DNA from: Hymenobacter oligotrophus
GTDB lineage: Bacteria > Bacteroidota > Bacteroidia > Cytophagales > Hymenobacteraceae
NCBI RefSeq assembly: GCF_003574965.1
Contig: NZ_CP032317.1
Location: forward strand, 2,542,001-2,606,000
Length of the DNA: 64,000 nt
Direction: 5' to 3'
A program made the translations under genes and the position numbers. Below are positions 1 through 64,000 of the stretch, one piece after another (position 1 is the first letter of the stretch; each line of letters starts with the position of its first letter). The notes under the pieces were generated by a model that saw only the letters and a list, made by a program, of their open reading frames with translations, searched no databases and was not told the DNA's origin.

Positions 1-1
1 C

Positions 2-2194
2 ATTCTTCCCTCGTCGGTAATGGACCGCGTGCTGGTATTTAAGTCAGGTGCGCCGGAGCTGCCGGGCGAGTTCGGCGGCGGCGTGGTGAAAGTGTACACC
101 AAAAACTCGGTGCTCGACAACGGTACCACGTTTTCGCTGTCGTCGTCGTACCGCAGCGGCACCACGTTCAACAACTTCTCGACTACGCAAGGCAGCAGCA
201 CCGATTGGCTGGGCTTTGACGGCGGCCGCCGCCAGCTGCCCTCGGGCACGCCGGGCATGGTGCAGCAAGGCAAGGTGAGCAACGACGAGCTAAACGCCCT
301 AGGTCAGCGCCTGCGCAACGATTGGGTGGCCCGCCGCACGCAAGCCTCGCCCGACGTGCGCGCTTCCCTAGGTTTGCTGCGCAAGTTTGAGCTGGGCAGC
401 GCCTACCTCAGCAACGTTACTTCGGTTTCGTACAGCCTCACGCGCGAGCAATACAACGTGGAGCGCGCCGACTACGAAGACCAGAAAGACGAGAACGGCA
501 ACTACAAAGCCAAGTACCGCTACAACGATTTGCAGTCGAACACCAACGTGCGCCTAGGTGTCATTCATAACTGGCAGCTGCGCCTGAACGACCGCCACCG
601 CATCGAGTTCCGTAACTTCCTCAACCAGTTCGGCCAAGACCAGGTAGTGGCCCGCACCGGCACCTCGCTGGAGCGCCGCCTCGATAAGCGCGACTTTGCC
701 TTGCACTACACCAGCCGCAGCATTTACTCCGGTCAGCTGCAGGGCACCCACGACCTAGGGCCGCAAACCACCGTTACCTGGCTGGGCGGCTGCAACTACG
801 TAAAGCGCGACGAACCCGACTTCCGTCGGTACCGCTCGCAGCGCGATGCCGGCACCAACGACCGGTTCCTGATCCAGATTCCGCCGGGCGGCAACCCCTA
901 CGACGCGAGCCGCTTCTACTCGAACCTCACTGAAAACACCTTGGCTGGCAGCGGCCAGTTGGAGCGCCGCTGGGCCGGCCGCGACACTACCAAGGCCAAC
1001 GAGTACAAGCTGCGCGTAGGGTTTTACGCCGAGCAGAAGGACCGCTCGTTTGCGGCGCGCTACTTCTCCTACAAGATTGGCAACGAGGATAATTTCCGCT
1101 ACGAAATTCTGGAGCAGCCCATCGAAACCATCTTCAGCTCCGAAAACATCAACGCCCGCACGGGTTTGGTGCTTGATGAAGGCACAAACCAGGACGACAG
1201 CTACACCGGCGACAACCGCCTGCTGGCTTCGTACGTGAGCTTGGTGGCGCCCATCTCCGACCGCTTTAATGTATCGGGTGGGGTGCGCGTGGAGAACAAC
1301 GTGCGCGCTGTGCGGGTACCGGGCAACCCTAGCAAAAACGCCGACTACAACCGCACGGTGGTGCTGCCCTCGTTCAACGCCACTTACAACTTCAACCTTC
1401 GCTCGCTGTTGCGCGTGGCCGGCAGCACCTCGGTAAACCGCCCCGAGTTCCGCGAAATGGCCAGCTTCCAGTACTTCGACTTTGCCAACAACTGGCTGGT
1501 AGTGGGCCAACCCTCGCTGCGCGAAGCCACAATTTACAACGGCGACCTGCGCTACGAGTTTTACCCCTCGCGCTCCGAGATGATTTCGGTAGGCGCTTTC
1601 TACAAGCACTTCGACCGCCCCATCGAGAGCGTGATTGAGCAAAATGCCGGCGACTTGCTGAAAGTATCGTACCGCAACGCCGACGGCAACGCCTACGACT
1701 ACGGCCTGGAGGTGGAGGTGCGCAAGTCGCTGATCGACCTGGCCGCCTCGCCGGTGCTGCAGCGCCTGTCGTTTGTGCTGAATGCTTCGTGGATTCGCAG
1801 CCAGGTGCGCATCAGCGACGCTACCCAAATTCAGCGCCGCCCGCTGCAAGGCCAGTCGCCTTACGTGGTGAACCTAGGTGCCTTTTACCAGGACGACGAC
1901 CACGGCCTGCAGATGTCGGCGCAGTACAACATCATCGGCCGCCGCATTGCCTTCGTGGGCAACGTGGATAACGGCAGCATTTACGAGATGCCGCGCAACG
2001 TGCTCGACCTGACGGTTACCAAAACCGTAGCCAAGCGCCTCGACATCCGAGCTGGCTTGCAGGACGTGCTGAACCAGCCCACGCGCTTGGTGCGCGACCT
2101 CGACCGCAACCAACAGATCGGCGGCCAAGACCAAGATTTCTCGCGCTTCCGCCGCGGTTCGTACTACACGCTAGGCCTGATCTGGCGTTTGTAA
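2..2194 (+). CDS. TonB-dependent outer-membrane receptor, 5' end outside the window
   Basis: This is the C-terminal part of a TonB-dependent receptor, an outer-membrane beta-barrel that imports a ligand using TonB energy. The frame is open to the left edge, so the ATG at 20 is internal. The first residues (DRVLVFKSGAPELPGEFGGGVV) match the end of a plug domain, where VEVLKG and a GGVINV-like stretch are usual. About 700 residues of alternating aromatic and polar strands follow, ending in GLIWRL, as expected for a barrel whose last strand closes at the C-terminus. The TonB box and any carboxypeptidase-like N-terminal domain lie upstream and cannot be judged. The next gene encodes a T9SS-exported protein, which may be functionally linked. 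The substrate is unknown. Confidence 0.87.
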   Translation: MLPSSVMDRVLVFKSGAPELPGEFGGGVVKVYTKNSVLDNGTTFSLSSSYRSGTTFNNFSTTQGSSTDWLGFDGGRRQLPSGTPGMVQQGKVSNDELNALGQRLRNDWVARRTQASPDVRASLGLLRKFELGSAYLSNVTSVSYSLTREQYNVERADYEDQKDENGNYKAKYRYNDLQSNTNVRLGVIHNWQLRLNDRHRIEFRNFLNQFGQDQVVARTGTSLERRLDKRDFALHYTSRSIYSGQLQGTHDLGPQTTVTWLGGCNYVKRDEPDFRRYRSQRDAGTNDRFLIQIPPGGNPYDASRFYSNLTENTLAGSGQLERRWAGRDTTKANEYKLRVGFYAEQKDRSFAARYFSYKIGNEDNFRYEILEQPIETIFSSENINARTGLVLDEGTNQDDSYTGDNRLLASYVSLVAPISDRFNVSGGVRVENNVRAVRVPGNPSKNADYNRTVVLPSFNATYNFNLRSLLRVAGSTSVNRPEFREMASFQYFDFANNWLVVGQPSLREATIYNGDLRYEFYPSRSEMISVGAFYKHFDRPIESVIEQNAGDLLKVSYRNADGNAYDYGLEVEVRKSLIDLAASPVLQRLSFVLNASWIRSQVRISDATQIQRRPLQGQSPYVVNLGAFYQDDDHGLQMSAQYNIIGRRIAFVGNVDNGSIYEMPRNVLDLTVTKTVAKRLDIRAGLQDVLNQPTRLVRDLDRNQQIGGQDQDFSRFRRGSYYTLGLIWRL

Positions 2195-2226
2195 ACGAAA
2201 AGGTAACTGCCCGCTAACGATATGAT

Positions 2227-2253
2227 AACGCCTACCGTGCCCCGGTAGGCGTT
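2227..2253 (+). terminator. Hairpin after the TonB-dependent receptor
   Basis: An 11-base perfect inverted repeat (2227-2237 with 2243-2253) with a 5-base loop lies 32 bases after the receptor stop codon and before the next start. The following bases contain few T residues, so it may be a weak terminator or an mRNA-stabilising hairpin between two cotranscribed genes. Confidence 0.5.
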
Positions 2254-2299
2254 GTCGTTCCGGACCTTCGCAACGTCAATCAGCAACTGCTTTCGTGCT

Positions 2300-3916
2300 A
2301 TGAAAAAGCTTCTACTTCCCGTACTGTTTGCCGCTTCTTTGCTGGTCGCTGCGGCGCCGGCTGCGCTGGCCCAAACGCCGGCTCCGGTGGTGCAGGTATC
2401 GGGTGTAATCAGCACCAACACCACCTGGTCGAACAACAACGTGTACGTGCTGAATAACTTCGTGTACGTGGCGCCGGGCGCTACGCTCACCATTCAGCCG
2501 GGTACCATTATTAAAGGCGACAAGGCCTCGAAAGGCACACTCGTAGTGAAGCGCGGCGCGCGCATTGTTGCCGACGGCACGCGCCAGCAGCCCATTGTAT
2601 TTACCTCGGCCGAACCCGCTGGCTCGCGCGCCCGCGGCGACTGGGGCGGTATCGTAATTGCGGGTTCGGCGCCCATCAACCTGCCCGGCGACCCTACCAT
2701 TGAGGCCACGCCTGAATCGAACTTCGGCGGCACCAACGCGGCCGATGATTCCGGCATTCTGCGCTTTGTGCGCATCGAGTTTCCGGGTATTGCCTTTGCC
2801 CCCGACACCGAGATTAACGGCCTGACCCTAGGGGGTGTGGGTTCGGGTACCGTGCTCGACCACATTCAAATTTCGTATTCCGGCGACGACGCGTTTGAGT
2901 GGTTTGGCGGCACCGTAAATGCCAAGCACCTCGTGGCCTTCCGTACGCTCGACGACAACTGGGATACCGATAACGGCTACGCCGGCAAGGTGCAGTTTGC
3001 GTTTTCGCTGCGCGACCCAAACATCGGCGACCAATCGGGCTCGAACGGTTTTGAGTCGGACAACGACCGGAACGGCACCACTGCCTCGCCCAAAACGTCG
3101 GCCGTGTTCTCGAACGTAACCGACGTGATTAACCGCACGGCTACGCTGAACGCCAACGTGAAAAGCGCCATGCACATCCGCCGCAACTCGGCGCTGTCGG
3201 TGTTCAACTCGGTGTTCACGGGTTACCGCACGGGCCTGCTGATCGATGGCACGGCCTCGGAAGGCAACGCCACAAGCGGCGAGCTGCAAGTGGCCAACAC
3301 TGTAATGGCTGGCCTGCCCACCAACTTTGCTACCGCATCGGGCAGCAGCTACGATGTGGCGAGCTTCTATAACCAAGGCGCCCGCAGCAACACGCTCTAC
3401 GCCAACGAGTCGGACGTGCAGTTCCAGTCGGGCTCGTACACGCTTACCAGCCCACAAGTGCTGCCCGCTGCTTCCTCGCCGCTGCAAAACGGCGCTGCTT
3501 TCGCCGATACCAAGCTGGCCAATACGTTCTTCGAGCGCGTGGCCTACCGCGGCGCTTTCGGTACCACCGACTGGACGCAGGGCTGGACCAACTGGGACCC
3601 GCAGAACACGCCCTACCTCACGGGCATTGTGGCCAGCAACAAGAAAACCTCCGACCAGGTGCAGAGCCTGGGCGTGTACCCCAACCCGGTTGCCGCCGAA
3701 GCCAAGCTAGGGTTTGAGCTGCGCCGCGCCGGCACTGCTACCGTGCGCGTGCTCGACCTAACCGGCCGCGAAGTAGCCGTGGTGAGCGAAGGCCGCAAGC
3801 TGCAGGCTGGCCCGCAGGAAGTAACCCTGCCCAACACCCTGAAAGCGGGCGTGTACCTGGCCACGGTACAAACCGAAGAAACCAGCGCTGCGGTACGCTT
3901 TGTGGTAGCGCAATAG
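2300..3916 (+). CDS. Secreted beta-helix-like protein with T9SS sorting domain
   Basis: The product has 538 residues. I chose the ATG at 2300 because it opens a clear signal peptide (MKKLLLPVLFAASLLVAAAP, cleavage after ALA-Q); the longer frame from 2252 adds unrelated residues. The middle part has repeated Gly/Asn/Val-rich strands (PGATLTIQPGTIIKGD, GDWGGIVIAGSAP) resembling parallel beta-helix or autotransporter-like repeats. The last 84 or so residues form a type A T9SS sorting domain starting at LGVYPNPV and ending KAGVYLATVQ...RFVV. It is therefore expected to cross the outer membrane by the type IX system and stay on the surface or be released. It follows a TonB-dependent receptor by 105 bases, an arrangement often seen in Bacteroidota. 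No catalytic residues are recognised and the ligand is unknown. Confidence 0.85.
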   Translation: MKKLLLPVLFAASLLVAAAPAALAQTPAPVVQVSGVISTNTTWSNNNVYVLNNFVYVAPGATLTIQPGTIIKGDKASKGTLVVKRGARIVADGTRQQPIVFTSAEPAGSRARGDWGGIVIAGSAPINLPGDPTIEATPESNFGGTNAADDSGILRFVRIEFPGIAFAPDTEINGLTLGGVGSGTVLDHIQISYSGDDAFEWFGGTVNAKHLVAFRTLDDNWDTDNGYAGKVQFAFSLRDPNIGDQSGSNGFESDNDRNGTTASPKTSAVFSNVTDVINRTATLNANVKSAMHIRRNSALSVFNSVFTGYRTGLLIDGTASEGNATSGELQVANTVMAGLPTNFATASGSSYDVASFYNQGARSNTLYANESDVQFQSGSYTLTSPQVLPAASSPLQNGAAFADTKLANTFFERVAYRGAFGTTDWTQGWTNWDPQNTPYLTGIVASNKKTSDQVQSLGVYPNPVAAEAKLGFELRRAGTATVRVLDLTGREVAVVSEGRKLQAGPQEVTLPNTLKAGVYLATVQTEETSAAVRFVVAQ

Positions 3917-3955
3917 TCTCCGCCGCATTAGCTTATCTATCATTACCCCTGATAC

Positions 3956-3988
3956 TCGGCCTGCATCCGTTTTGCGGATGCAGGCCGA
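3956..3988 (+). terminator. Strong hairpin after the T9SS protein gene
   Basis: A 14-base perfect stem (3956-3969 with 3975-3988) with a TTTTG loop, followed by ATTTCGTTTT, lies 40 bases after the stop codon. It separates the first transcription unit from the glycosyltransferase genes. Confidence 0.75.
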
Positions 3989-4075
3989 ATTTCGTTTTGC
4001 CCACGCCCGCTTCCGCTGCCAAAGCCGTAGCTTGCCCCTTGGCACCTAGGCGTGCCGTGCTCCGTTTGCACTCTC

Positions 4076-5275
4076 ATGACGTCGTCGTTGCCGTTGCTGC
4101 CCCGCGTGCTTATGCTCCCCAAGTGGTACCCCAACCGGTACGACGACCAAGACGGCGACTTTGTGGCGCGGCACGTGGCCGCTATAGCCCCGCACACCAA
4201 CGCCGTAGTGCTTTTTGCAGGCGTAGCGCGCGGCCCGTTGCCCGGGCTGATTGAGTGCGCCGCCGAGTGGAAAGCCGCCGTGCCTACACTGCGCTATTAC
4301 TACCGCGCTGCGCCTACCGGCTGGCCGGTGCTCGACAAACCGCTAAAGCTGCTGCTGTATTTTGCGTGCCTTTGGCGCGGCTACCAACAGGTGGTGAGGT
4401 ACTGGGGCACCAAGCCGCACCTCGTGCACGTGCACGTGCTGTTGCGCACGGGTTTGTTTGCTTGGTGGCTGCGGGTGTGGCAAGGCATTCCGTACCTCGT
4501 TACTGAACACTGGACGCTGTATTTACCTCCGCGGTCGGCCGGCATCGGCCCCATGCGGCGGTGGCTGACGCGCTTGGTAGTGAAGCGAGCAGCCGCGTTG
4601 CATACGGTATCCGAAGGCCTTCGCGACGCCATGCGCCACCTAGGGTTTGGCAACCCGCGTTCGGCCGTAATTGCCAATGTGGTCGATACCGATCTGTTTC
4701 GGCCTACCGCCAACAAGCCCGCTCCGGCGCCGCTACTGGTGGTATCGGCTTTCCACGATGCCGTGAAGAACATTTCGGGCATACTGCGCGTGGTGGCGGG
4801 GCTGCAAAGCGAGTTGCCCCACCTGCGCCTGCGCATTGCCGGCTACGGCCCCGATGCTCAAGTCCTGCAAAACCTGGCCGCCGACCTAGGGCTGCTTGCC
4901 AGCGGCACCGTGCAGTTTCTGGGCAAACTCCCCCACCCCGCCGTGGCCCACGAAATGCAGCACGCGGCGGCACTGATTTCCTTCAGCCGGGCCGAAACAT
5001 TTGGTTGCGTATTGCTTGAGGCGCGGGCCTGCGGCTGCCCGGTGGTGGCCACGCGAGTGGGCGGCGTGCCCGAGTTATTTCAGCCCGAAGGCCGGTTTGG
5101 AGTGCTGATTGAGCCCGACGACGAGGCGGCCCTAGGTGCTGCCATTCGGGCGGTGTACCAGGAGCACCCGCAGTTCGCCCCCGAGGTGCTCTGCGCCGAT
5201 GCCGCGGAGCGGTGCAGCCCCGCCAAAGTAGGCCGGCAGTTTGCGGCCCTTTACCAAAGCATCCTCGCCCGATGA
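4076..5275 (+). CDS. Family 4 glycosyltransferase
   Basis: The 399-residue product has the two-Rossmann GT-B layout of retaining family 4 glycosyltransferases, which move a sugar from a nucleotide donor to a lipid- or sugar-linked acceptor at the inner membrane. The N-terminal part contains LPKWYPNRYDDQDGDFV, typical of the acceptor domain. The C-terminal donor domain has the EX7E motif (AETFGCVLLEARACGCPVV) followed by VGGVPEL. The ATG at 4076 was chosen because the homologous part begins soon after it; 4052 is an alternative. The stop overlaps the start of the flippase gene (ATGA), so both are probably translated together and act in one polysaccharide pathway. Donor and acceptor are not identifiable. 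Confidence 0.87.
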   Translation: MTSSLPLLPRVLMLPKWYPNRYDDQDGDFVARHVAAIAPHTNAVVLFAGVARGPLPGLIECAAEWKAAVPTLRYYYRAAPTGWPVLDKPLKLLLYFACLWRGYQQVVRYWGTKPHLVHVHVLLRTGLFAWWLRVWQGIPYLVTEHWTLYLPPRSAGIGPMRRWLTRLVVKRAAALHTVSEGLRDAMRHLGFGNPRSAVIANVVDTDLFRPTANKPAPAPLLVVSAFHDAVKNISGILRVVAGLQSELPHLRLRIAGYGPDAQVLQNLAADLGLLASGTVQFLGKLPHPAVAHEMQHAAALISFSRAETFGCVLLEARACGCPVVATRVGGVPELFQPEGRFGVLIEPDDEAALGAAIRAVYQEHPQFAPEVLCADAAERCSPAKVGRQFAALYQSILAR

Positions 5276-6534
5276 ACCTGCGGCGCATCCTGTTCACCTT
5301 CGGTACGCGCCTAGGTGCTGCCCTGCTCAACTTTGGGTTGGTGTGGCTTACGGCGCGGTGGCTTGGGGCGGCAGGCCGCGGCGAGGTTAGCTTGTTCGCC
5401 ATCGACCGTACGCTGCTGCTGCTGTTTGCCGGCTTGGTGGGCGGCTCGTCGCTGATTTACCTGGCACCCAGGCGCAACTTGTGGCACTTGCTGCTGCCCG
5501 CCTACGGGTGGTCGGTGCTGGTAAGTGCAGTTGGCACCACGGTGGTATGGTGGTGGCGGCAACCACCGGCTGCCTACGCCGCTTACCTGGGGGCCGCCTC
5601 CTTAGCCGAGGGCTTGGTGCTGGTGCACGTGCAGCTGTTGCTGGGCCGCCGCCGCGAGCGGTTGTACAACGCCGTTGGCCTGCTGCAGAGCTTGGGCGTG
5701 GCGCTTGGGTTGGCCGCGGCTTTTTTTGCGTTGCGCTGGCAAAGCGCCCCGGCCTATTATACCGCCCACATACTTACGTACCTAGTGCTGTGGGTGCTCA
5801 CGGGTAGGGTACTGTGGCAGCAGCCCGATCGGCCGCGGGGGCACCGCCGGCGGTGGCGCTACGTAGCCCGCGAGTTGGCCCGGCACAGCCGCAGCGCCCA
5901 CTTCTCCAACCTGGTAAGTTTTGCCAACTACCGCCTGGGCTTCTACTTCGTGGCGGCTTGGGTGGGCACCGGCGCGGTGGGCGTGCTGTCGGTGGGCGTG
6001 GCACTGGCCGAAGCCATTTGGCTGATTCCGCGCAGCATTTCGCAGGTGCAGTACGTCGATACCATTTACAGCGCCAACGTGGCCGCGCCCGTGCAGGCCA
6101 CCGTTCGGGCGGTGCGGCTCTCGGCGGTGCTAAGCGCTTTGGCAGTACTAGTGCTGGCGCTGGTACCTGCCCATTGGCTCGCGGCTGTTTTTGGCCGCGA
6201 CTTTGCGGGTGCGCAGCGCATTGTCTGGGCTTTGGCCCTAGGTGTAGTGGCCTTCAGCATGCACATGCAGCTCAGCGCTTTTTTTGCCGGCACGGCCCGG
6301 TACCGCACCAACAACACAGCGGCCGTACTTGGCCTGGTCCTTACGCTGGGGGCGTGTTCGGTGCTGATTCCGCGCTACGGCGCGGTGGGCGCCGCTTGGG
6401 CGGCCACGGTTTCGTACCTAGGGTCCACGCTGTGGCTGGCGTGGCGGTTTGTGCGCGCGGCCGGTATCAGCCCTACCGAGCTGCTGCCTCGCCCGGCCGA
6501 TGCTGCCCTGCTGGCCCAACGGCTGCGCCGCTAG
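5272..6534 (+). CDS. Polysaccharide flippase-like membrane protein (MATE/MOP fold)
   Basis: The 420-residue protein consists almost entirely of hydrophobic helices (about 12), starting MNLRRILFTFGTRLGAALLNFGLVWLTARWLG, the usual beginning of Wzx-type polysaccharide transporters that move lipid-linked sugars across the inner membrane. The start at 5272 overlaps the glycosyltransferase stop by four bases, indicating translational coupling. Together the pair suggests a small exopolysaccharide or O-antigen-type locus, although no polymerase or ligase is in view. The stop codon TAG lies in a CTAG tetramer that also provides the stop of the convergent MoxR gene. Function is inferred from fold and neighbour. 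Confidence 0.8.
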   Translation: MNLRRILFTFGTRLGAALLNFGLVWLTARWLGAAGRGEVSLFAIDRTLLLLFAGLVGGSSLIYLAPRRNLWHLLLPAYGWSVLVSAVGTTVVWWWRQPPAAYAAYLGAASLAEGLVLVHVQLLLGRRRERLYNAVGLLQSLGVALGLAAAFFALRWQSAPAYYTAHILTYLVLWVLTGRVLWQQPDRPRGHRRRWRYVARELARHSRSAHFSNLVSFANYRLGFYFVAAWVGTGAVGVLSVGVALAEAIWLIPRSISQVQYVDTIYSANVAAPVQATVRAVRLSAVLSALAVLVLALVPAHWLAAVFGRDFAGAQRIVWALALGVVAFSMHMQLSAFFAGTARYRTNNTAAVLGLVLTLGACSVLIPRYGAVGAAWAATVSYLGSTLWLAWRFVRAAGISPTELLPRPADAALLAQRLRR

Positions 6535-7520
6535 CTAATGGGCACTTTGCGCAACATGGCCTCAATCAAATCCTGCGTGCGCACGCCGTCGGCCTCGGCT
6601 TCGTAGGTGAGCATGATGCGGTGGTTGAGCACGTCTGCGGCTACGTCTTTAATGTCCTCGGGCAGCACGTAGTCGCGCTCGTCAAAAAAGGCCACGGTGC
6701 GGGCGGCGCGGTGCAGGGCAATGCTGGCCCGGGGGCTCACGCCGTACTGCACGTACTGGGCAAACTCGCCTAGGTCGTACTCGGCCGGTTTGCGCGTGGC
6801 AAACACCAGCTCGATGATGTACTTCTCCAAGGTGTCAGAAATCTGCACCTGGTTTATCAGCCCGCGAATCCCGAAGATGTCTTCCTTGGTCAGCACGGCC
6901 TGCACGTCGCTGCTGTAGCTGAGGTTGGCCATGCGGCGCATTACCTCCAGCTCCTCGGCCTTTTTCAGGTAATCGACATACACCTTCATCATAAAGCGGT
7001 CGACCTGCGCCTCAGGCAGCGGGTAGGTACCCTCCTGCTCCACGGGGTTTTGGGTAGCCAGCACCAGAAAAGGCAAATCGAGCGGGTACGTGGTTTCGCC
7101 GATGGTTACTTGCTTTTCCTGCATGGCCTCGAGCAGCGCGCTTTGCACCTTGGCGGGCGAGCGGTTTACTTCGTCGGCTAGTACCAGGTTGGCGAAAATA
7201 GGCCCCTTCTTTACCTCAAATTCTGATTGGGTTTGGTTGTAAATCATGGTGCCCACCAAATCAGAAGGCAGCAGATCGGGCGTAAACTGCACCCGTTGAA
7301 AGTGCAAGTGCAACACCTGCGCCAGCGTACTGATGGTAAGGGTTTTGGCCAGGCCCGGCACGCCCTCGAGCAGAATATGCCCGCCCGTGAACAGGCCTAT
7401 CAGCAGCCTGTTGAGCATGTATTGCTGCCCCACCACCACTTTGCCGACCTCGGCAAATACCTGCCGTATCTTCTGCTGATAATGCTGGGTAAGGTCGGGC
7501 GAGGAAAAAATTTCGGACAT
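6531..7520 (-). CDS. MoxR-family AAA+ ATPase
   Basis: The 329-residue protein is a MoxR/RavA-type AAA+ ATPase, a chaperone-like activator of metalloproteins or VWA-domain partners. Visible motifs are Walker A GVPGLAKT (53-60), Walker B LVLADE (111-116), a sensor-1 type LATQNP (153-158) and the lid helix SPRASIALHRAARTVAF. Length and gene order of motifs match the family. Such genes usually precede DUF58 and VWA genes; here the downstream gene is convergent and no partner is adjacent, so the gene stands alone. Start at 7520 gives MSEIFSSPDL. It is divergent from the exosortase gene with 141 bases between them. Confidence 0.92.
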   Translation of the reverse strand: MSEIFSSPDLTQHYQQKIRQVFAEVGKVVVGQQYMLNRLLIGLFTGGHILLEGVPGLAKTLTISTLAQVLHLHFQRVQFTPDLLPSDLVGTMIYNQTQSEFEVKKGPIFANLVLADEVNRSPAKVQSALLEAMQEKQVTIGETTYPLDLPFLVLATQNPVEQEGTYPLPEAQVDRFMMKVYVDYLKKAEELEVMRRMANLSYSSDVQAVLTKEDIFGIRGLINQVQISDTLEKYIIELVFATRKPAEYDLGEFAQYVQYGVSPRASIALHRAARTVAFFDERDYVLPEDIKDVAADVLNHRIMLTYEAEADGVRTQDLIEAMLRKVPIS

Positions 7521-7649
7521 GAAAATACAGCTGAGCGACAGGTTAAAAGTACAACGCTGCGGCTAAGGCGGCAGCGCCCACGCCAAAATTGCCCCGAATC
7601 TGCGGCCCACCCAGCTCTCCGCCACTTGCCGACGACGGGCCAGCCCAGG

Positions 7650-7657
7650 TATCTTTG
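7650..7657 (+). promoter_or_regulatory. Bacteroidota -7 element TATCTTTG for the exosortase gene
   Basis: TATCTTTG fits the Bacteroidota consensus TAnnTTTG exactly and ends only four bases before the ATG at 7662. Since transcription usually starts several bases after this element, the mRNA would begin at or very near the start codon, so it may be leaderless. Confidence 0.65.
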
Positions 7658-7661
7658 CTTT

Positions 7662-8192
7662 ATGCAGAGCCCGAACCCCAATTCGCAGCAGCTCATTCGC
7701 TTTGCGCTTTCGGGCGCGGCGCTTTACCTGCTGTGGTTTTTCGGCTACGAGCTGTGGCTGAAGCCCGCCGGTAAGCTCGACGAGGCCTTGTCGCTGAACC
7801 TGGCCCAGGTAAGCGCCGCCGTGCTGCGGGCTGTAAGCATACCGGCCGCCGCCGCCGGCCGCTTGGTGCTGGTGGCCGGCAAGCCCGCCGTGTGGGTGGG
7901 CAATCCTTGCAACGGGCAAGTGCTGTACGCCTTGTTTGCGGGTTTTATACTGGCTTTTCCGGGGGGCGGCTGGCGGCGCAAGCTGCCTTTTATGGCGCTG
8001 GGCATGGCGGCTATTTACGTGCTCAACATTGTGCGGGTGGGCGCCCTCACCCTCAACCACTTGTACTCGCGCGGCACCGTCGATTTTAACCACCACTACA
8101 CGTTTACGTTTGTGGTGTACAGCTGCATTTTTCTGCTCTGGATGTGGTGGGTGCGCCGGTTTGCCCCGTCGCAGGTGCCCGGCCATGCGTAG
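7662..8192 (+). CDS. Exosortase family protein (XrtX-like)
   Basis: The 176-residue polytopic protein belongs to the exosortase/archaeosortase family, membrane transpeptidases that cut a C-terminal sorting signal and attach the protein to an envelope component. The three expected catalytic positions are present: Cys83 in GNPCNGQ, Arg125 in LNIVRVGALT and His144/145 in DFNHHYTFTF. Four or five membrane helices can be read. A -7 promoter element ends four bases upstream, which fixes the start at 7662. The next gene overlaps by eight bases and encodes a membrane protein of the type that accompanies exosortase X in Hymenobacter relatives. No PEP-CTERM-like substrate is encoded nearby. The assignment to XrtX relies on memory of gene pairing. 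Confidence 0.82.
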   Translation: MQSPNPNSQQLIRFALSGAALYLLWFFGYELWLKPAGKLDEALSLNLAQVSAAVLRAVSIPAAAAGRLVLVAGKPAVWVGNPCNGQVLYALFAGFILAFPGGGWRRKLPFMALGMAAIYVLNIVRVGALTLNHLYSRGTVDFNHHYTFTFVVYSCIFLLWMWWVRRFAPSQVPGHA

Positions 8193-8667
8193 CGCGCCCC
8201 TGCCGCGCCCGGCGCGGGTTGGCGTGGCGCTGTTGCTGGCAGCGGGGCTGTTTTGGGCCGGCACCCACGATGCTACAGCCGTAACGGCAATGGCCAAATG
8301 TTGGGCCCGCGCGGCCGAAACCCTAGGTATGCGGGGCGCCTTCTGGCACGAGCAGCCCACGTTGTTGCCGGGCTCCACCAGCCTGCCGGCCAAGTTTACC
8401 TACGGCGCGGCCTACAGCTTTGCGTGCCTGCTCCTGCTGTTGGCCCTAACGCCCGGCCGCACCTGGCGCCTGTGTGCTGCCTTTTACGGTGGCCTGTTTT
8501 TGGTAAGCGCGGCGCTGGTGCTGCTGGGCAAGGCAGCCGGCAGCACCAGCGCGCTTTTCGCCTTGGGCCGCCCCGTCATCGACCTGACGCTAAACCCCTT
8601 GCCTGTTATCGTGCTGGCGCCCCTTATGCATTGGCTGCACCCGGCGGCGGGCAAGCCACGGGCTTAA
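8185..8667 (+). CDS. Membrane protein paired with the exosortase (XrtX-associated type)
   Basis: The 160-residue product has an N-terminal membrane segment (VGVALLLAAGLFWAG), a periplasmic stretch with Cys and Trp residues, and three further hydrophobic segments. It overlaps the exosortase gene by eight bases, so the two are cotranscribed and probably translated together. In this phylum a small membrane protein next to exosortase X is described as XrtX-associated; the position, length and topology here fit that description. It may be a scaffold or a substrate-presenting subunit, but no motif proves this. The start at 8185 is the first ATG in frame near the exosortase stop. Confidence 0.65.
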   Translation: MRSAPLPRPARVGVALLLAAGLFWAGTHDATAVTAMAKCWARAAETLGMRGAFWHEQPTLLPGSTSLPAKFTYGAAYSFACLLLLLALTPGRTWRLCAAFYGGLFLVSAALVLLGKAAGSTSALFALGRPVIDLTLNPLPVIVLAPLMHWLHPAAGKPRA

Positions 8668-8808
8668 GCGCCCGTTGTGCTGCCACGCCTGGGTGCCGCG
8701 GGCGCGGCGCGGGCCTGGCACCTAGGGCAAAGCATTGGGCGCCACTGGCTGGTTTTCGGACAAGGTGCTTATTTTAGCAATTCCTCTTCTCCTTTTCTCC
8801 GCGCGCTC

Positions 8809-9543
8809 ATGCCCAACGCACCTGCTCGTCTTCGTTGCCTTATCATCGACGACAACGAAATCAACCGGCTCACCCTCGAGCACTTTGTCGAGATGACCGA
8901 ATCGCTGGAGCTGGTGGCTTCGTTGCCCGATGCGGTGCAAGCCCTCAACCTGTTGCGGGCAGGTGCGCAGGTAGATTTGCTGTTGCTGGACATTGAAATG
9001 CCCCAGCTTAGCGGCCTCGATCTGGTGCGGGTGCTGCCCGAGCCGCAGCCGCAGGTAATTCTGGTAACCAGTCACGCCAATTTCGCCGTCGATGCATTTG
9101 AGCTACAGGTGCTCGATTACCTCGTGAAGCCCGTGGAGTACGGCCGCTTCAGCAAGGCCGTAAACCGCGCGGTCGAGCAACAACAGGCCGCCGTTGCGGC
9201 CGCCGCCACGCCTTCGAGCGTAGAGGCCAACGACTCGACGCTGTTCGTTAAAACGAACAACAAGCTGCTGCGCCTCAATTTCGACGAGGTGTTGTTTATC
9301 GAGGCCATGTCGACGTACTCGGTGCTGGTTACGCCCAAGCAGAAGCACATCGTGTACATTACCCTCAAGGCTTTGGAAGAACGCCTGCCGTTTGCGCACT
9401 TTATGCGCGTGCATCGCTCCTACATGGTAAACATGCAGCGCGTGGAGTCGGTGCAGGACAACATGCTGCAGCTAGGTAACCACGAGGTGCCCATTGGCAA
9501 GTCCTACCAAGAGGAGTTTTATGAGCGGCTCCGCAGCCTCTAA
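8809..9543 (+). CDS. LytTR-family response regulator
   Basis: The 244-residue protein has a receiver domain (residues about 9-125; acidic pair DD14-15, phospho-acceptor Asp61 in LLLLDIEMP, Lys in VLDYLVKPVE) and a C-terminal LytTR DNA-binding domain (about 140-244, with LFVKTNNKLLRLNFDEVLFIEAM and FMRVHRSYMVNM). It should bind paired direct repeats in promoters after phosphorylation by a LytS-type histidine kinase. No such kinase is adjacent; the convergent hybrid kinase has its own receiver and HPt and may feed another regulator. ATG 8809 is preferred because the REC domain begins eight residues later. Confidence 0.92.
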   Translation: MPNAPARLRCLIIDDNEINRLTLEHFVEMTESLELVASLPDAVQALNLLRAGAQVDLLLLDIEMPQLSGLDLVRVLPEPQPQVILVTSHANFAVDAFELQVLDYLVKPVEYGRFSKAVNRAVEQQQAAVAAAATPSSVEANDSTLFVKTNNKLLRLNFDEVLFIEAMSTYSVLVTPKQKHIVYITLKALEERLPFAHFMRVHRSYMVNMQRVESVQDNMLQLGNHEVPIGKSYQEEFYERLRSL

Positions 9544-9547
9544 GTTT

Positions 9548-9589
9548 TGCACCCCGGCTCCCGAGGCATGCCTCGGGAGCCGGGGTGCA
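9548..9589. terminator. Perfect 42-base palindrome between convergent genes
   Basis: Positions 9548-9568 and 9569-9589 are exact reverse complements (21 bases each, no spacer). It lies between the convergent LytTR and hybrid kinase genes, with T residues at its left end and none needed on the right, so it can end transcription from both sides. Confidence 0.75.
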
Positions 9590-9598
9590 GTTGCCCAC

Positions 9599-12500
9599 CT
9601 AGGCGGTGGGCAACTCGGCGGGCAACTCGTTTAACACCTGCGCTACCACCGCCACCAAGTGCTGCACGGCATCCTGGTAAACGCGCTGTTCGTGGGCTCC
9701 AAAAACGGTGGTCTCGCGGGCCGCTTCGAGCAGGCGCACAGCCTCATCTACCTGCTGCACGCCCAACGACGACAACGACGGCTTGATGTGGTGCACCAGC
9801 CCGGCCACAGCTACCCAATCGGCGGCAGCGGCGGCAGTTTGCATCTGCGCCACGCTTTCCGGCATGTTGTCGAGAAACGACTGGATAATGCGGTGCACAA
9901 ATGCCTCTTTGCCGCGCGCCATTTCGCGCAGGCGCGTGAGGTCGTAGCTGCGTGGGGGCCGCTGAATAAGGTTTTCCAGCTTCTCAAATAGCTCGGCTTC
10001 GTCGAATGGCTTGGCCAGCGTATCGTTCATGCCCGCGGCTAGGTACCGCTCGTTGTCGGAGCGGAAGGCGTTAGCCGTAAGCGCCAGCACCGGCACCTGG
10101 GCCTTGGCCGCGTCGGCGTGGGCGCGCATGGCCGCCGTGGCCTCCATGCCGTTCATGCCCGGCATCTGAATATCCATCAGCACCACGTCGTAGGGGTTTT
10201 GCTCGAACAACGCCAGTGCCTGGAACCCGTCGGCGGCTTCATCCACCTGCACGCCCCACTCTTCCAGCAGCATGCGCGCAATGTTGCGGTTGATTTCGTT
10301 GTCCTCTACCAGCAATACGCGCTTGCCCGCCAATGTATTGGTTAGCGGCGCCGCGGCGGCCGGCTCCGGCAGCGGCGGGGCGGCCGCGCGGGTTTTCGGC
10401 AGCGTTACCGTGAAGGCAAACGTGCTACCGCGCCCTAGCTCGCTCTCAACGCGCATAGTACCGCCCAACTGCTCCACCAAGGCCCTGCTGATGCTCAGAC
10501 CTAGGCCCGTGCCCCCAAAGTTGCGGGTAGTATCGGCGTAGGCTTGGGTAAAGTCCTCAAAAATGCGCTCCAGGCGGTCGGGCGGAATGCCAGGGCCCGT
10601 GTCGCTCACGCTGAACTCCGCCGTCAGGGTCTCGTCGGTTTCCGACACCAAACGCCCCGCCACCGATACGCTGCCCTGCTGCGTAAACTTCACGGCGTTT
10701 GCTACCAGGTTGATCAGAATTTGGTTGAGGCGGTGCGGGTCGCCGATAACCCACGGATACGGGCACGTAAGCTTAAGCGGCTGCGCCAAAAACGTAAGCC
10801 CCTTTTGGGCCGCCTGCAGCGCCAAGCCCTGCACCGCCCCACCCATCGAATCGCAGAGGTTGAAGGGAGTTTGTTCGAATTCCAGTTTGCCCGAGGTGAT
10901 TTTGGCCATATCGAGCACGTCGTTTACCAAGGCCAGCAAATGCTGCCCCGATTTACGAATCACGCTCAGCTGCTCGGTTTGCTGGGCGTCGAGCTGAGTT
11001 TTGGCCAGCAGGTTAGCATAGCCCAACACCCCATTTAGCGGGGTGCGTATTTCGTGGCTCATGTTGGCCAGAAAATTCTCGCGGGCGCGGGCCGCGGCGT
11101 GGGCGGCCTCGGTAGCACGCTTCAGGTCGGTTATATCGGTGCTTACCCCCAGCACCTGCAAGCTGCCGTCGGGGCGCAGCAAGGGCCGCTTGATGGTCTG
11201 GAACCAGCGCACCTCGCCCGAAGGCAGCGTAAACGAGTCCTCGCGCATCAACTCCTCTTTGGTTTGCAGCACGTACTGATCGGCGGCCGCGTAGTGCGCT
11301 TGCTCTTGCGCCTGCACCGTGGTGGGGTCTTGCGTTAGCGCCTGCCGCTCCTTCGAGCTTTCCGCTAGTTGCCGCATGGCGCGGTTGCTGAACTCGACCT
11401 GGCCGTTGGCGTTGCGCACGTAAATCAGGCTCGGCGAAGTATCGAGCACTTGCTGAACAAACCCTTGCTGCTCGCGCAGCTCGGCCTCGCTTAGGCGCAG
11501 CTTTTCCTCGGCTACGCGTTGCTCGGTGTTGTCGCTTCCGTACCCTATCATCATTTGCAGCTCCCCGTGCTGGTCGTACACGGGCTGGTAATGGCGCTGC
11601 GCGTACTCGGTGCGGCCGTCGGGCTGCACCACTTGCTCCTCAAAAGCAACGCGCTGGCCGCTGTTTTTGGCTTGCTCAAACAGTTGCCGACGGCTTTCTG
11701 CCATTTGCACCGGGCGCTGCCGGTAGGCGCAGTATTCGAAGTCGGTTTTGCCCACTATCCAACGGCGCACCTCCGGGTTTTTGATAGCGCCGGGGTTTAC
11801 GAACAGGTAGCGACGCTGGGCATTGAGCACGGCCACGTCGGCAGGCAAATGGTTGAGAATCGACTCGTAAAACTCGCGCTGCTCGGCCAGTTTCAGCTCG
11901 GCTTCGCGCTGGGCCGTGTTGTCGAGCCCAAAGCCCAACATCATGTAAAAGCTGCCATCGGGGTGCGCAATGGCCTTGAAAAACCGGTTGTGAAAGGCGC
12001 GGCCGTTTTGGGTAGGTGTTTCGTCTTCCCACACCACCACGCCGCGCTCCGCTACGGCTTTATCGAACATGCGGTGCCGGTGCTCGGCCAGCTCGGTGGG
12101 GTAGCCAAACTGCGTGCAGTAATCCATTACCGTGCGGCCCATCAGCCATTGCCGGGCCTCGGCGCTTGGCACAGCCTGCGGGTTGGCGTAAATGTAGCGG
12201 CGGTCGGCGTCGAGCGTTACTACCTCTACGGGTAGCTCGTCGAGGATGTGGCTGTAAAACAGCCGCTCCTGCGCCAGCTGTTGCTCGGCGCGATGGCGCT
12301 CGGTGATGTCGACGAAGTATAGATTGACGTAACCCTCGGGCTGCACCGGCGAGCCGCACAGCGTGTACTGGCGACCTAGGGCCTCCACTTGCTGCTCAAT
12401 TGGCCGCTGCTCGCGCAGTACCTGCTGCACCACGGCGCGCAAACGGGCGGCTACGTAGCGCTTTTCGTCGAGCGTGAGCGAGTTCCAGAGGTTCCACCCG

Positions 12501-12682
12501 GCTGCGTTGCTGTACAAAAAGTACCCCGCATCATTTACCTGCAGAATTGGGTTCGGATTATGATCGGGAATGCGTGCTCGCAGTTCTAATTCGCGAATGC
12601 GGGCCTCGGCCTGGGCCAACGACGCCCGCAAATCGGCATCCGGGCTTTGTATAGAATTGGGGAAGCTTTCGGAGGAGTTCAT
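9599..12682 (-). CDS. Hybrid sensor histidine kinase: four PAS, HisKA, HATPase, REC, HPt
   Basis: The 1027-residue protein carries four PAS domains (about 42-130, 143-262, 271-392, 409-525), a HisKA dimerisation domain with phospho-accepting His543 (NMSHEIRTPLNG), a catalytic ATPase (N-box NLVANAVKF, G1 DTGPGIP, G2 GGTGLGLS), a receiver with Asp837 (VVLMDIQMPGMNG) and a C-terminal HPt domain with His964 (HHIKPS). No transmembrane segment is visible, so it is probably cytosolic. It is a complete phosphorelay in one chain and needs a separate response regulator; the convergent LytTR gene is the nearest candidate, which is only a guess. PAS ligands are unknown. The ATG at 12682 removes 19 unlikely residues from the longest frame. 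Confidence 0.93.
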   Translation of the reverse strand: MNSSESFPNSIQSPDADLRASLAQAEARIRELELRARIPDHNPNPILQVNDAGYFLYSNAAGWNLWNSLTLDEKRYVAARLRAVVQQVLREQRPIEQQVEALGRQYTLCGSPVQPEGYVNLYFVDITERHRAEQQLAQERLFYSHILDELPVEVVTLDADRRYIYANPQAVPSAEARQWLMGRTVMDYCTQFGYPTELAEHRHRMFDKAVAERGVVVWEDETPTQNGRAFHNRFFKAIAHPDGSFYMMLGFGLDNTAQREAELKLAEQREFYESILNHLPADVAVLNAQRRYLFVNPGAIKNPEVRRWIVGKTDFEYCAYRQRPVQMAESRRQLFEQAKNSGQRVAFEEQVVQPDGRTEYAQRHYQPVYDQHGELQMMIGYGSDNTEQRVAEEKLRLSEAELREQQGFVQQVLDTSPSLIYVRNANGQVEFSNRAMRQLAESSKERQALTQDPTTVQAQEQAHYAAADQYVLQTKEELMREDSFTLPSGEVRWFQTIKRPLLRPDGSLQVLGVSTDITDLKRATEAAHAAARARENFLANMSHEIRTPLNGVLGYANLLAKTQLDAQQTEQLSVIRKSGQHLLALVNDVLDMAKITSGKLEFEQTPFNLCDSMGGAVQGLALQAAQKGLTFLAQPLKLTCPYPWVIGDPHRLNQILINLVANAVKFTQQGSVSVAGRLVSETDETLTAEFSVSDTGPGIPPDRLERIFEDFTQAYADTTRNFGGTGLGLSISRALVEQLGGTMRVESELGRGSTFAFTVTLPKTRAAAPPLPEPAAAAPLTNTLAGKRVLLVEDNEINRNIARMLLEEWGVQVDEAADGFQALALFEQNPYDVVLMDIQMPGMNGMEATAAMRAHADAAKAQVPVLALTANAFRSDNERYLAAGMNDTLAKPFDEAELFEKLENLIQRPPRSYDLTRLREMARGKEAFVHRIIQSFLDNMPESVAQMQTAAAAADWVAVAGLVHHIKPSLSSLGVQQVDEAVRLLEAARETTVFGAHEQRVYQDAVQHLVAVVAQVLNELPAELPTA

Positions 12683-12871
12683 CAGTGCGGCGCAGGCATT
12701 AAACCAGGCAAAGCGCAAGCAACAATCTATTGCTGCCATTTGTGCCGTTGCTTGCCCAAGGTGGCAATTTGCTGTTTAAACTGCGTGCTTTCCGGGCCGA
12801 ACGACATCACCGGCCACCGGCACTGCGCTGGTTGCCCTAGGTGATTTTGTGCTGCTGTGCTAGCGGGCAAC

Positions 12872-12906
12872 AAAAAAAGCCCGCCGGCCGAGGCCAACGG
12901 GCTTTC
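12872..12906 (-). terminator. Terminator of tRNA-Leu
   Basis: On the minus strand a GC-rich hairpin (AAAGCCCG at 12876-12883 pairing with CGGGCTTT at 12898-12905, plus inner GGCC pairs) is followed by seven T residues, four bases after the tRNA end. This is a classical intrinsic terminator. Confidence 0.85.
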
Positions 12907-12909
12907 TTG

Positions 12910-12993
12910 TACCAGAGACGGGAATCGAACCCGTACTTCCTTGCGGAAAAGGGATTTTAAGTCCCTCGTGTCTACCAGTTCCACCACTCCGGC
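12910..12993 (-). tRNA. tRNA-Leu(UAA)
   Basis: The 84-base gene starts GCCGGAG on the minus strand, has a D-arm with TGGTAGACACG, the anticodon loop CTTAAAA (anticodon TAA), a long variable arm of class II tRNA, and a T-arm with GGTTCGATTCC. The acceptor stem closes with two G-T pairs and a discriminator A. CCA is not encoded. It decodes UUA (and UUG by wobble), which is rare in this GC-rich genome. Confidence 0.95.
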
Positions 12994-13011
12994 GAGTGCA
13001 GCGAACCTGCA

Positions 13012-13019
13012 CAAAAGTA
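13012..13019 (-). promoter_or_regulatory. -7 element TACTTTTG for tRNA-Leu
   Basis: TACTTTTG on the minus strand matches TAnnTTTG and lies 18 bases upstream of the tRNA-Leu 5' end. A TTG that could serve as the -33 element falls 21 bases further upstream, inside the terminator stem of the preceding tRNA-Gly. Confidence 0.6.
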
Positions 13020-13053
13020 AAAAAGGACGTTGCAGGGAGCAACGTCCTTTTTT
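13019..13053 (-). terminator. Terminator of the first tRNA-Gly
   Basis: A 15-base perfect stem (13019-13033 with 13039-13053) with a 5-base loop starts two bases after the tRNA-Gly 3' end; its outer part reads as a T run on the minus strand. Confidence 0.85.
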
Positions 13054-13055
13054 GG

Positions 13056-13128
13056 AGCGGGAGACGAGGTTCGAACTCGCGACCTCGACCTTGGCAAGGT
13101 CGCGCTCTACCAACTGAGCTACTCTCGC
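13056..13128 (-). tRNA. tRNA-Gly(GCC), copy 1
   Basis: The 73-base gene reads GCGAGAG-TA-GCTC... on the minus strand, with anticodon stem CGACC/GGTCG around loop TTGCCAA (anticodon GCC), T-arm GCGAG-TTCGAAC-CTCGT and 3' acceptor CTCCCGC plus discriminator T. The fourth acceptor pair is A-C rather than a Watson-Crick pair, and the same mismatch is present in the second copy. CCA is not encoded. Confidence 0.95.
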
Positions 13129-13162
13129 TTGAGGTCAACCGCCGTAGTGGCGTTTGATGGCA

Positions 13163-13170
13163 CAAAGGTA
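13163..13170 (-). promoter_or_regulatory. -7 element TACCTTTG for tRNA-Gly copy 1
   Basis: TACCTTTG on the minus strand lies 34 bases upstream of the tRNA, with a TTGAC-like element 21 bases before it, consistent with the Bacteroidota -33/-7 promoter. Confidence 0.7.
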
Positions 13171-13238
13171 CAACAAGACGTTTCTTGTTGTCAAGAGTCA
13201 AGCGAAAAATCTGATTCGCTTGCTCTCCATTAAAACAA

Positions 13239-13272
13239 AAAAGAGGAAGCTACCGAAGCAACATCCTCTTTT
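13239..13272 (-). terminator. Terminator of the second tRNA-Gly
   Basis: A 9-base stem (13239-13247 with 13264-13272) begins one base after the tRNA 3' end; the distal arm continues into T residues on the minus strand. Weaker than the terminator of copy 1. Confidence 0.6.
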
Positions 13273-13273
13273 G

Positions 13274-13346
13274 AGCGGGAGACGAGGTTCGAACTCGCGA
13301 CCTCGACCTTGGCAAGGTCGCGCTCTACCAACTGAGCTACTCTCGC
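13274..13346 (-). tRNA. tRNA-Gly(GCC), copy 2
   Basis: The sequence is identical to copy 1 over all 73 bases, including the A4-C69 acceptor mismatch. The 5' flank (13347-13389) repeats that of copy 1 with one inserted T, so gene and promoter were duplicated as one unit of about 115 bases. Confidence 0.95.
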
Positions 13347-13381
13347 TTGAGGTCAACCGCCGTAGTGGCGTTTTGATGGCA

Positions 13382-13389
13382 CAAAGGTA
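13382..13389 (-). promoter_or_regulatory. -7 element TACCTTTG for tRNA-Gly copy 2
   Basis: TACCTTTG on the minus strand is preceded at 19 bases by TTGAC, a near-ideal Bacteroidota promoter. The region 13390-13638 further right contains no gene I can support. Confidence 0.75.
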
Positions 13390-13638
13390 TAGCAAGAATC
13401 TGGTAAGTCAAGAAGTAGCAGTTAAAAAATTGCCACCTAAACTAGTTCTGACTCATTATGAGGCACTTTTTTTCACTAAACCCAACACTGCACCAAAGCA
13501 GCGCTGCAGATGTATGGGGTGCAGCTAGCCCCGTCGAAAGCCAATGAACTTGGCGTTGCCATACGACAGCAAAGCCCGCCCCTGTGCTACCGGACCGGAG
13601 TGGGCCTTGCTGATAGACACTGAGCTTGCTTTCAGTGC

Positions 13639-16362
13639 TTAGCGGCTCAGCGCTAGTTTCAACTCGTTTAGCTTCAGCAATGCTTCAATAGGCGTGAGCG
13701 TATTCACGTCGAGGTGCTGCAGCTGCTCGCGAATGTGCTCGAGGGCGGGGTCGGCGGGCTCGAACATGCTAAGCTGCAGCGTGGGCCTAGGTGCAGTAGC
13801 CACGGCCGCAGCCGGGCGGGCCTGGGGCTGCCGAGTGGCTTGGCCATTTACGGCAATGGTAACCTCGGCCTCCACGGGCAGCAGCTCGTCGGCAGCAACG
13901 GGTTCGTCGGTGCTTACTTGGGCGCGTTCCTGCTCCAAATGGTGCATGATTTCGTTGGCGCGCAATACCACGGCGGGCGGCATGCCAGCCATGCGGGCTA
14001 CGTGTATGCCAAACGAGTGCTCGGAGCCGCCCTCCTGCAGCTTGCGCAAAAACAGAATGCGTCCGTCGGCTTCCTTCACGGCCACGTTGTAGTTGCGCAC
14101 CCGCTCGCACTGCTCGGCCAGTTGGTTGAGCTCGTGGTAGTGGGTGGCGAACAGGGTTTTGCCGCGGGCTTTGGGGTGGTTGTGCAAGTGCTCCACAATG
14201 GCCCAGGCAATGCTGATGCCATCGTAGGTGCTGGTACCGCGGCCGATTTCGTCCATCAGCACCAACGAACGGTCGGAGAGGTTGTTGAGGATAGACGCCG
14301 TTTCGGTCATTTCCACCATAAATGTGCTCTCCCCTTTCGAGAGGTTATCCGAAGCTCCCACGCGGGTAAACACCTTGTCGATTACACCCACGTGCGCGGC
14401 CTGTGCCGGCACAAACGAGCCGATTTGGGCCAGCAACACAATGAGCGCGGTTTGGCGCAGCAATGCCGATTTACCGGCCATGTTGGGCCCGGTAATCACG
14501 ATAATTTGCTGGTCGTCGCGGTCGAGGCGGATGTCGTTGGGGATGTACTGCTCGCCAGGCGGCAACTGCCGTTCAATTACGGGGTGGCGCCCCTGCCGAA
14601 TGTCAAGCACGGCCGAGTCGTCGACGACGGGGCGCACGTAGCGGTGCTGGCGGGCCGTGGCCGCAAACGAACCTAGGCAGTCGAGCACGGCCACGGTGCG
14701 GGCGTTCTGCTGAATTTGGGTGATGTACTCGCCCGCCGTTAGCACCAACTCGTCGTAAATGCGCTGTTCAATTACGAACAAGCGCTCCTCGGCGTGCAAA
14801 ATCTTTTCCTCGTAGGTTTTCAGTTCCTCGGTAATGTAGCGCTCAGCATTTACCAAGGTCTGCTTCCGAATCCAGGAGGTGGGCACTTTGTCTTTGTGCG
14901 CGTTGGTAACCTCCAGGTAGTAACCGAACACCTTGTTATAGGCCACCTTCAGCGAGCCGATGCCGGTGTTGCGCTGCTCGCGCTGCTGCAGCTGCAACAG
15001 GTAATCCTTACCGGTGTAGGCAATGGCGCGCAGCTCGTCGAGCTCCTTGTCCACGCCGTCGGTAATCAGGTTGCCCTGATTGGTGAGTACTGGCGCATCG
15101 GGCCGCAGCTTGGCTTGTATTTCTTGGCGCAGCGCGTCGCAGGGGTTCAGCTGATCGGCCAGCTTTTGTAAGGCCCGCACCCCGCTGGCTTGCAGCAGCT
15201 CGCGCACCGGACCTAGGGCCTCCAGCGCCCGGCTCAGCTGCGTTAGCTCGCGCGGGTTCACGCGGCGCACGGCAACCTTCGAAATTAGGCGCTCTAGGTC
15301 GTAAATCTGGCGCAGCTGGTCGCGGATGGCCTCCAGCAATTCGGGCTGCTCGTGCAGGGCCTGCACGGTATCGAGGCGGCGCTGAATTTGGGCGGGCTCT
15401 TTCAGGGGCAGCACCACCCACTTGCGCAGCAGGCGGGCGCCCATGGGCGTCAGGGTTTGGTCGAGCACCTCAATCAGCGGCACGCCCCCTAGGTGCTGCG
15501 CCGACAGCAGCTCGAGGTTGCGTACCGTGAAACGGTCGAGCCACACGTACTTGTCTTCCTCCAGGCGCCCGATGCCGTTGATGTGGCCGATGTCGGTGTG
15601 CTTGGTTTCGGCCAAATAGTGCATAATGCACCCAGCCGCGATAATGCCTTCGTGCAGCGTATCGATGCCGTAGCCTTTGAGCGAGGTGGTACGGAAGTGG
15701 CGCGTGAGCGAATCGTGGGCGTAATCGAAGCCGAATACCCACTCATCGAGGGCGTAGGTGCAGAGGTCGGGCCCGAAATGCGTTTCGAAGTGCTGGCGCT
15801 GCTGCTTGCAGTGCAGCACCTCGGCCGGGGCAAAGTTTTGCAGCAGTTTCCCTAGGTAGCCGGCGTCGCCTTGCGCTACCAGGAACTCGCCGGTGCTGAT
15901 GTCGAGGAATGCAATGCCGGCTTGGTGGTTTTTGCCGAAGTGCACGGCCGCCAGGTAATTATTGGCGCGGCGCTCCAGCACGTTGTCGTGCAGGCTTACG
16001 CCGGGCGTAACCAGCTCCGTGATGCCGCGCTTTACCAAGCCTTTGGCCTGTTTGGGGTCTTCGAGCTGGTCGCAGATGGCCACGCGCTGGCCGGCGCGCA
16101 CCAGTTTGGGCAAGTAGGTATCGAGGGCGTGGTGCGGAAATCCGGCCAAGGCTACCTCGGAAGAAGTGCCGGCGCCGCGCTTGGTAAGCGTAATATCGAG
16201 GATGCGGGCGCTGGTAACCGCGTCGTCGCCGAAGGTCTCGTAGAAGTCGCCCACGCGGAAAAGCAACAGCGCGCCGGGGTGCTGCTGCTTTAGGGCGTAG
16301 TACTGCTTCATCAGGGGCGTATCGACCACGGGGGCCGGCGCGCCGGGGGCTGGTTTACGCAT
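13639..16362 (-). CDS. mutS: DNA mismatch repair ATPase MutS
   Basis: The 907-residue protein is a full-length MutS1, which recognises base mismatches and starts repair with MutL. The mismatch-wedge motif F-Y-E is at residues 40-42 ([11 protein letters not shown]). The clamp and connector domains follow, then the ATPase with Walker [14 protein letters not shown], Walker [17 protein letters not shown] and the signature STFMVEMTE. The C-terminal tail ends with a dimerisation-type helix pair ([15 protein letters not shown]). The start at 16362 was chosen over 16488 because 42 residues of the longer frame look non-homologous. The gene is divergent from the SPOUT methyltransferase gene. It contains several CCTAGG sites. 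Confidence 0.97.
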
Positions 16363-16538
16363 AAGTGCGCGGAAATAGTCGGGTAGAAGCTCCGTTGCAA
16401 AGCCGGCTCGGGCCGCAGGTGGTTTGGCGGTAACAGGAGGCCTTTCCGAAGCGGAGCCGTAGCTTGCGCCTTCGCTTACCCACAGCACCTAGGCGGTTGG
16501 TGCGGCCTTGCCGCGCCCGCCCAAGCTCCACATCTTAC

Positions 16539-17081
16539 ATGCGAAAACTAACCATTCACGAACTGAACCGGCTTACGGTCGAGGATTTCAAAAATACAGA
16601 GAAATTCCCGCTCTGCGTGGTACTCGATAACGTGCGCAGCCTGCACAATGTGGGCGCCGCTTTCCGCACCTGCGATGCCTTTGCCGTGAGCAAACTGTGG
16701 CTGGGCGGCATCACGGGCCGGCCCCCGCACCGCGAGATTACCAAAACCGCCCTAGGCTCAACGGAATCGGTGCCGTGGGAGCACGCGCCCGACGTGCCGG
16801 CCCTGGTGGAGCGCCTGCGCCAGCAGGGCTGGCAGGTAGTGGCCGTAGAGCAAACCACCGGCTCGGTGCCGCTGCCGCAGTTTCAGCCCGCGCCCAACAA
16901 GCCCTTGGCGTTGGTGTTCGGCAACGAGGTATTCGGGGTTGACGATGCCGTGCTGCAGCACTGCGACGCGGCCGTGGAAATTCCGCAGTTCGGCACTAAA
17001 CACTCGCTCAACGTGTCGGTAACGGTGGGCGTGATGGTATGGGATGTGCTCAGCAAATGGGGCCTTACCACCGCTTCGTAA
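16539..17081 (+). CDS. TrmH-family (SPOUT) RNA methyltransferase
   Basis: The 180-residue product is a compact SPOUT enzyme that uses S-adenosylmethionine to methylate RNA, usually a ribose 2'-OH. Motif 1 is the N-terminal NVRSLHNVGAAFRTCDAF with the conserved Asn and Arg; the trefoil-knot motifs are LALVFGNEVFGVDD and IPQFGTKHSLNVSVTVGV. The length fits the short TrmH subgroup lacking an N-terminal substrate domain. The start at 16539 is the first ATG before the conserved core. It is transcribed away from mutS with 176 bases between the starts and no obvious -7 element in that gap. The target RNA (tRNA or rRNA) cannot be told. Confidence 0.9.
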   Translation: MRKLTIHELNRLTVEDFKNTEKFPLCVVLDNVRSLHNVGAAFRTCDAFAVSKLWLGGITGRPPHREITKTALGSTESVPWEHAPDVPALVERLRQQGWQVVAVEQTTGSVPLPQFQPAPNKPLALVFGNEVFGVDDAVLQHCDAAVEIPQFGTKHSLNVSVTVGVMVWDVLSKWGLTTAS

Positions 17082-17216
17082 ACATTCGCAACAAACAGCT
17101 AATTGCGCGCTTAGTTTTTTACTATCGGCTCGTATTTACTGCTATTTATCCGTATTTTTAACGGGCACTAGCTGTACAACTTGCAGCTGACCACCTACTG
17201 CTCCTACACTTTCTGC

Positions 17217-19889
17217 ATGACAAACACTTTTACTCATTACGGCCGGGCCGCCACGCTGGCAGCGTTGCTCGCACTGCCCGGCATTGGCACTGCCCAGCAG
17301 CCAGCCCAACCCAAAGCCTCGGCGGTTAACCGTGGCCTGGAGTATCTGAACGCCCGCCGCACCAAGCTAGGCCTCACCGAAGCCGACTTGCGCAACCCCG
17401 CGGTGCCCTCGGAGTACACCGATGCGCACAACGGCGCCACCCACCTGTACCTACGCCAGCGCCACCAAGGCGTTGAGATTTACGGTGCCGTTACGGAGGT
17501 GCACTTCGACCGCAACGGCAAGGTGGTAGCCTCGCACAACGGCTTTGTGCCAAACGCGGCATCGCATGCGCGCAGCACCCGCCCGGCGCTTTCGCCGGAG
17601 CAGGCTGTGGCCGCCGCCGCCCGGGCCCTGAACATGCCGGCCCCGCAAGGCTTGCGCCTCGTGAAAGAAGGCACCGCTACCGAGGGCATGATGTTCTCGG
17701 AAGGCGGCATTTCGCTGGAGAAAATCCCGGTGAAGCTGATGTACTTCCGCCAGCCCAACGGCGAGCTAGCGCTTACCTGGAACGTAACGCTTTACCCGCT
17801 CGACGCGGAGCATTACTGGGACGCGCGCATCGACGCCAGCACCGGCCAACTGCTCGACCGCACCGACTTTGTGGTGCGCGAAGAAGCCTCGTTTGCGGCC
17901 TTGGCCCAACGGCGCAACGCGGCTCCTGCAGCCGTAGCGGCCCAGCGCACCACCACAGGTGGCACGCAGCCCGCCCCGCCCGTAGCCTCGCGCACCAATG
18001 CGCCCAATAGCTACAACGTGTGGCCGCTTACCGTTGAAAGCCCCATTCACGGCAACCGCCAGCTGATTACCGACCCGGCTCACCCTTGGGCCTCGCCCTA
18101 CGGCTGGCACGACACCAACGGCCTGCGCGGCGCCGAGTACACCATTACGCGCGGCAATAACGTGCACGCGTATGAGGACCGCCGCAGCCTTAACAACGGC
18201 AACACCTCTAACAACTACACGCCCGGCTACTCGCCCAACGGCGGCGCCAGCCTCATTTTTGACTTCCCGTACCAAACGGGGGTAGCAGCCAGCGTAAACC
18301 AGGATGCGGCCATCACAAACCTGTTTGTGTGGAACAACCTGATGCACGACGTGATGAACCAGCACGGGTTCACCGAAGGCGCCCGCAACTTCCAGATGTA
18401 CAACTACTCGGGCGCGGGCATCGGCAACGACTTTGTGCAGGCCGAAGCGCAGGACGGCCGCGGCGTATCGAACGCCAACATGGCTACCCCGCCCGATGGC
18501 TTTCAGCCCCGCATGCAGATGTACTTGTGGGACACCGACCAACGCTCGCTGATTGCGGAGTTGGCCAACGGCTCGACGCTGGGCTCGTTCAACTTTGCTA
18601 CGTCTGCGTTTGGCCGTCGTCTGGGCTTGGTTTCGCCGGTGGCAGGTCAGCTGGTGTACGCCGCCGACGGTTGCGCCAACCCAATGCCCAATGCCTCGGC
18701 TCTTAACGGCAAAGTGGCCCTGATTAAGCGCGGCAACTGCAACCTGGCGCCCAAAGTACGCAACGCCCAAAACGCCGGCGCCCGCATGGTTATCGTGATG
18801 GACAGCCTGGCCAACTCGCCGCTGATTTCGATGAGCGGCTCGGCGGCCGATACGGCGGGCATTCGTATTCCGTCGGTGTTCATTTCGCGCGCCAATGGCC
18901 AGCAACTGCTGTCGGCTCTGGCAGCTGGCTCCGTCAACATCACCGTTACGGCCCTCGACCGCGACGGCGACTTCGACAACGGCATTATTGCGCACGAGTA
19001 TGGCCACGGCATTTCTAACCGCCTGACGGGCGTGGGCTCGGGCTGCCTTAGCAACGCCGAGCAAATGGGCGAAGGCTGGAGCGACTTCTTTGCGCTCTGG
19101 ATGACCACCAAGCCCGGCGACAAAGGCGAAACGCCCCGCGGCATCGGCAACTTTGCCGTTGGCGAACCGGTAACGGGCGGCGGTATCCGCACCAAGCCCT
19201 ACTCCACCAGCCTCTCGGTAAACGACCTTTCGTACGCCAACCTAGGCACCGCGCCCTACACTGCGGTGCACGCCAACGGCGAAATCTGGTGCGCCGCGCT
19301 CTGGGATTTGAACTGGGCGTTGATTGAAAAGCACGGCTACAACGCCGACCTGTACGGCGAAACCGGCGGCAACAACATTGCCTTGAAGCTGGTAATCGAG
19401 GGATTGAAGTACCAAGGCTGCTCGCCCGGCTTTATTTCGGGGCGCAACGGCATCCTGAAGGCTGACTCGGTGAACAACAACGCCGCTAACGCCGCCATCA
19501 TCTGGAAGGTGTTTGCCCGCCGCGGCATGGGTGCCGATGCCTCGCAAGGCTCGCCCGACGTGCTGAACGACGGCAAACCCAGCTTTACGCTGCCCACGGC
19601 GGTACTTTCGTCGAACAAGCCGAAGTTCTCGACCGATGAGCTGGCGGTGTTCCCCAACCCAGCCAACGAGGAGGTTACGGTGCGCATGCTGGCCGCCAGC
19701 CAGCAGCCGGTGGCTGTTGAGCTGCTCAACCACCTAGGCCAAGTGGTGCAGCGCACCACCCAGTCGGCGGCATTGCTGCAGCGCGAAGGCGCCAAGCTGA
19801 GCACGGCAAACCTGCCCGCTGGCATGTACGTTATTCGCCTGACCGGCTCCAACGGTACGGCTACGCACAAGCTGGTGGTGCGCCACTAA
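17217..19889 (+). CDS. Secreted M36 (fungalysin-type) metallopeptidase with T9SS sorting domain
   Basis: The 890-residue preproprotein begins with a signal peptide (about 1-37, cleavage near GTA-QQ), followed by an FTP/PepSY propeptide (DAHNGATHLYLRQRHQGVEIYG) that inhibits and folds the enzyme. A PA domain is inserted at about 475-590 (NGKVALIKRGNCNLAPKV). The zinc site is HEYGH (593-597) with the third ligand in EGWSDFFALW. The C-terminal 80 residues are a T9SS type A sorting domain (LAVFPNPANEE to MYVIRLTGSNG). It should be exported and act as an extracellular or surface protease. ATG 17217 was chosen because it directly precedes the signal peptide. The AT-rich 135 bases upstream probably contain the promoter. 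Confidence 0.95.
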   Translation: MTNTFTHYGRAATLAALLALPGIGTAQQPAQPKASAVNRGLEYLNARRTKLGLTEADLRNPAVPSEYTDAHNGATHLYLRQRHQGVEIYGAVTEVHFDRNGKVVASHNGFVPNAASHARSTRPALSPEQAVAAAARALNMPAPQGLRLVKEGTATEGMMFSEGGISLEKIPVKLMYFRQPNGELALTWNVTLYPLDAEHYWDARIDASTGQLLDRTDFVVREEASFAALAQRRNAAPAAVAAQRTTTGGTQPAPPVASRTNAPNSYNVWPLTVESPIHGNRQLITDPAHPWASPYGWHDTNGLRGAEYTITRGNNVHAYEDRRSLNNGNTSNNYTPGYSPNGGASLIFDFPYQTGVAASVNQDAAITNLFVWNNLMHDVMNQHGFTEGARNFQMYNYSGAGIGNDFVQAEAQDGRGVSNANMATPPDGFQPRMQMYLWDTDQRSLIAELANGSTLGSFNFATSAFGRRLGLVSPVAGQLVYAADGCANPMPNASALNGKVALIKRGNCNLAPKVRNAQNAGARMVIVMDSLANSPLISMSGSAADTAGIRIPSVFISRANGQQLLSALAAGSVNITVTALDRDGDFDNGIIAHEYGHGISNRLTGVGSGCLSNAEQMGEGWSDFFALWMTTKPGDKGETPRGIGNFAVGEPVTGGGIRTKPYSTSLSVNDLSYANLGTAPYTAVHANGEIWCAALWDLNWALIEKHGYNADLYGETGGNNIALKLVIEGLKYQGCSPGFISGRNGILKADSVNNNAANAAIIWKVFARRGMGADASQGSPDVLNDGKPSFTLPTAVLSSNKPKFSTDELAVFPNPANEEVTVRMLAASQQPVAVELLNHLGQVVQRTTQSAALLQREGAKLSTANLPAGMYVIRLTGSNGTATHKLVVRH

Positions 19890-19911
19890 TCGCTACCGCA
19901 AATTGTTAAGC

Positions 19912-19938
19912 AAACGCCCGGCCCTAGGTCGGGCGTTT
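19912..19938 (+). terminator. Terminator after the M36 peptidase
   Basis: A 9-base stem (19912-19920 with 19930-19938), extendable by three pairs, holds a CCTAGG site in its loop and is followed by TGTTGTTT. Confidence 0.75.
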
Positions 19939-19969
19939 GTTGTTTAAGGAAGCCAACCGTTTGCGTATT

Positions 19970-20392
19970 ATGCCTGATACTTATTCGTTCGACGAGGCCG
20001 TAGCTGCCTTGCGCCCCGCCATCGGGGCCGACCTAGGCAGCACCCCTGCCGCCACCCCCGACGACATACTGCACCGCGCCCTGCGGCCTATTCTGAAGCT
20101 GCACAACCAACGCCTGCTACACTTGGTGGCCGACTATGCCCGCGACTACCGCCTGCCCCTAGGTACCGCGGCCCCCGCCGATTGCGAACGGCTACTCGAT
20201 GAGCTACTGCGCCGCAATGCCCGCCTGCAGCACACCCTCACGGGTATGGTGACCAGCTTGTTCACCACCGCTGAGTACGCCTTTTACCGCCGGCACCGCC
20301 CCGAAATAAACCGTCGGTTATTGGAGTTGACCCGCCAGCGCGTATTATCGCAGGCAGCTGCCGTGGTACAATTGGTTACCGAACCCGAGTAG
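19970..20392 (+). CDS. Hypothetical helical protein upstream of the J-domain gene
   Basis: The 140-residue product is rich in Leu, Arg and Ala and is predicted to be mostly alpha-helical, without signal peptide or membrane segment. I do not recognise a family. It lies 21 bases upstream of the double J-domain gene in the same direction, so the two are probably one operon, and it might be a client or cofactor of that protein; this is inference. The start MPDTYSFDEA at 19970 removes 11 residues from the longest frame. Codon use and CCTAGG content match neighbouring genes, so it looks native. Confidence 0.65.
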   Translation: MPDTYSFDEAVAALRPAIGADLGSTPAATPDDILHRALRPILKLHNQRLLHLVADYARDYRLPLGTAAPADCERLLDELLRRNARLQHTLTGMVTSLFTTAEYAFYRRHRPEINRRLLELTRQRVLSQAAAVVQLVTEPE

Positions 20393-20413
20393 CCCTTTTT
20401 TCGCTGCCCGCGC

Positions 20414-21388
20414 GTGACAACCTATTACCAAGTACTGGAGCTATCCGAGCAGGCTACCGCCGCCGACATCAGGCGGGCGTACCTGCGGCTGGTGCGCCTT
20501 ACCCACCCCGACCGCACCCCCGACCCAGCGGCCCACCAGCGTTACCTGCTCGTAAACGAAGCGTACGACACGCTGAGCAAGCCCGAGCTGCGCAGCCGCT
20601 ACGATGCCCGGCTGGCGGCGCTGCGCACCCCTCGGCTGGCCCCTTCTCCACCGCTTGCCTATGCCGAGCCTTTCCCGGGCAATGCGTACCAGGTGCTGCG
20701 CGTACCCTATGCGGCCACCTCGGCTCACATCGATCAGGCTTACCAACGGTTGCGCGCTGTGCTGCGGGCCAACACCGTCGATCCGGCTTTGCGCCAATAC
20801 CTGCAGCAGGTAGAGCACGCCTACGCTACGCTGAACGACCCGCGCCTGCGGCCCGCGCACGATGCCCGTGTGAAAGGGCAGCGCCCGGCGCGGCGCCCCG
20901 ATCCGCTGGCGGAGCAATACACCAAATATTCCCCACTGGCCCGGCGGCTGTGCTGGGCGGCCTTGGTTTTCTTCGGGCTTATGCTGGTGGATATGAACTG
21001 GACTTTGCGGTTTGCCGCCGACCCGGTAGCGTCCGTTGAGTACCGTGCCGGCACCCGGCGTGGCGCGCGGCAATACTATTGGGTGAGAACCTCGCACGCA
21101 GCTTTCCGCAGCCCTTGGAACTACCAAGTAGGCGAGCCGCTGGACGTGCGCCGCAGTGCGCTGTTTCGGCAGGTGCGCGCCTACCGCTCCGCTACCGATG
21201 CCTCGGCTCCGCTGATCGACTATTCCTCGGAGCTGACGTACGGCGCGCTATTTTTCTTTCCCTTGGTCATGGCGGCATCTGCTGGTTTTGGCGCTTGGCC
21301 TGGCAGCTCTGCCAAACACGCCGTCGATAACGCCATTGTGGTTGGTATACTGGCGCTCATCGTGCTGTACCTAATGGTTAGCTACTAA
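20414..21388 (+). CDS. Membrane protein with two J-domains, the second degenerate
   Basis: The 324-residue protein starts with GTG (MTTYYQVLELSEQ). Residues 1-65 form a canonical J-domain with HPD at 31-33 (LTHPDRT), which would stimulate the ATPase of DnaK. Residues about 92-156 resemble a second J-domain (NAYQVLRVPYAATSAHIDQAYQRL, ...EHAYATLNDPRLRPAHDA) but the HPD tripeptide is absent. Three hydrophobic segments follow (around 178-196, 278-296 and 304-323) with a polar domain between the first two. The protein is not DnaJ itself: it lacks the G/F and zinc-finger regions. It is probably a membrane-tethered co-chaperone. The preceding hypothetical gene is likely in the same operon. Confidence 0.85.
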   Translation: MTTYYQVLELSEQATAADIRRAYLRLVRLTHPDRTPDPAAHQRYLLVNEAYDTLSKPELRSRYDARLAALRTPRLAPSPPLAYAEPFPGNAYQVLRVPYAATSAHIDQAYQRLRAVLRANTVDPALRQYLQQVEHAYATLNDPRLRPAHDARVKGQRPARRPDPLAEQYTKYSPLARRLCWAALVFFGLMLVDMNWTLRFAADPVASVEYRAGTRRGARQYYWVRTSHAAFRSPWNYQVGEPLDVRRSALFRQVRAYRSATDASAPLIDYSSELTYGALFFFPLVMAASAGFGAWPGSSAKHAVDNAIVVGILALIVLYLMVSY

Positions 21389-21394
21389 ACCAAA

Positions 21395-21426
21395 CCGCCC
21401 GCTCCAGCAATAGCTGAAGCGGGCGG
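21395..21426. terminator. Bidirectional hairpin between the J-domain and TerC genes
   Basis: CCGCCCGCT (21395-21403) pairs with AGCGGGCGG (21418-21426), with an inner CAGC/GCTG stem separated by one mismatch. It lies between two convergent genes. Confidence 0.65.
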
Positions 21427-21455
21427 CTAGGGGCATTAGTGCAAGCACGTAGGGC

Positions 21456-22223
21456 TTAGTCGTAGGGCGAGTCGCGCAGGTGCACGGGTTCGGTTTGCTT
21501 GCGCAGGCGCATGTTCAGCAGCTCCACCACCAGCGAGAAGAACATGGCGAAGTAGATGTAGCCCTTCTCAATTTCTTTGTGGAAAGCCTCCATCACCAGC
21601 ATTACCCCGATCATGATAAGGAACGACAGGGCCAGCATTTTGATGGTGGGGTTGCGGTTTACGAAGTTGGCCACTAGGCCCGAGAAGGCCAGCATCACGC
21701 CCATCGAAATGATAACGGCCAGGATCATGATGAGCACGTTATCCACCAAGCCCACGGCCGTGAGGATGGAGTCGAACGAAAACACGATGTCGATGAGGAT
21801 GATTTGCAGGATGATGCGGCTCATGGTGCTGTAGGTTGGCGTGCCATCTTCGTGCTCCTCCTCGCCCTGCAGCTTGGTATGGATTTCGGTGGTGCTCTTG
21901 CCGATCAGGAACAAGCCGCCCAGGAAGAGAATGATGTCGCGGCCGGTTACGCCGAAGCCGCTTTCCACCCACGGCAGGTTCACATGAAACAGCGGCTCTT
22001 TCAGGCCCACAATCCAGCTGATGCTCAGCAGCAACCCGATGCGGAACAGCAAGGCCAGCATCAGGCCGATGGTGCGGCCGCGCTGGTGCTGCTCGGGCGG
22101 CAGCCGGTTGACGATGATGGAAATGAAGATGATGTTGTCGATACCCAGCACGATTTCCATGAACGTGAGGGTAAGCAGGCTAACCCAGGTTTGAGGGTCA
22201 GAGAAAACGGATAAATCGAACAT
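21456..22223 (-). CDS. TerC-family integral membrane protein
   Basis: The 255-residue protein is a TerC-family membrane protein with seven to eight helices, including the conserved acidic motifs in FMEIVLGIDNIIFISII and IVFSFDSILTAVGLVDN. Members are implicated in metal (manganese) export and loading of exported proteins or tellurite resistance. A short charged loop (LQGEEEHEDGTPTYS) lies between the two halves. The start MFDLSVFSDPQTW at 22223 was chosen; the longest frame would add 42 unrelated residues that overlap a divergent promoter. It stands alone and converges on the J-domain gene. Confidence 0.9.
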   Translation of the reverse strand: MFDLSVFSDPQTWVSLLTLTFMEIVLGIDNIIFISIIVNRLPPEQHQRGRTIGLMLALLFRIGLLLSISWIVGLKEPLFHVNLPWVESGFGVTGRDIILFLGGLFLIGKSTTEIHTKLQGEEEHEDGTPTYSTMSRIILQIILIDIVFSFDSILTAVGLVDNVLIMILAVIISMGVMLAFSGLVANFVNRNPTIKMLALSFLIMIGVMLVMEAFHKEIEKGYIYFAMFFSLVVELLNMRLRKQTEPVHLRDSPYD

Positions 22224-22262
22224 AGGCAGGGAGAAGAGTCGCGAAGCGGTGACGAGCGGTTG

Positions 22263-22270
22263 TAAGTTTG
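22263..22270 (+). promoter_or_regulatory. -7 element TAAGTTTG before the 36-residue gene
   Basis: TAAGTTTG fits TAnnTTTG and lies 36 bases before the ATG at 22307. No clear -33 element is seen at the right distance, so the call is tentative. Confidence 0.45.
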
Positions 22271-22306
22271 TGGCCTTTCGGCAAACCTCTAACGACGCGC
22301 AAAAAG

Positions 22307-22417
22307 ATGAGTCTGGATCAGGGAATGATGCTGTGGCAAACGGTAACAATTGGCCTGTTTGCCGTGCTGCTGTGGCTGCTGGTGCGCTGGTTTCGGCGCA
22401 TCAACCCGCCGCGCTAG
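22307..22417 (+). CDS. 36-residue single-pass membrane peptide
   Basis: This small frame encodes MSLDQGMMLWQTVTIGLF followed by AVLLWLLVRWFRRINPPR. One hydrophobic helix (about residues 10-27) is bounded by a positively charged C-terminal tail (RWFRRINPPR), the normal inside-positive arrangement for a single-pass inner-membrane peptide. A -7 promoter element is 36 bases upstream. Its TAG stop shares a CTAG tetramer with the stop of the convergent yajQ gene, the same arrangement as at 6531-6534. No family is recognised. It may assist a membrane complex, but no partner is evident; the divergent neighbour is terC-like. Confidence 0.55.
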   Translation: MSLDQGMMLWQTVTIGLFAVLLWLLVRWFRRINPPR

Positions 22418-22911
22418 CTTTTCATGTTCACGAACTGCAGGGGCTGGCCGAGGCTGGCGGCGTTGCCACGCAGCAAGGCAATAACGGCCTGCAGGTCGTC
22501 GATTTTTTTGGCCGTTACGCGGAGCTGGTCGCCTTGTATCTGGGCTTCCACCTTCAGCTTCGAGTCCTTGATGAGCTTTTGAATTTTGCGGCTCATGTCT
22601 TTGTCGATGCCGGCGCGCACGGGCAGCTTTTTCTTAACCAGCGCGCCCGACGCTTCCTCGTCGGCCGAGAAATCGAGGCTGGTGGGGTCGATGCTTTGTT
22701 TGACCATGCGGCCCATGAGAATGTCTTCGAGCGACTTAATCTTCATGGAGTTTTCCGACGACAGCGTGATGATGTTGTTCTGCTTATCGAGTTCGATGCC
22801 GCCCTTGGTGTCGCGGAAATCGTAGCGCGTCAGCAACTCTTTTTTGGCGTTGTTGACGGCGTTTTCGAGCATTTGCGGGTCTACTTTGCTGACGATATCA
22901 AACGAGGCCAT
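22414..22911 (-). CDS. yajQ: YajQ-family nucleotide-binding protein (UPF0234)
   Basis: The 165-residue product matches YajQ from start to end: MASFDIVSKVDPQMLENAVNN at the N-terminus, RYDFRDTKGGIELDK and a second ferredoxin-like half with KLPVRAGIDKDMSRKIQKLIKDSKLKV. Family members bind nucleotides or RNA, and some bind cyclic di-GMP and act with transcription regulators. It is cytosolic. The start at 22911 is the universal family start. Its stop overlaps that of the small membrane peptide gene on the other strand by the palindrome CTAG. It is a single gene; the region upstream carries no clear -7 element. Confidence 0.95.
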   Translation of the reverse strand: MASFDIVSKVDPQMLENAVNNAKKELLTRYDFRDTKGGIELDKQNNIITLSSENSMKIKSLEDILMGRMVKQSIDPTSLDFSADEEASGALVKKKLPVRAGIDKDMSRKIQKLIKDSKLKVEAQIQGDQLRVTAKKIDDLQAVIALLRGNAASLGQPLQFVNMKS

Positions 22912-23068
22912 GCGGTAGGTAAGGTCGGTTGGTGAAGGGCAATACCGGGCACGGCTACGGGCCGCCCCAGCCGCCAAAGGTTGGCGAATTTGCCTAAACG
23001 CCCAAATGCCGGCAAAGGCTGCGTTCGGCGCCACTTTTCCGCGCTTTGCCTACGCGGCTATTGGCTAG

Positions 23069-23113
23069 CGCCCTAGGTGCCGGGGCCGGTTGGCAGCCCC
23101 GGCACCTAGGGCG
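23069..23113. repeat. 18-base inverted repeat with CCTAGG in both arms
   Basis: Positions 23069-23086 and 23096-23113 are exact reverse complements with a 9-base loop. Each arm contains the extended motif GGCACCTAGGGC (or its complement), which recurs in other gaps of this window. It lies between yajQ and the PLP enzyme gene, which diverge, so it may be a regulatory site rather than a terminator. Confidence 0.7.
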
Positions 23114-23173
23114 TTGGCCCAGTGGCGGGTGTTTCCGAACTTGCCTGTGCATTTTGTTACCCAGTCAGCACCC

Positions 23174-24127
23174 ATGCTACCCGCCGTCACCGCCCCGAAA
23201 GACGCCCTCGCGCAAACGCACGCTCGCATTCAGCCCTACGTGCACAACACGCCGGTGCTCACCTCGCATCTGCTCGATGCGTTGGCCGGCGCTACGCTGT
23301 ACTTTAAGTGCGAAAACTTTCAGCGGATGGGGGCTTTTAAGATGCGCGGCGCCGTGAATGCCATTCTGCAACTTTCGGCGGCGCAGCAGCAGCGCGGCGT
23401 GGTTACACACTCCTCGGGCAACTTTGCGCAGGCCCTGGCGCTGGCCGCCCAAAGCCTGGGTGTGGCGGCGTACATTGTGATGCCCAGCAACGCTCCGCGC
23501 GTGAAAAAGGAGGCCGTGCTGGCCTACGGCGGGCAGGTAATTGAGTGCGCCCCTACCCTAGCGGCGCGCGAGCAAGCAGCGCAGCAAATTGTAGAAGAGC
23601 GCGGCGCTACCTTCATCCATCCCTCCAACGACCTCGACGTGATTTTGGGGCAAGGCACCGCGGCTGTGGAGTTGCTGGCCCTGCACCCCGCTCTCGACTA
23701 CATTTTCGCCCCGGTGGGCGGCGGCGGGTTGGTAGCGGGCACCATTCTGGCGGCGCAGCACTTCGGCCGCAATTGCCGCGTGGTGGCCGGGGAGCCCGAA
23801 ACCATGGACGACGCCTACCGCTCGTGGCAGGCGGGCACGATTGAAGGCAACGCGGCCGGCGACACCATCGCCGACGGCCTCAAAACCCAGCTCGGCGACA
23901 TCAACTTCCCCATCATTCGGCAAGGCATCGAGGCCATTATCCGCGTGAGCGAGGCAGAAATTGTGGCGGCTATGCGGCTGATTTGGGAGCGGATGAAGAT
24001 TGTGGTAGAAGCCTCGAGCGCCGTGGCCTTGGCGGCTTTGCTAAAGGAAAAGGACCGCTACGCCGGCCAGCAGATTGGCATTATCCTGTCGGGTGGCAAT
24101 GTTGATTTGGCCAAACTGCCGTTCTAG
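23174..24127 (+). CDS. PLP-dependent threonine dehydratase/serine racemase-like enzyme
   Basis: The 317-residue protein is a fold-type II PLP enzyme. The lysine that binds PLP is in FQRMGAFKMRGA, the substrate loop is SSGNFAQALA, and the phosphate-binding glycine loop is PVGGGGLVAGT. There is no C-terminal ACT regulatory domain, so it is either a catabolic threonine deaminase or a serine racemase; sequence alone does not separate the two. It would convert L-Thr to 2-oxobutanoate or interconvert serine enantiomers in the cytosol. ATG 23174 fits the usual family start. Downstream lies a convergent DUF962 gene 16 bases away. Confidence 0.88.
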   Translation: MLPAVTAPKDALAQTHARIQPYVHNTPVLTSHLLDALAGATLYFKCENFQRMGAFKMRGAVNAILQLSAAQQQRGVVTHSSGNFAQALALAAQSLGVAAYIVMPSNAPRVKKEAVLAYGGQVIECAPTLAAREQAAQQIVEERGATFIHPSNDLDVILGQGTAAVELLALHPALDYIFAPVGGGGLVAGTILAAQHFGRNCRVVAGEPETMDDAYRSWQAGTIEGNAAGDTIADGLKTQLGDINFPIIRQGIEAIIRVSEAEIVAAMRLIWERMKIVVEASSAVALAALLKEKDRYAGQQIGIILSGGNVDLAKLPF

Positions 24128-24143
24128 CGGCCTGCGCCGGCAC

Positions 24144-24476
24144 CTAGGGCGCCTCGGCCGACCCGAACCGCTCCCGGCCGCGCAGCAAATCCCAGTACAG
24201 CCGGAAGTCGCCGCGCAACGAGAGCAGCGGGTAGCGGAACGTGGCCGGGCGGTTGCGCTCCACGAAGAAATGCCCTACCCACGCAAAGCCGTAGGCCAGC
24301 ACCACGCCCGCCAACAGCAGCCCCGGGCGCAGCAGCACCAGGGCCGCACCCGCCATCAGCAAAAACAACGACGTGCCCACGAAGTGCAGCACCCGCGTGC
24401 CGCGCTGCCGGTGCTCGCGCAGGTAGTACGGGTAAAACTCGGCAAACGTGGGCTGGGCGGGCAGGTCGTGAGGCAT
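24144..24476 (-). CDS. DUF962 / Mpo1-like membrane protein
   Basis: The 110-residue protein has the family pattern TFAEFYPYYLREH...GTRVLHFVGTSLFLL and GHFFVERNRPATFRYPLLSLRGDF, with two to three membrane helices and conserved His residues (H in REHRQ, LHFVG and VGHFF). The yeast relative Mpo1 is an iron-dependent dioxygenase of 2-hydroxy fatty acids; whether this bacterial member has the same activity is inference. The ATG at 24476 was chosen over 24536, which would extend the reading frame into the promoter area of the divergent thioesterase gene. It is a single-gene unit. Confidence 0.85.
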   Translation of the reverse strand: MPHDLPAQPTFAEFYPYYLREHRQRGTRVLHFVGTSLFLLMAGAALVLLRPGLLLAGVVLAYGFAWVGHFFVERNRPATFRYPLLSLRGDFRLYWDLLRGRERFGSAEAP

Positions 24477-24554
24477 GGTGGCGGCAGAAGGCTTCGTTTG
24501 TCGGGGAAAGAAACCTAACTTTTGAGCCATTCCCAAGCCCTCCGTAACCTAGCC

Positions 24555-25052
24555 ATGGCCGACCTGCCCGACGTGAGCACCCTGGTGGCGCTCTACGACC
24601 AAATCAACAATTACGGCCGCACCAACGGCATGAAGCTGACGGTGCACCGGCCGGGCCACGTAACCTACACCATGCGCATACGCGACGAGCACTTGTCGTC
24701 GCCGGGTACGGCACACGGGGGTATCGTGGCCGGCCTGATGGATGCGGTTTTAGGTGCGGCAGCCCTCACGCAGGCCTTCACCGAGCAAGAGTTTGTATCG
24801 ACGGTCGAGTTCAAGATCAACTACCTGCAGCCCGTGCACTTGGCCGACGAGTTGGTGGCTCACGCCGAGGTTGCGCACCACGGCAAAAGCCTGGTAGTAG
24901 TAAACGGCCGCATCGAGTGCCCCGCGCGCGAGGCCTTGGTGGCGGTGGGCCTGGGTACCTTCAACCGCTACCCCGCCACCAAGCGCGATTTTGTGCGCGC
25001 CGTAGCCAGCCAGTTGGGCCTAGGTGAAAAATGGGTGACAGGTGACAGGTGA
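24555..25052 (+). CDS. Hotdog-fold thioesterase (PaaI-like) ending inside a heptamer array
   Basis: The 165-residue protein has the PaaI-type hotdog fold: HLSSPGTAHGGIVAGLMDAVLGAAALTQ carries the catalytic HGG region, followed by STVEFKINYLQPV. It should hydrolyse an acyl-CoA thioester. The last residues WVTGDR and the TGA stop come from a 7-base tandem repeat that starts at 25034. Because the unit is not a multiple of three, any copy number of at least three leaves the same C-terminus, so array length changes would not alter the protein. ATG 24555 removes an 11-residue extension. A TAAC-TTTTG stretch at 24512-24520 resembles a -7 element with one extra base. Confidence 0.87.
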   Translation: MADLPDVSTLVALYDQINNYGRTNGMKLTVHRPGHVTYTMRIRDEHLSSPGTAHGGIVAGLMDAVLGAAALTQAFTEQEFVSTVEFKINYLQPVHLADELVAHAEVAHHGKSLVVVNGRIECPAREALVAVGLGTFNRYPATKRDFVRAVASQLGLGEKWVTGDR

Positions 25053-25182
25053 CAGGTGACAGGTGACAGGTGACAGGTGACAGGTTGGTACTGCTGCCTT
25101 AGCGCCGGGTTACGCCACAACGTTGTTATGCCGAGCGCGGCGAGGAATGACAAACGACGTGTTACGTGTCACTTGTCATCTG
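25034..25182. repeat. Composite heptamer repeat, copy 1
   Basis: Seven perfect units of GGTGACA occupy 25034-25082. After 19 bases comes the core GCGCCGGGTTACGCC (25102-25116). At 25155-25182 four 7-base units (CGACGTG, TTACGTG, TCACTTG, TCATCTG) are degenerate copies of the same heptamer in the opposite orientation. The block lies between convergent genes and overlaps the end of the thioesterase gene. A second copy with another heptamer but the same core is at 56048-56306. Confidence 0.8.
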
Positions 25183-25205
25183 CCTCCCAATACCACCCCA
25201 AACGC

Positions 25206-25255
25206 AGCGCCGCCGGACGCGGTGGCCCTTTGGGGGCTACCGGTCCGGCGGCGCT
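25206..25255. terminator. 13-base inverted repeat between convergent genes
   Basis: Positions 25206-25218 and 25243-25255 are exact reverse complements (AGCGCCGCCGGAC) around a 24-base loop, 30 bases from the stop of the NYN gene. It may end transcription from either side. Confidence 0.5.
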
Positions 25256-25284
25256 ACACTACCGGGCAAGTGGGGTAAATAAGC

Positions 25285-26274
25285 CTACAGCGTTTCCGAC
25301 TCAGCGGGTTCGTGCTGGTAGTCGCTTTCGGCAGGAGCTTCTACTTTGCGCACGTTGCGGGCGCAGTCTTCGTTGCGGTGGTTGCGGCCAACCGTAAACT
25401 CAACCCAGTCGCCTTCGTGCAGCTCGTTGAAGTCCTGGCCCTCGGCCATGTCGGCGTACGAAAAGAACAGGTTGTTGGGCGGCATCACCACGAAACCGTA
25501 GCCGTTCTTCAGGTTCTTGATGGTGCTCACACCAATAGAACCCTCGGGACCGGCGGCAGTTGGCTGATAAGCCGTAGCGGCGGCTGCGCGCGGCGGCGTG
25601 GCTACGTTGGGGTAGGCCGAAGGCTCGGGCTGGTTTACAAACAGGTTGTCGACGATGTCGCCACCGCGGCCGTCGATTACCTCGTTCATGGCCACGGCGT
25701 AGTTCACCGTCTCGAGCAGCAGCTGCGAGGGGCGGGTTACGCGGCTTTCGCCTTTGAAGTCGGTGTACTTGAAATCCCAGCTCAGCAGCATCACGCGGGT
25801 GCCCAGCGTGTTCAGCTTTTTGATCAGCGGCACGTAGTCCGAGTCGCCGGCGATGAGCACCACCACATCGAGGTGCTTGTGCAGAGCCAGGTCAAACGCT
25901 TCGAGGGCCAGCCACACGTCAACGCCTTTCTCCTGCAGGCGGCCGTCGCGGGTTTTGAGGGGCATGTAGTGCGTTTGCACCGACATGTTCATCAGGATAT
26001 CGTCGAGCAGACGGTCGTGGAACAACCGGTCTTTGTCGCGGGCTTCGGTAGCCGACAAGCGGCCGCGGAAGAAGTGGGGCTCGGTAATTTGGCACAGACG
26101 CACGTCGGCGTCTTCATCCTCGGCTACTTGGTGCCGAATGAAATCGTGCAGGCCTTCCAGGCTGATGCGAGCTTTGCGGTCGTGCTGGAAGTAGTAGTAA
26201 TCACTGATCTTAAGGAAATAGTTGCCGTCGTAGAAGACGCCGATCCGGATCAGCGGGCTATTGATCTGGTTCAT
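25285..26274 (-). CDS. NYN-domain (PIN-like) putative RNase with C-terminal cold-shock domain
   Basis: The 329-residue protein joins two domains. Residues about 8-190 form a NYN/LabA-type PIN-like nuclease domain with the acidic residues of GVFYDGNYF, KGVDVWLALEAFD and VVLIAGDSDYVPL, which would coordinate metal in the active site. A linker rich in Ala and Pro (about 225-250) leads to a cold-shock-like OB fold (about 255-315) with RNP motifs KNGYGFVVM and LFFSYADM. The combination suggests an RNA-binding endonuclease acting in the cytosol; the target is unknown. The start MNQINSPLIRIGV at 26274 is supported by a -7 element at 26344-26351. The acidic C-terminal tail is unstructured. Confidence 0.87.
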   Translation of the reverse strand: MNQINSPLIRIGVFYDGNYFLKISDYYYFQHDRKARISLEGLHDFIRHQVAEDEDADVRLCQITEPHFFRGRLSATEARDKDRLFHDRLLDDILMNMSVQTHYMPLKTRDGRLQEKGVDVWLALEAFDLALHKHLDVVVLIAGDSDYVPLIKKLNTLGTRVMLLSWDFKYTDFKGESRVTRPSQLLLETVNYAVAMNEVIDGRGGDIVDNLFVNQPEPSAYPNVATPPRAAAATAYQPTAAGPEGSIGVSTIKNLKNGYGFVVMPPNNLFFSYADMAEGQDFNELHEGDWVEFTVGRNHRNEDCARNVRKVEAPAESDYQHEPAESETL

Positions 26275-26669
26275 GAGTACAGGAGGTGTGCAAGAGGGTA
26301 AGAGGAGGGAGCAGGGGTTCCGGACCCGGTAGCCGGAAGTGACCAAAGGTACAAAAGCATAGTTAATTTCCGATGTATTAGATGTGCAAGATGTTCAGCG
26401 CTATAGCTATTTTTCTCCTAAAAATTGTGCTATAAAAAAGATACGTATCAGCAGTGCTTTCGGTAGTAGAAACACACCCTGAGGAGAAACGTTGCAAAAC
26501 CGAGCAAATATGACTGTGCCTAGGTAGCACCACAATTGCGGAGGCTTGCGAAGTGCCCATTAGGGCAGTGCAATGTTACAAAACCTAGGCGATAGACAAA
26601 CACCGCAACGCAATTAATCGCCACAGCGGCCGTTGCCTAGGATTTTGCCGGCACTGGGTTGACTTGGTA
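26275..26669. other. Gene-free AT-rich stretch
   Basis: Apart from the promoter of the NYN gene I see no gene here. The longest frames (about 60 codons) have no recognisable composition. Three CCTAGG sites fall at about 26518, 26584 and 26637. The sequence is richer in A and T than its neighbours. Confidence 0.5.
26344..26351 (-). promoter_or_regulatory. -7 element TACCTTTG for the NYN/cold-shock gene
   Basis: TACCTTTG on the minus strand matches TAnnTTTG and is 69 bases upstream of the start codon, giving an untranslated leader of about 60 bases. Confidence 0.65.
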
Positions 26670-27413
26670 CTATGCAAAACTGAACCGTTGCCACCACAGC
26701 AGGGCCACCAGCAAACCGTATCCGGCACATATGCCGAGTTCTATCATATTTCCAAGGGATGAGCCGGTGGAGATGAGCGGCAGCTTGAGCGCCTTGTCGG
26801 AAAGCGGCAGCAGGTAGCGCACGCCCGATTTGGTGAGCGTATCGGCCAGCAGATGCGACATGTACCCCGCCCCGGCGTAGGCAGCTACGCCGTGCCAGCC
26901 TAGGTCGCGGTTGGCGAGGTAGCCGATGTAGGTCCAGAGCGCGGCCGCCCAGATGGTGTGCGTCCAGGAACGGTGCGAGGTAAAGGGCGCCGTGGCCACA
27001 AACGCGCCGAGCAAGCTCAGCCACAAAAACTGCCAGTACAGGCCGGCCAGCACCGTGCCTACCCCCGTGAACAGCAAAGCCAGCTTGCGCGCCGACTGGT
27101 TTTGCATGGCCATACCGATCAGGAACATCGACATGGCCGCCGTAAAGCCCATGCGCCGCTCGGGGCCAATGGGCAGGTTGAAGTGCGTGTACAAACCCAG
27201 CAACACGCCCGCCGCCGCAAAAGCCCAGCGCACGTAGTTTTGGGCAAAACCCAGGCGCTTGCTCAGGCGCGAGCCGGGGTGGTCGAGGTCGGGGGCCAGG
27301 GCCGAAAAACCCGCCAGCGCAACTCCGGGCAGCGAAAGGCGCATATCGGGCACCACGGCGGCAATTCCGGCTCCGGTTATTAGGCCAATAGCTAAATGAG
27401 AAGATCCGCGCAC
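26670..27413 (-). CDS. YdjM-like membrane-bound metal-dependent hydrolase (DUF457)
   Basis: The 247-residue protein starts MRGSSHLAIGLITGAG and has the conserved sets of the YdjM/DUF457 family: APDLDHPGSRLSKRL, SHRSWTHTIWA and GYMSHLLADTLTKSGVRYLLP, where His and Asp residues bind metal in a membrane-embedded site. About six helices are visible. E. coli YdjM is part of the SOS regulon; the present gene shows no LexA-type operator that I can recognise. The exact reaction of the family is not established. It is a single gene divergent from mfd. Confidence 0.88.
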   Translation of the reverse strand: MRGSSHLAIGLITGAGIAAVVPDMRLSLPGVALAGFSALAPDLDHPGSRLSKRLGFAQNYVRWAFAAAGVLLGLYTHFNLPIGPERRMGFTAAMSMFLIGMAMQNQSARKLALLFTGVGTVLAGLYWQFLWLSLLGAFVATAPFTSHRSWTHTIWAAALWTYIGYLANRDLGWHGVAAYAGAGYMSHLLADTLTKSGVRYLLPLSDKALKLPLISTGSSLGNMIELGICAGYGLLVALLWWQRFSFA

Positions 27414-27668
27414 TAGTGATTGAGAGTTGCTAAGTGGATATACGAAAGTACGGCAGCTGCGCGCGAAAAGGCCAAAATCATTGGCTTAAACAGCCTTTGC
27501 GATATCTGAACTTGGCAATATTCTGGGCCAACGCTGGCTTTTGGCCCTTGGCGCGGGGCTGCGGGTAGCTGCGCGCGCGGGCGCGCGGCAGCTCATCGGA
27601 AACTTTCGGCGCGCCTAGGTGGTATTGCCTACCGTGTGCCCGGCCGAAATTCCATTCGGTCGGGCTTC

Positions 27669-27676
27669 TACCTTTG
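27669..27676 (+). promoter_or_regulatory. -7 element TACCTTTG for mfd
   Basis: TACCTTTG lies 23 bases before the GTG at 27700. Because it is downstream of the ATG at 27619, that ATG cannot be the start if this promoter is used. Confidence 0.65.
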
Positions 27677-27699
27677 CCGCCGCTCCAAGCCGATACCCC

Positions 27700-30600
27700 G
27701 TGCAAGCTTCCGAATTCCTCCGCCTTTACACGCTCGACACCGACATCCAGGCCCTGGCCATGCGCCTTGCGCCTGCCACTGGCGCCGCTGCGCTGCGCTT
27801 TCATTTGCGCGGCCTGGTGGGCAGCCAGGATGCCACGGTAGCCGCCGCCCTGCACCTCGACCGCCCCGACGAGCACCTTGTGTTTGTGCTGCACGACCGC
27901 GACGAGGCCACTTTCTTCGCCTCCGACCTGCAGCACCTCGTGGGCGACCGGGAGGAGGTGCTCATCTTCCCGAGCTCCTACAAGCGCGCCTACGCCCTCG
28001 ACGAAACCGAAAACGCCAACGTGCTCATGCGCGCCGAGGTGCTGAACCGCCTTAGCGGCAAATCGGGCGAGAAGGGTAAAAAAGCTGACGAAAAGCCCAA
28101 AGCCGCTGCCCCGGACAAAGCCGACGACGATAAGCCACCCAAAGGTGCCCTCATCGTAACGTACCCCGAGGCGCTGAGCGAGAAGGTTATCAACCGGCAA
28201 AGCCTGGTACAGAACACCTTCAGCACCAAGGTAGGCGACCGGCTCGACGTGAGCTTCCTAGGTGAGCTGCTGGCTGAGTACGACTTTGAGCGCACCGACT
28301 TTGTGTACGAGGCCGGCCAGTACGCCGTGCGCGGCGGCATCGTGGATGTGTTCAGCTACGCTAACGAGCTGCCCTACCGCATCGAGCTCTTTGGGGATGA
28401 AATCGACTCGATTCGCACGTTCAACCCGGAGTCGCAGCTGTCGGTGGAGCGCAAGGAGCAAATCAGCATTGTGCCGAACGTGCAGACGAAGCTGCTGCAG
28501 GAAAAGCGCGAGTCGTTTCTGGAGTTTTTGCCGGTTAACTCGGCCATTTGGCTGAAGGACGTACGCCAGCTGTTCGATGTAGTGGGCGAGCAGTTCGAGC
28601 GGGCCGAGCAAAACTTTAAGCAGCTGCTGGAGGAAGCCGGCGGGCAGCAGATTGTGTCGTCGCCAGAGGCTTTGTTCGAAACTACCAAGGCGCTGAAGAA
28701 AAGCCTGGAGCGGTTTCCGGTGCTGGAATTCGGCAAACGCTTTTACTACAAAGAGGCCGAGCAGGTGCAGTTCACGAGCAAGCCGCAGCCCTCGTTCAAC
28801 AAGGACTTCAACCGCCTTGTGAAGAACCTGCACGAAAACCAGGGGCGCGATTTGGTGAACATTATTGCCGCCGACTCGATGCGGCAGATCGACCGGCTGC
28901 GCACCATCTTCGACGAGCTCGACCACGACGTGCGCTTTCAGCACCTGGCCCTAGGTCTGCGCGAGGGTTTCGTGGACGAGGACCGCAAGCTGGTGGTGTA
29001 CACCGACCACCAGCTGTTTGAGCGCTACTACCGCGCCCAGGAGAAGCGCAAGTTCTCGAAGAAGAAAGCCCTGACGCTGAAAGAGCTGCGCAACCTGAGC
29101 CCCGGCGACTACGTGGTGCACCAAGACCACGGCATTGCTCGTTTCGTGGGCCTCACGCAGGTAGAAATCAACGGCCACTTGCAGGAAGCCATCCGACTGG
29201 TGTACCGCGACGACGACGTGCTGACGGTGAGCATTCACGCCTTGCACAAGATTGCCAAGTACTCGGGGGCCGAGGGCACGCCGCCCACCATGAGCAAGCT
29301 GGGCTCGCCGGAGTGGGAAAACAAGAAAAAGGCCGTTAAGAAGAAGGTTAAGGACATTGCCGCCGACCTCATTCGGCTGTACGCCAAGCGCAAAACCGCG
29401 CCGGGCTACGCCTTCAGCAAAGACGGCTTTTTGCAGGCCGAGCTGGAGTCGTCGTTTATCTACGAGGACACGCCCGACCAGGCCAAGTCGACGGAGGACG
29501 TGAAGAACGACATGGAGCAGCCGCACCCCATGGACCGCCTCGTGTGCGGCGACGTGGGCTTCGGCAAAACCGAAGTGGCCATACGCGCCGCCTTTAAGGC
29601 CGTGTGCGACGGCAAGCAAGTGGCCGTGCTGGTGCCCACCACCATCCTGGCCATGCAGCACTTCAAAACCTTCCGCGACCGGCTGGCCGAGTTCCCCGTG
29701 ACGGTCGACTACATCAACCGCTTCAAAACCACCAAGCAGGTAAAGGAAACCCTGGGTAAGGTGGCCGAGGGCAAAACCGATATCCTCATCGGCACGCACC
29801 GCCTCACCAACAAGGACATCCAGTTCAAGGACCTAGGGCTGCTGGTGATTGACGAGGAGCAGAAGTTTGGCGTGAAAACCAAGGACAAGCTGAAGGAGCT
29901 GAAAGTGAACGTGGATACCCTCACGCTCACGGCCACGCCCATTCCGCGCACCTTGCACTTCTCGCTTATGGGCGCCCGCGACTTGTCGGTAATCAGCACG
30001 CCGCCGCCCAACCGCCAGCCGGTACAAACCGAGCTGGCCGTGTTCGACGAGCTGTTGGTGCGCGACGCCATTTCGCGCGAGCTAAAGCGCGGCGGGCAGG
30101 TGTTTTATGTGCACAACCGCGTGAAGGACATTGAGGAGCAGGCCGCCATGATTTTGCGCCTGGTGCCCGATGCCCGCATTACCTACATACACGGGCAAAT
30201 GGAGGGCGAGATGCTGGAAAAGCGCATGATGAAGTTTGTGGAGGGCGAGTACGACGTGCTGGTATCCACCAACCTCATCGAGTCGGGCCTGGATATTCCG
30301 AACGCCAACACCATCATCATCAACCGGGCGCACATGCACGGCCTCTCCGACCTGCACCAGATGCGCGGGCGCGTGGGCCGCTCCAACAAAAAGGCCTACT
30401 GCTACCTGCTTACGCCGCCGGTGGCCGGCCTGCCCGCCGATGCCCGCAAGCGCCTGAGCACCCTCGAGGAGTTTTCCGACCTAGGGGCCGGCTTTAACGT
30501 GGCCATGCGCGACCTCGACATTCGCGGCGCCGGCAACCTGCTGGGCGGCGAGCAGTCGGGCTTCATCAACGACCTAGGCTACGAAACCTATCACCAGATA

Positions 30601-31212
30601 CTCGACGAGGCCGTGCAGGAGCTGAAGGAAACGGAGTTCCGCGACCTGTTTTTGGGCGACACCACCGGCCGCCTCAAAGAAGCCGCCGATTTTGCCCGCC
30701 CCAAGGAGTGCAGCATCGAAACGGACCTGCAAATCCTCATCCCTGATACCTACGTGAGCAACGTATCGGAGCGCCTGCGGCTGTACTCGAAGCTCGACCG
30801 CGCCAAGGAGCCCGAGGAGCTGCGCCGCCTGCTGGTGAGCATGGAAGACCGCTTCGGGCCGCTGCCGCCCGAGGTAGAGCAGCTGGCCGACATTGTGCGC
30901 CTGCGCTGGCAGGGCTCGCGCGTGGGCTTCGAGAAGGTATCCTTGAAGAAAGGCACCCTGAAAGGCTACCTGCGCGCCGGCGAAGGCTCGGAGGCGTACT
31001 TCCAGGGCGAGCAGTTCGGGCAGATTCTGAACTACGTGCAGACGCACCCCCGCTCCTCGCGCATGAAGGAGCGCAAAGACCAACTCATCATCAGCATCGA
31101 CGACGTGCGCGACGTGCTGCACGCCCGCGAGCTAATGAACGAGCTAAGCGCGGAATCGATGCCGCCGGTAGTGGCTGCGGCTTCGGTGTCGGATGATGAG
31201 GATGACGTGTAG
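27700..31212 (+). CDS. mfd: Transcription-repair coupling factor Mfd
   Basis: The 1170-residue protein removes stalled RNA polymerase from damaged DNA and recruits UvrA. It has the UvrB-like N-terminal region, the CarD-like RNA-polymerase interaction domain (LSPGDYVVHQDHGIARFVG), and the RecG-like translocase with Walker A GDVGFGKTE, motif II DEEQKFG, motif III TLTATPIPRT and motif VI QMRGRVGRSNKKAYCYLL, then the TRCF C-terminal domain. A Lys/Asp/Pro-rich insert (about residues 125-147, KGKKADEKPKAAAPDKADDD) is a lineage-type linker. I chose the GTG at 27700 because a -7 promoter element lies between it and the upstream ATG at 27619. The gene ends before a strong terminator. Confidence 0.96.
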   Translation: MQASEFLRLYTLDTDIQALAMRLAPATGAAALRFHLRGLVGSQDATVAAALHLDRPDEHLVFVLHDRDEATFFASDLQHLVGDREEVLIFPSSYKRAYALDETENANVLMRAEVLNRLSGKSGEKGKKADEKPKAAAPDKADDDKPPKGALIVTYPEALSEKVINRQSLVQNTFSTKVGDRLDVSFLGELLAEYDFERTDFVYEAGQYAVRGGIVDVFSYANELPYRIELFGDEIDSIRTFNPESQLSVERKEQISIVPNVQTKLLQEKRESFLEFLPVNSAIWLKDVRQLFDVVGEQFERAEQNFKQLLEEAGGQQIVSSPEALFETTKALKKSLERFPVLEFGKRFYYKEAEQVQFTSKPQPSFNKDFNRLVKNLHENQGRDLVNIIAADSMRQIDRLRTIFDELDHDVRFQHLALGLREGFVDEDRKLVVYTDHQLFERYYRAQEKRKFSKKKALTLKELRNLSPGDYVVHQDHGIARFVGLTQVEINGHLQEAIRLVYRDDDVLTVSIHALHKIAKYSGAEGTPPTMSKLGSPEWENKKKAVKKKVKDIAADLIRLYAKRKTAPGYAFSKDGFLQAELESSFIYEDTPDQAKSTEDVKNDMEQPHPMDRLVCGDVGFGKTEVAIRAAFKAVCDGKQVAVLVPTTILAMQHFKTFRDRLAEFPVTVDYINRFKTTKQVKETLGKVAEGKTDILIGTHRLTNKDIQFKDLGLLVIDEEQKFGVKTKDKLKELKVNVDTLTLTATPIPRTLHFSLMGARDLSVISTPPPNRQPVQTELAVFDELLVRDAISRELKRGGQVFYVHNRVKDIEEQAAMILRLVPDARITYIHGQMEGEMLEKRMMKFVEGEYDVLVSTNLIESGLDIPNANTIIINRAHMHGLSDLHQMRGRVGRSNKKAYCYLLTPPVAGLPADARKRLSTLEEFSDLGAGFNVAMRDLDIRGAGNLLGGEQSGFINDLGYETYHQILDEAVQELKETEFRDLFLGDTTGRLKEAADFARPKECSIETDLQILIPDTYVSNVSERLRLYSKLDRAKEPEELRRLLVSMEDRFGPLPPEVEQLADIVRLRWQGSRVGFEKVSLKKGTLKGYLRAGEGSEAYFQGEQFGQILNYVQTHPRSSRMKERKDQLIISIDDVRDVLHARELMNELSAESMPPVVAAASVSDDEDDV

Positions 31213-31267
31213 GCAGTATCATTTAATAAAGCACTCTAAGATTTAATTAAGCAGGAATTAACAACAC

Positions 31268-31326
31268 AAAGTCGCATAAAAGAAACAAGCCCACTTTTGG
31301 CGGGCTTGTTTCTTTTATGCGACTTT
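31268..31326. terminator. 25-base perfect hairpin after mfd, overlapping the next gene's stop
   Basis: Positions 31268-31292 and 31302-31326 are exact reverse complements with a 9-base loop. A and T runs flank the GC core on both sides, so it terminates in both directions. The stop codon of the minus-strand XRE-ImmA gene (31315-31317) lies inside the right arm. Confidence 0.9.
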
Positions 31327-32379
31327 CATCATTCCATTTCCACCCTGACTATGTATTCTATGCCTAATATCATCTACTAATAAACCTATATGATTTTCTA
31401 TCTCATCAATACTCATATCCAAATCATTCAAATGCGCTCTTATCATTGAACTTATTAAAACTGGTACCTCTATCGGTATATCTATTGGCTCTTTCTTTCT
31501 GTAACCTAGACGACTAATTTGTTGAAACAATGACCGGTAGCGCTCATCACTGATTATTTTTAGCTTATAAGCTCTCATCACCAAAAATTGAATAGAGACT
31601 TTCCAATATCTTTTTAGATCCGCATAGCCAGATAAGGAAGTTTTTTCATTGACCATAATTTGGAACTCTTTTGCAGGCACTAAAAACTCTCCTGCAAATC
31701 GATAAGCCTCGTCTTCAACATCCTCTAAAGCCGTTGGATTAAAAGCATTGTGCATAATCCAGTGCCCAAATTCATGAGCAAGAGTTGCACGCTGACGGTC
31801 ACCTGACATAGTTTTATTGATGTATATTACAGGAAGAGCGTCAGGATCCGGCACTACCATACCATCAAGCTTATCTATATTATAATCTGTGGTAACAATA
31901 AGTACCCCAGCACGCTCAATTGTGGAAACCAAGTTTTTAATTGGTCCCGTAGGTACGGACAATTTGTTACGCACAATACGAGCAATGTGTTCCGGCGAAT
32001 CATAATCCACCGGATTCATTGGCTCCAACTTCTGGTTCAGGTCTAAAGATTTTAATAGCTGCTTTATTCGAAATCGTTCAATATGTACCTGACTATCTAT
32101 TATATCTATTTCCGGATTCCGAGCCGCAGCTCTTTTCCGGTAATAGATAATATTAGGCGTTAAAACAGAAACATCTTTAGCGAAAAAACTTTTAGGATAG
32201 CGCAGGACGTTCGCAATTTTTTCTAATAAATCTTCTTTAATCGACAAATCATCTCTTTCTAATTTACATAATGTAGCAGGCGTAATTCCTATTTCACTAG
32301 CTAAATCTTTCTGGCTAATTCCCCGCGAACGACGGGCTATCATTAAAGCATCGCCGTTAAATACCGGCTTGTTTGTCAT
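31315..32379 (-). CDS. XRE-family regulator fused to ImmA/IrrE-type zinc metallopeptidase
   Basis: The 354-residue protein has an N-terminal helix-turn-helix of the XRE class (residues about 10-60, SQKDLASEIGITPATLCKLER) and a central ImmA/IrrE (COG2856) peptidase domain with the zinc motif HEFGH at 202-206 and a downstream DEAYRFAGEFLVP. Such proteins cleave or sense repressors in mobile elements and stress responses, or serve as antitoxin-like regulators. The C-terminal 100 residues are helical and unassigned. The start overlaps the upstream gene by 23 bases, so they form an operon. The pair is markedly AT-rich and has no CCTAGG site, unlike the rest of the window, indicating horizontal acquisition. 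No integrase or phage gene is adjacent. Confidence 0.9.
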   Translation of the reverse strand: MTNKPVFNGDALMIARRSRGISQKDLASEIGITPATLCKLERDDLSIKEDLLEKIANVLRYPKSFFAKDVSVLTPNIIYYRKRAAARNPEIDIIDSQVHIERFRIKQLLKSLDLNQKLEPMNPVDYDSPEHIARIVRNKLSVPTGPIKNLVSTIERAGVLIVTTDYNIDKLDGMVVPDPDALPVIYINKTMSGDRQRATLAHEFGHWIMHNAFNPTALEDVEDEAYRFAGEFLVPAKEFQIMVNEKTSLSGYADLKRYWKVSIQFLVMRAYKLKIISDERYRSLFQQISRLGYRKKEPIDIPIEVPVLISSMIRAHLNDLDMSIDEIENHIGLLVDDIRHRIHSQGGNGMMKVA

Positions 32380-32971
32380 TGGGCTTTTTCCTTGCGGCTG
32401 GTTTGACGGTAAACGGATTTTCTTCAGGAAGCTCTTCTGGAGAGCTAAACAGTGTCGGGGTAATGACTCCTGCTAAATCTTCTGTCATATTGAAGAACCA
32501 AGGCTCATCGCCTAAGGCCACAGCCCAGACGTTATCTATGCCAGCGCCAATAGCATCATTCACATACCCTACGTCTATGCAAGTGAGACGCTGTGCCTCA
32601 ATACCCGGTATCTCCATGATAAATTGACCTTCACGCCATTTGCGAACTTGCTTAGTAAGGATGTTAACGGACTTACGCTTCTTAGTTAATTTTTTAAAGC
32701 GCAGCGCTACTTTGTCGCCTACAACCATTAACATCATCCTCTGCACCTCCTTAAACTGAATGCGAGGATTTCCACTTAGCTCCTGTTTGGCGCGGTACAC
32801 GACGTAGTCACGAATCATACTTGAGCGAGTTGCCCTAGTTAGTTCGTGTGCATACTCGCTGTTGCGCAAATCAAATTGATTATGTCCCTCATGTATGCAA
32901 GAGTATACAATCGGCAGAACGTCTTTGATGTACTCCAGGGTTTCAGCTTGAGATAGTGGAGTTGTTGTCAT
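32357..32971 (-). CDS. Unknown protein paired with XRE-ImmA/IrrE
   Basis: The 204-residue product is not a family I recognise. The N-terminal half is helical and charged (AETLEYIKDVLPIVYSCIHEG...TRATRSSMIRDYVVYRAKQEL). The middle contains a basic stretch (RFKKLTKKRKSVNILTKQVRKW) and the C-terminal part a strand-rich segment (DVGYVNDAIGAGIDNVWAVAL) and a Pro/Lys-rich tail. There is no signal peptide or membrane helix. It is the first gene of the island operon and overlaps the XRE-ImmA gene by 23 bases. A toxin, a defence effector or a repressor that the peptidase cleaves are all possible. The start MTTTPLSQAE at 32971 is supported by a -7 element at 33008-33015. Confidence 0.8.
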   Translation of the reverse strand: MTTTPLSQAETLEYIKDVLPIVYSCIHEGHNQFDLRNSEYAHELTRATRSSMIRDYVVYRAKQELSGNPRIQFKEVQRMMLMVVGDKVALRFKKLTKKRKSVNILTKQVRKWREGQFIMEIPGIEAQRLTCIDVGYVNDAIGAGIDNVWAVALGDEPWFFNMTEDLAGVITPTLFSSPEELPEENPFTVKPAARKKPNDKQAGI

Positions 32972-33443
32972 AGGTGAATGGTGTTTGGTTGTAGACAATG
33001 AACGCAGCAAACATACAATAATCCTTACAAAAATTTCCAAAAAAATTTCCTTTGAACATAAAATACTGTAGTTCAATATTTTAATTTAACTAATAAGATT
33101 AGCTCATCTACTGAAATTAGCATATAAACGTATGTGTTCAGAGCAAATGAGTTTCTTATTGAGCTCAACCAACACACGGAGTTAGTCTTGCGAGCGAATG
33201 CTTTCTAGGCACTATGCGGCGCGAGCTTGTAGGTCGTGTCCAAGTTGGAGGGAAGCTACGCCTCTTTGCTGCGTAGCGGCAATCCTGTTCCGCAACGAGT
33301 AAGCCTCATCAACGCACAACGCGCCTGTAGGCAGCATTGAAAGAGCACTGATACTAATTCAATGCCTTTCCGATTCATTCCGCCTCGTTTTTGCTTAGAC
33401 TGCGCTCCTTGCCGAATGGCACCCTCCCGACACAACAAAGACA
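32972..33443. other. Intergenic region right of the island
   Basis: The part up to about 33140 is AT-rich like the island and carries its promoter. The remainder returns to higher GC content. A minus-strand frame at 33256-33444 (62 codons, Arg- and Cys-rich end) might be a remnant of a mobile-element gene, but no motif supports this and I do not call it. Confidence 0.4.
33008..33015 (-). promoter_or_regulatory. Promoter -7 element TATGTTTG of the island operon
   Basis: TATGTTTG on the minus strand, with TTTG 22 bases further upstream, matches the Bacteroidota consensus and lies 37 bases before the start at 32971. The island thus has a promoter of the host type. Confidence 0.7.
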
Positions 33444-33830
33444 ATGAAAAAAGTAACCGGCATTGGCGGCATCTTCTTCAAGTGCCAAGACCCCGCCCAA
33501 GTGCGCGAGTGGTACAAAACGCACCTAGGGCTCGATACCAACCCCTACGGGGCCAGCTTTGCGTGGCGGGATGATGCCGACCCCACGAAACAAGGCTCGA
33601 CGCAATGGAGCCCCTTCGCCGAGACGAGCACCTATTTTGAGCCCTCGGCCAAGGAGTTCATGATCAACTACCGCGTCGAGAACCTGGAGGCCCTGGTAGC
33701 GCAGCTCCGCACCGAAGGCGTAACCATCCTCGACGAAATTGAGGCTTCGGAGTACGGCAAGTTCGTGCACATCCTCGACCCGGAAGGCAACAAGATTGAG
33801 CTGTGGGAGCCTGCCGATGATGCCGGGTAA
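33444..33830 (+). CDS. VOC-superfamily (glyoxalase-like) protein
   Basis: The 128-residue protein has the paired beta-alpha-beta-beta-beta units of the vicinal oxygen chelate fold: an N-terminal GIGGIFFKCQDPAQVREWYKTHLGL and a C-terminal YGKFVHILDPEGNKIELWEP. Metal ligands in this family include the final Glu (ELWE). Members cover glyoxalases, dioxygenases and resistance proteins, and the substrate cannot be told. The gene stands alone just right of the AT-rich island and has native composition with a CCTAGG site. The start at 33444 is the usual MKKV beginning. Confidence 0.88.
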   Translation: MKKVTGIGGIFFKCQDPAQVREWYKTHLGLDTNPYGASFAWRDDADPTKQGSTQWSPFAETSTYFEPSAKEFMINYRVENLEALVAQLRTEGVTILDEIEASEYGKFVHILDPEGNKIELWEPADDAG

Positions 33831-33964
33831 GCTAGGCGCGGCCTAGGTGAATGCGGTGTGGGAGTGTGCCAGGAGGCCAGCGCCAGCAGGATGGCAAGCG
33901 CCGCTGTAGCAACAAACAACGAGCCCGACACGCAAGCCCTGCCCTGGAATGCACCCCCACGCCA

Positions 33965-33989
33965 AGGCCCGCCTTGGTCGGGCGGGCCT
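33965..33989. terminator. Hairpin between convergent VOC and TonB genes
   Basis: AGGCCCGCC (33965-33973) pairs with GGCGGGCCT (33981-33989) around a 7-base loop, 16 bases from the TonB stop codon. Confidence 0.6.
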
Positions 33990-34004
33990 GGGCGCTGTGA
34001 CGAC

Positions 34005-34730
34005 CTAGCGAATAGAAAAGCTTACCGGCACCTCTAACTCTGCGGCAACCGGCTGCCCATCAACCTGCGCCGGAAACCAGCCATCCGTAATCATCTGAAT
34101 TACACGCAGCGACTCTTCGTCGCAGCCGCCCCCGATGCCTTTGGCTACCCGGAAGCCGGACGCCTTGCCATCGGCATCAACCGTGAAGGCCACGCGCACC
34201 TCGCCCTGAATATTGCTGCGCAGCGCCTGGGCGGGGTACCGCACATTCATGCCAATGGTTCTGAAAACGGCATCCCAACCGCCGATGTAAGTGGGCTTGC
34301 TATCGAGCGTTGCGCCGGCGCCCAGGGATTTGGCGGTGACTTTTTCGGCCCACGGGTTGGGCTTATCGAGCAGCAACTGTCGTTTGGTGTAGTCGAAACG
34401 CTGGACCAACTCGCCTTTGTAATCGTAGGCTTGCCACTCCCCTACTTTTTCGTTGTTGCGGTACTTGCCGCGGGCGCGCACTTTGCTGCCGCCCCAGTGG
34501 TACTCCGTCCAGATGCTGTCGCGCACGCCGTTGCGGTAATAGCCCCGCTCGGCCAGTTGCCCCGACTGGCCTTCGTACCGGGCATAAGGCCCGTGCTTCA
34601 CCTTCGGGTCGGTTTTCAGGGCGCTGTATTGCTCTTTGGAGTTGCCCCGATGCTCGGTCACTTTCTTGGTCTGCTGACCATAGCCGGTTACGGAAATGCT
34701 GATGAGACCTAGGCAGATGAGATATTTCAT
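34005..34730 (-). CDS. TonB-type energy transducer with MORN-like N-terminal repeats
   Basis: The 241-residue protein has a signal sequence or membrane anchor (MKYLICLGLISISVTGYG), then repeats of the toxin_15/MORN type (KHGPYARYEGQSGQLAERGYYRNGVRDSIWTEYHWGG, KVRARGKYRNNEKVGEWQAYDY), and a C-terminal TonB domain (about 150-241: YPAQALRSNIQGEVRVAFTVDADGKASGFRVAKGIGGGCDEESLRVIQ). The TonB domain normally contacts the TonB box of outer-membrane receptors. No exbB or exbD is adjacent, and the short N-terminal segment ending GYGQ looks cleavable, so the protein may be a periplasmic TonB-domain protein rather than a true transducer. Start at 34730 is supported by a -7 element 24 bases upstream. Confidence 0.85.
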   Translation of the reverse strand: MKYLICLGLISISVTGYGQQTKKVTEHRGNSKEQYSALKTDPKVKHGPYARYEGQSGQLAERGYYRNGVRDSIWTEYHWGGSKVRARGKYRNNEKVGEWQAYDYKGELVQRFDYTKRQLLLDKPNPWAEKVTAKSLGAGATLDSKPTYIGGWDAVFRTIGMNVRYPAQALRSNIQGEVRVAFTVDADGKASGFRVAKGIGGGCDEESLRVIQMITDGWFPAQVDGQPVAAELEVPVSFSIR

Positions 34731-34753
34731 TGGGAGGTAGCGTGTATATCCCA

Positions 34754-34761
34754 CAAACATA
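34754..34761 (-). promoter_or_regulatory. -7 element TATGTTTG for the TonB-domain gene
   Basis: TATGTTTG on the minus strand matches TAnnTTTG and ends 23 bases before the ATG, giving a very short leader. Confidence 0.65.
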
Positions 34762-34888
34762 GGAACTGAGCGGCAGCATCAACGATGCGGGGCAACCTCG
34801 GCATTATCCTTTTCGGCGGTTGGGCCGTTGGGTTTTGTACTGCTCTGGTAGCAGCACGTGTAACCCATCAAACCCAGCCCGATACCCT

Positions 34889-35263
34889 ATGGATCAGCCC
34901 ATTTCGCGCCGCCAGCATGCCATCCCGGAGTTCACCATGATTCCGTCTATCGCCGCCGCGCCGGCCGCGTTCGGTTTCACCCACGACAAAACTGCCTCTA
35001 CGCTGTGCTACGTGCTTAGCGGCACGGCCTTGCTCTCGGCTTTGTTTACCCGCGCCGAATGGGGCGCCGTGAAGGTGATTCCCTACAAAACCCACCTTGC
35101 GCTCGATGCCGTAAGCGGCCTGACGGCCCTGGCTGCGCCGTGGCTGTTTGGCTTCGCCAAGAACACCCGCGCCCGCAACGCTTTCCTGGCCATGGGCGCC
35201 ATTGCCAGCATCGTAACGGCGTTGTCGCGGCCCGAGGAAATGCCTAAGTACCGCACGCGCTAA
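34889..35263 (+). CDS. Small membrane protein with SPW-like repeats
   Basis: The 124-residue protein has three or four hydrophobic helices (around residues 18-30, 40-56, 75-95 and 100-114). The motif LDAVSGLTALAAPWLFGFA resembles the SPW repeat of small bacterial membrane proteins, in which Ser/Ala-Pro-Trp precedes a helix. No function is established for that family. The start MDQPISRRQH at 34889 removes 23 residues of the longest frame; MIPSIAAAPA at 34937 is another possible start. It stands alone, with no clear promoter element, and is followed by a MITE-like repeat. Confidence 0.7.
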   Translation: MDQPISRRQHAIPEFTMIPSIAAAPAAFGFTHDKTASTLCYVLSGTALLSALFTRAEWGAVKVIPYKTHLALDAVSGLTALAAPWLFGFAKNTRARNAFLAMGAIASIVTALSRPEEMPKYRTR

Positions 35264-35291
35264 GGTTTGCGGCTAGTGCTTCGTTGCCCGA

Positions 35292-35483
35292 TGTAGCGCG
35301 GGCTTTAGTCCGCGTTTGTCAGCACGATTGGTACCAGGTACAATACCGCAACGGCTCGGGGCAGGTGCTCCGAGCCGTTGTTGGTTTTTCCATCTGCGGA
35401 CCGCAACCGAAGGTTGGCGTAGCCAAGTCCGCGCTACAGCATTCCGCTCGTTCTAGCAAACGCGGACTGAAGTCCGCGCTACA
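35292..35483. repeat. MITE-like repeat with GTAGCGCGG termini, copy 1
   Basis: The ends are 27-base inverted repeats (35292-35318 and 35457-35483) differing at two positions; both begin TGTAGCGCGG and carry a small internal hairpin (CGGACT..AGTCCG). Inside is an 11-base hairpin at 35350-35379 followed by GGTTTTT, and another end-like stretch at 35425-35438. It lies between convergent genes and is related to the repeats at 36674 and 56815. Confidence 0.75.
35350..35379 (+). terminator. Hairpin with T run inside the repeat
   Basis: AACGGCTCGG pairs with CCGAGCCGTT around a short loop and is followed by GTTGGTTTTT, which would terminate transcription from the small membrane protein gene. Confidence 0.6.
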
Positions 35484-35549
35484 CCGCGCAACGACGCGGT
35501 AGAGATGCTTCGGCTGGGCTCAGCATGACGTTCATAGTGGGTGCCGTTG

Positions 35550-36584
35550 CTATTTGCCTTTCTGCTCGCGGCGTTGCTTGTTTTCGGCTTTGATGCGGGC
35601 TTTTACGCCATCGGCTACGCCGCGGCCTTCGACTTCGGGCTGATGCAACGAGCCGGCGTTGGCTGGGGCAGGCGGCGCGGTTTTGATTTGGTAGCGGTGC
35701 GCAATGTTGGCCGATAGCCGCTCGGTGAAGTGCGGCAGCAGGCGGTGCGAGGTAACGGCGCCGCGGGCTTTCCAGCCCACCGGCAGCTCTTGCCGCGGCC
35801 GCACCGAGGAGCGCACCATGGCATTTACTACTTTGGTAGGTGGGTCCATGGCGGCCATGCGGGGCGTGCCGCCGCTGTAATTGGCGGCGTGCGTCCAGAA
35901 CGGGGTATCCACGGCCCACGGCTCAATGGTAACCACCTCAATGTTCCGGAAGCCGCTTAGGCGCAGCTCTTGGTTAAGGGCCTGGTCGAAGTTTTTGATG
36001 GCACCTTTGGTAGCGGCGTACACGGCGTGGTAGGCCAGGGGCACGTGGCTTTCGACGGAGCCCAGGTTCATGAGCACGCCGGCGCCTTGCTTCTTGAAGA
36101 TTTGCATGGCGGCATGGCTGCCGTACACAATGCCTTTCAGGTTCACGTCGATCATGCGGGAGTAGTCGGCAACGGGTATTTCCCAGAAGCGGCCAATACC
36201 ACCCACGCCGGCGTCGTTTACCCACACATCCACGCGGCCAAACTGCTGCACGGCGGCATCGGCGAGGCGCTGCACTTGGTCGGGCTGGCTGATGTCGGTG
36301 GTTACCACCAGGGCTTGGCCCCCACCGGCACGCACTTTGGCGGCTACTTCTTCGAGCAGCTCGGTGCGGCGGGCAGCCAGCACTACGTTGGCCTTAAGGG
36401 CGCCCAGCTGCTCGGCCATGCCGCGGCCAAAGCCGCTCGAGGCGCCCACAATCACGTAGGTTTTGCCTTGTACTTTCTTCTGCACCGCGGTGCCGGGCTT
36501 GGAGGTGGCGCAGCTGCTAAGCAAGCCAATCAAGAGCACAAGCAGCGCCAAGGGAATGGGTAACGGTAGGCGTTTGTGTTTCAT
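35550..36584 (-). CDS. Short-chain dehydrogenase with lipoprotein signal peptide
   Basis: The 344-residue protein contains a complete classical SDR domain: cofactor motif GASSGFG (47-53), NDAG at 123-126, catalytic Ser176, Tyr189 and Lys193 (YAATK). It begins with a hydrophobic segment and a lipobox (LIGLLSSC, Cys25), as in lipoproteins, and ends with a Lys/Arg-rich tail (KARIKAENKQRREQKGK). SDR enzymes normally act in the cytosol where NAD(P) is available, so a lipid-anchored exported form is unusual; alternatively the segment is an uncleaved membrane anchor. Substrate unknown. The ATG at 36584 was chosen because it opens the signal peptide. Confidence 0.88.
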   Translation of the reverse strand: MKHKRLPLPIPLALLVLLIGLLSSCATSKPGTAVQKKVQGKTYVIVGASSGFGRGMAEQLGALKANVVLAARRTELLEEVAAKVRAGGGQALVVTTDISQPDQVQRLADAAVQQFGRVDVWVNDAGVGGIGRFWEIPVADYSRMIDVNLKGIVYGSHAAMQIFKKQGAGVLMNLGSVESHVPLAYHAVYAATKGAIKNFDQALNQELRLSGFRNIEVVTIEPWAVDTPFWTHAANYSGGTPRMAAMDPPTKVVNAMVRSSVRPRQELPVGWKARGAVTSHRLLPHFTERLSANIAHRYQIKTAPPAPANAGSLHQPEVEGRGVADGVKARIKAENKQRREQKGK

Positions 36585-36673
36585 AGCTAGAATAGTGGAT
36601 TGGGCACGGTGTGGCATTTCGGCCTACGGCTTGCCGCCGGGGCTGGATATGCTTCAGGTTGGGCCGGGTGCGG

Positions 36674-36768
36674 TGTAGCGCGGGCTCGGTGGCACGGTAC
36701 TGCTCGGGTGGTTTTTCCCTATCGTTATCGTTCGCGCAAACGCGGGCCAAGCCTGCGCTACACCGCGC
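36674..36768. repeat. MITE-like repeat with GTAGCGCGG termini, copy 2
   Basis: TGTAGCGCGGGCTCGG at 36674-36689 is matched in inverted orientation by CCAAGCCTGCGCTACA at 36747-36762 (two mismatches). The interior carries a T run. It is a shorter relative of the element at 35292 and lies in the divergent region between the SDR and the small secreted protein gene. Confidence 0.65.
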
Positions 36769-36863
36769 GGCACCATGCGGGCAAAGCATAGGCCTGGCTA
36801 GCTAGGCCGAACGCAAGGGCAAGCCGGGCCGTATGCATCAGCTCGTCATCAACACCCATAGCT

Positions 36864-37169
36864 ATGAAACTTGCTTTTGCATTTGCCGCTGCCCTGCTGC
36901 TGGGCGCTACTGCCGCCTCGGCCCAAACTTCGTCGCAGGGCACGCCTACCGTAAACGGCACCACCAGCCCGCAGTCGGCGCCGCCGGCGCAGGCGCCCGG
37001 CTCGCTGGGCACGCTGCCCGCCCAAAACACCCAACCCGCCGCCGACCGCGAAACCACCACCGCTGCCTCGGGCCAAGGCCAAACCAGCGGCCGCAACAAG
37101 GAAATGAAGAAGGCGCGCAAAAAGCAAAAGCAGAAAGCCGCCACCACTACCTCGGGCAGCACCTACTAG
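36864..37169 (+). CDS. Small secreted low-complexity protein
   Basis: The 101-residue product has a clear signal peptide (MKLAFAFAAALLLGATAASA-Q) and a mature part rich in Ser, Thr, Gln, Pro and Ala, then a very basic stretch (KEMKKARKKQKQKAA) before the end TTTSGSTY. No family is recognised. The protein is probably periplasmic and disordered; the basic patch could bind nucleic acid or lipopolysaccharide, which is only a suggestion. A very strong terminator follows 20 bases after the stop, so this is a single-gene unit that is probably well expressed. Confidence 0.75.
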   Translation: MKLAFAFAAALLLGATAASAQTSSQGTPTVNGTTSPQSAPPAQAPGSLGTLPAQNTQPAADRETTTAASGQGQTSGRNKEMKKARKKQKQKAATTTSGSTY

Positions 37170-37189
37170 CGCCCGGCTCGCCTATTGCC

Positions 37190-37226
37190 CACGGGGCCGC
37201 CCTGCACCTGGCAGGGCGGCCCCGTG
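37190..37226 (+). terminator. Strong intrinsic terminator
   Basis: A 16-base perfect GC-rich stem (37190-37205 with 37211-37226) with a 5-base loop is followed directly by CTTTTTTC. Confidence 0.92.
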
Positions 37227-37300
37227 CTTTTTTCACCTAGAGCTACGTGAGCGAGCCACGCTCACATCATCATGTGAAAACACCTGATTAGCAGGCACTC

Positions 37301-37308
37301 TACATTTG
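37301..37308 (+). promoter_or_regulatory. -7 element TACATTTG for the M61-like gene
   Basis: TACATTTG matches TAnnTTTG and ends 28 bases before the ATG at 37337. Confidence 0.7.
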
Positions 37309-37336
37309 CCAACACGCTCGCCCCGCACCGTTGCCT

Positions 37337-38854
37337 ATGAAACTCCTGCTGCTTTTCTGCTGCCTGCTGCCTACCCTGCTGCTGGCCCAACACCGCCTCG
37401 ATTACGCCGTGCACTACTCGCCCAACCTAGGCACCGAGGGTTTGCGGGTGCAGTTGAGCGTGCGCACGCCCAAGGCCACCGACTCTACCTATTTCCACTT
37501 CGCCAACGAGGTATGGGGCGAGAAAAACCTGCTGGCTTGCCTAGGTGGCTTTGCGGGCGAAAACGCGCAGTACCGCTTTCGGGTGGTGCCCGATAGCAAC
37601 CGCATTGTGGTGTACCACCCGCGCACCCGTTCGGTGAGCTTCTCGTACCGCGTAAAGCAGGATGCGGCTGAGTACCCACGCGACGCCTTCAACCGGCCGC
37701 GCGTAACCGATACGTACTTCCACGTGCTGGGCGAGTCGCTGTTTGCCATGCCCGAGTTTATCACCAATGCGCCCACCGAGCCGAGCATTACGGCTAGCAT
37801 CCGGTGGGTGGGCTTCCCAGCGGGCTACGTGCTGCACAACACGTTTGCCTCGCAGGTAGCGCAGCAAACCTTCCGGGGCAAGCTCTGGACACAGTTTTAC
37901 CGCTCGCTCTACGTGGGCGGCGACTACCGCCTGCAGCAGTTTAGCTACCGCAACAAGCCCGTGTACCTGGCCGTGCGCGGGCAATGGCACAACTACGACG
38001 AGGCCCGCGTGCTCAGCAACCTGCAGCAGGTGCTCAGCACCCAGCGCGAGTTCTGGAACGATGCCGGCCCAGCTCTCTACACCGTGTTCATGAGCCCCAC
38101 CATTAGCACCGCCGATACTACTTGGCACGGGCAGAGCATGCGCGGCGAGAGTTTGCACCAGGGCTTTAAGCTGCAGTCGTCGAACAACCCGTTCAACAAC
38201 TGGGATGTGCTCAGCTACATGTTCAACCACGAGATGATGCACGACTGGCTGGGCGGGCAAATCGGCGCCGCGCACGAGGAGCTGAACTATTGGTTTACGG
38301 AAGGCTTTACCGACTACTACGCCTACAAAAACCGCCTGCGCAACGGCTCCCTCTCGCTGGAAGACTGGGTGAAGAGCTTCAACAGCCGCATAATCAAGTC
38401 GCTGTACAACAACCCCGAGCGCAACCAACCCAACTACGTCCTCAAGGATAACTTCTGGAAGTCGCGCAGCTTCGAAACGCTGGCTTACCGCCGCGGCGCC
38501 GTGTTTGCCTTCTGGCTCGACAACCAAATTCTGAAGAAAACCAACTACACCCGCTCGCTCGACGACCTGATGCGCGAGATGCTACAAGCCTGTCGCCAGC
38601 CCGGCCAGCAGTTTACCGACGAGCGGTTCCTGGCCATGGTGCAGGAGTACCTGCACCAGGACATCAGCGCGTTTTTTCAGAAGCACATTTTGGTAGGCGC
38701 CGATTTGCCCCTCGCTACCGCCGATTTGATCGAAGGCTTTGCGGTGGAAACCGTGCAGGGCATGCCGGTACTGAAAACCACCGGCGCCAGCAATGCCGTG
38801 CGCGAGCGGTACCTCAACAACAAGCCCGCCGCTAAATCGGTAGCGCAGAAGTAA
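37337..38854 (+). CDS. Exported gluzincin aminopeptidase-like protein (M61/M1 type)
   Basis: The 505-residue protein has a signal peptide (MKLLLLFCCLLPTLLLA) and a beta-rich N-terminal domain, followed by a gluzincin zinc site: HEMMH (298-302) and Glu322 in NYWFTEGFTDYYAYKNRL. The phrase TEGFTDYY is typical of M61 glycyl aminopeptidases, but the PDZ domain that usually follows the catalytic domain is not visible. It is probably a periplasmic peptidase acting on N-terminal residues. A Bacteroidota -7 element precedes the start at 37337 by 28 bases, and the gene forms its own unit after a terminator. Confidence 0.85.
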   Translation: MKLLLLFCCLLPTLLLAQHRLDYAVHYSPNLGTEGLRVQLSVRTPKATDSTYFHFANEVWGEKNLLACLGGFAGENAQYRFRVVPDSNRIVVYHPRTRSVSFSYRVKQDAAEYPRDAFNRPRVTDTYFHVLGESLFAMPEFITNAPTEPSITASIRWVGFPAGYVLHNTFASQVAQQTFRGKLWTQFYRSLYVGGDYRLQQFSYRNKPVYLAVRGQWHNYDEARVLSNLQQVLSTQREFWNDAGPALYTVFMSPTISTADTTWHGQSMRGESLHQGFKLQSSNNPFNNWDVLSYMFNHEMMHDWLGGQIGAAHEELNYWFTEGFTDYYAYKNRLRNGSLSLEDWVKSFNSRIIKSLYNNPERNQPNYVLKDNFWKSRSFETLAYRRGAVFAFWLDNQILKKTNYTRSLDDLMREMLQACRQPGQQFTDERFLAMVQEYLHQDISAFFQKHILVGADLPLATADLIEGFAVETVQGMPVLKTTGASNAVRERYLNNKPAAKSVAQK

Positions 38855-38982
38855 GCCTTTCGCAGTGGGGTTTTAACGCTGCTTTTCGGAGCAGCCTAGC
38901 AAAGTTGCAGCACGATTTTGCGGCGAAGCTCGGGCGGTGTATTGTTGCAACGTCGGCACTGTTAACCGCTGATTTATACCGC

Positions 38983-39657
38983 ATGCACCTACCTCTACCC
39001 TGCCGTCTTTCAGCCCTAGGTTTGCTGCCGCTTGCGCTGCTTGTGCAGGCCCAAAATCCGGCCGCCTACAAAGTCGGCGACGCAGTCCAGATTCAGTGGA
39101 AAAGCTCGTGGTACCCAGGCAGGGTTCTGGAGGCGAAAAACGGCTCCTACAAAATTCACTACGATGGCTACGCCGCCAGCTGGGATGAATGGGTTACCCC
39201 AGCCCGCCTGAAAGCAGCGTCGGCTGCGGCACCAACTCCCAAACCTACACCTGCTGCGCCCTCGGCTAAGCCACTGCCCGCCACCAAAACTTCGGCGGCC
39301 GGCAAGGATGGTCCGCCAGTAGGCAAATACTTGTGCTACACCACCGCAGCCAACATGCTGGTGGGCAGCATGTGGATAATGCCCGCCGGCCAATACAAAA
39401 TACTAGAGGCCGGGCCCGTAGGCACCTACCGTTTCGATGCCCGTACGCGCGAGCTTACCTGGGCCAGCGGCTCGAACCTGCGCCTGAAGCGCCGCGGCTG
39501 GTATGCAGGCCCTACCGATAAAGACGACATACGCAGCCAAAGCAACCAAAACCGGCACACCATTCTGTACCTGGAGGAAGGCGCCACCGGCTCGCCCTAC
39601 GACAACCAGCGCGAAGGCGAAGCCAACTTCATTCGCTGCTACTGCCAAGATCAGTAA
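38983..39657 (+). CDS. Exported protein with Tudor-knot/Agenet-like barrel
   Basis: The 224-residue protein starts with a signal peptide (LSALGLLPLALLVQA-Q). Residues about 26-76 (YKVGDAVQIQWKSSWYPGRV, YKIHYDGYAASWDEWVTPARL) match the small beta-barrel of Tudor-knot or Agenet domains, known mostly from eukaryotic chromatin readers. A Pro/Ala/Lys linker and a second domain of about 110 residues with three Cys residues (YLCYTTAAN, IRCYCQDQ) follow. Its function in an exported bacterial protein is unknown; it may bind a modified or polymeric ligand. The start at 38983 opens the signal peptide. Confidence 0.78.
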   Translation: MHLPLPCRLSALGLLPLALLVQAQNPAAYKVGDAVQIQWKSSWYPGRVLEAKNGSYKIHYDGYAASWDEWVTPARLKAASAAAPTPKPTPAAPSAKPLPATKTSAAGKDGPPVGKYLCYTTAANMLVGSMWIMPAGQYKILEAGPVGTYRFDARTRELTWASGSNLRLKRRGWYAGPTDKDDIRSQSNQNRHTILYLEEGATGSPYDNQREGEANFIRCYCQDQ

Positions 39658-39718
39658 CCTACCTAGGCGCAACTACCGGATCTATGATTTAGCCTTCACC
39701 TGCAACACCTCCACTGCC

Positions 39719-40267
39719 ATGTTTAAAGCCCTGCACGCCGATGGCATTACGCTGCACCTCATCAACGAGGACAACCTGGCGGAGGTGTTTGGCTTGTTTC
39801 AGGGCCGCCCCGATTCGCAGCCGATGCTCGAGGAATTGTTCCGCAACTACCTGCCCCGGTACGAGGGCGGCCAGCGCACCAACTTCGGCTTTTACTCCAT
39901 GCTCGGCGCGGAGCTGGCCGGCATGACGCTGCTTTCGGTGGACAGCTGGGAAGAACGCGCGGGCTCTACCGGCGCCGATGTGTTTGAGCACATGCGCGGC
40001 CGCGGCGTTACGCCGCGCAGCAAGCCGCACTTGTTTTACCTGGCCTTCGAGCTGCTGGGCCTGAACCGCGTAGCCACCGGCTGCCGCGTGTCGAACTTGT
40101 CGTCGAAGCGCTCCATCGAGAAAACGGCGGGCTTTCAGTTCGAGGGTGTCATGCGCGAATCGGGCCTGAACGACCTAGGCGAGTTCGAGGACGAGCTGCT
40201 CTACGCCATTTTGCGCCGCGATTGGCTGCAGCTCTACGATGCCCGCCAGGTGCAGGTGCTGTATTAA
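39719..40267 (+). CDS. GNAT-family N-acetyltransferase
   Basis: The 182-residue product resembles RimJ/RimL-type GNAT acetyltransferases, which use acetyl-CoA to acetylate amino groups. The C-terminal half has the expected LGLNRVATGCRVSNLSSKRSIEKTAGFQFEGVMRES pattern, in which N-x-x-S-x-x-x-x-E-K-x-G-F is the family signature. The pyrophosphate-binding loop is poorly conserved. The substrate cannot be told. The start at 39719 was chosen because the longest frame overlaps the preceding gene. Its TAA stop shares a TTAA tetramer with the stop of the convergent AraC-type gene. Confidence 0.85.
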   Translation: MFKALHADGITLHLINEDNLAEVFGLFQGRPDSQPMLEELFRNYLPRYEGGQRTNFGFYSMLGAELAGMTLLSVDSWEERAGSTGADVFEHMRGRGVTPRSKPHLFYLAFELLGLNRVATGCRVSNLSSKRSIEKTAGFQFEGVMRESGLNDLGEFEDELLYAILRRDWLQLYDARQVQVLY

Positions 40268-41250
40268 ACCGCAGCCACGGCCCGCTCGCGGTTGTACTTG
40301 TCGCGGTACTCTTTCGGCGACAACCCGGTGATGCGCCGGAACGTGTCGCGGAAGGCTTTGGGGTCGGTGTAGCCTACTTGGTACATCACCTCGTTCACGG
40401 TATCGCGCGACGACTCCAAGCTGTTTTTGGCCGCTTCAATCTTTACGCGCTGAATGTACTCGACCACCGAGTTGGCGGTGGCCTTCTTGAAGCGGCGCTC
40501 GAGGTTGCGCCTACCTAGGGCCAGCATGTCGGCCAGCTGATCGACGGTAATCTTCTCCTGGTAGTTGTCCTCGATGTAGGTCTGCAGCTTCTTGATGGGC
40601 TCGTCGCCGTGCTCTTTCTGGCCTTTGAAGATGATAAAGGCCGATTGGCTGACGCGTTCAATGTCAATCTGAAACACCTTGGCGCAGGTTACGGCAATGT
40701 CGCGGCCGGCGTATTTTTCGATCAGGTACAGCACCAGATTGAGGTACGAGAAAGCCCCACCGCTCGAGTAAATGCCGTGCTCGTCGGTGATGAGCTTGTC
40801 CTCCACCAATTGCACATCGGGGAACATGGCCCGGAAGTAGCTGGCCGCCGCCCAATGCGTGGTGCACTGCCGCCCTTTGATAAGGCCCGTGGAGGCGAGC
40901 AAAAACGCTCCCACGCACAGGCTGGCCACCTCGGCGCCGCGCTTGTACTGGCCGATGATCCACGGAATAAAGTCGCGGTTATCGTCGAGCGCCTGCCTTA
41001 GGTCGCCATCGATGGCGGGGATAACCACCAAATCGGTGCGCTCCACGTCGGAGGTAAGCAAATCGGTGTGCACTTGGTACAGGCCGCCGCACACGGGCGT
41101 GTCGTGCACGAGGCCTACCAGCTGAATCTGAAACAACGGCGGCTTGCCCATGCGCTGCATCAGGGCGTTTACCTCCGAGAACACCAGCCGTGGCCCTTCG
41201 ATGCTTCCTAGAATGGCCCCTTTAGGAACCAGGATGGTAATGTGTTTCAT
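40264..41250 (-). CDS. GlxA-type transcriptional regulator (DJ-1/PfpI + AraC)
   Basis: The 328-residue protein joins an N-terminal DJ-1/PfpI-like domain (ITILVPKGAILGSIEG...EVASLCVGAFLLASTGLIKGRQCTTHW) with a C-terminal AraC DNA-binding domain (about 225-320: KITVDQLADMLALGRRNLERRFK, VMYQVGYTDPKAFRDTFRRITGLSPKEYR). Cys in SLCVGAF is the nucleophile-elbow position. Such proteins sense small metabolites and regulate nearby genes. It is divergent from a DoxX-like gene with 137 bases between the starts, making that gene its likely target. Confidence 0.92.
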   Translation of the reverse strand: MKHITILVPKGAILGSIEGPRLVFSEVNALMQRMGKPPLFQIQLVGLVHDTPVCGGLYQVHTDLLTSDVERTDLVVIPAIDGDLRQALDDNRDFIPWIIGQYKRGAEVASLCVGAFLLASTGLIKGRQCTTHWAAASYFRAMFPDVQLVEDKLITDEHGIYSSGGAFSYLNLVLYLIEKYAGRDIAVTCAKVFQIDIERVSQSAFIIFKGQKEHGDEPIKKLQTYIEDNYQEKITVDQLADMLALGRRNLERRFKKATANSVVEYIQRVKIEAAKNSLESSRDTVNEVMYQVGYTDPKAFRDTFRRITGLSPKEYRDKYNRERAVAAV

Positions 41251-41333
41251 GGTGCCAAGCTACCATTCTGGGGTGTCGCAATCAACCCCGCAGATGGTCG
41301 CATTTACACCCCCTAGGTGGTCGGCGTTGCTAA

Positions 41334-41341
41334 TACTTTTG
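41334..41341 (+). promoter_or_regulatory. -7 element TACTTTTG for the DoxX-like gene
   Basis: TACTTTTG matches TAnnTTTG and is 46 bases before the ATG at 41388, in the divergent gap shared with the AraC-type regulator gene. Confidence 0.6.
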
Positions 41342-41387
41342 GGATGTCCATCAGGCATATACCAAACCCTTTTATCCAAGCCCAGCC

Positions 41388-41810
41388 ATGAAAGCCAAAA
41401 CCACAACCGCCCTTTACTACGCCACCACCCTGCTCTTTTCGGCCTTCATGCTGATGGCTGGCATCATGGAGCTGATGCAAGGCCCCGAGGGCCGCGAAAT
41501 TATGCGCCACCTGGGCTACCCCGAGCACGTGCTGCTGGTGCTGGGCGCCGGCAAAGCCCTAGGTGCGCTGGCCTTGGTGCAAACCCGTTACCGCATCCTT
41601 AAGGAGTGGGCCTATGCCGGCTTCACCTTCAACTTGCTCGGGGCCTGCGCAGCTCGTACCGCCGCCCACGACAGCCCTGCGCTTATCGTATCGCCGCTGC
41701 TGTTTCTGGGCTTTATGGGCCTGAGCTACTTGCTCTGGAAAAAGCGCCAGCAGTTGCGCACCGCCCCCGCAGCCAATGCGCCCGTGGCTACGCAGCTGGC
41801 CGTGGCCTAG
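41388..41810 (+). CDS. DoxX-like integral membrane protein
   Basis: The 140-residue protein has four membrane helices in the pattern of the DoxX/DoxX-like family (LYYATTLLFSAFMLMAGIMEL, LGYPEHVLLVLGAGKALGALAL, LLGACAARTA, PLLFLGFMGLSYLLW). The motif GYPEH before the second helix is usual there. Related proteins take part in quinone-linked or thiol redox processes, but function is poorly defined. The gene is divergent from the GlxA-type regulator, which may control it, and is followed after 48 bases by a reductase-like gene in the same direction. Confidence 0.82.
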   Translation: MKAKTTTALYYATTLLFSAFMLMAGIMELMQGPEGREIMRHLGYPEHVLLVLGAGKALGALALVQTRYRILKEWAYAGFTFNLLGACAARTAAHDSPALIVSPLLFLGFMGLSYLLWKKRQQLRTAPAANAPVATQLAVA

Positions 41811-41858
41811 GTTCTTTTCTAATAGTTTAGCACTCTACTCAGTCATTACCTCCCCACC

Positions 41859-42425
41859 ATGAGAAAAGTAGTTGTATCGGAGTTTCTGACCCTCGACGGC
41901 GTAATGGAAGAACCCCGCTGGACGCTCGAGTACTTCGGCGAGGAAGAAGGCCAGTTTAAGCTGCACGAAATGATGACTGCCGACGACCTCCTGCTTGGCC
42001 GCGTTACCTACGAGGGCTTTGCTGCCGCCTGGCCCAGCCGCACCGACGAAGACGGCTACGCCGAGCGCATCAATACCATGCCCAAGCACCTAGTAACCAC
42101 CACGCTTACCGAAGGCCCCTGGCAGAACACGCACATCGTTGCTGCCGATAACCTAGCGGAGTACGTTACGCGCCTGAAGCAGCAGCCCGGCCAGGATATT
42201 TTGGTGTTCGGCAGCGGCCAACTGGTGCAAACCCTGATGCAACACAACCTCGTGGACGAATTCCGCCTGATGGTGTTTCCGCTGGTGGTAGGCAAAGGCC
42301 AGCGCCTGTTTCAGGAAGGCAGCACCGCCAACCTAAAGCTGGTCAGCTCAAAAGCGCACCCCTCAGGCGTAACCGTGCTCACCTACGCCCCGGCTCCGAA
42401 GAAGGAAGAAGCTAACCAAGATTAA
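41859..42425 (+). CDS. Dihydrofolate reductase-like (RibD C-terminal domain) protein
   Basis: The 188-residue product belongs to the COG0262/RibD-C family of NADPH-dependent reductases, seen in KVVVSEFLTLDGVMEEPRW, DDLLLGRVTYEGFAAAWP, ILVFGSGQLVQTLMQHNLVDEFRLMVFPLVVGKGQRLF. Stand-alone members are common and of unknown substrate. It is cytosolic. It follows the DoxX-like gene by 48 bases and may be cotranscribed with it under the GlxA-type regulator. It is followed by a large palindromic repeat. Confidence 0.88.
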   Translation: MRKVVVSEFLTLDGVMEEPRWTLEYFGEEEGQFKLHEMMTADDLLLGRVTYEGFAAAWPSRTDEDGYAERINTMPKHLVTTTLTEGPWQNTHIVAADNLAEYVTRLKQQPGQDILVFGSGQLVQTLMQHNLVDEFRLMVFPLVVGKGQRLFQEGSTANLKLVSSKAHPSGVTVLTYAPAPKKEEANQD

Positions 42426-42428
42426 AGC

Positions 42429-42704
42429 TACCAGCTAGCGCTAGTTCCACTCCTCAGATGAATTCCGCGCATCGAGCGGCGTGGGCTAGGGGTGGTTGGA
42501 TAGCCGTTGTTTACGCTGTCATCCTGAGGCGTTAGCCGAAGGACCTTCTCACGCCAGGTTGTATTTACTATCTCTCGTGATAAGGTCCTTCGGCTAACGC
42601 CTCAGGATGACAGACGGGTTTAGCTTTAATTCTAGCCTTTCAACCACCCCTAGCCCACGCCGCTCCAGGCGCGGAATTCATCTGAGGAGTGGAACTAGCT
42701 GGTA
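42429..42704. repeat. Nested palindromic element of about 275 bases
   Basis: Three perfect inverted-repeat pairs are nested around one centre: 42441-42470 with 42669-42698 (30 bases), 42478-42498 with 42641-42661 (21 bases), and 42516-42547 with 42582-42613 (32 bases). Outside them TACCAGCTAG (42429-42438) pairs with CTAGCTGGTA (42695-42704). The innermost pair is a motif (CCTGAGGCGTTAGCCGAAGG) of the kind seen as dispersed repeats in this genus. It lies between convergent genes and encodes no protein. Between it and 42840 a further related fragment is present. Confidence 0.9.
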
Positions 42705-42840
42705 ACCCGTTAACAACATTGGTGCACTACAGCCGGACAACGAAGCGGGAGAAATGCTTGGCTACGCCGACCTACGGTTCGGCAAGCTCAGCAGGACGGT
42801 CTTCTAAAATTGTCGGTGCCATGTCTAATTCCCAGGTCGG

Positions 42841-44070
42841 CTACTCAGCCAAAAACTCCTGTAGCGCCGCTTTGAACTGCTCTATTTCTTCGGCGGTGTT
42901 GTACGGCGCCAGGCCAATGCGCACCCAGCCGCCCTGCGGGCCTACTTCCAGCTTATCGGCCAAAGTGGAGGCGTAGAAGTGCCCATCGGCAATGCACATG
43001 TGGTGGCGCTTGGCAAACCAAGCGGCTACTTCGCGGGAGTTGCGGCCTTCGATGGTAAATGCCAGCGTAGGCGTTTTGCGCGTGCCAGCCGGCGCGCGGT
43101 ACAAGCGCACCTGCGGCACCGACAGCAAAAAGCGTTCGAGCTCCTGGGCCAGTTCCTGCTCGTAGGCATCAATGGCCTCGAGGCCCGCGCGCAGCCGCTC
43201 CTTGCGGGTGCTGCCCTCACCTAGGGCCTGCACAAACTCCAGCGCGCCGATAAGCCCGGCAATGCCTTCGTGGTTTTGGGTGCCGGTTTCGAGCTTGTGC
43301 GGAATGTCGGTGGGCGCGGGTGCCAGCTTATACACCGCCAGCTTCTCGAACAGCTCGGCCGAAACAACCGCCACGCCTAGGTGCGGCCCAAAAAACTTGT
43401 AGGCCGAGCACAGCAGCACATCGGCACCTAGGGTCCGAAAGTCGATGGGCAAGTGCGGCACGGCGTGCACGGCATCGACCACTGTGAGGGCGCCAACCTC
43501 CTTGGCGCGGGCAATGATGCGCTCTACGGGCGTAACCGTGCCCGTCACGTTCGACGACATGCCCACGGCTACCAGCTTGGTACGTTCGTTTACCAGGGTG
43601 CCTAGGTCGTCGAGCTCCAGGGTATAGGTTTCGGGGCTGACGGGGATAAACCGCACCACGGCGCCGCGGTCTTTGGCCAGCGTCACCCACGGGTCGACGT
43701 TGGCGCGGTGGTCAAGCTCGGTTACCAACACTTCGTCGCCGGGGTTGATGAAGCCGGCCAGGCCGCGCGCAATGGCAAAGGCCAGTGAGGTCATGTTCTG
43801 ACCAAAGGCCACCTCTTGTGGTTCGCAGTTCAGCAAATCGGCTACGGCTTGGCGGCCTTCGTCGAGCAGGGCATCGGTGCCTACGCTTGTCGGGAAAGTG
43901 CCGTGCAGGTTGGCCATGCCGCCCGTGATGTAGGCCACCATGGCATCAAGGGCCTGCCGCGACATTTGCGTGCCACCGGGCCCATCGAAGAAGATGTAGG
44001 GCGGACGGATGGCATTGGGCTGCAGGGCCGGAAAGTGCGAACGAATGCTGAGGATGGATGCGTGGGTCAT
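42841..44070 (-). CDS. Class V aminotransferase, cysteine desulfurase-like
   Basis: The 409-residue protein is a fold-type I PLP enzyme of the cysteine desulfurase-like subgroup. It contains TELDHRANVDPW, VDAVHAVPHLPIDF and the PLP lysine in LLCSAYKFFGPHLG. The C-terminal part with RHHMCIADGHFYASTL contains a Cys near the position used by IscS/SufS, but loop length differs, so true desulfurase activity is uncertain; a selenocysteine lyase or other beta-elimination is possible. Its start overlaps the stop of the upstream class IV aminotransferase gene by four bases (ATGA on the minus strand). Confidence 0.88.
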   Translation of the reverse strand: MTHASILSIRSHFPALQPNAIRPPYIFFDGPGGTQMSRQALDAMVAYITGGMANLHGTFPTSVGTDALLDEGRQAVADLLNCEPQEVAFGQNMTSLAFAIARGLAGFINPGDEVLVTELDHRANVDPWVTLAKDRGAVVRFIPVSPETYTLELDDLGTLVNERTKLVAVGMSSNVTGTVTPVERIIARAKEVGALTVVDAVHAVPHLPIDFRTLGADVLLCSAYKFFGPHLGVAVVSAELFEKLAVYKLAPAPTDIPHKLETGTQNHEGIAGLIGALEFVQALGEGSTRKERLRAGLEAIDAYEQELAQELERFLLSVPQVRLYRAPAGTRKTPTLAFTIEGRNSREVAAWFAKRHHMCIADGHFYASTLADKLEVGPQGGWVRIGLAPYNTAEEIEQFKAALQEFLAE

Positions 44071-44921
44071 GCGTAGGATTGCGTCAGCTGCTGTTGTTCG
44101 AGCTGCGTGAGGGCGTGAAGTAAATCGAGGGTGACGCGGCCGGGCTGGCCGCTGCCAATTACGTGGTCGTCGAGCTGCACTACGGGCATTACCAGCTTGG
44201 TGGTGCTCGTCAGGAACGCCTCTTTGGCCTGGCGCACGTCGTGCAGGGTTACGGGGCCTTCCTCAATGCGGTACGGCCGCCCCGACAGACCTAGGATGTT
44301 GCGCCGCGTAATGCCGCCGAGCACGTTGGCGGCGGGCGTAACCACGGTATCGTCGGGCCGCACGATGAAGAAGTTGGCGCGCGGAAACTCCGTTACCGAA
44401 CCTTGCTGATGGTACAGCACCTCGTCGGCACCTAGGGCTTGCAGCCGCTTCAGCAGCCGAATACCCATGCTGTAGTTGATGGTTTTGGCTGCCGGAAACT
44501 CGCGCACGTACTCGTGGCTGATGATCCGCAGCCCACGCGCCAACTGCTCGGGCGTGGGCAGCGCGATGGGCTGCTGCGTGATGATGAGGTTGGCCTGGGC
44601 GGGCGGCTCGTAGCCGCTGCTGGAGTACCCACCCGTGAGCAGCAGCTTGATGCCCGACAGCGGCAGGTTGTTGCGGCCGATGAGCTGCCGCAGTACCGCC
44701 TCCAGTTCGGGCCGCGGCAGCGGCACGGCTAGCTCCATCAGCTCAGCCGATTGGTAGAAACGGTCGAGGTAATAGTCGAGAAACAGCGGGTGGCCGTCTT
44801 GCACCTTCAGGAAATCGAAGATGCCGTAGCCGCGCTGAATGGCTAGGTCGCTGACGTGCAAAAAGGCCTGATCGAGCGGCACAAAATCGCCGCGCAGGTA
44901 TGCGTAGGGAGCCGGGTTCAT
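44067..44921 (-). CDS. Class IV aminotransferase (branched-chain or D-amino-acid type)
   Basis: The 284-residue protein belongs to fold-type IV PLP aminotransferases: FLHVSDLAIQRGYGIFDFLKV at the N-terminus, the PLP lysine in AAKTINYSMGIRLLK, and the PLP phosphate region VTEFPRANFFIVRPDDTVVTPAANVLGGITRRNIL. This family includes IlvE, D-alanine aminotransferase and aminodeoxychorismate lyase; the sequence does not decide between them. It is the first gene of a two-gene operon with the cysteine-desulfurase-like enzyme, and the two may act on related amino acids. The divergent neighbour is a dipeptidase. Confidence 0.88.
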   Translation of the reverse strand: MNPAPYAYLRGDFVPLDQAFLHVSDLAIQRGYGIFDFLKVQDGHPLFLDYYLDRFYQSAELMELAVPLPRPELEAVLRQLIGRNNLPLSGIKLLLTGGYSSSGYEPPAQANLIITQQPIALPTPEQLARGLRIISHEYVREFPAAKTINYSMGIRLLKRLQALGADEVLYHQQGSVTEFPRANFFIVRPDDTVVTPAANVLGGITRRNILGLSGRPYRIEEGPVTLHDVRQAKEAFLTSTTKLVMPVVQLDDHVIGSGQPGRVTLDLLHALTQLEQQQLTQSYA

Positions 44922-45030
44922 GGGCGAGGTAGCAAGCGCCGGAAGTTACGGCCGTTCGGCCGAACCCCGTAGCGAAACCAGTGGCATTTGCTACCTTGGG
45001 CGGGCCCCTTGCCACCAAAGTCACCGCGCC

Positions 45031-46290
45031 ATGCGTTACCGTTTTTGCTGCCCCGCCGCCCTGCTGGGCGCGGCCCTTAGCCTAAGTGCCGCGGCGCAAC
45101 CCACCAAGTCAGACGCGCAAGCGCGCAAGCTGCACGAGCAGGTTTTCACGGTGGACACCCACGCCGATACGCCGATGAACCTGGTGAAGCCGGGCTTCGA
45201 CCTGACCAAGGACAACGACCCGGCCGAAGCCAAGCTCGACTTGCCGAAACTGAAGCGTGGCGGGCTCGATGCCGTATTTTGGGCCGTGTACATGGGCCAG
45301 GGGCCGCGCACGCCCGCGGGCAACGCCGCCGCCAAGCAAGAGGCACTCCGGATTTTCGAGGCTATCCACGCGGCCATAAAAGCACACCCCACCGAGCTAG
45401 CCCTAGCCACCACGCCTGCCGAGGGCGTGCGCATTCGCAAAGCCGGGCAACGGGCCATTTTTATCGGCATCGAAAACGGTTACCCCATGGGCCGCGACCT
45501 GGGCCTGCTGCAGCAGTACTACAACCTAGGGGCCCGGTACATGACGCTGTGCCACGGCACCAACAACGACCTCTGCGACTCGGCTACCGACCCCACCGGC
45601 CCCGAGTACCAAGGCCTGAGCCCCCTAGGTGTGCAAGCCGTAGCCGAGATGAACCGGCTGGGCATGATGGTGGATATTTCGCACACCTCCGACTCCACGT
45701 TCTACGATGTGCTGCGCGTGTCGAAAGCGCCCATTATTGCCTCGCACTCGGCGGCGCGGGCCATCAGCAACGTACCCCGCAACCTCTCCGACGACATGCT
45801 GCGCGCCCTGGCCAAGCACGGCGGCGTGGTGCAGCTCAGCTTGTTTAGCCCCTACGTGCGCCCCCTGCCGCCCGATGCCGCGCGCGATGCGGCCGTGCAG
45901 GCTTTTAATGCCAAGTGGAAGATCAAGAACTTCCTGAACGTGTACAGCCTGCCCGAGCCGGAGCAAAAGCAAGCCTTGGCCGAAATGGACGAGCTGAGCA
46001 AGCGCTTTCCGGTGCCGCTGGCCACCGTGCAGGACGCCGCCAACCAAATCGACCACATTGTGCGCGTGGCCGGCATCGACCACGTAGGCATCGGCGGGGA
46101 TTTTGACGGCGGCACCGAGCTCGACGGCTTGCGCGACGTAGGCGAGTACCCCAACCTCACCATCGAGCTGGTGCGCCGCGGCTATTCGCGGCGCGACATC
46201 GAGAAGATTTGGAGCGGCAACCTGTTCCGGGTAATGCGCGCCGCCGAAAAAGCCCGCTCGGCCGCGCCGGCCGCTGCCGCCGGCAAGTAG
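45031..46290 (+). CDS. Exported M19 membrane-type dipeptidase
   Basis: The 419-residue protein has a signal peptide (CCPAALLGAALSLSAAA-Q) and the zinc-binding pattern of renal-type dipeptidases: VDTHADTPMN, FIGIENGYP, CHGTNNDLCDS, MVDISHTSDST, IASHSAARAI and DHVGIGGDFDGG. It would hydrolyse dipeptides, possibly with D-amino acids, in the periplasm. A stretch TACCTTGG at 44992-44999 is one base away from the -7 consensus. The start at 45031 opens the signal peptide; the longest frame adds 37 residues that do not fit. The gene is divergent from two amino-acid-metabolising enzymes, a plausible functional link. Confidence 0.93.
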   Translation: MRYRFCCPAALLGAALSLSAAAQPTKSDAQARKLHEQVFTVDTHADTPMNLVKPGFDLTKDNDPAEAKLDLPKLKRGGLDAVFWAVYMGQGPRTPAGNAAAKQEALRIFEAIHAAIKAHPTELALATTPAEGVRIRKAGQRAIFIGIENGYPMGRDLGLLQQYYNLGARYMTLCHGTNNDLCDSATDPTGPEYQGLSPLGVQAVAEMNRLGMMVDISHTSDSTFYDVLRVSKAPIIASHSAARAISNVPRNLSDDMLRALAKHGGVVQLSLFSPYVRPLPPDAARDAAVQAFNAKWKIKNFLNVYSLPEPEQKQALAEMDELSKRFPVPLATVQDAANQIDHIVRVAGIDHVGIGGDFDGGTELDGLRDVGEYPNLTIELVRRGYSRRDIEKIWSGNLFRVMRAAEKARSAAPAAAAGK

Positions 46291-46331
46291 CCCGCGGGGC
46301 ACCTAGGGCGCAGCAGCGCCCGCGGGCGGGG

Positions 46332-46733
46332 CTACGCTTGCTGCTGCAGCCAGTCGTAGGCCGAGGCCAGGTCGTCGAAGGCGGCTACCACGGGGTCGGT
46401 TAGCAGCACGTGCAGCCGATCAAAGGTTTCGCGCCCGATGATGTAGTGCTGCGAGTACACCCACGCCACGTAGCGCAGGCCCACGTTGCGCACGGTGGGC
46501 AACCACTCGGTTAGGGCCCACTGCACGGCTTCTTGGTTGGGGTGCACCACCTGCGAAATATCGCAGAGCACCTTCTGGGTGTTGTCTTCGCGCAATACCT
46601 GCCCGATTATGGCGCAGCTTTCCTGCACTTGCGCCAGGGTAGGCGCGCCATACCACTCGAGGTACAGCCAATCCGTGAATTCGTCGTGCGAAAGAGCAAG
46701 CACCGGGGTTTCGTGAAGCAGGCGGGTAACCAT
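46332..46733 (-). CDS. STAS/SpoIIAA-like protein, paralogue 1
   Basis: The 133-residue protein shares a pattern with three others in this window (50837, 53537, 56302): a WLYLEWYG strand near the start, a helix with a conserved LxxxxxQKVLCDIS-type strand, a Trp-rich middle (VQWALTEWLPTVRNVGLRYVAWVYS) and a final DDLASAYDWLQ helix. The alternating strand/helix order fits a STAS or SpoIIAA-like fold, used in signalling by protein binding. There is no signal peptide. A -7 element is 40 bases upstream of the ATG at 46733. The function and partners are unknown. Confidence 0.8.
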   Translation of the reverse strand: MVTRLLHETPVLALSHDEFTDWLYLEWYGAPTLAQVQESCAIIGQVLREDNTQKVLCDISQVVHPNQEAVQWALTEWLPTVRNVGLRYVAWVYSQHYIIGRETFDRLHVLLTDPVVAAFDDLASAYDWLQQQA

Positions 46734-46772
46734 GTACTGTGCGGCTTAAGTACGCGTTGGCGGAGCGGGCCG

Positions 46773-46780
46773 CAAAAATA
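46773..46780 (-). promoter_or_regulatory. -7 element TATTTTTG for STAS-like paralogue 1
   Basis: TATTTTTG on the minus strand fits TAnnTTTG and lies 39 bases before the ATG. Confidence 0.6.
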
Positions 46781-46861
46781 TGATTTTATAACTATTTGAC
46801 CATGAAAATATTACAACCACCTATTATTTGGTTAGCGTGTGGCGCCTTCTGCTTGGTACCC

Positions 46862-46904
46862 GCCACCAAAAAGCCCCGGCGGGTGGCCGGGGCTTTTTGG
46901 TGGC
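46862..46904. terminator. Strong bidirectional terminator
   Basis: A 19-base perfect stem (46862-46880 with 46886-46904) with a 5-base loop contains A and T runs flanking a GCCCCGG core. It ends the minus-strand gene at 46934-47236 and would also stop plus-strand transcripts. Confidence 0.9.
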
Positions 46905-46933
46905 GCGCTGTACTTGGGGTTGCGCAAGGCAGT

Positions 46934-47236
46934 TTAGGCCACGTTGGCCAGCCACGTTACCTTAAAAAAGCGCCGGTGCACCTCCAGGGCGCGCCAGAGA
47001 GCGTGGCGCACGGCCTCGGCCCCCACGGCGCGGGTAAGGCTGATGTCGTGGCGAAAAAACTGATCGGCCAGCCAGCGGGCGGTACGGGCGGTGCCCCACG
47101 ATGCCCACAGCGGGTAGGGCAAATCCCAGCGCCAGGGCACATCCACACCGGGCTCTGGCTGTACCAGGAGGCAAATTTCGGCTACGGAACCACTGGTTTC
47201 TATAAAAGCGCGGACGCGGGAGGTTGAAGGAGTCAT
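46934..47236 (-). CDS. Hypothetical 100-residue protein
   Basis: The product starts MTPSTSRVRAFIETSGSV and contains a Trp-rich part (VPWRWDLPYPLWASWGTARTARWLADQF) and a helical end. I do not recognise it. It is favoured over the opposite-strand frame (46796-47227) because a perfect terminator follows its stop within 30 bases in the correct orientation and its residue composition is that of a folded protein. No promoter element is clear. There is no signal peptide. Confidence 0.5.
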   Translation of the reverse strand: MTPSTSRVRAFIETSGSVAEICLLVQPEPGVDVPWRWDLPYPLWASWGTARTARWLADQFFRHDISLTRAVGAEAVRHALWRALEVHRRFFKVTWLANVA

Positions 47237-47696
47237 GGTTGGGGAGCAATGAACGGCAGATTAGAACGAAGCGCCGAACGGGCATAGGTGCCTGGGCCGG
47301 CCACCGCTGCTTCAACAAAGCAGGGCATTCGGCTGGAACTACTCACCGCATTCGGCTTGCACAGTCCAATGACTGGCTACGCCCGCCCAGCCCCACCGAC
47401 GAGGCTGTTTGGGCACCCGGCTGGGCCACGGGGGCAAATTCCCGCAGGCCATCGGGAACGATTGTACGCAACCAACGCACTCTAGGCTACGCATTTGCGC
47501 ATATTTTCGGCAAATACTCACCGCGGCCCTGGCTACCAGCGGTTGCGCTTGCTGCCCCGGCCCTTCGGCAAAGGCTGTCAGCTAGGCACCTAGGTTTTGT
47601 ACAAGCTCAACCATTGCGCCACCCCCCAAAGGCACACCGGCCGCCCGCTGGGCAGCGGGCGGCCGGTGGTTGCGCGGCAGGCTACGCGGCGGTTGG
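47237..47696. other. Gene-free stretch of about 460 bases
   Basis: No supported gene is present. A plus-strand frame of 158 codons (47224-47700) has no family features and a skewed composition. The region holds one CCTAGG site near 47589 and the hairpin at 47639-47664. Confidence 0.5.
47639..47664 (-). terminator. Terminator-like hairpin after the DsbA-family gene
   Basis: GGCCGCCCGCT (47639-47649) pairs perfectly with AGCGGGCGGCC (47654-47664) around a 4-base loop, 33 bases after the stop of the minus-strand oxidoreductase gene. Confidence 0.65.
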
Positions 47697-48401
47697 TTAG
47701 CAGGCGCCGTCGGGGCCGCAGGCGGGGCCGTCGGCCAGGGGCACCACGGCCTTGGGCGCAGCGGGCTTAAACTCTTCGTGCACTTTCTCGAGCACTTCCC
47801 GGAAAAGCTCGGTGGGCTGCGCGCCCGATACGGCGTACTTGTCGTTGAACACAAAGAACGGCACGCCGCGCACGCCAATTTGCTGGGCCTGGTACTCGTC
47901 GTAGCGCACCTCCTGGGCAAACGCATCCGATGCCAGCGTGCGGCTTACCTCCTCGGCCTCGAGGCCCAGCTCGGCACCTAGGGTTTGCAGGGTGGCCACG
48001 TCGTCGATGTTCAGGCCTTCTTCGAGGTAGGCCTTAAACAGGCGCTCCTTGGCGGCATCCTGCCGGCCGTGCTGCGCGGCCAGGTGCACCAGCCGGTGCG
48101 CCCGAAAGGTGTTGGCCGGCACGGCAATATCAAAGTTGAAAGCGAGGCCCACCTCGGCGGCGTTCTGCGTCATATCGGCGCACATTTGGCGGGCCCAGGC
48201 CTCGGAGCGGCCGTATTTGGCGGCCAAGCGGCCGTACAGCTGCTCGCCGGGGGCGGTTTGGGTGTTCGGGTCGAGCTCGAAGCTATGCCACACCACCTCT
48301 ACCTCGCGGGCGTGGGCAAATTGTTGCAGCGCCGCCTCAAAGCGGCGCTTGCCGATGTAACAGAACGGGCAAACGATATCGGACCAGATTTCTACTTTCA
48401 T
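47697..48401 (-). CDS. DsbA-family oxidoreductase (FrnE-like)
   Basis: The 234-residue protein has the thioredoxin-fold motif CPFC (Cys11 and Cys14 in DIVCPFCYIGKRRFE) with a large helical insert and the cis-Pro loop GVRGVPFFVFNDKYAVSGAQ. It lacks a signal peptide, so it is a cytosolic member of the FrnE/HCCA-isomerase-like branch, which acts in disulfide exchange or glutathione-linked chemistry. An extra Cys pair at the C-terminus (PACGPDGAC) is also typical of FrnE. The start MKVEIWSDIV at 48401 is the usual one. The gene is divergent from a DUF1905 gene. Confidence 0.9.
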   Translation of the reverse strand: MKVEIWSDIVCPFCYIGKRRFEAALQQFAHAREVEVVWHSFELDPNTQTAPGEQLYGRLAAKYGRSEAWARQMCADMTQNAAEVGLAFNFDIAVPANTFRAHRLVHLAAQHGRQDAAKERLFKAYLEEGLNIDDVATLQTLGAELGLEAEEVSRTLASDAFAQEVRYDEYQAQQIGVRGVPFFVFNDKYAVSGAQPTELFREVLEKVHEEFKPAAPKAVVPLADGPACGPDGAC

Positions 48402-48512
48402 CGCGTGGGGCAAAACGGTTTGGTGGCAATAAGCCAATTGCCGGCCGAAAAGTTTACTACCGCCACCTAGGGCAAGGGCAAACCGAGCCAGCAGGTGCTT
48501 ACCTTTCGGGCC

Positions 48513-49013
48513 ATGCAACCTACGTTCAGCTTCCGGGCGCGCCTGCAGCCCAACGGCCTCGGCTTCATGCCCATGCTCATCCTGATTGTGCCCGAAGAGG
48601 TGGTGGAAGGCCTAGGCGGCAAAAGCATAAAGCGCGTGGTGGGCACGCTCAACGGCTTTGCCATTCGGCGGGGCCTGCTGCCCATGCGCACCGGCGAGCG
48701 GTACCTGATGGTTAGCAAAGCCCTGCTCAAGCAAGCCAACCTGCAAGTCGGCGCCGAAGTGGACATCAGCCTAACCGCGGACCCCGACCCCAACCACGTA
48801 GACCTGCCCGAGGAGTTTGCCGAAGGCCTGGCCGAGTGGCCCGAAGCCGAGCAAGCTTTTGCCCGCCTTACGCCGGGCCGGCAGCGCAACCTGGCGCACT
48901 ACATTGGCACGGCTAAGCGCCCCGAAACGCGCATGCAACGCGTGCTGGGCGTGCTGCACCAATTGGCCACCGGCGGCAATCCGTTCCGGCCGCCCCAAAA
49001 CCAGATTGCCTGA
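48513..49013 (+). CDS. DUF1905/YdeI-type protein
   Basis: The 166-residue protein combines an N-terminal DUF1905 beta-barrel (FSFRARLQPNGLGFMPMLILIVPEEVVEGLGGKSIKRVVGTLNGFAIRRGLLP) with a C-terminal helical YdeI-like part (LAEWPEAEQAFARLTPGRQRNLAHYIGTAKRPETRMQRV). YdeI-type proteins are annotated as bacteriocin-protection or OmpD-associated, but a biochemical role is not known. It is cytosolic. A TACCTTTC stretch (one base from the -7 consensus) lies six bases before the ATG at 48513, which would give a nearly leaderless mRNA. Confidence 0.85.
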   Translation: MQPTFSFRARLQPNGLGFMPMLILIVPEEVVEGLGGKSIKRVVGTLNGFAIRRGLLPMRTGERYLMVSKALLKQANLQVGAEVDISLTADPDPNHVDLPEEFAEGLAEWPEAEQAFARLTPGRQRNLAHYIGTAKRPETRMQRVLGVLHQLATGGNPFRPPQNQIA

Positions 49014-49142
49014 GCGCCACAGGCGTTTTTAGCTATCCATCAGCTGGTTGACCGGCTCCAAACTTAACCTAAACACCACACCTGAGCAGTAACCTTGCGC
49101 CGGCGGGTGGGGTACACCCCACTCACCATCGCGTTGGGTGCC

Positions 49143-49418
49143 ATGAACCTACTGCTACTGTTTGGCTTGTTGGCGCTGTGCCTCTACGCCTTCCGCCATG
49201 GCGTCTGGAAGCGCGACCAATGGGCTGTTACGGGCCTGCCCAAGCCCGAACCTTCGGCCGCCGCCCGCTACCAACTCCGCGCGCCTCAGGCCTCGCCGCC
49301 AACCCGCCCCCACGACCCGCGCCTCAACTCGGTATTGCGCGACGGCTACCGCCCCCTTGCACCCGGGCCCGCACCCAGAAAACAGGCCGCACGGCCCGCG
49401 CCGGTACCGTTGGCCTAG
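49143..49418 (+). CDS. Small membrane-anchored hypothetical protein
   Basis: The 91-residue product has one N-terminal membrane helix (MNLLLLFGLLALCLYAFRHGVW) followed by a Pro/Ala/Arg-rich, probably disordered tail of about 65 residues. No family is recognised. A TAACCTTG at 49090-49097 is one base away from the -7 consensus. An upstream TTG start at 49095 would fall inside that element, so the ATG at 49143 is preferred. It could be a membrane-bound tether, but this is uncertain, and the gene call itself rests mainly on the clear membrane segment. Confidence 0.5.
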   Translation: MNLLLLFGLLALCLYAFRHGVWKRDQWAVTGLPKPEPSAAARYQLRAPQASPPTRPHDPRLNSVLRDGYRPLAPGPAPRKQAARPAPVPLA

Positions 49419-49559
49419 GTTGCTGCGCTTCGCGGAACCGCTTGGGGCAGGCTGCTTGCAACGGCACGCGCTCCCGGCAGCAAAACGCCCGGCGCCGCCA
49501 TACGTACCCTGTACTACGTGGCCGCACCACCCGTTTCTCTGTCGTTTGTTTCGTAGCGT

Positions 49560-50750
49560 ATGCTCTCTACCCCGTCGCCCGTTTTCCCCATCGAGCGGCT
49601 GCAAGCAGCCCTCGATGCCGCCCGCGTGGGCGTTTGGGAAATGCTACTGCCCGAACGCCGGCCCGTGTGGTCGGGCCAGTGCAAAGTGCTGTTCGGCTTT
49701 GCCCCCGATCAGGACATCACCTTCGAGCAGGTAGTGGCCGCCGTGCACCCGCAAGACCGCCCCCGCCTGCAGCAAGGCGTGGCCCAGGCCTGCGACCCGG
49801 CCGGTACCGGCCGCTACGAAAACGAATACCGCGTGCTCGAGCCCGGCTACCACGGCCAGGTTCGCTGGATTCGCTCGGTGGGCAGCGCCATATTCAACCC
49901 CGAGCGCACGGCCGCCGTGCGGCTCCAGGGCTTTTGCATCGACGTTACGGAAACCAAACAAACGGCCGAGCGCGCGCAACAGCACCTGCAGCAGTTCGAA
50001 TTTCTGGCCGAATCAATACCGGATATCCTGTGGGTGGCCCGGCCCGATGGCAGAATCACGTACTTAAACCACCAGTGGTCCGAGTACACGGGCGTTTCGT
50101 TGGAAGAAGGCCTCGAATGGGGCTGGGGCCCGGCCATGCACCCCGACGATTTGTCCACCACCATTGCGGCGCTCAACCGCTCGCTGCAATCGGGCCAGCC
50201 CTACGAAAAGGAGTTTCGGATGAAGTCGCGCACCGGCGAGTACCGCTGGTTTTTGGGCCGCGGCCTGCCCTTTACCGGCCCCGATGGCCACATTGTGCAG
50301 TGGTTTGGCACATGCACCGATGTGCACGAGCAACACACCCTGCGCGAGCAGCTCCAAGCCCGCGAGGCACAATTTCGGGCCATATCCAACTCCATCCCGC
50401 AATTGGCTTGGATGACCGAGCCTTCGGGCTACATTGTGTGGTACAACCAGCGCTGGTACGAGTACACCGGCACCACGCTCGAAGAAATGCAGGGCTGGGG
50501 CTGGGAAAAAGTGCACCACCCCGAGCACTACGAGCGCGTGTACCGGCGCTGGGAACAAGCCCTGCAAACCGGCGAACCGTGGCAGGATGTGTTTCCGCTG
50601 CGCAGCCGCACGGGCGAGTACCGTTGGTTTTTGTCGCAGGCGGCGCCTTTGCGCGATGCCGCCGGCAACATTACGCGCTGGTTTGGCACCAACACCGACA
50701 TTACCGATTTGCACCAGCTGCCTCGGCCCTACCACCTGCCGGCGTTGTAG
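49560..50750 (+). CDS. Triple PAS-domain protein without an output domain
   Basis: The 396-residue protein consists of three PAS/PAC units (about residues 10-135, 142-265 and 268-385). The second and third are nearly duplicates (PDGRITYLNHQWSEYTGVSLEE / PSGYIVWYNQRWYEYTGTTLEE; RTGEYRWFLGRGLPF / RTGEYRWFLSQAAPL). In related proteins a histidine kinase follows; here the protein ends 11 residues after the last PAC motif (NTDITDLHQL) and a STAS-like gene starts 86 bases later. There is no membrane segment. It may be a sensor acting through protein contact, perhaps with the neighbouring STAS-like protein, or the remainder of a kinase gene that lost its catalytic part. Confidence 0.87.
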   Translation: MLSTPSPVFPIERLQAALDAARVGVWEMLLPERRPVWSGQCKVLFGFAPDQDITFEQVVAAVHPQDRPRLQQGVAQACDPAGTGRYENEYRVLEPGYHGQVRWIRSVGSAIFNPERTAAVRLQGFCIDVTETKQTAERAQQHLQQFEFLAESIPDILWVARPDGRITYLNHQWSEYTGVSLEEGLEWGWGPAMHPDDLSTTIAALNRSLQSGQPYEKEFRMKSRTGEYRWFLGRGLPFTGPDGHIVQWFGTCTDVHEQHTLREQLQAREAQFRAISNSIPQLAWMTEPSGYIVWYNQRWYEYTGTTLEEMQGWGWEKVHHPEHYERVYRRWEQALQTGEPWQDVFPLRSRTGEYRWFLSQAAPLRDAAGNITRWFGTNTDITDLHQLPRPYHLPAL

Positions 50751-50836
50751 CCCAGAGGCCCGTAGCGCCCTGTGCCAGGGCTCAGCCCAACGTTACGGCG
50801 CCCGGCTACGTTTACGCTTGAAAACCTTGTGTAGCC

Positions 50837-51262
50837 ATGGCCGAATCGGTTGTGATTTCTGAGCCTCACGGCGATGTACTGCTGATGCCGGACGTGCCCT
50901 GCGTGGCCGTACGGTGGCACAGCTTTGCCAATAGCGCGCAGTTTCGCTTGCTGATGGACGAGGCCCTGGCCTACTACACCCGCGAGGCACAGCAAACCTG
51001 GCCCCTAGGTTGGCTGCTCGATTTGCGCAAGATGAGCGCCCTGCTGCCCGCCGACCAATTGTGGCTCGAAACCGACTGGAACCCGCGCGCCTACAACATG
51101 GGCGTCCGGCACATCGGCATGGTGTCGTCGGACAACATTTTCGGGCGCATTGCCGCCCAGGTGTACGCGGCCAACACCACCGCCCGCGAAGATTACGCGC
51201 TGGAGCCCCACATTTTTGCCACTGCCGAAGAGGCCAAGCGCTGGGTGCGCCGCAATTTGTAA
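50837..51262 (+). CDS. STAS/SpoIIAA-like protein, paralogue 2
   Basis: The 141-residue product is the most divergent of the four STAS-like paralogues. It has CVAVRWHSF near the start, LGWLLDLRKMSALLPADQLWLETDWNPRAYNMGVRHIGMVSS in the middle and FATAEEAKRWVRRNL at the end, matching the common strand/helix order and final helix. It follows the triple PAS gene by 86 bases on the same strand, so joint transcription is likely and suggests that PAS sensing is linked to STAS-type output. There is no signal peptide. Confidence 0.75.
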   Translation: MAESVVISEPHGDVLLMPDVPCVAVRWHSFANSAQFRLLMDEALAYYTREAQQTWPLGWLLDLRKMSALLPADQLWLETDWNPRAYNMGVRHIGMVSSDNIFGRIAAQVYAANTTAREDYALEPHIFATAEEAKRWVRRNL

Positions 51263-51295
51263 GCGGCGCGGGCCGCCCGCGCGGCGCCTTGCCGC

Positions 51296-51303
51296 TACCT
51301 TTG
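51296..51303 (+). promoter_or_regulatory. -7 element TACCTTTG for the lipoprotein gene
   Basis: TACCTTTG ends seven bases before the ATG at 51311, so the transcript should begin at or next to the start codon. Confidence 0.68.
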
Positions 51304-51310
51304 CGCACCT

Positions 51311-51979
51311 ATGCGCCGCTGTATTGCTTTGCTTTTTGTTGCCTTGTCCGTAACGGCAGCTTCGTGCGTGGAACGCGTGTACCAAACCCGCGAAAACGCG
51401 CCCGCCGTGTTGCAAACCCACCAATCGGTGGCGGTGCTGCCGTTTCGGGTGCGCGTGGAGCGGCCCTGGCTGGCGGAGTTTACCTTCGACGACCTAGGCA
51501 TTTCCGAAGCGGAGTTCGACCGCCGGCAGGCCGCCGAAATTCGTGCGCTGGCCTACGGCCTGCAAGGCGAGCTGGCTACGCGGCTGCAGCAGCCCGGCGG
51601 GCGCGTGCAGTTTCAGAACGCCGCCGAAACCAACCGGCGCCTAAGCCAAGCCGGTGTACCACCCGATAGCTTGCCCTACCGCAGCACCGAGGAGTTGCAA
51701 CGCATTTTGGGGGTTGATGCCGTGCTGGCCGGCGAAACGCGCGTGGTGCAAACCTTGCCCGGCCCGGTGGCCCTGCTCCTGATGTTCACCGCTGCGCCCC
51801 CGGCTGCCGAAGCGCCGCCCAACGTGGTGCGCACCTACCTCTCGGTGTACGACGGCCGAACCGGCCAGCTGGCGTGGCGCTTTGAGCACGAGCAAACCGG
51901 CGCCCTGGGCATAGCCGCCAAAGGGCTGGGCAAAGAGCTGGCCCGGCGCGCCCGCACCTCCTGGCCCTACCGCCGGTAG
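51311..51979 (+). CDS. Lipoprotein with CsgG/GNA1162-like domain
   Basis: The 222-residue protein has a lipoprotein signal peptide with lipobox TAASC (Cys19). The mature part begins with SVAVLPFRVRVERPW, followed by GLQGELATRLQQPGGRVQF, ELQRILGVDAVLAGETRV and VRTYLSVYDGRTGQLAWRFEHE, the strand pattern of CsgG- and GNA1162-like periplasmic lipoproteins (compare an AVLPF strand, a GVDAVLxG strand and a final LW/AW-rich strand). These proteins bind partners in the envelope; the specific role here is unknown. A -7 element seven bases before the start supports 51311. Confidence 0.8.
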   Translation: MRRCIALLFVALSVTAASCVERVYQTRENAPAVLQTHQSVAVLPFRVRVERPWLAEFTFDDLGISEAEFDRRQAAEIRALAYGLQGELATRLQQPGGRVQFQNAAETNRRLSQAGVPPDSLPYRSTEELQRILGVDAVLAGETRVVQTLPGPVALLLMFTAAPPAAEAPPNVVRTYLSVYDGRTGQLAWRFEHEQTGALGIAAKGLGKELARRARTSWPYRR

Positions 51980-52025
51980 CCGGCACCTAGGGCCCGCCGC
52001 ACCACGGCAGCCGGTTGCGCGGGGT

Positions 52026-52475
52026 TTATTTCAACTGAATGGCCACTACTAACTCCTGGCCGCTCACCCGAAACTTGCACTCGTCGAATTGGGGCGGGGC
52101 CAGCTTGGGGCGCACGTTGTTGGAGAAGGCATACGGCTCGGTGGGTATGCCCATGAAGTTTTTGTCGAGCTTGTCGTTGTTGTTCACATCCTGGGTAATG
52201 GCCACGGCCCACTCGCCGTGGGGCAGTTGCACGGGCAGTGCAATACGGTCTTGGCCATCGGGGCGCACCACTTTAAAAAACGCGTATTGCTGCGGCTTCA
52301 GAAACGACTCGCGCACGTTGTAGAAGTACACCTTCACGGCCGATTGCTTTGAGGCCAGCCGAGACACCACCACCGTCACCGACGAGGTAGCCACCGGCGC
52401 GGAAGAAGCGGCGGGCAGCAGCGCCGCCAGCGGGTTGGCCACGGCGGCAACAAAAGCGAGCTGAAACAAAGTCAT
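52026..52475 (-). CDS. Exported DUF2141 protein
   Basis: The 149-residue protein has an N-terminal hydrophobic segment (MTLFQLAFVAAVANPLAALLPA) likely to be a signal peptide and the DUF2141 pattern: a strand pair, then LPHGEWAVAITQDVNNNDKLDKNFMGIPTEPYAFSNNVRP, where D-N-N-D-K-L-D resembles a calcium-type loop and GIPTEPYAFSN is the signature. The family is common in Bacteroidota and its role is unknown. The start at 52475 was chosen; the longest frame would add 75 residues of poor composition. The gene is convergent with the lipoprotein gene. Confidence 0.87.
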   Translation of the reverse strand: MTLFQLAFVAAVANPLAALLPAASSAPVATSSVTVVVSRLASKQSAVKVYFYNVRESFLKPQQYAFFKVVRPDGQDRIALPVQLPHGEWAVAITQDVNNNDKLDKNFMGIPTEPYAFSNNVRPKLAPPQFDECKFRVSGQELVVAIQLK

Positions 52476-52710
52476 GAAGTGCGTACGAAAGGCCAGGTCA
52501 TTACGAGCAAACCCTAAGCTACTAAATTTTAGCGCGTAATGCTCGGGTTTGTGGCAGCTCCGGCCAGCGCGCAGGGGCGGCTTTTCGCAAATGCCAACCC
52601 ACCAAGCCGCAGTGCTCGCCTGCGGGCTGCGCCACTGCGCATTGGGGCTTGCCTTGCAGGTGCACCAGCTGGGTGCCCGGCGCGGAGCAAGCCGCCGCAC
52701 CTAGGAGCCG

Positions 52711-53526
52711 CTAGCAGCGCTGTTCCAGCACTTGCTGCACAAACTTGGTGGCCAGGCGCAGGGTTTCGGCGGGGGCCTCTTTGTGCGGCGAGTGGGCGGC
52801 GCCGGGCAGCAGTACGCCGTGCGCTGGCCCGGCCACCTGCGCGGTAATGGCGCTTACTTGGGCCTCGGTGCCGTACTCATCATTGAGGCCTTGCAGCACC
52901 AGCACGGGGCAACCGATGCGCGGCAGGTAGGCCTCGATGTTCCAGCTGCGAAAAGCGGGCGCAAGCCAGGTATCGGCCCAGGCGGCAAACACGGCGTCGG
53001 TTTTGCTGCCGTGGTAGCGGGCCAGGCGCTCGGGCAAGTTGGTGCGGCGGTACTGCTGCTGCGCCTCCCGAATGCCGGCCAGGGTCAGGTCCTCCACAAA
53101 CACGTGGGCGCCTTCGGTGATGACGCCCGCCACCCGCTCGGGGTACAAAGCCGCCGCAACCAGGGCAATGCTGCCGCCGTCGGAGTGGCCAAACAAAATA
53201 GCGTGCTCAATGCCTGCGGCCTCGAGCACTTGCCGCAGCACGGGGGCCTCCTGCTCTAGGTATTGATTGGTGCGGGGTGCGCCGTCAAAGCCCGATGACT
53301 GGCCGTAGCCGCGGCGGTCGTACACCAAAGCCGGGCAGCCGGTAGCGGCGGCCAATTGCGCCGGAAAATCGCGCCACAGCGCAATGCATCCCAACGAGTC
53401 GTGCAGGAAAACCAACGTGGGCCGCGGCGCGGCCGTTGCATTGGCGGGCAACAGGCGCCGCACGCGCAGGGTGTAGCCCCCGAGGTCTAGGTCGGTTTCG
53501 GTGCAGGTGAGATCGGCAGCGGTCAT
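52711..53526 (-). CDS. Alpha/beta-hydrolase
   Basis: The 271-residue protein is a serine hydrolase of the alpha/beta fold: oxyanion segment VFLHDSLGC, nucleophile elbow GHSDGGSIA with the catalytic Ser, acidic residue near LQGLNDEYGT and final His in GAAHSPHKEAP. The substrate is not recognisable. There is no signal peptide. It lies 10 bases downstream of STAS-like paralogue 3 and is therefore probably cotranscribed. The start MTAADLTC at 53526 was chosen because the longest frame overlaps that upstream gene. Confidence 0.92.
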   Translation of the reverse strand: MTAADLTCTETDLDLGGYTLRVRRLLPANATAAPRPTLVFLHDSLGCIALWRDFPAQLAAATGCPALVYDRRGYGQSSGFDGAPRTNQYLEQEAPVLRQVLEAAGIEHAILFGHSDGGSIALVAAALYPERVAGVITEGAHVFVEDLTLAGIREAQQQYRRTNLPERLARYHGSKTDAVFAAWADTWLAPAFRSWNIEAYLPRIGCPVLVLQGLNDEYGTEAQVSAITAQVAGPAHGVLLPGAAHSPHKEAPAETLRLATKFVQQVLEQRC

Positions 53527-53536
53527 GGGCGCAAAA

Positions 53537-53962
53537 TTACCCCACGCTGCGCAACCAGTTTTTGGCCTCGTCGATGTTGTCGAACAGGCGCATTTCAAGC
53601 AGGTCGCCGATGCGCATGTGCAAGTCTTGCAAGGAGAGCTGCCCGAAAATGCCCGGCGCCAACACCTGCGCAAAGTAGCGCAGCCCTGCCTCGATGGTGC
53701 GCGGCGTCCAGACCTGCGCTATCCAGTCGTTGGCTTCGGAAAACGGCCCCACCAACTCGCTGTGGTCGTTGAGGAGCTTAGCGCAAGGCTCGTCGCGCAG
53801 CATATCCAGGTAGGCCAGACCGCCTTCGGTTACGGTGCTCAGGGTTTGGATACCCGACCAGCGGGCGTAAATCCAGCCTTCGGTGCGGTTGCGCTCGGCC
53901 GTAAGGTACACGTAGCCATCGGGCCGATGAAAAGTAGTGGTGGTGATAGCGGCAAGTTGCAT
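53537..53962 (-). CDS. STAS/SpoIIAA-like protein, paralogue 3
   Basis: The 141-residue product follows the common pattern of the paralogue family: GWIYARWSG, LRDEPCAKLLNDHSELVGPFSEANDWIAQVWTPRTIEAGLRYFAQVLAP, and FDNIDEAKNWLRSVG at the end. The most similar local relative is paralogue 4 (56302-56697). It is the first gene of a probable two-gene operon with the alpha/beta-hydrolase. No promoter element was identified. No signal peptide is present. Confidence 0.8.
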   Translation of the reverse strand: MQLAAITTTTFHRPDGYVYLTAERNRTEGWIYARWSGIQTLSTVTEGGLAYLDMLRDEPCAKLLNDHSELVGPFSEANDWIAQVWTPRTIEAGLRYFAQVLAPGIFGQLSLQDLHMRIGDLLEMRLFDNIDEAKNWLRSVG

Positions 53963-54188
53963 AGGGCGGTGGAGCGAGCGGGTTGCTGCCTTAAACGGAA
54001 GCAAGCTGCCGGAGGGCATAAACCCCAGGCAGCGCGGCAAATTAAGCGCCACGGATGCAGGCCCAGCAACTGCTATCTGGTTTTTAAGTCGGGGCCGCAG
54101 CCGCCCGCGCCGAGGCCGGTAGCTCAACCAAAGCAAAGCCCGCTGCGTAAGCTAGCATCCATTCGCCCTCTTTTCCACAACCAACACC

Positions 54189-54230
54189 AACGCCCGGCCG
54201 CTCCGCCTACCAGCGCAGCAGCCGGGCGTT
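54189..54230. terminator. Hairpin downstream of the 89-residue gene
   Basis: AACGCCCGGC (54189-54198) pairs with GCCGGGCGTT (54221-54230) across a 22-base loop, 50 bases after the stop of the minus-strand gene. The rest of 53963-54280 shows no gene. Confidence 0.5.
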
Positions 54231-54280
54231 GCGGTTACAAGCCTGGCTTGGTGGCCGCTGCTGGCCCGCCTGCGGCGTGG

Positions 54281-54550
54281 TTACTCCTTGCCTCTTGGCT
54301 CTTCGGCATCTTCCATTTTCGAAGCGTGGTAAATCTCGTCGAACAACAGCTCCATCTGGTACACTTCGGTGTTGGGGTTCATCGACCACTCCACGAAAGC
54401 GCGGGCATATACTTTTAGTACTTCTTCGCAACTGGTTTTGCGCAAAAAAGCAGCATGAAATTGCTTGAAGCGCTCGGCCAGCTCGGCGCGAGCGGCGGGC
54501 GTGTTGCGGTTCGTAAATACTATACCCGGCACAGATTGCTGTTGGCTCAT
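54281..54550 (-). CDS. Hypothetical 89-residue helical protein
   Basis: The product (MSQQQSVPGIVFTNRNTPAAR...) has two helical stretches (AELAERFKQFHAAFLRK, EEVLKVYARAFVEWSMN) and an acidic end (HASKMEDAEEPRGKE). I recognise no family. It has no signal peptide or membrane segment. Amphipathic helices and native composition suggest a real gene; a hairpin follows its stop. The gene is divergent from the MHS permease gene. Upstream, TAC-TTTG occurs close to the start but with one base fewer than the -7 consensus. Confidence 0.6.
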   Translation of the reverse strand: MSQQQSVPGIVFTNRNTPAARAELAERFKQFHAAFLRKTSCEEVLKVYARAFVEWSMNPNTEVYQMELLFDEIYHASKMEDAEEPRGKE

Positions 54551-54743
54551 CGCAAAGTAGGTGTATGACGGTAGCAGGAACGTTAAATATCTTCATACGC
54601 AAGTACTTATAAGAAGGTAACCTCGGGCGAAGGTTGCACCGCCCGCACTCGGTTTTAGGCCGTGTGCCGCGTGTGTAACGACCGCTGCCGGGAGCCCGCG
54701 CTTGCCTGCTGCCGGCCAACAGCGGTCTGCTTAGCTTAGCGTC

Positions 54744-56048
54744 ATGTTTGTGCCCGCTTCGCCGCCTTCCTCACCTCCGGTTCGTTCCGCCGCTGCCCGC
54801 ATCCGCTCCATCGTGAGCGGCTCCATCGGCAACCTCGTGGAGTGGTACGATTGGTACGTGTACTCGGCTTTTGCTTTGTACTTCGCGCCGTCGTTTTTCC
54901 CGCAGGGCAACCTCACAGCGCAGCTGCTCAACTCGGCTGCCATTTTTGCGGTGGGCTTTTTGATGCGGCCCCTCGGGGGTTGGCTGCTGGGCCTTTACGC
55001 CGACCGCCACGGGCGCAAAGCAGCCCTGCTGCTCTCGGTGCTGCTGATGTGCGGCGGCTCGCTGCTGATTGCCCTTACGCCCGGCTACCAGCGCATTGGC
55101 GTAGCAGCACCCGTACTGCTGGTGTTGGCGCGGCTGCTGCAGGGCCTGAGCGTGGGCGGCGAGTACGGCACCTCGGCTACGTACCTCAGCGAAATGGCCA
55201 CGGCCCGGCACCGGGGTTTTTATTCCAGCTTTCAGTACGTAACGCTGCTGGCGGGGCAGTTGCTGGCCTTGCTGGTGCAGTTGGCTTTGCAGCGCCTGCT
55301 TACCCCTGCTGCCCTGCACGATTGGGGCTGGCGCGTGCCTTTTGCCATTGGGGCTTTGGCTGCCGTAGTGGCGCTGTACCTGCGCCGGAGCATGCACGAA
55401 ACCGAGGCCTTTGTGCAGCAAACCGCCCACCCAGCCGCCGCCGAAAGCAAACTGCGCGCCCTGCTGCGCCACCCGCGCGAGCTGCTAACGGTGGTGGGCC
55501 TTACCCTAGGTGGCACCATTGCGTTTTACACCTTCACGACCTACGCCCAAAAGTTTTTGGTGAACACCGCCGGCTTCAGCAAGGCCGAGGCCACGCAAAT
55601 ATCGTTTTGGGCCTTGGCGGTGGCGTTGCTGCTGCAGCCGCTGATGGGCGCCCTATCCGACCGCGTGGGCCGGCGGCCGGTGCTGCTGTTTTTTGGCGTG
55701 GGCGCTACCCTGGGCACGGTGCCCCTGCTTACGCTGCTGGCCCAAGCCCGTAGCTCGTGGGCGGCGTTCGGGTTGCTGGCGGTGGCCATGGTGATCATGA
55801 GCGGCTACACTTCCATCAACGCCGTGGTAAAAGCCGAGTTGTTTCCGACGCACATCCGAGCCCTGGGGGTGGGCCTGCCGTACGCGCTTACGGTAGCCAT
55901 TTTCGGCGGCTCGGCCGAGTACGGTGCTTTGCTAGCCAAAAGCCAGGGCATAGAAGCCGCGTACTACTGGTACGTAACGGCTTGTGCTGCCCTCTCGCTG
56001 TTGGTGTACTGGCGCATGCCCGATACCAAACAGACATCGAGGATTTAG
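54744..56048 (+). CDS. MHS-family (KgtP/ProP-like) major facilitator permease
   Basis: The 434-residue protein has 12 membrane helices and the typical start of metabolite:H+ symporters (GSIGNLVEWYDWYVYSAFALYFAPSFFP). Other family motifs are LGLYADRHGRKAALLLS between helices 2 and 3, RLLQGLSVGGEYGTSATYLSE and SDRVGRRPVL. Relatives carry alpha-ketoglutarate, citrate, proline or betaine; the substrate is not predictable. The last codon is followed directly by the heptamer array, whose first unit shares the G of the TAG stop. The start at 54744 is the only reasonable ATG. Confidence 0.92.
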   Translation: MFVPASPPSSPPVRSAAARIRSIVSGSIGNLVEWYDWYVYSAFALYFAPSFFPQGNLTAQLLNSAAIFAVGFLMRPLGGWLLGLYADRHGRKAALLLSVLLMCGGSLLIALTPGYQRIGVAAPVLLVLARLLQGLSVGGEYGTSATYLSEMATARHRGFYSSFQYVTLLAGQLLALLVQLALQRLLTPAALHDWGWRVPFAIGALAAVVALYLRRSMHETEAFVQQTAHPAAAESKLRALLRHPRELLTVVGLTLGGTIAFYTFTTYAQKFLVNTAGFSKAEATQISFWALAVALLLQPLMGALSDRVGRRPVLLFFGVGATLGTVPLLTLLAQARSSWAAFGLLAVAMVIMSGYTSINAVVKAELFPTHIRALGVGLPYALTVAIFGGSAEYGALLAKSQGIEAAYYWYVTACAALSLLVYWRMPDTKQTSRI

Positions 56049-56306
56049 GTATTGGGTATTGGGTATTGGGTATTGGGTATTAGGTATTAGGTATTAGGTA
56101 TTAGGTATTAGGTATTAGGTATTAGGTATTAGGTATTAGGTATTAGGTATTAGGTATTAGGTATTAGGTATTAGGTATTAGGGTGTATGACCGTTCGGGC
56201 GCCGGGTTGCGCCCTTTGGCTCCTTTTTCTGTTTTTTAACTAACTACTCAATACTTAGTACCAACCACCCAGTACCAAATACTCACTACTAAATAGCCAA
56301 TCTACA
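56048..56306. repeat. Composite heptamer repeat, copy 2
   Basis: Nineteen heptamers occupy 56048-56180: four of GGTATTG, then fifteen of GGTATTA. After 18 bases comes the core GCGCCGGGTTGCGCC (56199-56213). From about 56237 to 56306 ten 7-base units (TAACTAA, CTACTCA, ATACTTA, GTACCAA and so on) follow the consensus nTACnnA, the degenerate reverse complement of the direct array. The element fills the space between two convergent stop codons and overlaps both. The organisation and core are shared with 25034-25182. Confidence 0.88.
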
Positions 56307-56697
56307 TCTGGCGCAGCCAGGCGCTGGCGGTATCGATGTCGTCGAACGTTAGCACGAGCGGGCGCTCCGTGTGGCTCATCATCAAGTCGGTGGAGAGGCG
56401 GCTGTACACGTTGGGCGAGTACACCCAGGCGAAGTACTCCAGGCCGGCCGCGGCCATGGCCGGAAACCACACCTTGCCGCCCCACTCCGAAGCATCGGAC
56501 CACATGCTGGTAACGTTGCGGTTGTCGTTGAGGACTTTGTGGCAGCGCTCCTGCTTCAGGCACTCGAGCATTTGCAGGCAGCCGTTGCGCACCGAGTCGA
56601 AGTCTTGGTCGCCGGTCCAGTCGACGTACAGCCACTCGTTCAGGTAATCGTAGGCAATGGCAACGTGGTTGTTCTGGTAAATCGTTTTCAGGGCCAT
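56302..56697 (-). CDS. STAS/SpoIIAA-like protein, paralogue 4
   Basis: The 131-residue protein shows the family pattern most clearly: WLYVDWTGDQDFDSVRNGCLQMLECLKQ, CHKVLNDNRNVTSMWSDASEWGGKVWFPAMAAAGLEYFAWVYSP, and FDDIDTASAWLRQM at the end. Residues shared with the others are the W-x-Y-x-x-W strand, K-V/L-L-N-D, the W-x-P loop, AGL-x-Y-F-A and the final WL. Its 3' end is reached by the inverted heptamers of the adjacent repeat. The start MALKTIYQNN at 56697 removes 17 residues. Confidence 0.8.
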   Translation of the reverse strand: MALKTIYQNNHVAIAYDYLNEWLYVDWTGDQDFDSVRNGCLQMLECLKQERCHKVLNDNRNVTSMWSDASEWGGKVWFPAMAAAGLEYFAWVYSPNVYSRLSTDLMMSHTERPLVLTFDDIDTASAWLRQM

Positions 56698-56797
56698 GGG
56701 TGCAGCAACTGATGCCTGGGGGGCCGCAAAGCTAACAGCCTGCGGCACGATGATTCAACCCCGGCACAAACAAGCGCCATCGGCGGGCCCGGCCGGG

Positions 56798-56897
56798 CCT
56801 AGGGCGTGTGGGCAGTAGCGCGGAAATCCGTTGGCTACGCCGCCATATGCTCCGCGCTACATCTTCACTGCTGTGCCTACTCTCCACACGCCCTAGG
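56798..56897. repeat. Inverted repeat with CCTAGG ends and GTAGCGCGG core
   Basis: CCTAGGGCGTGTGG (56798-56811) and its exact complement (56884-56897) frame an inner pair GTAGCGCGGA (56815-56824) and TCCGCGCTAC (56851-56860). The inner pair belongs to the same family as the repeats at 35292 and 36674. It lies directly after the stop of the DUF4136 gene. Confidence 0.75.
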
Positions 56898-57500
56898 TTA
56901 ATTGCGCTCCTTCACCGGAAATTTATCGAGGATATCGCGGGCCGATTCGGCAAACCGCTCGCCAGCGCGGTTGGGGTTGGTTACGGCATCGAGGATGGAG
57001 CCGCGCCACACGAGGTTGTTGGTTTTGGCATCCACGAAATCGAGCACCAGCATGCCCTCTTGGTAGCGCTCGGTGCGGTAGCCGCTGGGCGCCTGGTACC
57101 AGTAGGTGTAGTTTACCGGCACCAGAAAGCCGCGGTAGCGCACCAAATAAGGGTAGCTCACGGGCACGGCTGGGTTGGGTGGGTTGGCCACGGTGCGCTC
57201 GGACTGCTCCACGTAGAGGTGGTAGGTGAGGTAGAAATCGGGCTTGCCGGCCGCCACCGGCGTAATGCCGCGCTTGGCCAACTCCGTTTCAATGGCTTGC
57301 CGAATGGTGCCGTCCTGCAGCTGGCTGCGCAACGCGGGGCCCTGGGTGCCGTCGGTTTTCACCTCGGTTTCGGCCCAGGCAAACGTGCGGTATTGGTTGA
57401 AGTTGACGCCCTCGCGCTGCTGCACGCTCACCGACGAGCAAGCACCTAGGCCGCCCAGCAAGCCCAACACCACGGCCAGTATTCCAAAATTCAGGCGCAT
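56898..57500 (-). CDS. DUF4136 lipoprotein
   Basis: The 200-residue protein has a lipoprotein signal peptide with lipobox LGAC (Cys21) and the DUF4136 domain: NFNQYRTFAWAE near the start, AIETELAKRGITPVAAGKPDFYLTYHLYVE and MLVLDFVDAKTNNLVWRGSILD. It is expected to be attached to the outer membrane on its periplasmic side or to the inner membrane; the role of the family is unknown. The start at 57500 opens the signal peptide. Its stop adjoins a CCTAGG-ended hairpin that may act as terminator. It is divergent from the MsrA-like gene. Confidence 0.92.
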   Translation of the reverse strand: MRLNFGILAVVLGLLGGLGACSSVSVQQREGVNFNQYRTFAWAETEVKTDGTQGPALRSQLQDGTIRQAIETELAKRGITPVAAGKPDFYLTYHLYVEQSERTVANPPNPAVPVSYPYLVRYRGFLVPVNYTYWYQAPSGYRTERYQEGMLVLDFVDAKTNNLVWRGSILDAVTNPNRAGERFAESARDILDKFPVKERN

Positions 57501-57623
57501 AACAGTAGTAGTTGATTGGTACCGTATGCATGTACTGCGCTGGCTAGCCGCAAGTTGTGTTGCCCTAGGTGGCTGGCGGCCGATCAAATGAAACACGCCT
57601 TGCGTATGCCGGAGGGTATGACG

Positions 57624-58271
57624 ATGAAACGCTTGCTGATGATGCTTTGGCTGGCTGCGGCAGGGGCCGCAAGCAGCCGCGCCCAAACCAGCCCCGACCG
57701 GCGCTTTGCCGAGTTGCCCAAACCCCAAGCCGGCGAGGCCGTGGCCACGTTTGCCGGCGGCAGCTACTGGAGCACCGAGCCCGTGTTCGAGCGCCTGAAG
57801 GGAGTACGCGCAGTGGTGGCCGGCCACGCCGGCGGCACCGTGCCCAGCCCCACCTACGAGCAGGTAAGCCGCGGGGGCACGGGCCACGCCGAATGCGTGC
57901 AGGTGTATTACAACCCCACCGTAATTAGCTACGCGCGCCTGCTGCAGGTGTTTTTTGCGCAGCACAACCCCACTACCCTCAACCGCCAGGGCCCCGACGA
58001 AGGCCCGGAGTACCGCTCGGTGGCGTTTTACCGCACCCCGCAGGAAAAGCAGCTGATCGAGGCCGAAATCAAACGCCTCAACGACTCGCGCCGCTACCCC
58101 ACGCGCGTGGTAACGCAGGTGGTACCGTTCCGGGCGTTTTACCCCGCCGAACGCTACCTCCAAAACTACTTCGGCAACCATCCCGAGCACCCGTACAGCC
58201 GCATTGTGGCCGCGCCGCGCTACCAAAAAGTGGCCCAAGAGTTTCCGGAGTTGCTGAAGCCTGCGCCCTAG
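57624..58271 (+). CDS. msrA: Exported MsrA homologue with Ser in place of the catalytic Cys
   Basis: The 215-residue protein has a signal peptide (MKRLLMMLWLAAAGAASSRA-Q) and the complete MsrA domain: GHAGGTVPSPTYEQVSRGGTGHAE, the middle region YARLLQVFFAQHNPTTLNRQGPDEGPEYRS and a C-terminal part ending YLQNYFGNHPEHPYSR. The motif that carries the nucleophile, normally GCFW, is GSYW here, with Ser47. The only Cys in the mature protein is in GHAECVQVYY, where relatives have Ala or another small residue. Methionine sulfoxide reduction by the usual sulfenic-acid route should not be possible; a binding role or changed chemistry is possible. An ATG at 57618 is an alternative start; GGAGG lies eight bases before 57624. 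Confidence 0.88.
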   Translation: MKRLLMMLWLAAAGAASSRAQTSPDRRFAELPKPQAGEAVATFAGGSYWSTEPVFERLKGVRAVVAGHAGGTVPSPTYEQVSRGGTGHAECVQVYYNPTVISYARLLQVFFAQHNPTTLNRQGPDEGPEYRSVAFYRTPQEKQLIEAEIKRLNDSRRYPTRVVTQVVPFRAFYPAERYLQNYFGNHPEHPYSRIVAAPRYQKVAQEFPELLKPAP

Positions 58272-58304
58272 GTGCGCCCGCGCCGCGCGCCCGCCGGGGC
58301 CTTG

Positions 58305-60764
58305 CTAACGCCCGCGCTCCACGGCCAGCACCGCTGCGCCCGAGCCGGGCTGGCCGCCTGCGCCCAACCCTTGCACGCCCACCCGAAACGCCCCTAGGTC
58401 GTCGGAGGTGTAAAAGCTAAGGGTGGCCTGGCCGGCGGCGTTGGTGCTTACGTTGGGCGCCCAATACAGCGTGGCGCCGCGGTAATCGGGGTGCGAGCCA
58501 GCCGGCATCTGGTAGCGCGGGGCATAAAACTCGCGCGCCTGGTAATAGGCCGGCACCGTGGCGCGCGCCACGCCCGGAGCGTAGCCCGACGAGGCAGTAG
58601 AGCCGCCGCGCTTGGTGTAAAACGCCATTACGCCGTGGGCGCCCTGCGTGCCAAACATGGCGGCCGATGCTCCTTTGAATACGTCGACCGACTCAATTTC
58701 CGAAGCCGGAATACCAACAATGGCCCCGACATCTGTCGGCATGCCATCGAGTAGAATGAGCGGTTGCGACGAGCCCATAATGGAGCCCGCACCCCTGATC
58801 TGCACGGTGGTTTGCATGGCGTTGCCGGCTATTTGCACGCCGGCAATGCGCCCCTGCAGCGCCAACAGGGCGTTGGGATAATTATCGAAGCCCGGGATGG
58901 AGCTGGTTTTGAGCATCACGTCGGCCCCGGTGAACACGCGGCGCGGGTCGGCGGGCACGGGTTCGCGGCGTCCTTTGATGGTAACGTTGCCGAGCATGAT
59001 GCGGCGGGCGGTATCGGGCCCAAACTGCCGGTCGATGGACTGTTGCCGGCGGCTGCGCTGCAGCAAGCTGGCCGCAAGCGCCGCATCGGGCAGGAGAGCC
59101 GGCGGGTACAGGCCCGCCACGCCCGCCCACCGCTCGGCTATCTTCAAAGTAAGCTGCGGGCTTCCCTTGGGCGTGCGGGCCTGCACCACCACGCGGGCAG
59201 TGTCCTGTCCGCTGAAGCCCGTAAACAGAAACCGCCCCTGGGCGTCGGTGGTGCTGGTGGTGAGGTTGTTCAGCGCGTTTCCGATCAGCAGGGTCAGCTC
59301 GCTTTGGGCGGCGGGCTTGCGTTCGGTACGCCATACCTGGCCGCTCAACGACAAGCTGCGCTCCAGGGCGTACTCGCCCGCCGGGAGCGGGTTGCCCAGC
59401 AGTTGCGGCCACACAAAGCGGCGCCAGCCCTGCGTCAGCATCAGATGATCGAGCGCCTGCCGCGTTTCGGGGGCGGCGTTGCGGAAGTAGTAGGCCGGGT
59501 CTTCCACGTAGCCGCGCAAATCGGAGGTCAGCAGCAGGTGGCTCTCGATGGTGGGCGCGGCGGGGTACTCCAGGTCAGCGGCCGCAACAGCCAACGACAG
59601 CTGCGCCGGCACGGGTTGGCCGCTGGCGTCGCGGGTTTCGAGGGCCAGGGTTACTTGCTGGCGCGGGCCGTAGCTCGTTTTATCGGGCCGCACGGTTATG
59701 CGCAGGCCGTTTTGCCGGTTCACGAAAGCCAGCCGCTCGCAGCGCGCTACGCCCTGGGCATCGAACAACGTAAAGTGCGCAATGCCCGACGGAAACCGCT
59801 CGATTGGGATGCGGCTGCTGAGCACCTCGCCGTTAGCCAGCGCCGATTGCCCCACGTACACCACTTGGCCGCGCACGTGCACCACCAGCGTAACGGTTTC
59901 GGGCGGGGCGGCAGTTTCGGGTACTTTGCGGGCCATCCGGATGCCCATTTGCGTGGCCGCGGGCTCTAGGTGCAGCAGCAACCCGCTCGGCTGCGCCTGC
60001 GGCATGGCGTGGGTACTGGTGCTGCCATCGGGCCAGGCCACGCGGGCGGTGTACGCCTGCCCGGCTTCGGGCGTGAAGGTAAGCGCGCCCATGCCCGCGT
60101 GCAGGCTGGCAAAGCTGGCCACGGGCTTGCCGGCGGCGTTTAGCAGTTCGCCCCGCACGGCCAGGCCGCGGCTTTGCGCGTCGGTGGCTTTAAAGGCCAG
60201 CACGTTGGGCAAGCCGCCAATCAGCTGCCCGCCCTCCGGAAACACCTGGAAATCGGGCTTGGCGGCAGCAGCGGGTTTGCGTTTGGCGGCCGGCTTGGCG
60301 CCCAGCACCGGCAAACTCTGGCTGAAGAAATAATCGGGCCCGGCGTTGCGCATCCAGTTGGTGTAGGCGCGCACCGTATACGCGCCCTGCACGGCGCTGT
60401 CGGGCAGGGCCAAGTCGCCGGCGGCGGTGCCGGCGGTAAGCTGCAGGGTACGGCGGGCCACCACCTGCCGGTCGGGGCCCACCAAATCCACGTACAGCAC
60501 GCGGCTTAGGGTATCGGGCAAGTGCTTGGCGGCATCAACCACGTAGGCCTTAAACCACACCAGCTCGCCGGCGGTGTAGTAGCCTTTGTCGAGGTGGAGG
60601 TAGCTTTTTTCGGGGGCGGTGACTTGATAAAAACCCGTGAGCTTGGCGAGGATTTGCTGCACCAAAGCCGGCTCGGGCGCGGCAAAGGCCGAAGCACCTA
60701 GGGCTACCGCGCTGCCGCTGGCCAGCACCCAACGCCGCCACTTCGTACGATACTTAATAAACAT
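58305..60764 (-). CDS. MG2-domain protein with TonB-plug domain but no barrel
   Basis: The 819-residue exported protein has an N-terminal signal (VLASGSAVALGASAFA) and several macroglobulin-like MG2 domains (PEKSYLHLDKGYYTAGELVWFKAYVVD is the typical first one). Near the C-terminus (about residues 620-720) it contains a TonB-dependent receptor plug (NALLALQGRIAGVQIAGN, TTVQIRGAGSIMGSSQPLILLDGMPTDVGAI, IESVDVFKGASAAMFGTQGAHGVMAFYTKRG) but no beta-barrel of several hundred residues follows. The final 100 residues resemble an MG domain (GATLYWAPNVSTNAAGQATLSFYTSD). Such architecture is found in Bacteroidota and may dock at receptors or bind peptides. It converges with the MsrA-like gene. Confidence 0.88.
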   Translation of the reverse strand: MFIKYRTKWRRWVLASGSAVALGASAFAAPEPALVQQILAKLTGFYQVTAPEKSYLHLDKGYYTAGELVWFKAYVVDAAKHLPDTLSRVLYVDLVGPDRQVVARRTLQLTAGTAAGDLALPDSAVQGAYTVRAYTNWMRNAGPDYFFSQSLPVLGAKPAAKRKPAAAAKPDFQVFPEGGQLIGGLPNVLAFKATDAQSRGLAVRGELLNAAGKPVASFASLHAGMGALTFTPEAGQAYTARVAWPDGSTSTHAMPQAQPSGLLLHLEPAATQMGIRMARKVPETAAPPETVTLVVHVRGQVVYVGQSALANGEVLSSRIPIERFPSGIAHFTLFDAQGVARCERLAFVNRQNGLRITVRPDKTSYGPRQQVTLALETRDASGQPVPAQLSLAVAAADLEYPAAPTIESHLLLTSDLRGYVEDPAYYFRNAAPETRQALDHLMLTQGWRRFVWPQLLGNPLPAGEYALERSLSLSGQVWRTERKPAAQSELTLLIGNALNNLTTSTTDAQGRFLFTGFSGQDTARVVVQARTPKGSPQLTLKIAERWAGVAGLYPPALLPDAALAASLLQRSRRQQSIDRQFGPDTARRIMLGNVTIKGRREPVPADPRRVFTGADVMLKTSSIPGFDNYPNALLALQGRIAGVQIAGNAMQTTVQIRGAGSIMGSSQPLILLDGMPTDVGAIVGIPASEIESVDVFKGASAAMFGTQGAHGVMAFYTKRGGSTASSGYAPGVARATVPAYYQAREFYAPRYQMPAGSHPDYRGATLYWAPNVSTNAAGQATLSFYTSDDLGAFRVGVQGLGAGGQPGSGAAVLAVERGR

Positions 60765-61247
60765 TCAGCAAGGGTTGATCGGGGTACGCTAATAAGTTGG
60801 CGGCGAATAAAGCAGCCGCCCCGTTAGCCCCCAAACCTTGCCGCTGCTTTATTTACCGCCGCGCCTGTCGGCCGTGCCGGGCCGTGCGCTGCCTAAGCGC
60901 ACGGCCCGGCACGCCCAAGCGACCGGGCCAAAGCTTTGCTGCTGCGCAGCGCTTGCGCCAGTCCCTGCCAAGTGCCTTGGCCGTGGCCCCGCCCCGCCAC
61001 CTAGGGCAGCCGGCCAAGAGCATTGCATCGGCCAAGTGGCATGGTGGTGCGCCACCTCAGCCGGGCGCGGTTTGCAGCACAAGGCCGCACGGCCGGCTTA
61101 TGGCGCGTTGCCCCCATACGGCAGCACCGGCTCGCCACACGCTTCCTCCTGCAAAGCGGCGCACTTCACTCACTAGGTGCCGCGGGTTGTTGCCGGAAGA
61201 CGCAGTGTTGGCAAGCCGGTGCTCGGCGTTGCTGAGCTAGGAAAGGG
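60765..61247. other. Gene-free structured region
   Basis: No supported gene is present. It contains a strong 18-base hairpin (60873-60890 with 60896-60913) inside a looser outer inverted repeat (about 60801-60816 with 60843-60861), and further short palindromes up to 61000. It might be a repeat element or the regulatory region of the MG2/plug gene, whose start is at its left edge. Confidence 0.55.
60873..60913. repeat. 18-base perfect hairpin
   Basis: CGTGCCGGGCCGTGCGCT (60873-60890) and its complement (60896-60913) are separated by five bases. No T run follows on either side, so it is not an ordinary terminator. Confidence 0.75.
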
Positions 61248-62117
61248 TTACTTGGCCTTGCGGATGTAGATGTTGCCGTTCATGGTTTGCATCATCACCT
61301 CGGCGCCGCCGCCGTTGATTTTGCCGTACGTCCAGTTGTCGGTGCTCACGCGGTACACACCGTCTTTGCTGCTGCGGTTTACCTTGGGGGCGCTGGCGTC
61401 CACGGCCATGTCGAAGTCGCTGTAGATTTCTCCGCGGTCGGATTTCAGCTTGAACGCCGCTTTGGTTTTGGCCGGCAGCGTTACATCGAGCTTGCCGTTG
61501 ACGCTCGAAAAGGCCATCGGGGCGTTGGGCGTTACGTCGCGGAAGCTGGCCACCACGCGGCCGTTTACCGTGCTTACCACGGCCGAGCCGGCCACGTCGT
61601 CGAGGGATATCGAGCCGTTTACGTTCGAAATTTCCAGCTCGCCGGCCACGTTCTGCACCAAAATGTCGCCGCTGTTCACGGTGCTCACCTGCAGCGAAAA
61701 CTGGCGCGGCACTTTCACGGTGAAATCGATGGGACGCTGCCACGAATCGGAGTTAACGTACACGTGGTTGTTTTTCTCCTGCGCGGTAATGTCCATGCCT
61801 TGCACCTGGGAAAGGCGGCGCATGCCCCCGCCCTCTGGCCCGCCGGTGGGCGGTGTGGGGCCGCTGGGCGGACCCGGAGGCCCCGGCGGGCGGCCCGCAC
61901 GGCTGCCACTGCTGCGCGGCGCGGCTTCAATCAGTACTTCTTTGCCGCTGTAGCCGGCTACCGTAATGGAGCCGCCAACCAGCTTGAGGTGCAGCACACC
62001 GGGCTTGCCGGGCGAGCTAAGTGCCACCGACATCTGCTCTTTGTTTTGGGCGGCCAGCGGGCCGGCCCAACCTAGGCAAAGCAGGGCCAGCAAGAATTTA
62101 TAGGCGAAGGATTTCAT
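61248..62117 (-). CDS. Exported DUF4097 protein, second of two
   Basis: The 289-residue protein has a signal peptide (YKFLLALLCLGWAGPLAA-Q), a Gly/Pro-rich linker (about 75-100) and a right-handed beta-repeat of the DUF4097 family, seen as recurring VNG and similar turns (VSTVNSGDILVQNVAGELEISNVNGSISLDDVAG). It is expected in the periplasm or at the cell surface. Its start overlaps the stop of the preceding DUF4097 gene by four bases (ATGA), and it is the last gene of the sigma/anti-sigma operon. The two neighbouring copies are probably old duplicates. Function of the family is unknown; a role in envelope stress is suggested by the operon. Confidence 0.9.
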   Translation of the reverse strand: MKSFAYKFLLALLCLGWAGPLAAQNKEQMSVALSSPGKPGVLHLKLVGGSITVAGYSGKEVLIEAAPRSSGSRAGRPPGPPGPPSGPTPPTGGPEGGGMRRLSQVQGMDITAQEKNNHVYVNSDSWQRPIDFTVKVPRQFSLQVSTVNSGDILVQNVAGELEISNVNGSISLDDVAGSAVVSTVNGRVVASFRDVTPNAPMAFSSVNGKLDVTLPAKTKAAFKLKSDRGEIYSDFDMAVDASAPKVNRSSKDGVYRVSTDNWTYGKINGGGAEVMMQTMNGNIYIRKAK

Positions 62118-63022
62118 CGGGTTTGTTGCTTAACGGTAACGTTACCGTTGATGGTCTCGAAGCGGAAATCGGCACCGCCCTTGCCCAGCCGCACGGCTGT
62201 TTCGCGGCTCAGTTTGTATTTGGTGCCGTTGCCGTTGGCCTGCTGGTTTTGCGACACGCGGGCGGGCAGCACCTCGGTTTTCGGAAAGTCGGTGTACATC
62301 TCCCCGTGCATGCTCTTGAAGTACAAGTCGCCGGAGGTATTGCTGGGGTAGCTCACCACAATGTCGCCGTTGATGGTGTGGTAGGAGGCCGAGGTGGTGG
62401 GCGCCGCGGCGTAGCTTACCTCCACTTTGCCGTTCACGGTGTGGGCCAGCCTCAGGGCATTGGCGTTGCTGATGCGGATGCTGCCATTTACGTTGCGGGC
62501 CTGTAGCGGCCCCGATACATCCTGCACCACCACTTCGCCGCCGTTTACGGTACTCACGCGCACCTCCATGCTGGCGGGCACTTTCAGCACGTAATCGAAC
62601 TCGTACTGGTAGTTGGGGCGGTCGGAGCTATTGCGGTTGTTCCAGTTGTCGCTGAAGCGGCCGCCCGAGGGTTGGTTGCGGCGGTTGGGGCGCGAGTCGT
62701 GCGGGCCGGCTACGTACAGCAGCACGCTGTCGCCGCGCTGCTCAAAGCCGGGTTGGGCTTCCTTCTTGCCTTGCTCAAGCAGCTCGGGCGTATCGGCCTT
62801 GATGGTTTTGGTGATTTCGACCACCACGCTCTTGCCGCTGTAGCCCTGCACCGATACGGAGCCCATGATGTTGTAGAGGGCCAGCGTGGCGCGGCTCGCG
62901 TCGCCGCTTAGGGCAAACTCGCGCTTGATCTGCTCTTTGCTTTCGCGGCCTTGCGCAAGCAACGAGCCGCTAGGCAGAAACAGAAGTGTCAGAGCCAGGC
63001 TGAATATGGATGCGGTTTTCAT
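62114..63022 (-). CDS. Exported DUF4097 protein, first of two
   Basis: The 302-residue product has a signal peptide (IFSLALTLLFLPSGSLLA-Q) and the DUF4097 beta-repeat (VSTVNGGEVVVQDVSGPLQARNVNGSIRISNANALRLAHTVNGKVEVSY). An Asn/Arg/Ser-rich insert is present at about 125-145. The start at 63022 lies 53 bases inside the upstream anti-sigma gene, and the stop overlaps the next gene by ATGA. The longer frame from 63076 is less likely because it would delay the signal peptide. Operon order supports a function under control of the ECF sigma. Confidence 0.9.
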   Translation of the reverse strand: MKTASIFSLALTLLFLPSGSLLAQGRESKEQIKREFALSGDASRATLALYNIMGSVSVQGYSGKSVVVEITKTIKADTPELLEQGKKEAQPGFEQRGDSVLLYVAGPHDSRPNRRNQPSGGRFSDNWNNRNSSDRPNYQYEFDYVLKVPASMEVRVSTVNGGEVVVQDVSGPLQARNVNGSIRISNANALRLAHTVNGKVEVSYAAAPTTSASYHTINGDIVVSYPSNTSGDLYFKSMHGEMYTDFPKTEVLPARVSQNQQANGNGTKYKLSRETAVRLGKGGADFRFETINGNVTVKQQTR

Positions 63023-63902
63023 TGGTTTTCGGTTGGGCTGAGGGGTCGTTGGGCCGACCGGTGGACAAAGACTCAATGCTTTGCTCGATTTTGCTTTTTA
63101 CTTGCTCGTTCAGGTCGTCCTGCTTCAGGAGCTTGCGCAGCTGGCGCACCGAGCGGGGGTCTTGCAGTTGCACCATCACATCGGCCATGGCAGCCTGCAC
63201 GAGCGGCGACTCTTGGCGAGCCAGCGAGCGTACCAGCCCTTGGCGCACGATGGGGTCGTTGGCGAGGCTGGCCAGCACCTCCAGCGTGGCGAGGCGCACG
63301 TTCACGTTGGGGTCGTGGTTGAGGGTACTGAGCAGGGCCTGCACCACCCGTTCGTTGCTGGGAGCCAGCTCTTCGGCGTAGCTCACGGCCCGCAGCCGCT
63401 GCACGGCCGAGGGATTATCCAGAAGGGCCAGTAGTTGGGCTTGCTCGGCCGATTGTTGCGGCGCGGGCGCCGTGGCCACGGCTTCGGTGTTGGGGCCTAG
63501 GTCGGTGGGTTCGGTGCGGGCTTTCAGGAGGTAGCCGCCAGCCAAGCCTACCACCAGCAGCACCAGGCTGTAGGCGAGGCGCAGGCCGTACTCGGGCTGC
63601 CACCACTCGCGCAGGCGCTGCACCACGGCCTGCACCGACCACCGCTGCTTGCGCTCCGCCTCGGCCCTGAACTCGGCCAGCATGTTGTAGAAACCGGGGC
63701 GCAGTCGCTCGCTGGGCTCGGGCACGGGCAGGCTGCCCATGGTTTGCCACAGCTGCCACAGGGCGGCTTGCTGCTGGCGGCAGTCGGGGCAATGGGCCAG
63801 GTGGGCCGCCATTACCTGCGCTTCGGCGGGGGATAATTCGTTGGCAAGCCAGTCCATCAACCCCTCTTGCACGCTCTCGCAGTTAGTGAACTTTGCTTCC
63901 AT
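62970..63902 (-). CDS. Zinc-finger anti-sigma factor with periplasmic HEAT repeats
   Basis: The 310-residue protein has an N-terminal anti-sigma zinc finger (ZAS; HX3CX2C at His34, Cys38, Cys41), one membrane helix (about 108-126, LAYSLVLLVVGLAGGYLL) and a C-terminal domain of HEAT-like repeats (about 160-285, for example PNVNVRLATLEVLASLANDPIVRQGLVRSLA). It should hold the ECF sigma in the cytosol and release it on an envelope signal detected by the HEAT part; this is inferred from domain order. It overlaps the sigma gene by 20 bases and the DUF4097 gene by 53. Confidence 0.9.
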   Translation of the reverse strand: MEAKFTNCESVQEGLMDWLANELSPAEAQVMAAHLAHCPDCRQQQAALWQLWQTMGSLPVPEPSERLRPGFYNMLAEFRAEAERKQRWSVQAVVQRLREWWQPEYGLRLAYSLVLLVVGLAGGYLLKARTEPTDLGPNTEAVATAPAPQQSAEQAQLLALLDNPSAVQRLRAVSYAEELAPSNERVVQALLSTLNHDPNVNVRLATLEVLASLANDPIVRQGLVRSLARQESPLVQAAMADVMVQLQDPRSVRQLRKLLKQDDLNEQVKSKIEQSIESLSTGRPNDPSAQPKTNENRIHIQPGSDTSVSA

Positions 63903-64000
63903 TTTCCAGGGTCAGATATATGTTTTTGAGTTGGTTGAGGGCCCGGTGCGCGCGCACCTTCACGGCCCCCACCGTGGTATCGAGCAGCTGCGCTATCTGC
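63883..64000 (-). CDS. ECF sigma factor, C-terminal end only
   Basis: The frame enters from the right edge and encodes the last 38 residues of a sigma-70 family protein, QIAQLLDTTVGAVKVRAHRA followed by LNQLKNIYLTLENGSKVH. This is region 4.2, the helix-turn-helix that contacts the -33/-35 promoter element; the phrase TVGAVKVRAHRAL is typical of ECF sigmas. The stop lies 20 bases inside the anti-sigma gene. It heads the operon, but its start and promoter lie outside the window. Confidence 0.88.
   Translation of the reverse strand, partial: QIAQLLDTTVGAVKVRAHRALNQLKNIYLTLENGSKVH

Follow-up and report, generated by a model that had tools for sequence, protein, structure and literature searches.

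Intergenic palindromes with tandem heptamer arms at gene ends in a bacterial genome and its relatives

Cyanobacterial STRR are tandem heptamers, as are the arrays described here, and we know of no inverted-pair rule for them. REP/BIME sequences, to which RAYT (Y1 transposase) genes are linked, are extragenic palindromes that avoid the gaps between divergent genes. An inverted layout of heptamers has been reported by Rehm et al. (2015; PMC4692102), whose paper, in the parts drawn on here, deals with the heptameric repeats GGGAATC and GGGGA(C/T)T of Xanthomonas and Nostoc. These parts describe convergent inverted GGGAATC pairs (70 in Xcc and 75 in Xac); the Xanthomonas repeats are intergenic, lie within 50 bp of stop codons and overlap them, are rare between divergent genes and keep their position while length and sequence vary, and no function was found according to the same parts, which also mention a Calothrix case of STRR heptamers and cite a 2007 study that gives slippage tied to polymerase contact length as a reason for heptamers. 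The portion of MacGregor (2015; PMC4679880) used here describes TAACTGA direct repeats in Beggiatoaceae, Cyanobacteria and Bacteroidetes, which in the main genome mostly precede start codons and of which one case is inverted. No description of heptad hairpins in Bacteroidota was found in the titles and abstract openings of the open-licence papers retrieved. The inverted heptamer layout itself is known from Xanthomonas, and what is added here is a class from another phylum in which the heptads are many.

The window, that is, the whole stretch of 64,000 nucleotides that was analysed (G000:C1:2542001-2606000), belongs to the 4.19-Mb genome under study (G000), and coordinates without a prefix are those of the window. 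The plus-strand gene of an MFS transporter (54744-56048; Pfam PF07690, E=6.6e-37) ends with a TAG stop codon (56046-56048) at which the 5' arm of the element begins. This arm (56048-56180, plus strand) comprises 19 tandem heptamers GGTATT(G/A), four GGTATTG followed by 15 GGTATTA (19.7 copies with 98% matches in TRF), and it lies 18 bases before the 15-base core GCGCCGGGTTGCGCC (56199-56213), exactly as an earlier note on this DNA had described it. The intervening 18 bases, GGGTGTATGACCGTTCGG (56181-56198), are part of a dispersed cassette that is common to the paralogous locus L002. Together with its pairing bases, the core reads as a GC hairpin, GGGCGC-CGGGTT-GCGCCC (56197-56214), the counterpart of which in L002, GGGCAT..GTGCCC, preserves the pairing. 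A T-rich stretch (56215-56239) with a weak likeness to an intrinsic terminator follows on the 3' side, and then the 3' arm (approximately 56241-56296, minus strand), in which degenerate copies of this heptamer family run in the opposite direction; the inverted arm of the earlier note is present, with eight units in a single register rather than ten, and none of 2000 shuffles of the 65-base stretch equalled its heptamer match. Beyond it lies a convergent minus-strand ORF (56302-56697) that matched no Pfam family. When RNA folding was compared with 200 dinucleotide shuffles, the plus strand surpassed 199 of them (z -3.1) and the minus strand 196 (z -1.9). A search of the 64-kb window with Rfam at the gathering score gave nothing besides three tRNAs, and hence no structured-RNA match at the element; the three tRNA genes lie on the minus strand at 12910-13346. 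A separate inverted repeat, CCTAGGGCGTGTGG ... CCACACGCCCTAGG, is found at 56800-56895, between the next two genes.

Another locus in the window, the first of the two, follows the same plan of array, core and inverted arm, and the order and the opposed orientations of the parts, which had been noted earlier, recur at several loci while the heptamer differs, being GGTGACA here instead of GGTATTA. The 5' arm (25034-25085, plus strand, TRF) contains the end of a thioesterase gene (24555-25052); the core-like sequence GCGCCGGGTTACGCC lies at 25102-25116 (plus strand), and a degenerate inverted GGTGACA arm at about 25157-25189 (minus strand). Both window loci are located between convergent genes. 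At this locus the orthologous genes of G000 and of the related genome G007 both end inside the array, and a further relative, G004, has a 30-base gap without an element. A different palindromic repeat, of GTCATGCTGAGCTTGTCGAAGCATC or GTCATTCCGAGCGCAGCGAGGAATC type, is enclosed by, or lies next to, hairpins of the GGTGACA type in L051 (18049-18387) and in L124 (near 6700), as if one repeat occupied the loop of another.

Inverted heptad arms form a wider class, most members of which lack the core of the finding locus. The census covered 1.264 Mb (the window and 60 further stretches), or 30% of the genome, with genes from our own calling script and therefore approximate gene edges. In the intergenic DNA of 864 kb, a period of 7 is prominent, with 29 arrays at the 19-of-28 level compared with at most 7 for each of the other lags from 3 to 13, and with harmonics at lags 14 and 21; arrays of period 8 are also slightly raised in this DNA. 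With up to three mismatches, the pattern RGTAYTGRGTAYTGRGTAYTG matched 119 times in the genome, versus 5 times for the reversed control. When no partner was required, 46 arrays were found at the 18-of-28 level, and a partner in the same gap was inverted for 38, direct for 5, reversed for 2 and complementary for 16, a count in which the two arms of one element are separate arrays. Among the 804 gaps of at least 40 bases in the 1.264 Mb, 282 contain an inverted repeat with arms of at least 18; the arms have a period of 7 (0.5 level) in 28 of these, while lags 5, 6 and 8-12 yielded 0 to 3. One GC-rich case (L058:19035) was dropped and three intermediates were left out, giving 27 heptad elements and 251 non-heptad controls, and extrapolation by proportion leads to about 90 heptad hairpins in the genome.

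The heptad arrays in the arms of the 27 elements are 21-73 nt long and belong to many families, among them GTAYTGR, GTRACA, AATNAAN, AACTGAY, GAAKGAR, GGGCTTA and AATTCTG (named by eye). Each family, again judged by eye, keeps one strand as the 5' arm, and this polarity is reflected in base composition: the 5' arms are C-poor (C 0.09, G 0.30), with G exceeding C in 25 of 27, one tie and one reverse case (p 8e-7), compared with C 0.31 and G 0.30 in the 251 control repeats, of which 101 are G-rich, 136 C-rich and 14 tied. The own opposite arm was the best match for an arm in 13 of 19 elements and another arm matched better in the remaining 6; a register test is biased by the choice of the best register, and the likeness of the arms rests instead on this comparison and on that of orthologues. 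Some elements (L009 and L114) have differing heptads in their two arms. The folding z-scores of the elements average -6.5, a circular value, as the elements were selected as inverted repeats.

The elements are closely associated with gene ends. Of 32 gene ends at the elements, 25 have a stop codon that is overlapped by an arm, whereas for the control repeats the number is 50 of 304 (p 1.5e-12). The median arm position at the 32 stop-side edges is -5, and the elements fill a median of 88% of their gap. The restriction to convergent genes that the two window loci had suggested does not hold for the class: its gene contexts are 12 ++, 8 --, 6 +- and 1 -+, so that 20 of the 27 elements lie between co-directional genes. 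With 282 ++, 219 --, 141 +- and 162 -+ among all 804 gaps, it is the divergent context that is under-represented (1 of 27 versus 162 of 804, Fisher p 0.027). At element edges, 9 of 32 stop codons are TGA, versus 109 in 1026 genes. Stop codons in three frames were considered as a purpose of the 7-base unit, an idea that was dropped since some 5' arms (L076:6190) seem to be devoid of stops over long stretches.

The core had been taken as the conserved part of the element. As a free-standing 15-mer it is rejected, its matches in the whole genome with up to two mismatches being at chance level (226 versus 246 for the pattern read backwards); a core-like 16-mer with up to three mismatches had 23 matches in the window versus 15.2 expected, and 4 of 100 shuffles had as many. 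A version of ~50 bases, by contrast with the 15-base core alone, is a dispersed cassette. It was represented by a 55-position sequence model built from ten loci (six in G000 and four in G007), with which the best 150 candidates per genome were scored. At E < 1e-3 there were seven matches in G000, six in G007 and none among the best 150 candidates of each of the other six genomes of the genus. Three of these 13 matches lie outside model building (L348 in G000; L345 and L346 in G007). The earlier note would have been refuted by a core that occurs mostly without arrays, and for the ~50-base model this is not the case: all three of these independent matches carry arrays. Of three weaker matches inspected, one has arrays as well, namely L349 (G003, E 0.027), where a different heptad is arrayed on either side, and two lack them, L347 (E 0.004) and L350 (E 0.047).

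Flank identity on both sides confirms the orthology of L002/L345, L011/L346, L348/L113 and L009/L114 (0.82-0.92) and that of L004/L349 (0.74-0.79). The heptamers turned out not to be simply locus-specific, because a heptamer that some loci of G000 have in common gives way to a different common one at the corresponding loci of the sister species. Thus, GGTATTA in G000 is replaced by GGTGTTA in G007 both at the finding locus (A) and at L002/L345 (B), and AGGAGTT in G000 by TTAGCTG at L011/L346 (C) and by TTAGGGC at L348/L113 (D); L009/L114 has a degenerate CAGCTAAC type in G000 and TTAGCTG in G007, and the first locus (F) has GGTGACA in both. Over the first 45 bases, which all core comparisons at loci A-F cover, cores A and B are 0.89 alike within G000 and 0.84 within G007, compared with 0.71 and 0.69 to their respective orthologues; for C and D the values are 0.87 (G000) and 0.73 (G007), compared with 0.69 and 0.73. 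Averaged over loci A-E, paralogous cores are 0.74 (G000) and 0.80 (G007) alike and orthologous cores 0.71, and locus F has the opposite trend, with orthologous cores that are 0.89 alike. The cores of the two window loci are distant relatives (0.71 over 45 nt), and other pairs are no worse. Some cores are homogenised within a genome, and several cassettes are closer to paralogues in their own genome than to their orthologues; at A-D the homogenisation is clear only in part. Cores that are alike within a genome and less so between orthologues suggest that the cassette was copied between some loci while its position remained unchanged.

At orthologous gaps, the heptads of the two arms often change jointly, as can be seen by eye at several loci. 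At L065:13113, G000 has GTACTGA-type arms, G007, G004 and G006 have TCAGTTG-type arms, and G005 another kind; at L087:3551, GAAKGAR in G000 and G005 is replaced by AATTCTG in G007 and G006; at L076:10790, GAAKGAR in G000, G007 and G005 by AATGAAC in G004; and at L087:7009, AATGAAC in G000, G007 and G004 by GTGAAAT in G006. The finding locus has GGATTAA arms in G005 and a similar hairpin with short arms in G004, and no clear heptads were seen by eye at this locus in G006, G002, G003 and G001. By score, the relative has a heptad-like inverted repeat in 21 of 41 ortholog comparisons (two of the 41 with short or empty gaps). In 10 of these 21, from 7 of 13 loci, the two within-locus scores are each higher than either of the between-species scores, although some of the 10 are marginal (20.5 versus 20), comparisons at the same locus are not independent and one case (L066 in G005) is by eye a plain terminator; the concerted pattern is absent in the other 11. 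The conservation of pairing is weak. In the ortholog comparisons (8 of 24 skipped as too diverged), 60 of 150 changed base pairs still pair and 90 are broken, and selection on pairing must be called unproven because most changes break pairs, even if 21 of 31 double changes still pair versus 4/9 expected under uniform change (p 0.008). The element at L085 is 0.91 identical to G007 and about as conserved as its flanks (93-94%), and that at L064 is 0.95 identical between flanks of 90-92%; the latter is a GAAKGAR hairpin (L064:7305-7396, counterpart L314 in G007).

A bidirectional terminator had been proposed for the two window loci, and the core of the finding locus, where a T-rich stretch comes after a GC hairpin of 6 bp, was missed by the terminator scan and is weakly present under a looser one. 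L066:6639 even encloses a canonical terminator, which is also found in G004 without heptad arms, and the avoidance of divergent gaps would agree with such a role. For most of the class the proposal fails: a terminator-like hairpin with a T tail is found in 2 of 27 heptad elements (0-1 after shuffling) versus 83 of 251 controls (5 after shuffling), and the 10 bases beyond the outer 3' arm contain 2.3 T on average, for which reasons intrinsic termination is rejected for the class. The prevalence of co-directional neighbours also argues against it, and bidirectional intrinsic termination is improbable. That the repeats act as G-quadruplexes, as proposed for GGGAATC of Xanthomonas, is extremely improbable; the C-poor, G-bearing strand does point inward, as in the parts of PMC4692102 used here, but four GGG runs per arm occur in 1 of 27 elements and four GG runs in 8. 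A role of the transcribed element as an RNA hairpin is likely. Our preferred explanation, held tentatively and with less than even confidence, is that the element is one of a genome-wide set of stop-anchored intergenic palindromes, or heptad hairpins, which would be self-templating, grown by slippage and mirrored between arms, and for which an RNA role like that of REP/BIME is expected. The arms, as tandem 7-base arrays, would grow and turn over through slippage by 7 nt, and the other arm would receive a mirrored unit pattern when the hairpin is copied across, by template switching within the palindrome, so that both arms switch heptad together. Some cassettes may have been copied between loci by ectopic conversion or transposition, by which one heptamer and core would spread within a genome. 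Array growth would halt at coding sequence, with the stop codon usually inside the arm, and the transcript would carry a long stem-loop at the mRNA 3' end or between cistrons, where 3'-end protection and blocking might be expected rather than intrinsic termination.

Confidence in the heptad-hairpin explanation is slightly lowered by a Y1-type transposase gene near one core locus and by the small number of independent core matches. Four genes of this type (PF01797; RAYT-like by eye) are present in the genome (L351-L354, at G000:C1 2752372, 1164529, 420668 and 394512), and that at 420668 (L353) is located about 1.5 kb from core locus D. They bring into play a non-autonomous mobile element, MITE-like or REP/RAYT-like, in which a transposase acting in trans moves or replaces the hairpin, whose arms have the heptads as repeats within them. 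Dispersed copies with a common core and the empty 30-nt gap of G004 at the GGTGACA locus would fit, yet the termini are not constant and differ between elements, positions persist while sequences change, and the four Y1 loci of about 3.2 kb each contain no period-7 array, a weak objection, given that the array of locus D starts just outside, 17 bases past the end of L353; such an origin is unlikely, if by no means far-fetched. The hairpins might also be a purely mutational by-product of heptanucleotide slippage and palindrome-templated repair in unconstrained DNA, without a role and placed wherever selection tolerates them. The extent to which they fill their gaps and stop at coding edges, their scarcity between divergent genes, which fits purging from promoters, and the weak constraint on pairing all agree with this, while the element at L064, more conserved between G000 and G007 than its flanks, speaks weakly against it, as only two loci were compared; we consider it a credible but unlikely account. 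It is highly improbable, finally, that the elements stem from an activity that writes repeats in a 7-nt register, adding C-poor heptads to the 3' ends of either side, head to head like fused telomeres, or writing them on one side, with mirroring by hairpin-primed synthesis; if it were true, a self-templating genetic element of constant polarity would be spreading in the intergenic DNA of several phyla. The interpretation offered by the earlier note is, as a whole, partly supported.

Similar arrays occur beyond the genus. TAACTGA x3 is found in public genome contigs at no fewer than 110 loci, many of them from the same genera. Among the matches listed, 111 arrays were analysed for partners (17 more, at contig edges, were dropped), and an inverted partner with a score of at least 12 lies upstream of 30 and downstream of 3 of the 111, versus 13 and 1 in the reversed control; at a score of 16 the numbers are 12 and 1, versus 0 and 0. 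Because the partners are mostly upstream, TAACTGA is the 3' arm where pairs occur, as in G000. No partner at score 12 was found for 79 of these 111 listed arrays, inverted partners (44) are no more frequent than direct ones (51) for the 285 period-7 arrays (score 17) of the listed loci, and the excess of G over C is weaker there (27 to 13, with 4 ties). Cyanobacterial inverted pairs in L242 (Mastigocoleus) and L198 (Okeania) have a 5' arm of GTAATGG/GTAGTGA or GAAGGAA, which resembles families of G000. The GAATGAR pattern matched in 10 of 198 genomes of the phylum; among 12 loci inspected, facing arrays (score at least 14) are present at 5, in two genomes, 4 of the 5 being near-copies on one contig, a further locus has an inverted score of 17 beside a direct score of 16.5, and the remaining loci are without facing arrays.

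Inverted pairs of a single heptamer had stood alone as a peculiarity of Xanthomonas; these results make of them a class that comprises many heptads and is found in another phylum, separate the inverted layout from G-quadruplexes, and reveal arms that often change together. Why heptamers are so frequent in the longer simple repeats of bacteria becomes testable with closely related strains. Heptad hairpins are extragenic palindromes like REP/BIME, but no conserved palindrome of 20-40 bp in many copies was seen in them: the family and sequence of the arms vary from one locus to the next, and what several loci have in common is the core subset alone (7 loci in G000). With the TAACTGA repeats, as described in the portion of PMC4679880 used here, they share the AACTGAY family and the mixing of heptads in intergenic regions, whereas AACTGAY in the present genome is the 3' arm of hairpins and not a direct repeat. 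The suggested link to heptameric repeats is best borne out by the geometry in the parts of Rehm et al. (2015; PMC4692102) considered: there as here, the heptads are intergenic, in inverted pairs with the C-poor strand pointing inward, close to stop codons and rarely between divergent genes. Those parts describe one G4-capable heptamer, whereas the genome studied here has many heptads, mostly not G4-capable, both arms of which switch family between species, and a subset with a dispersed core.
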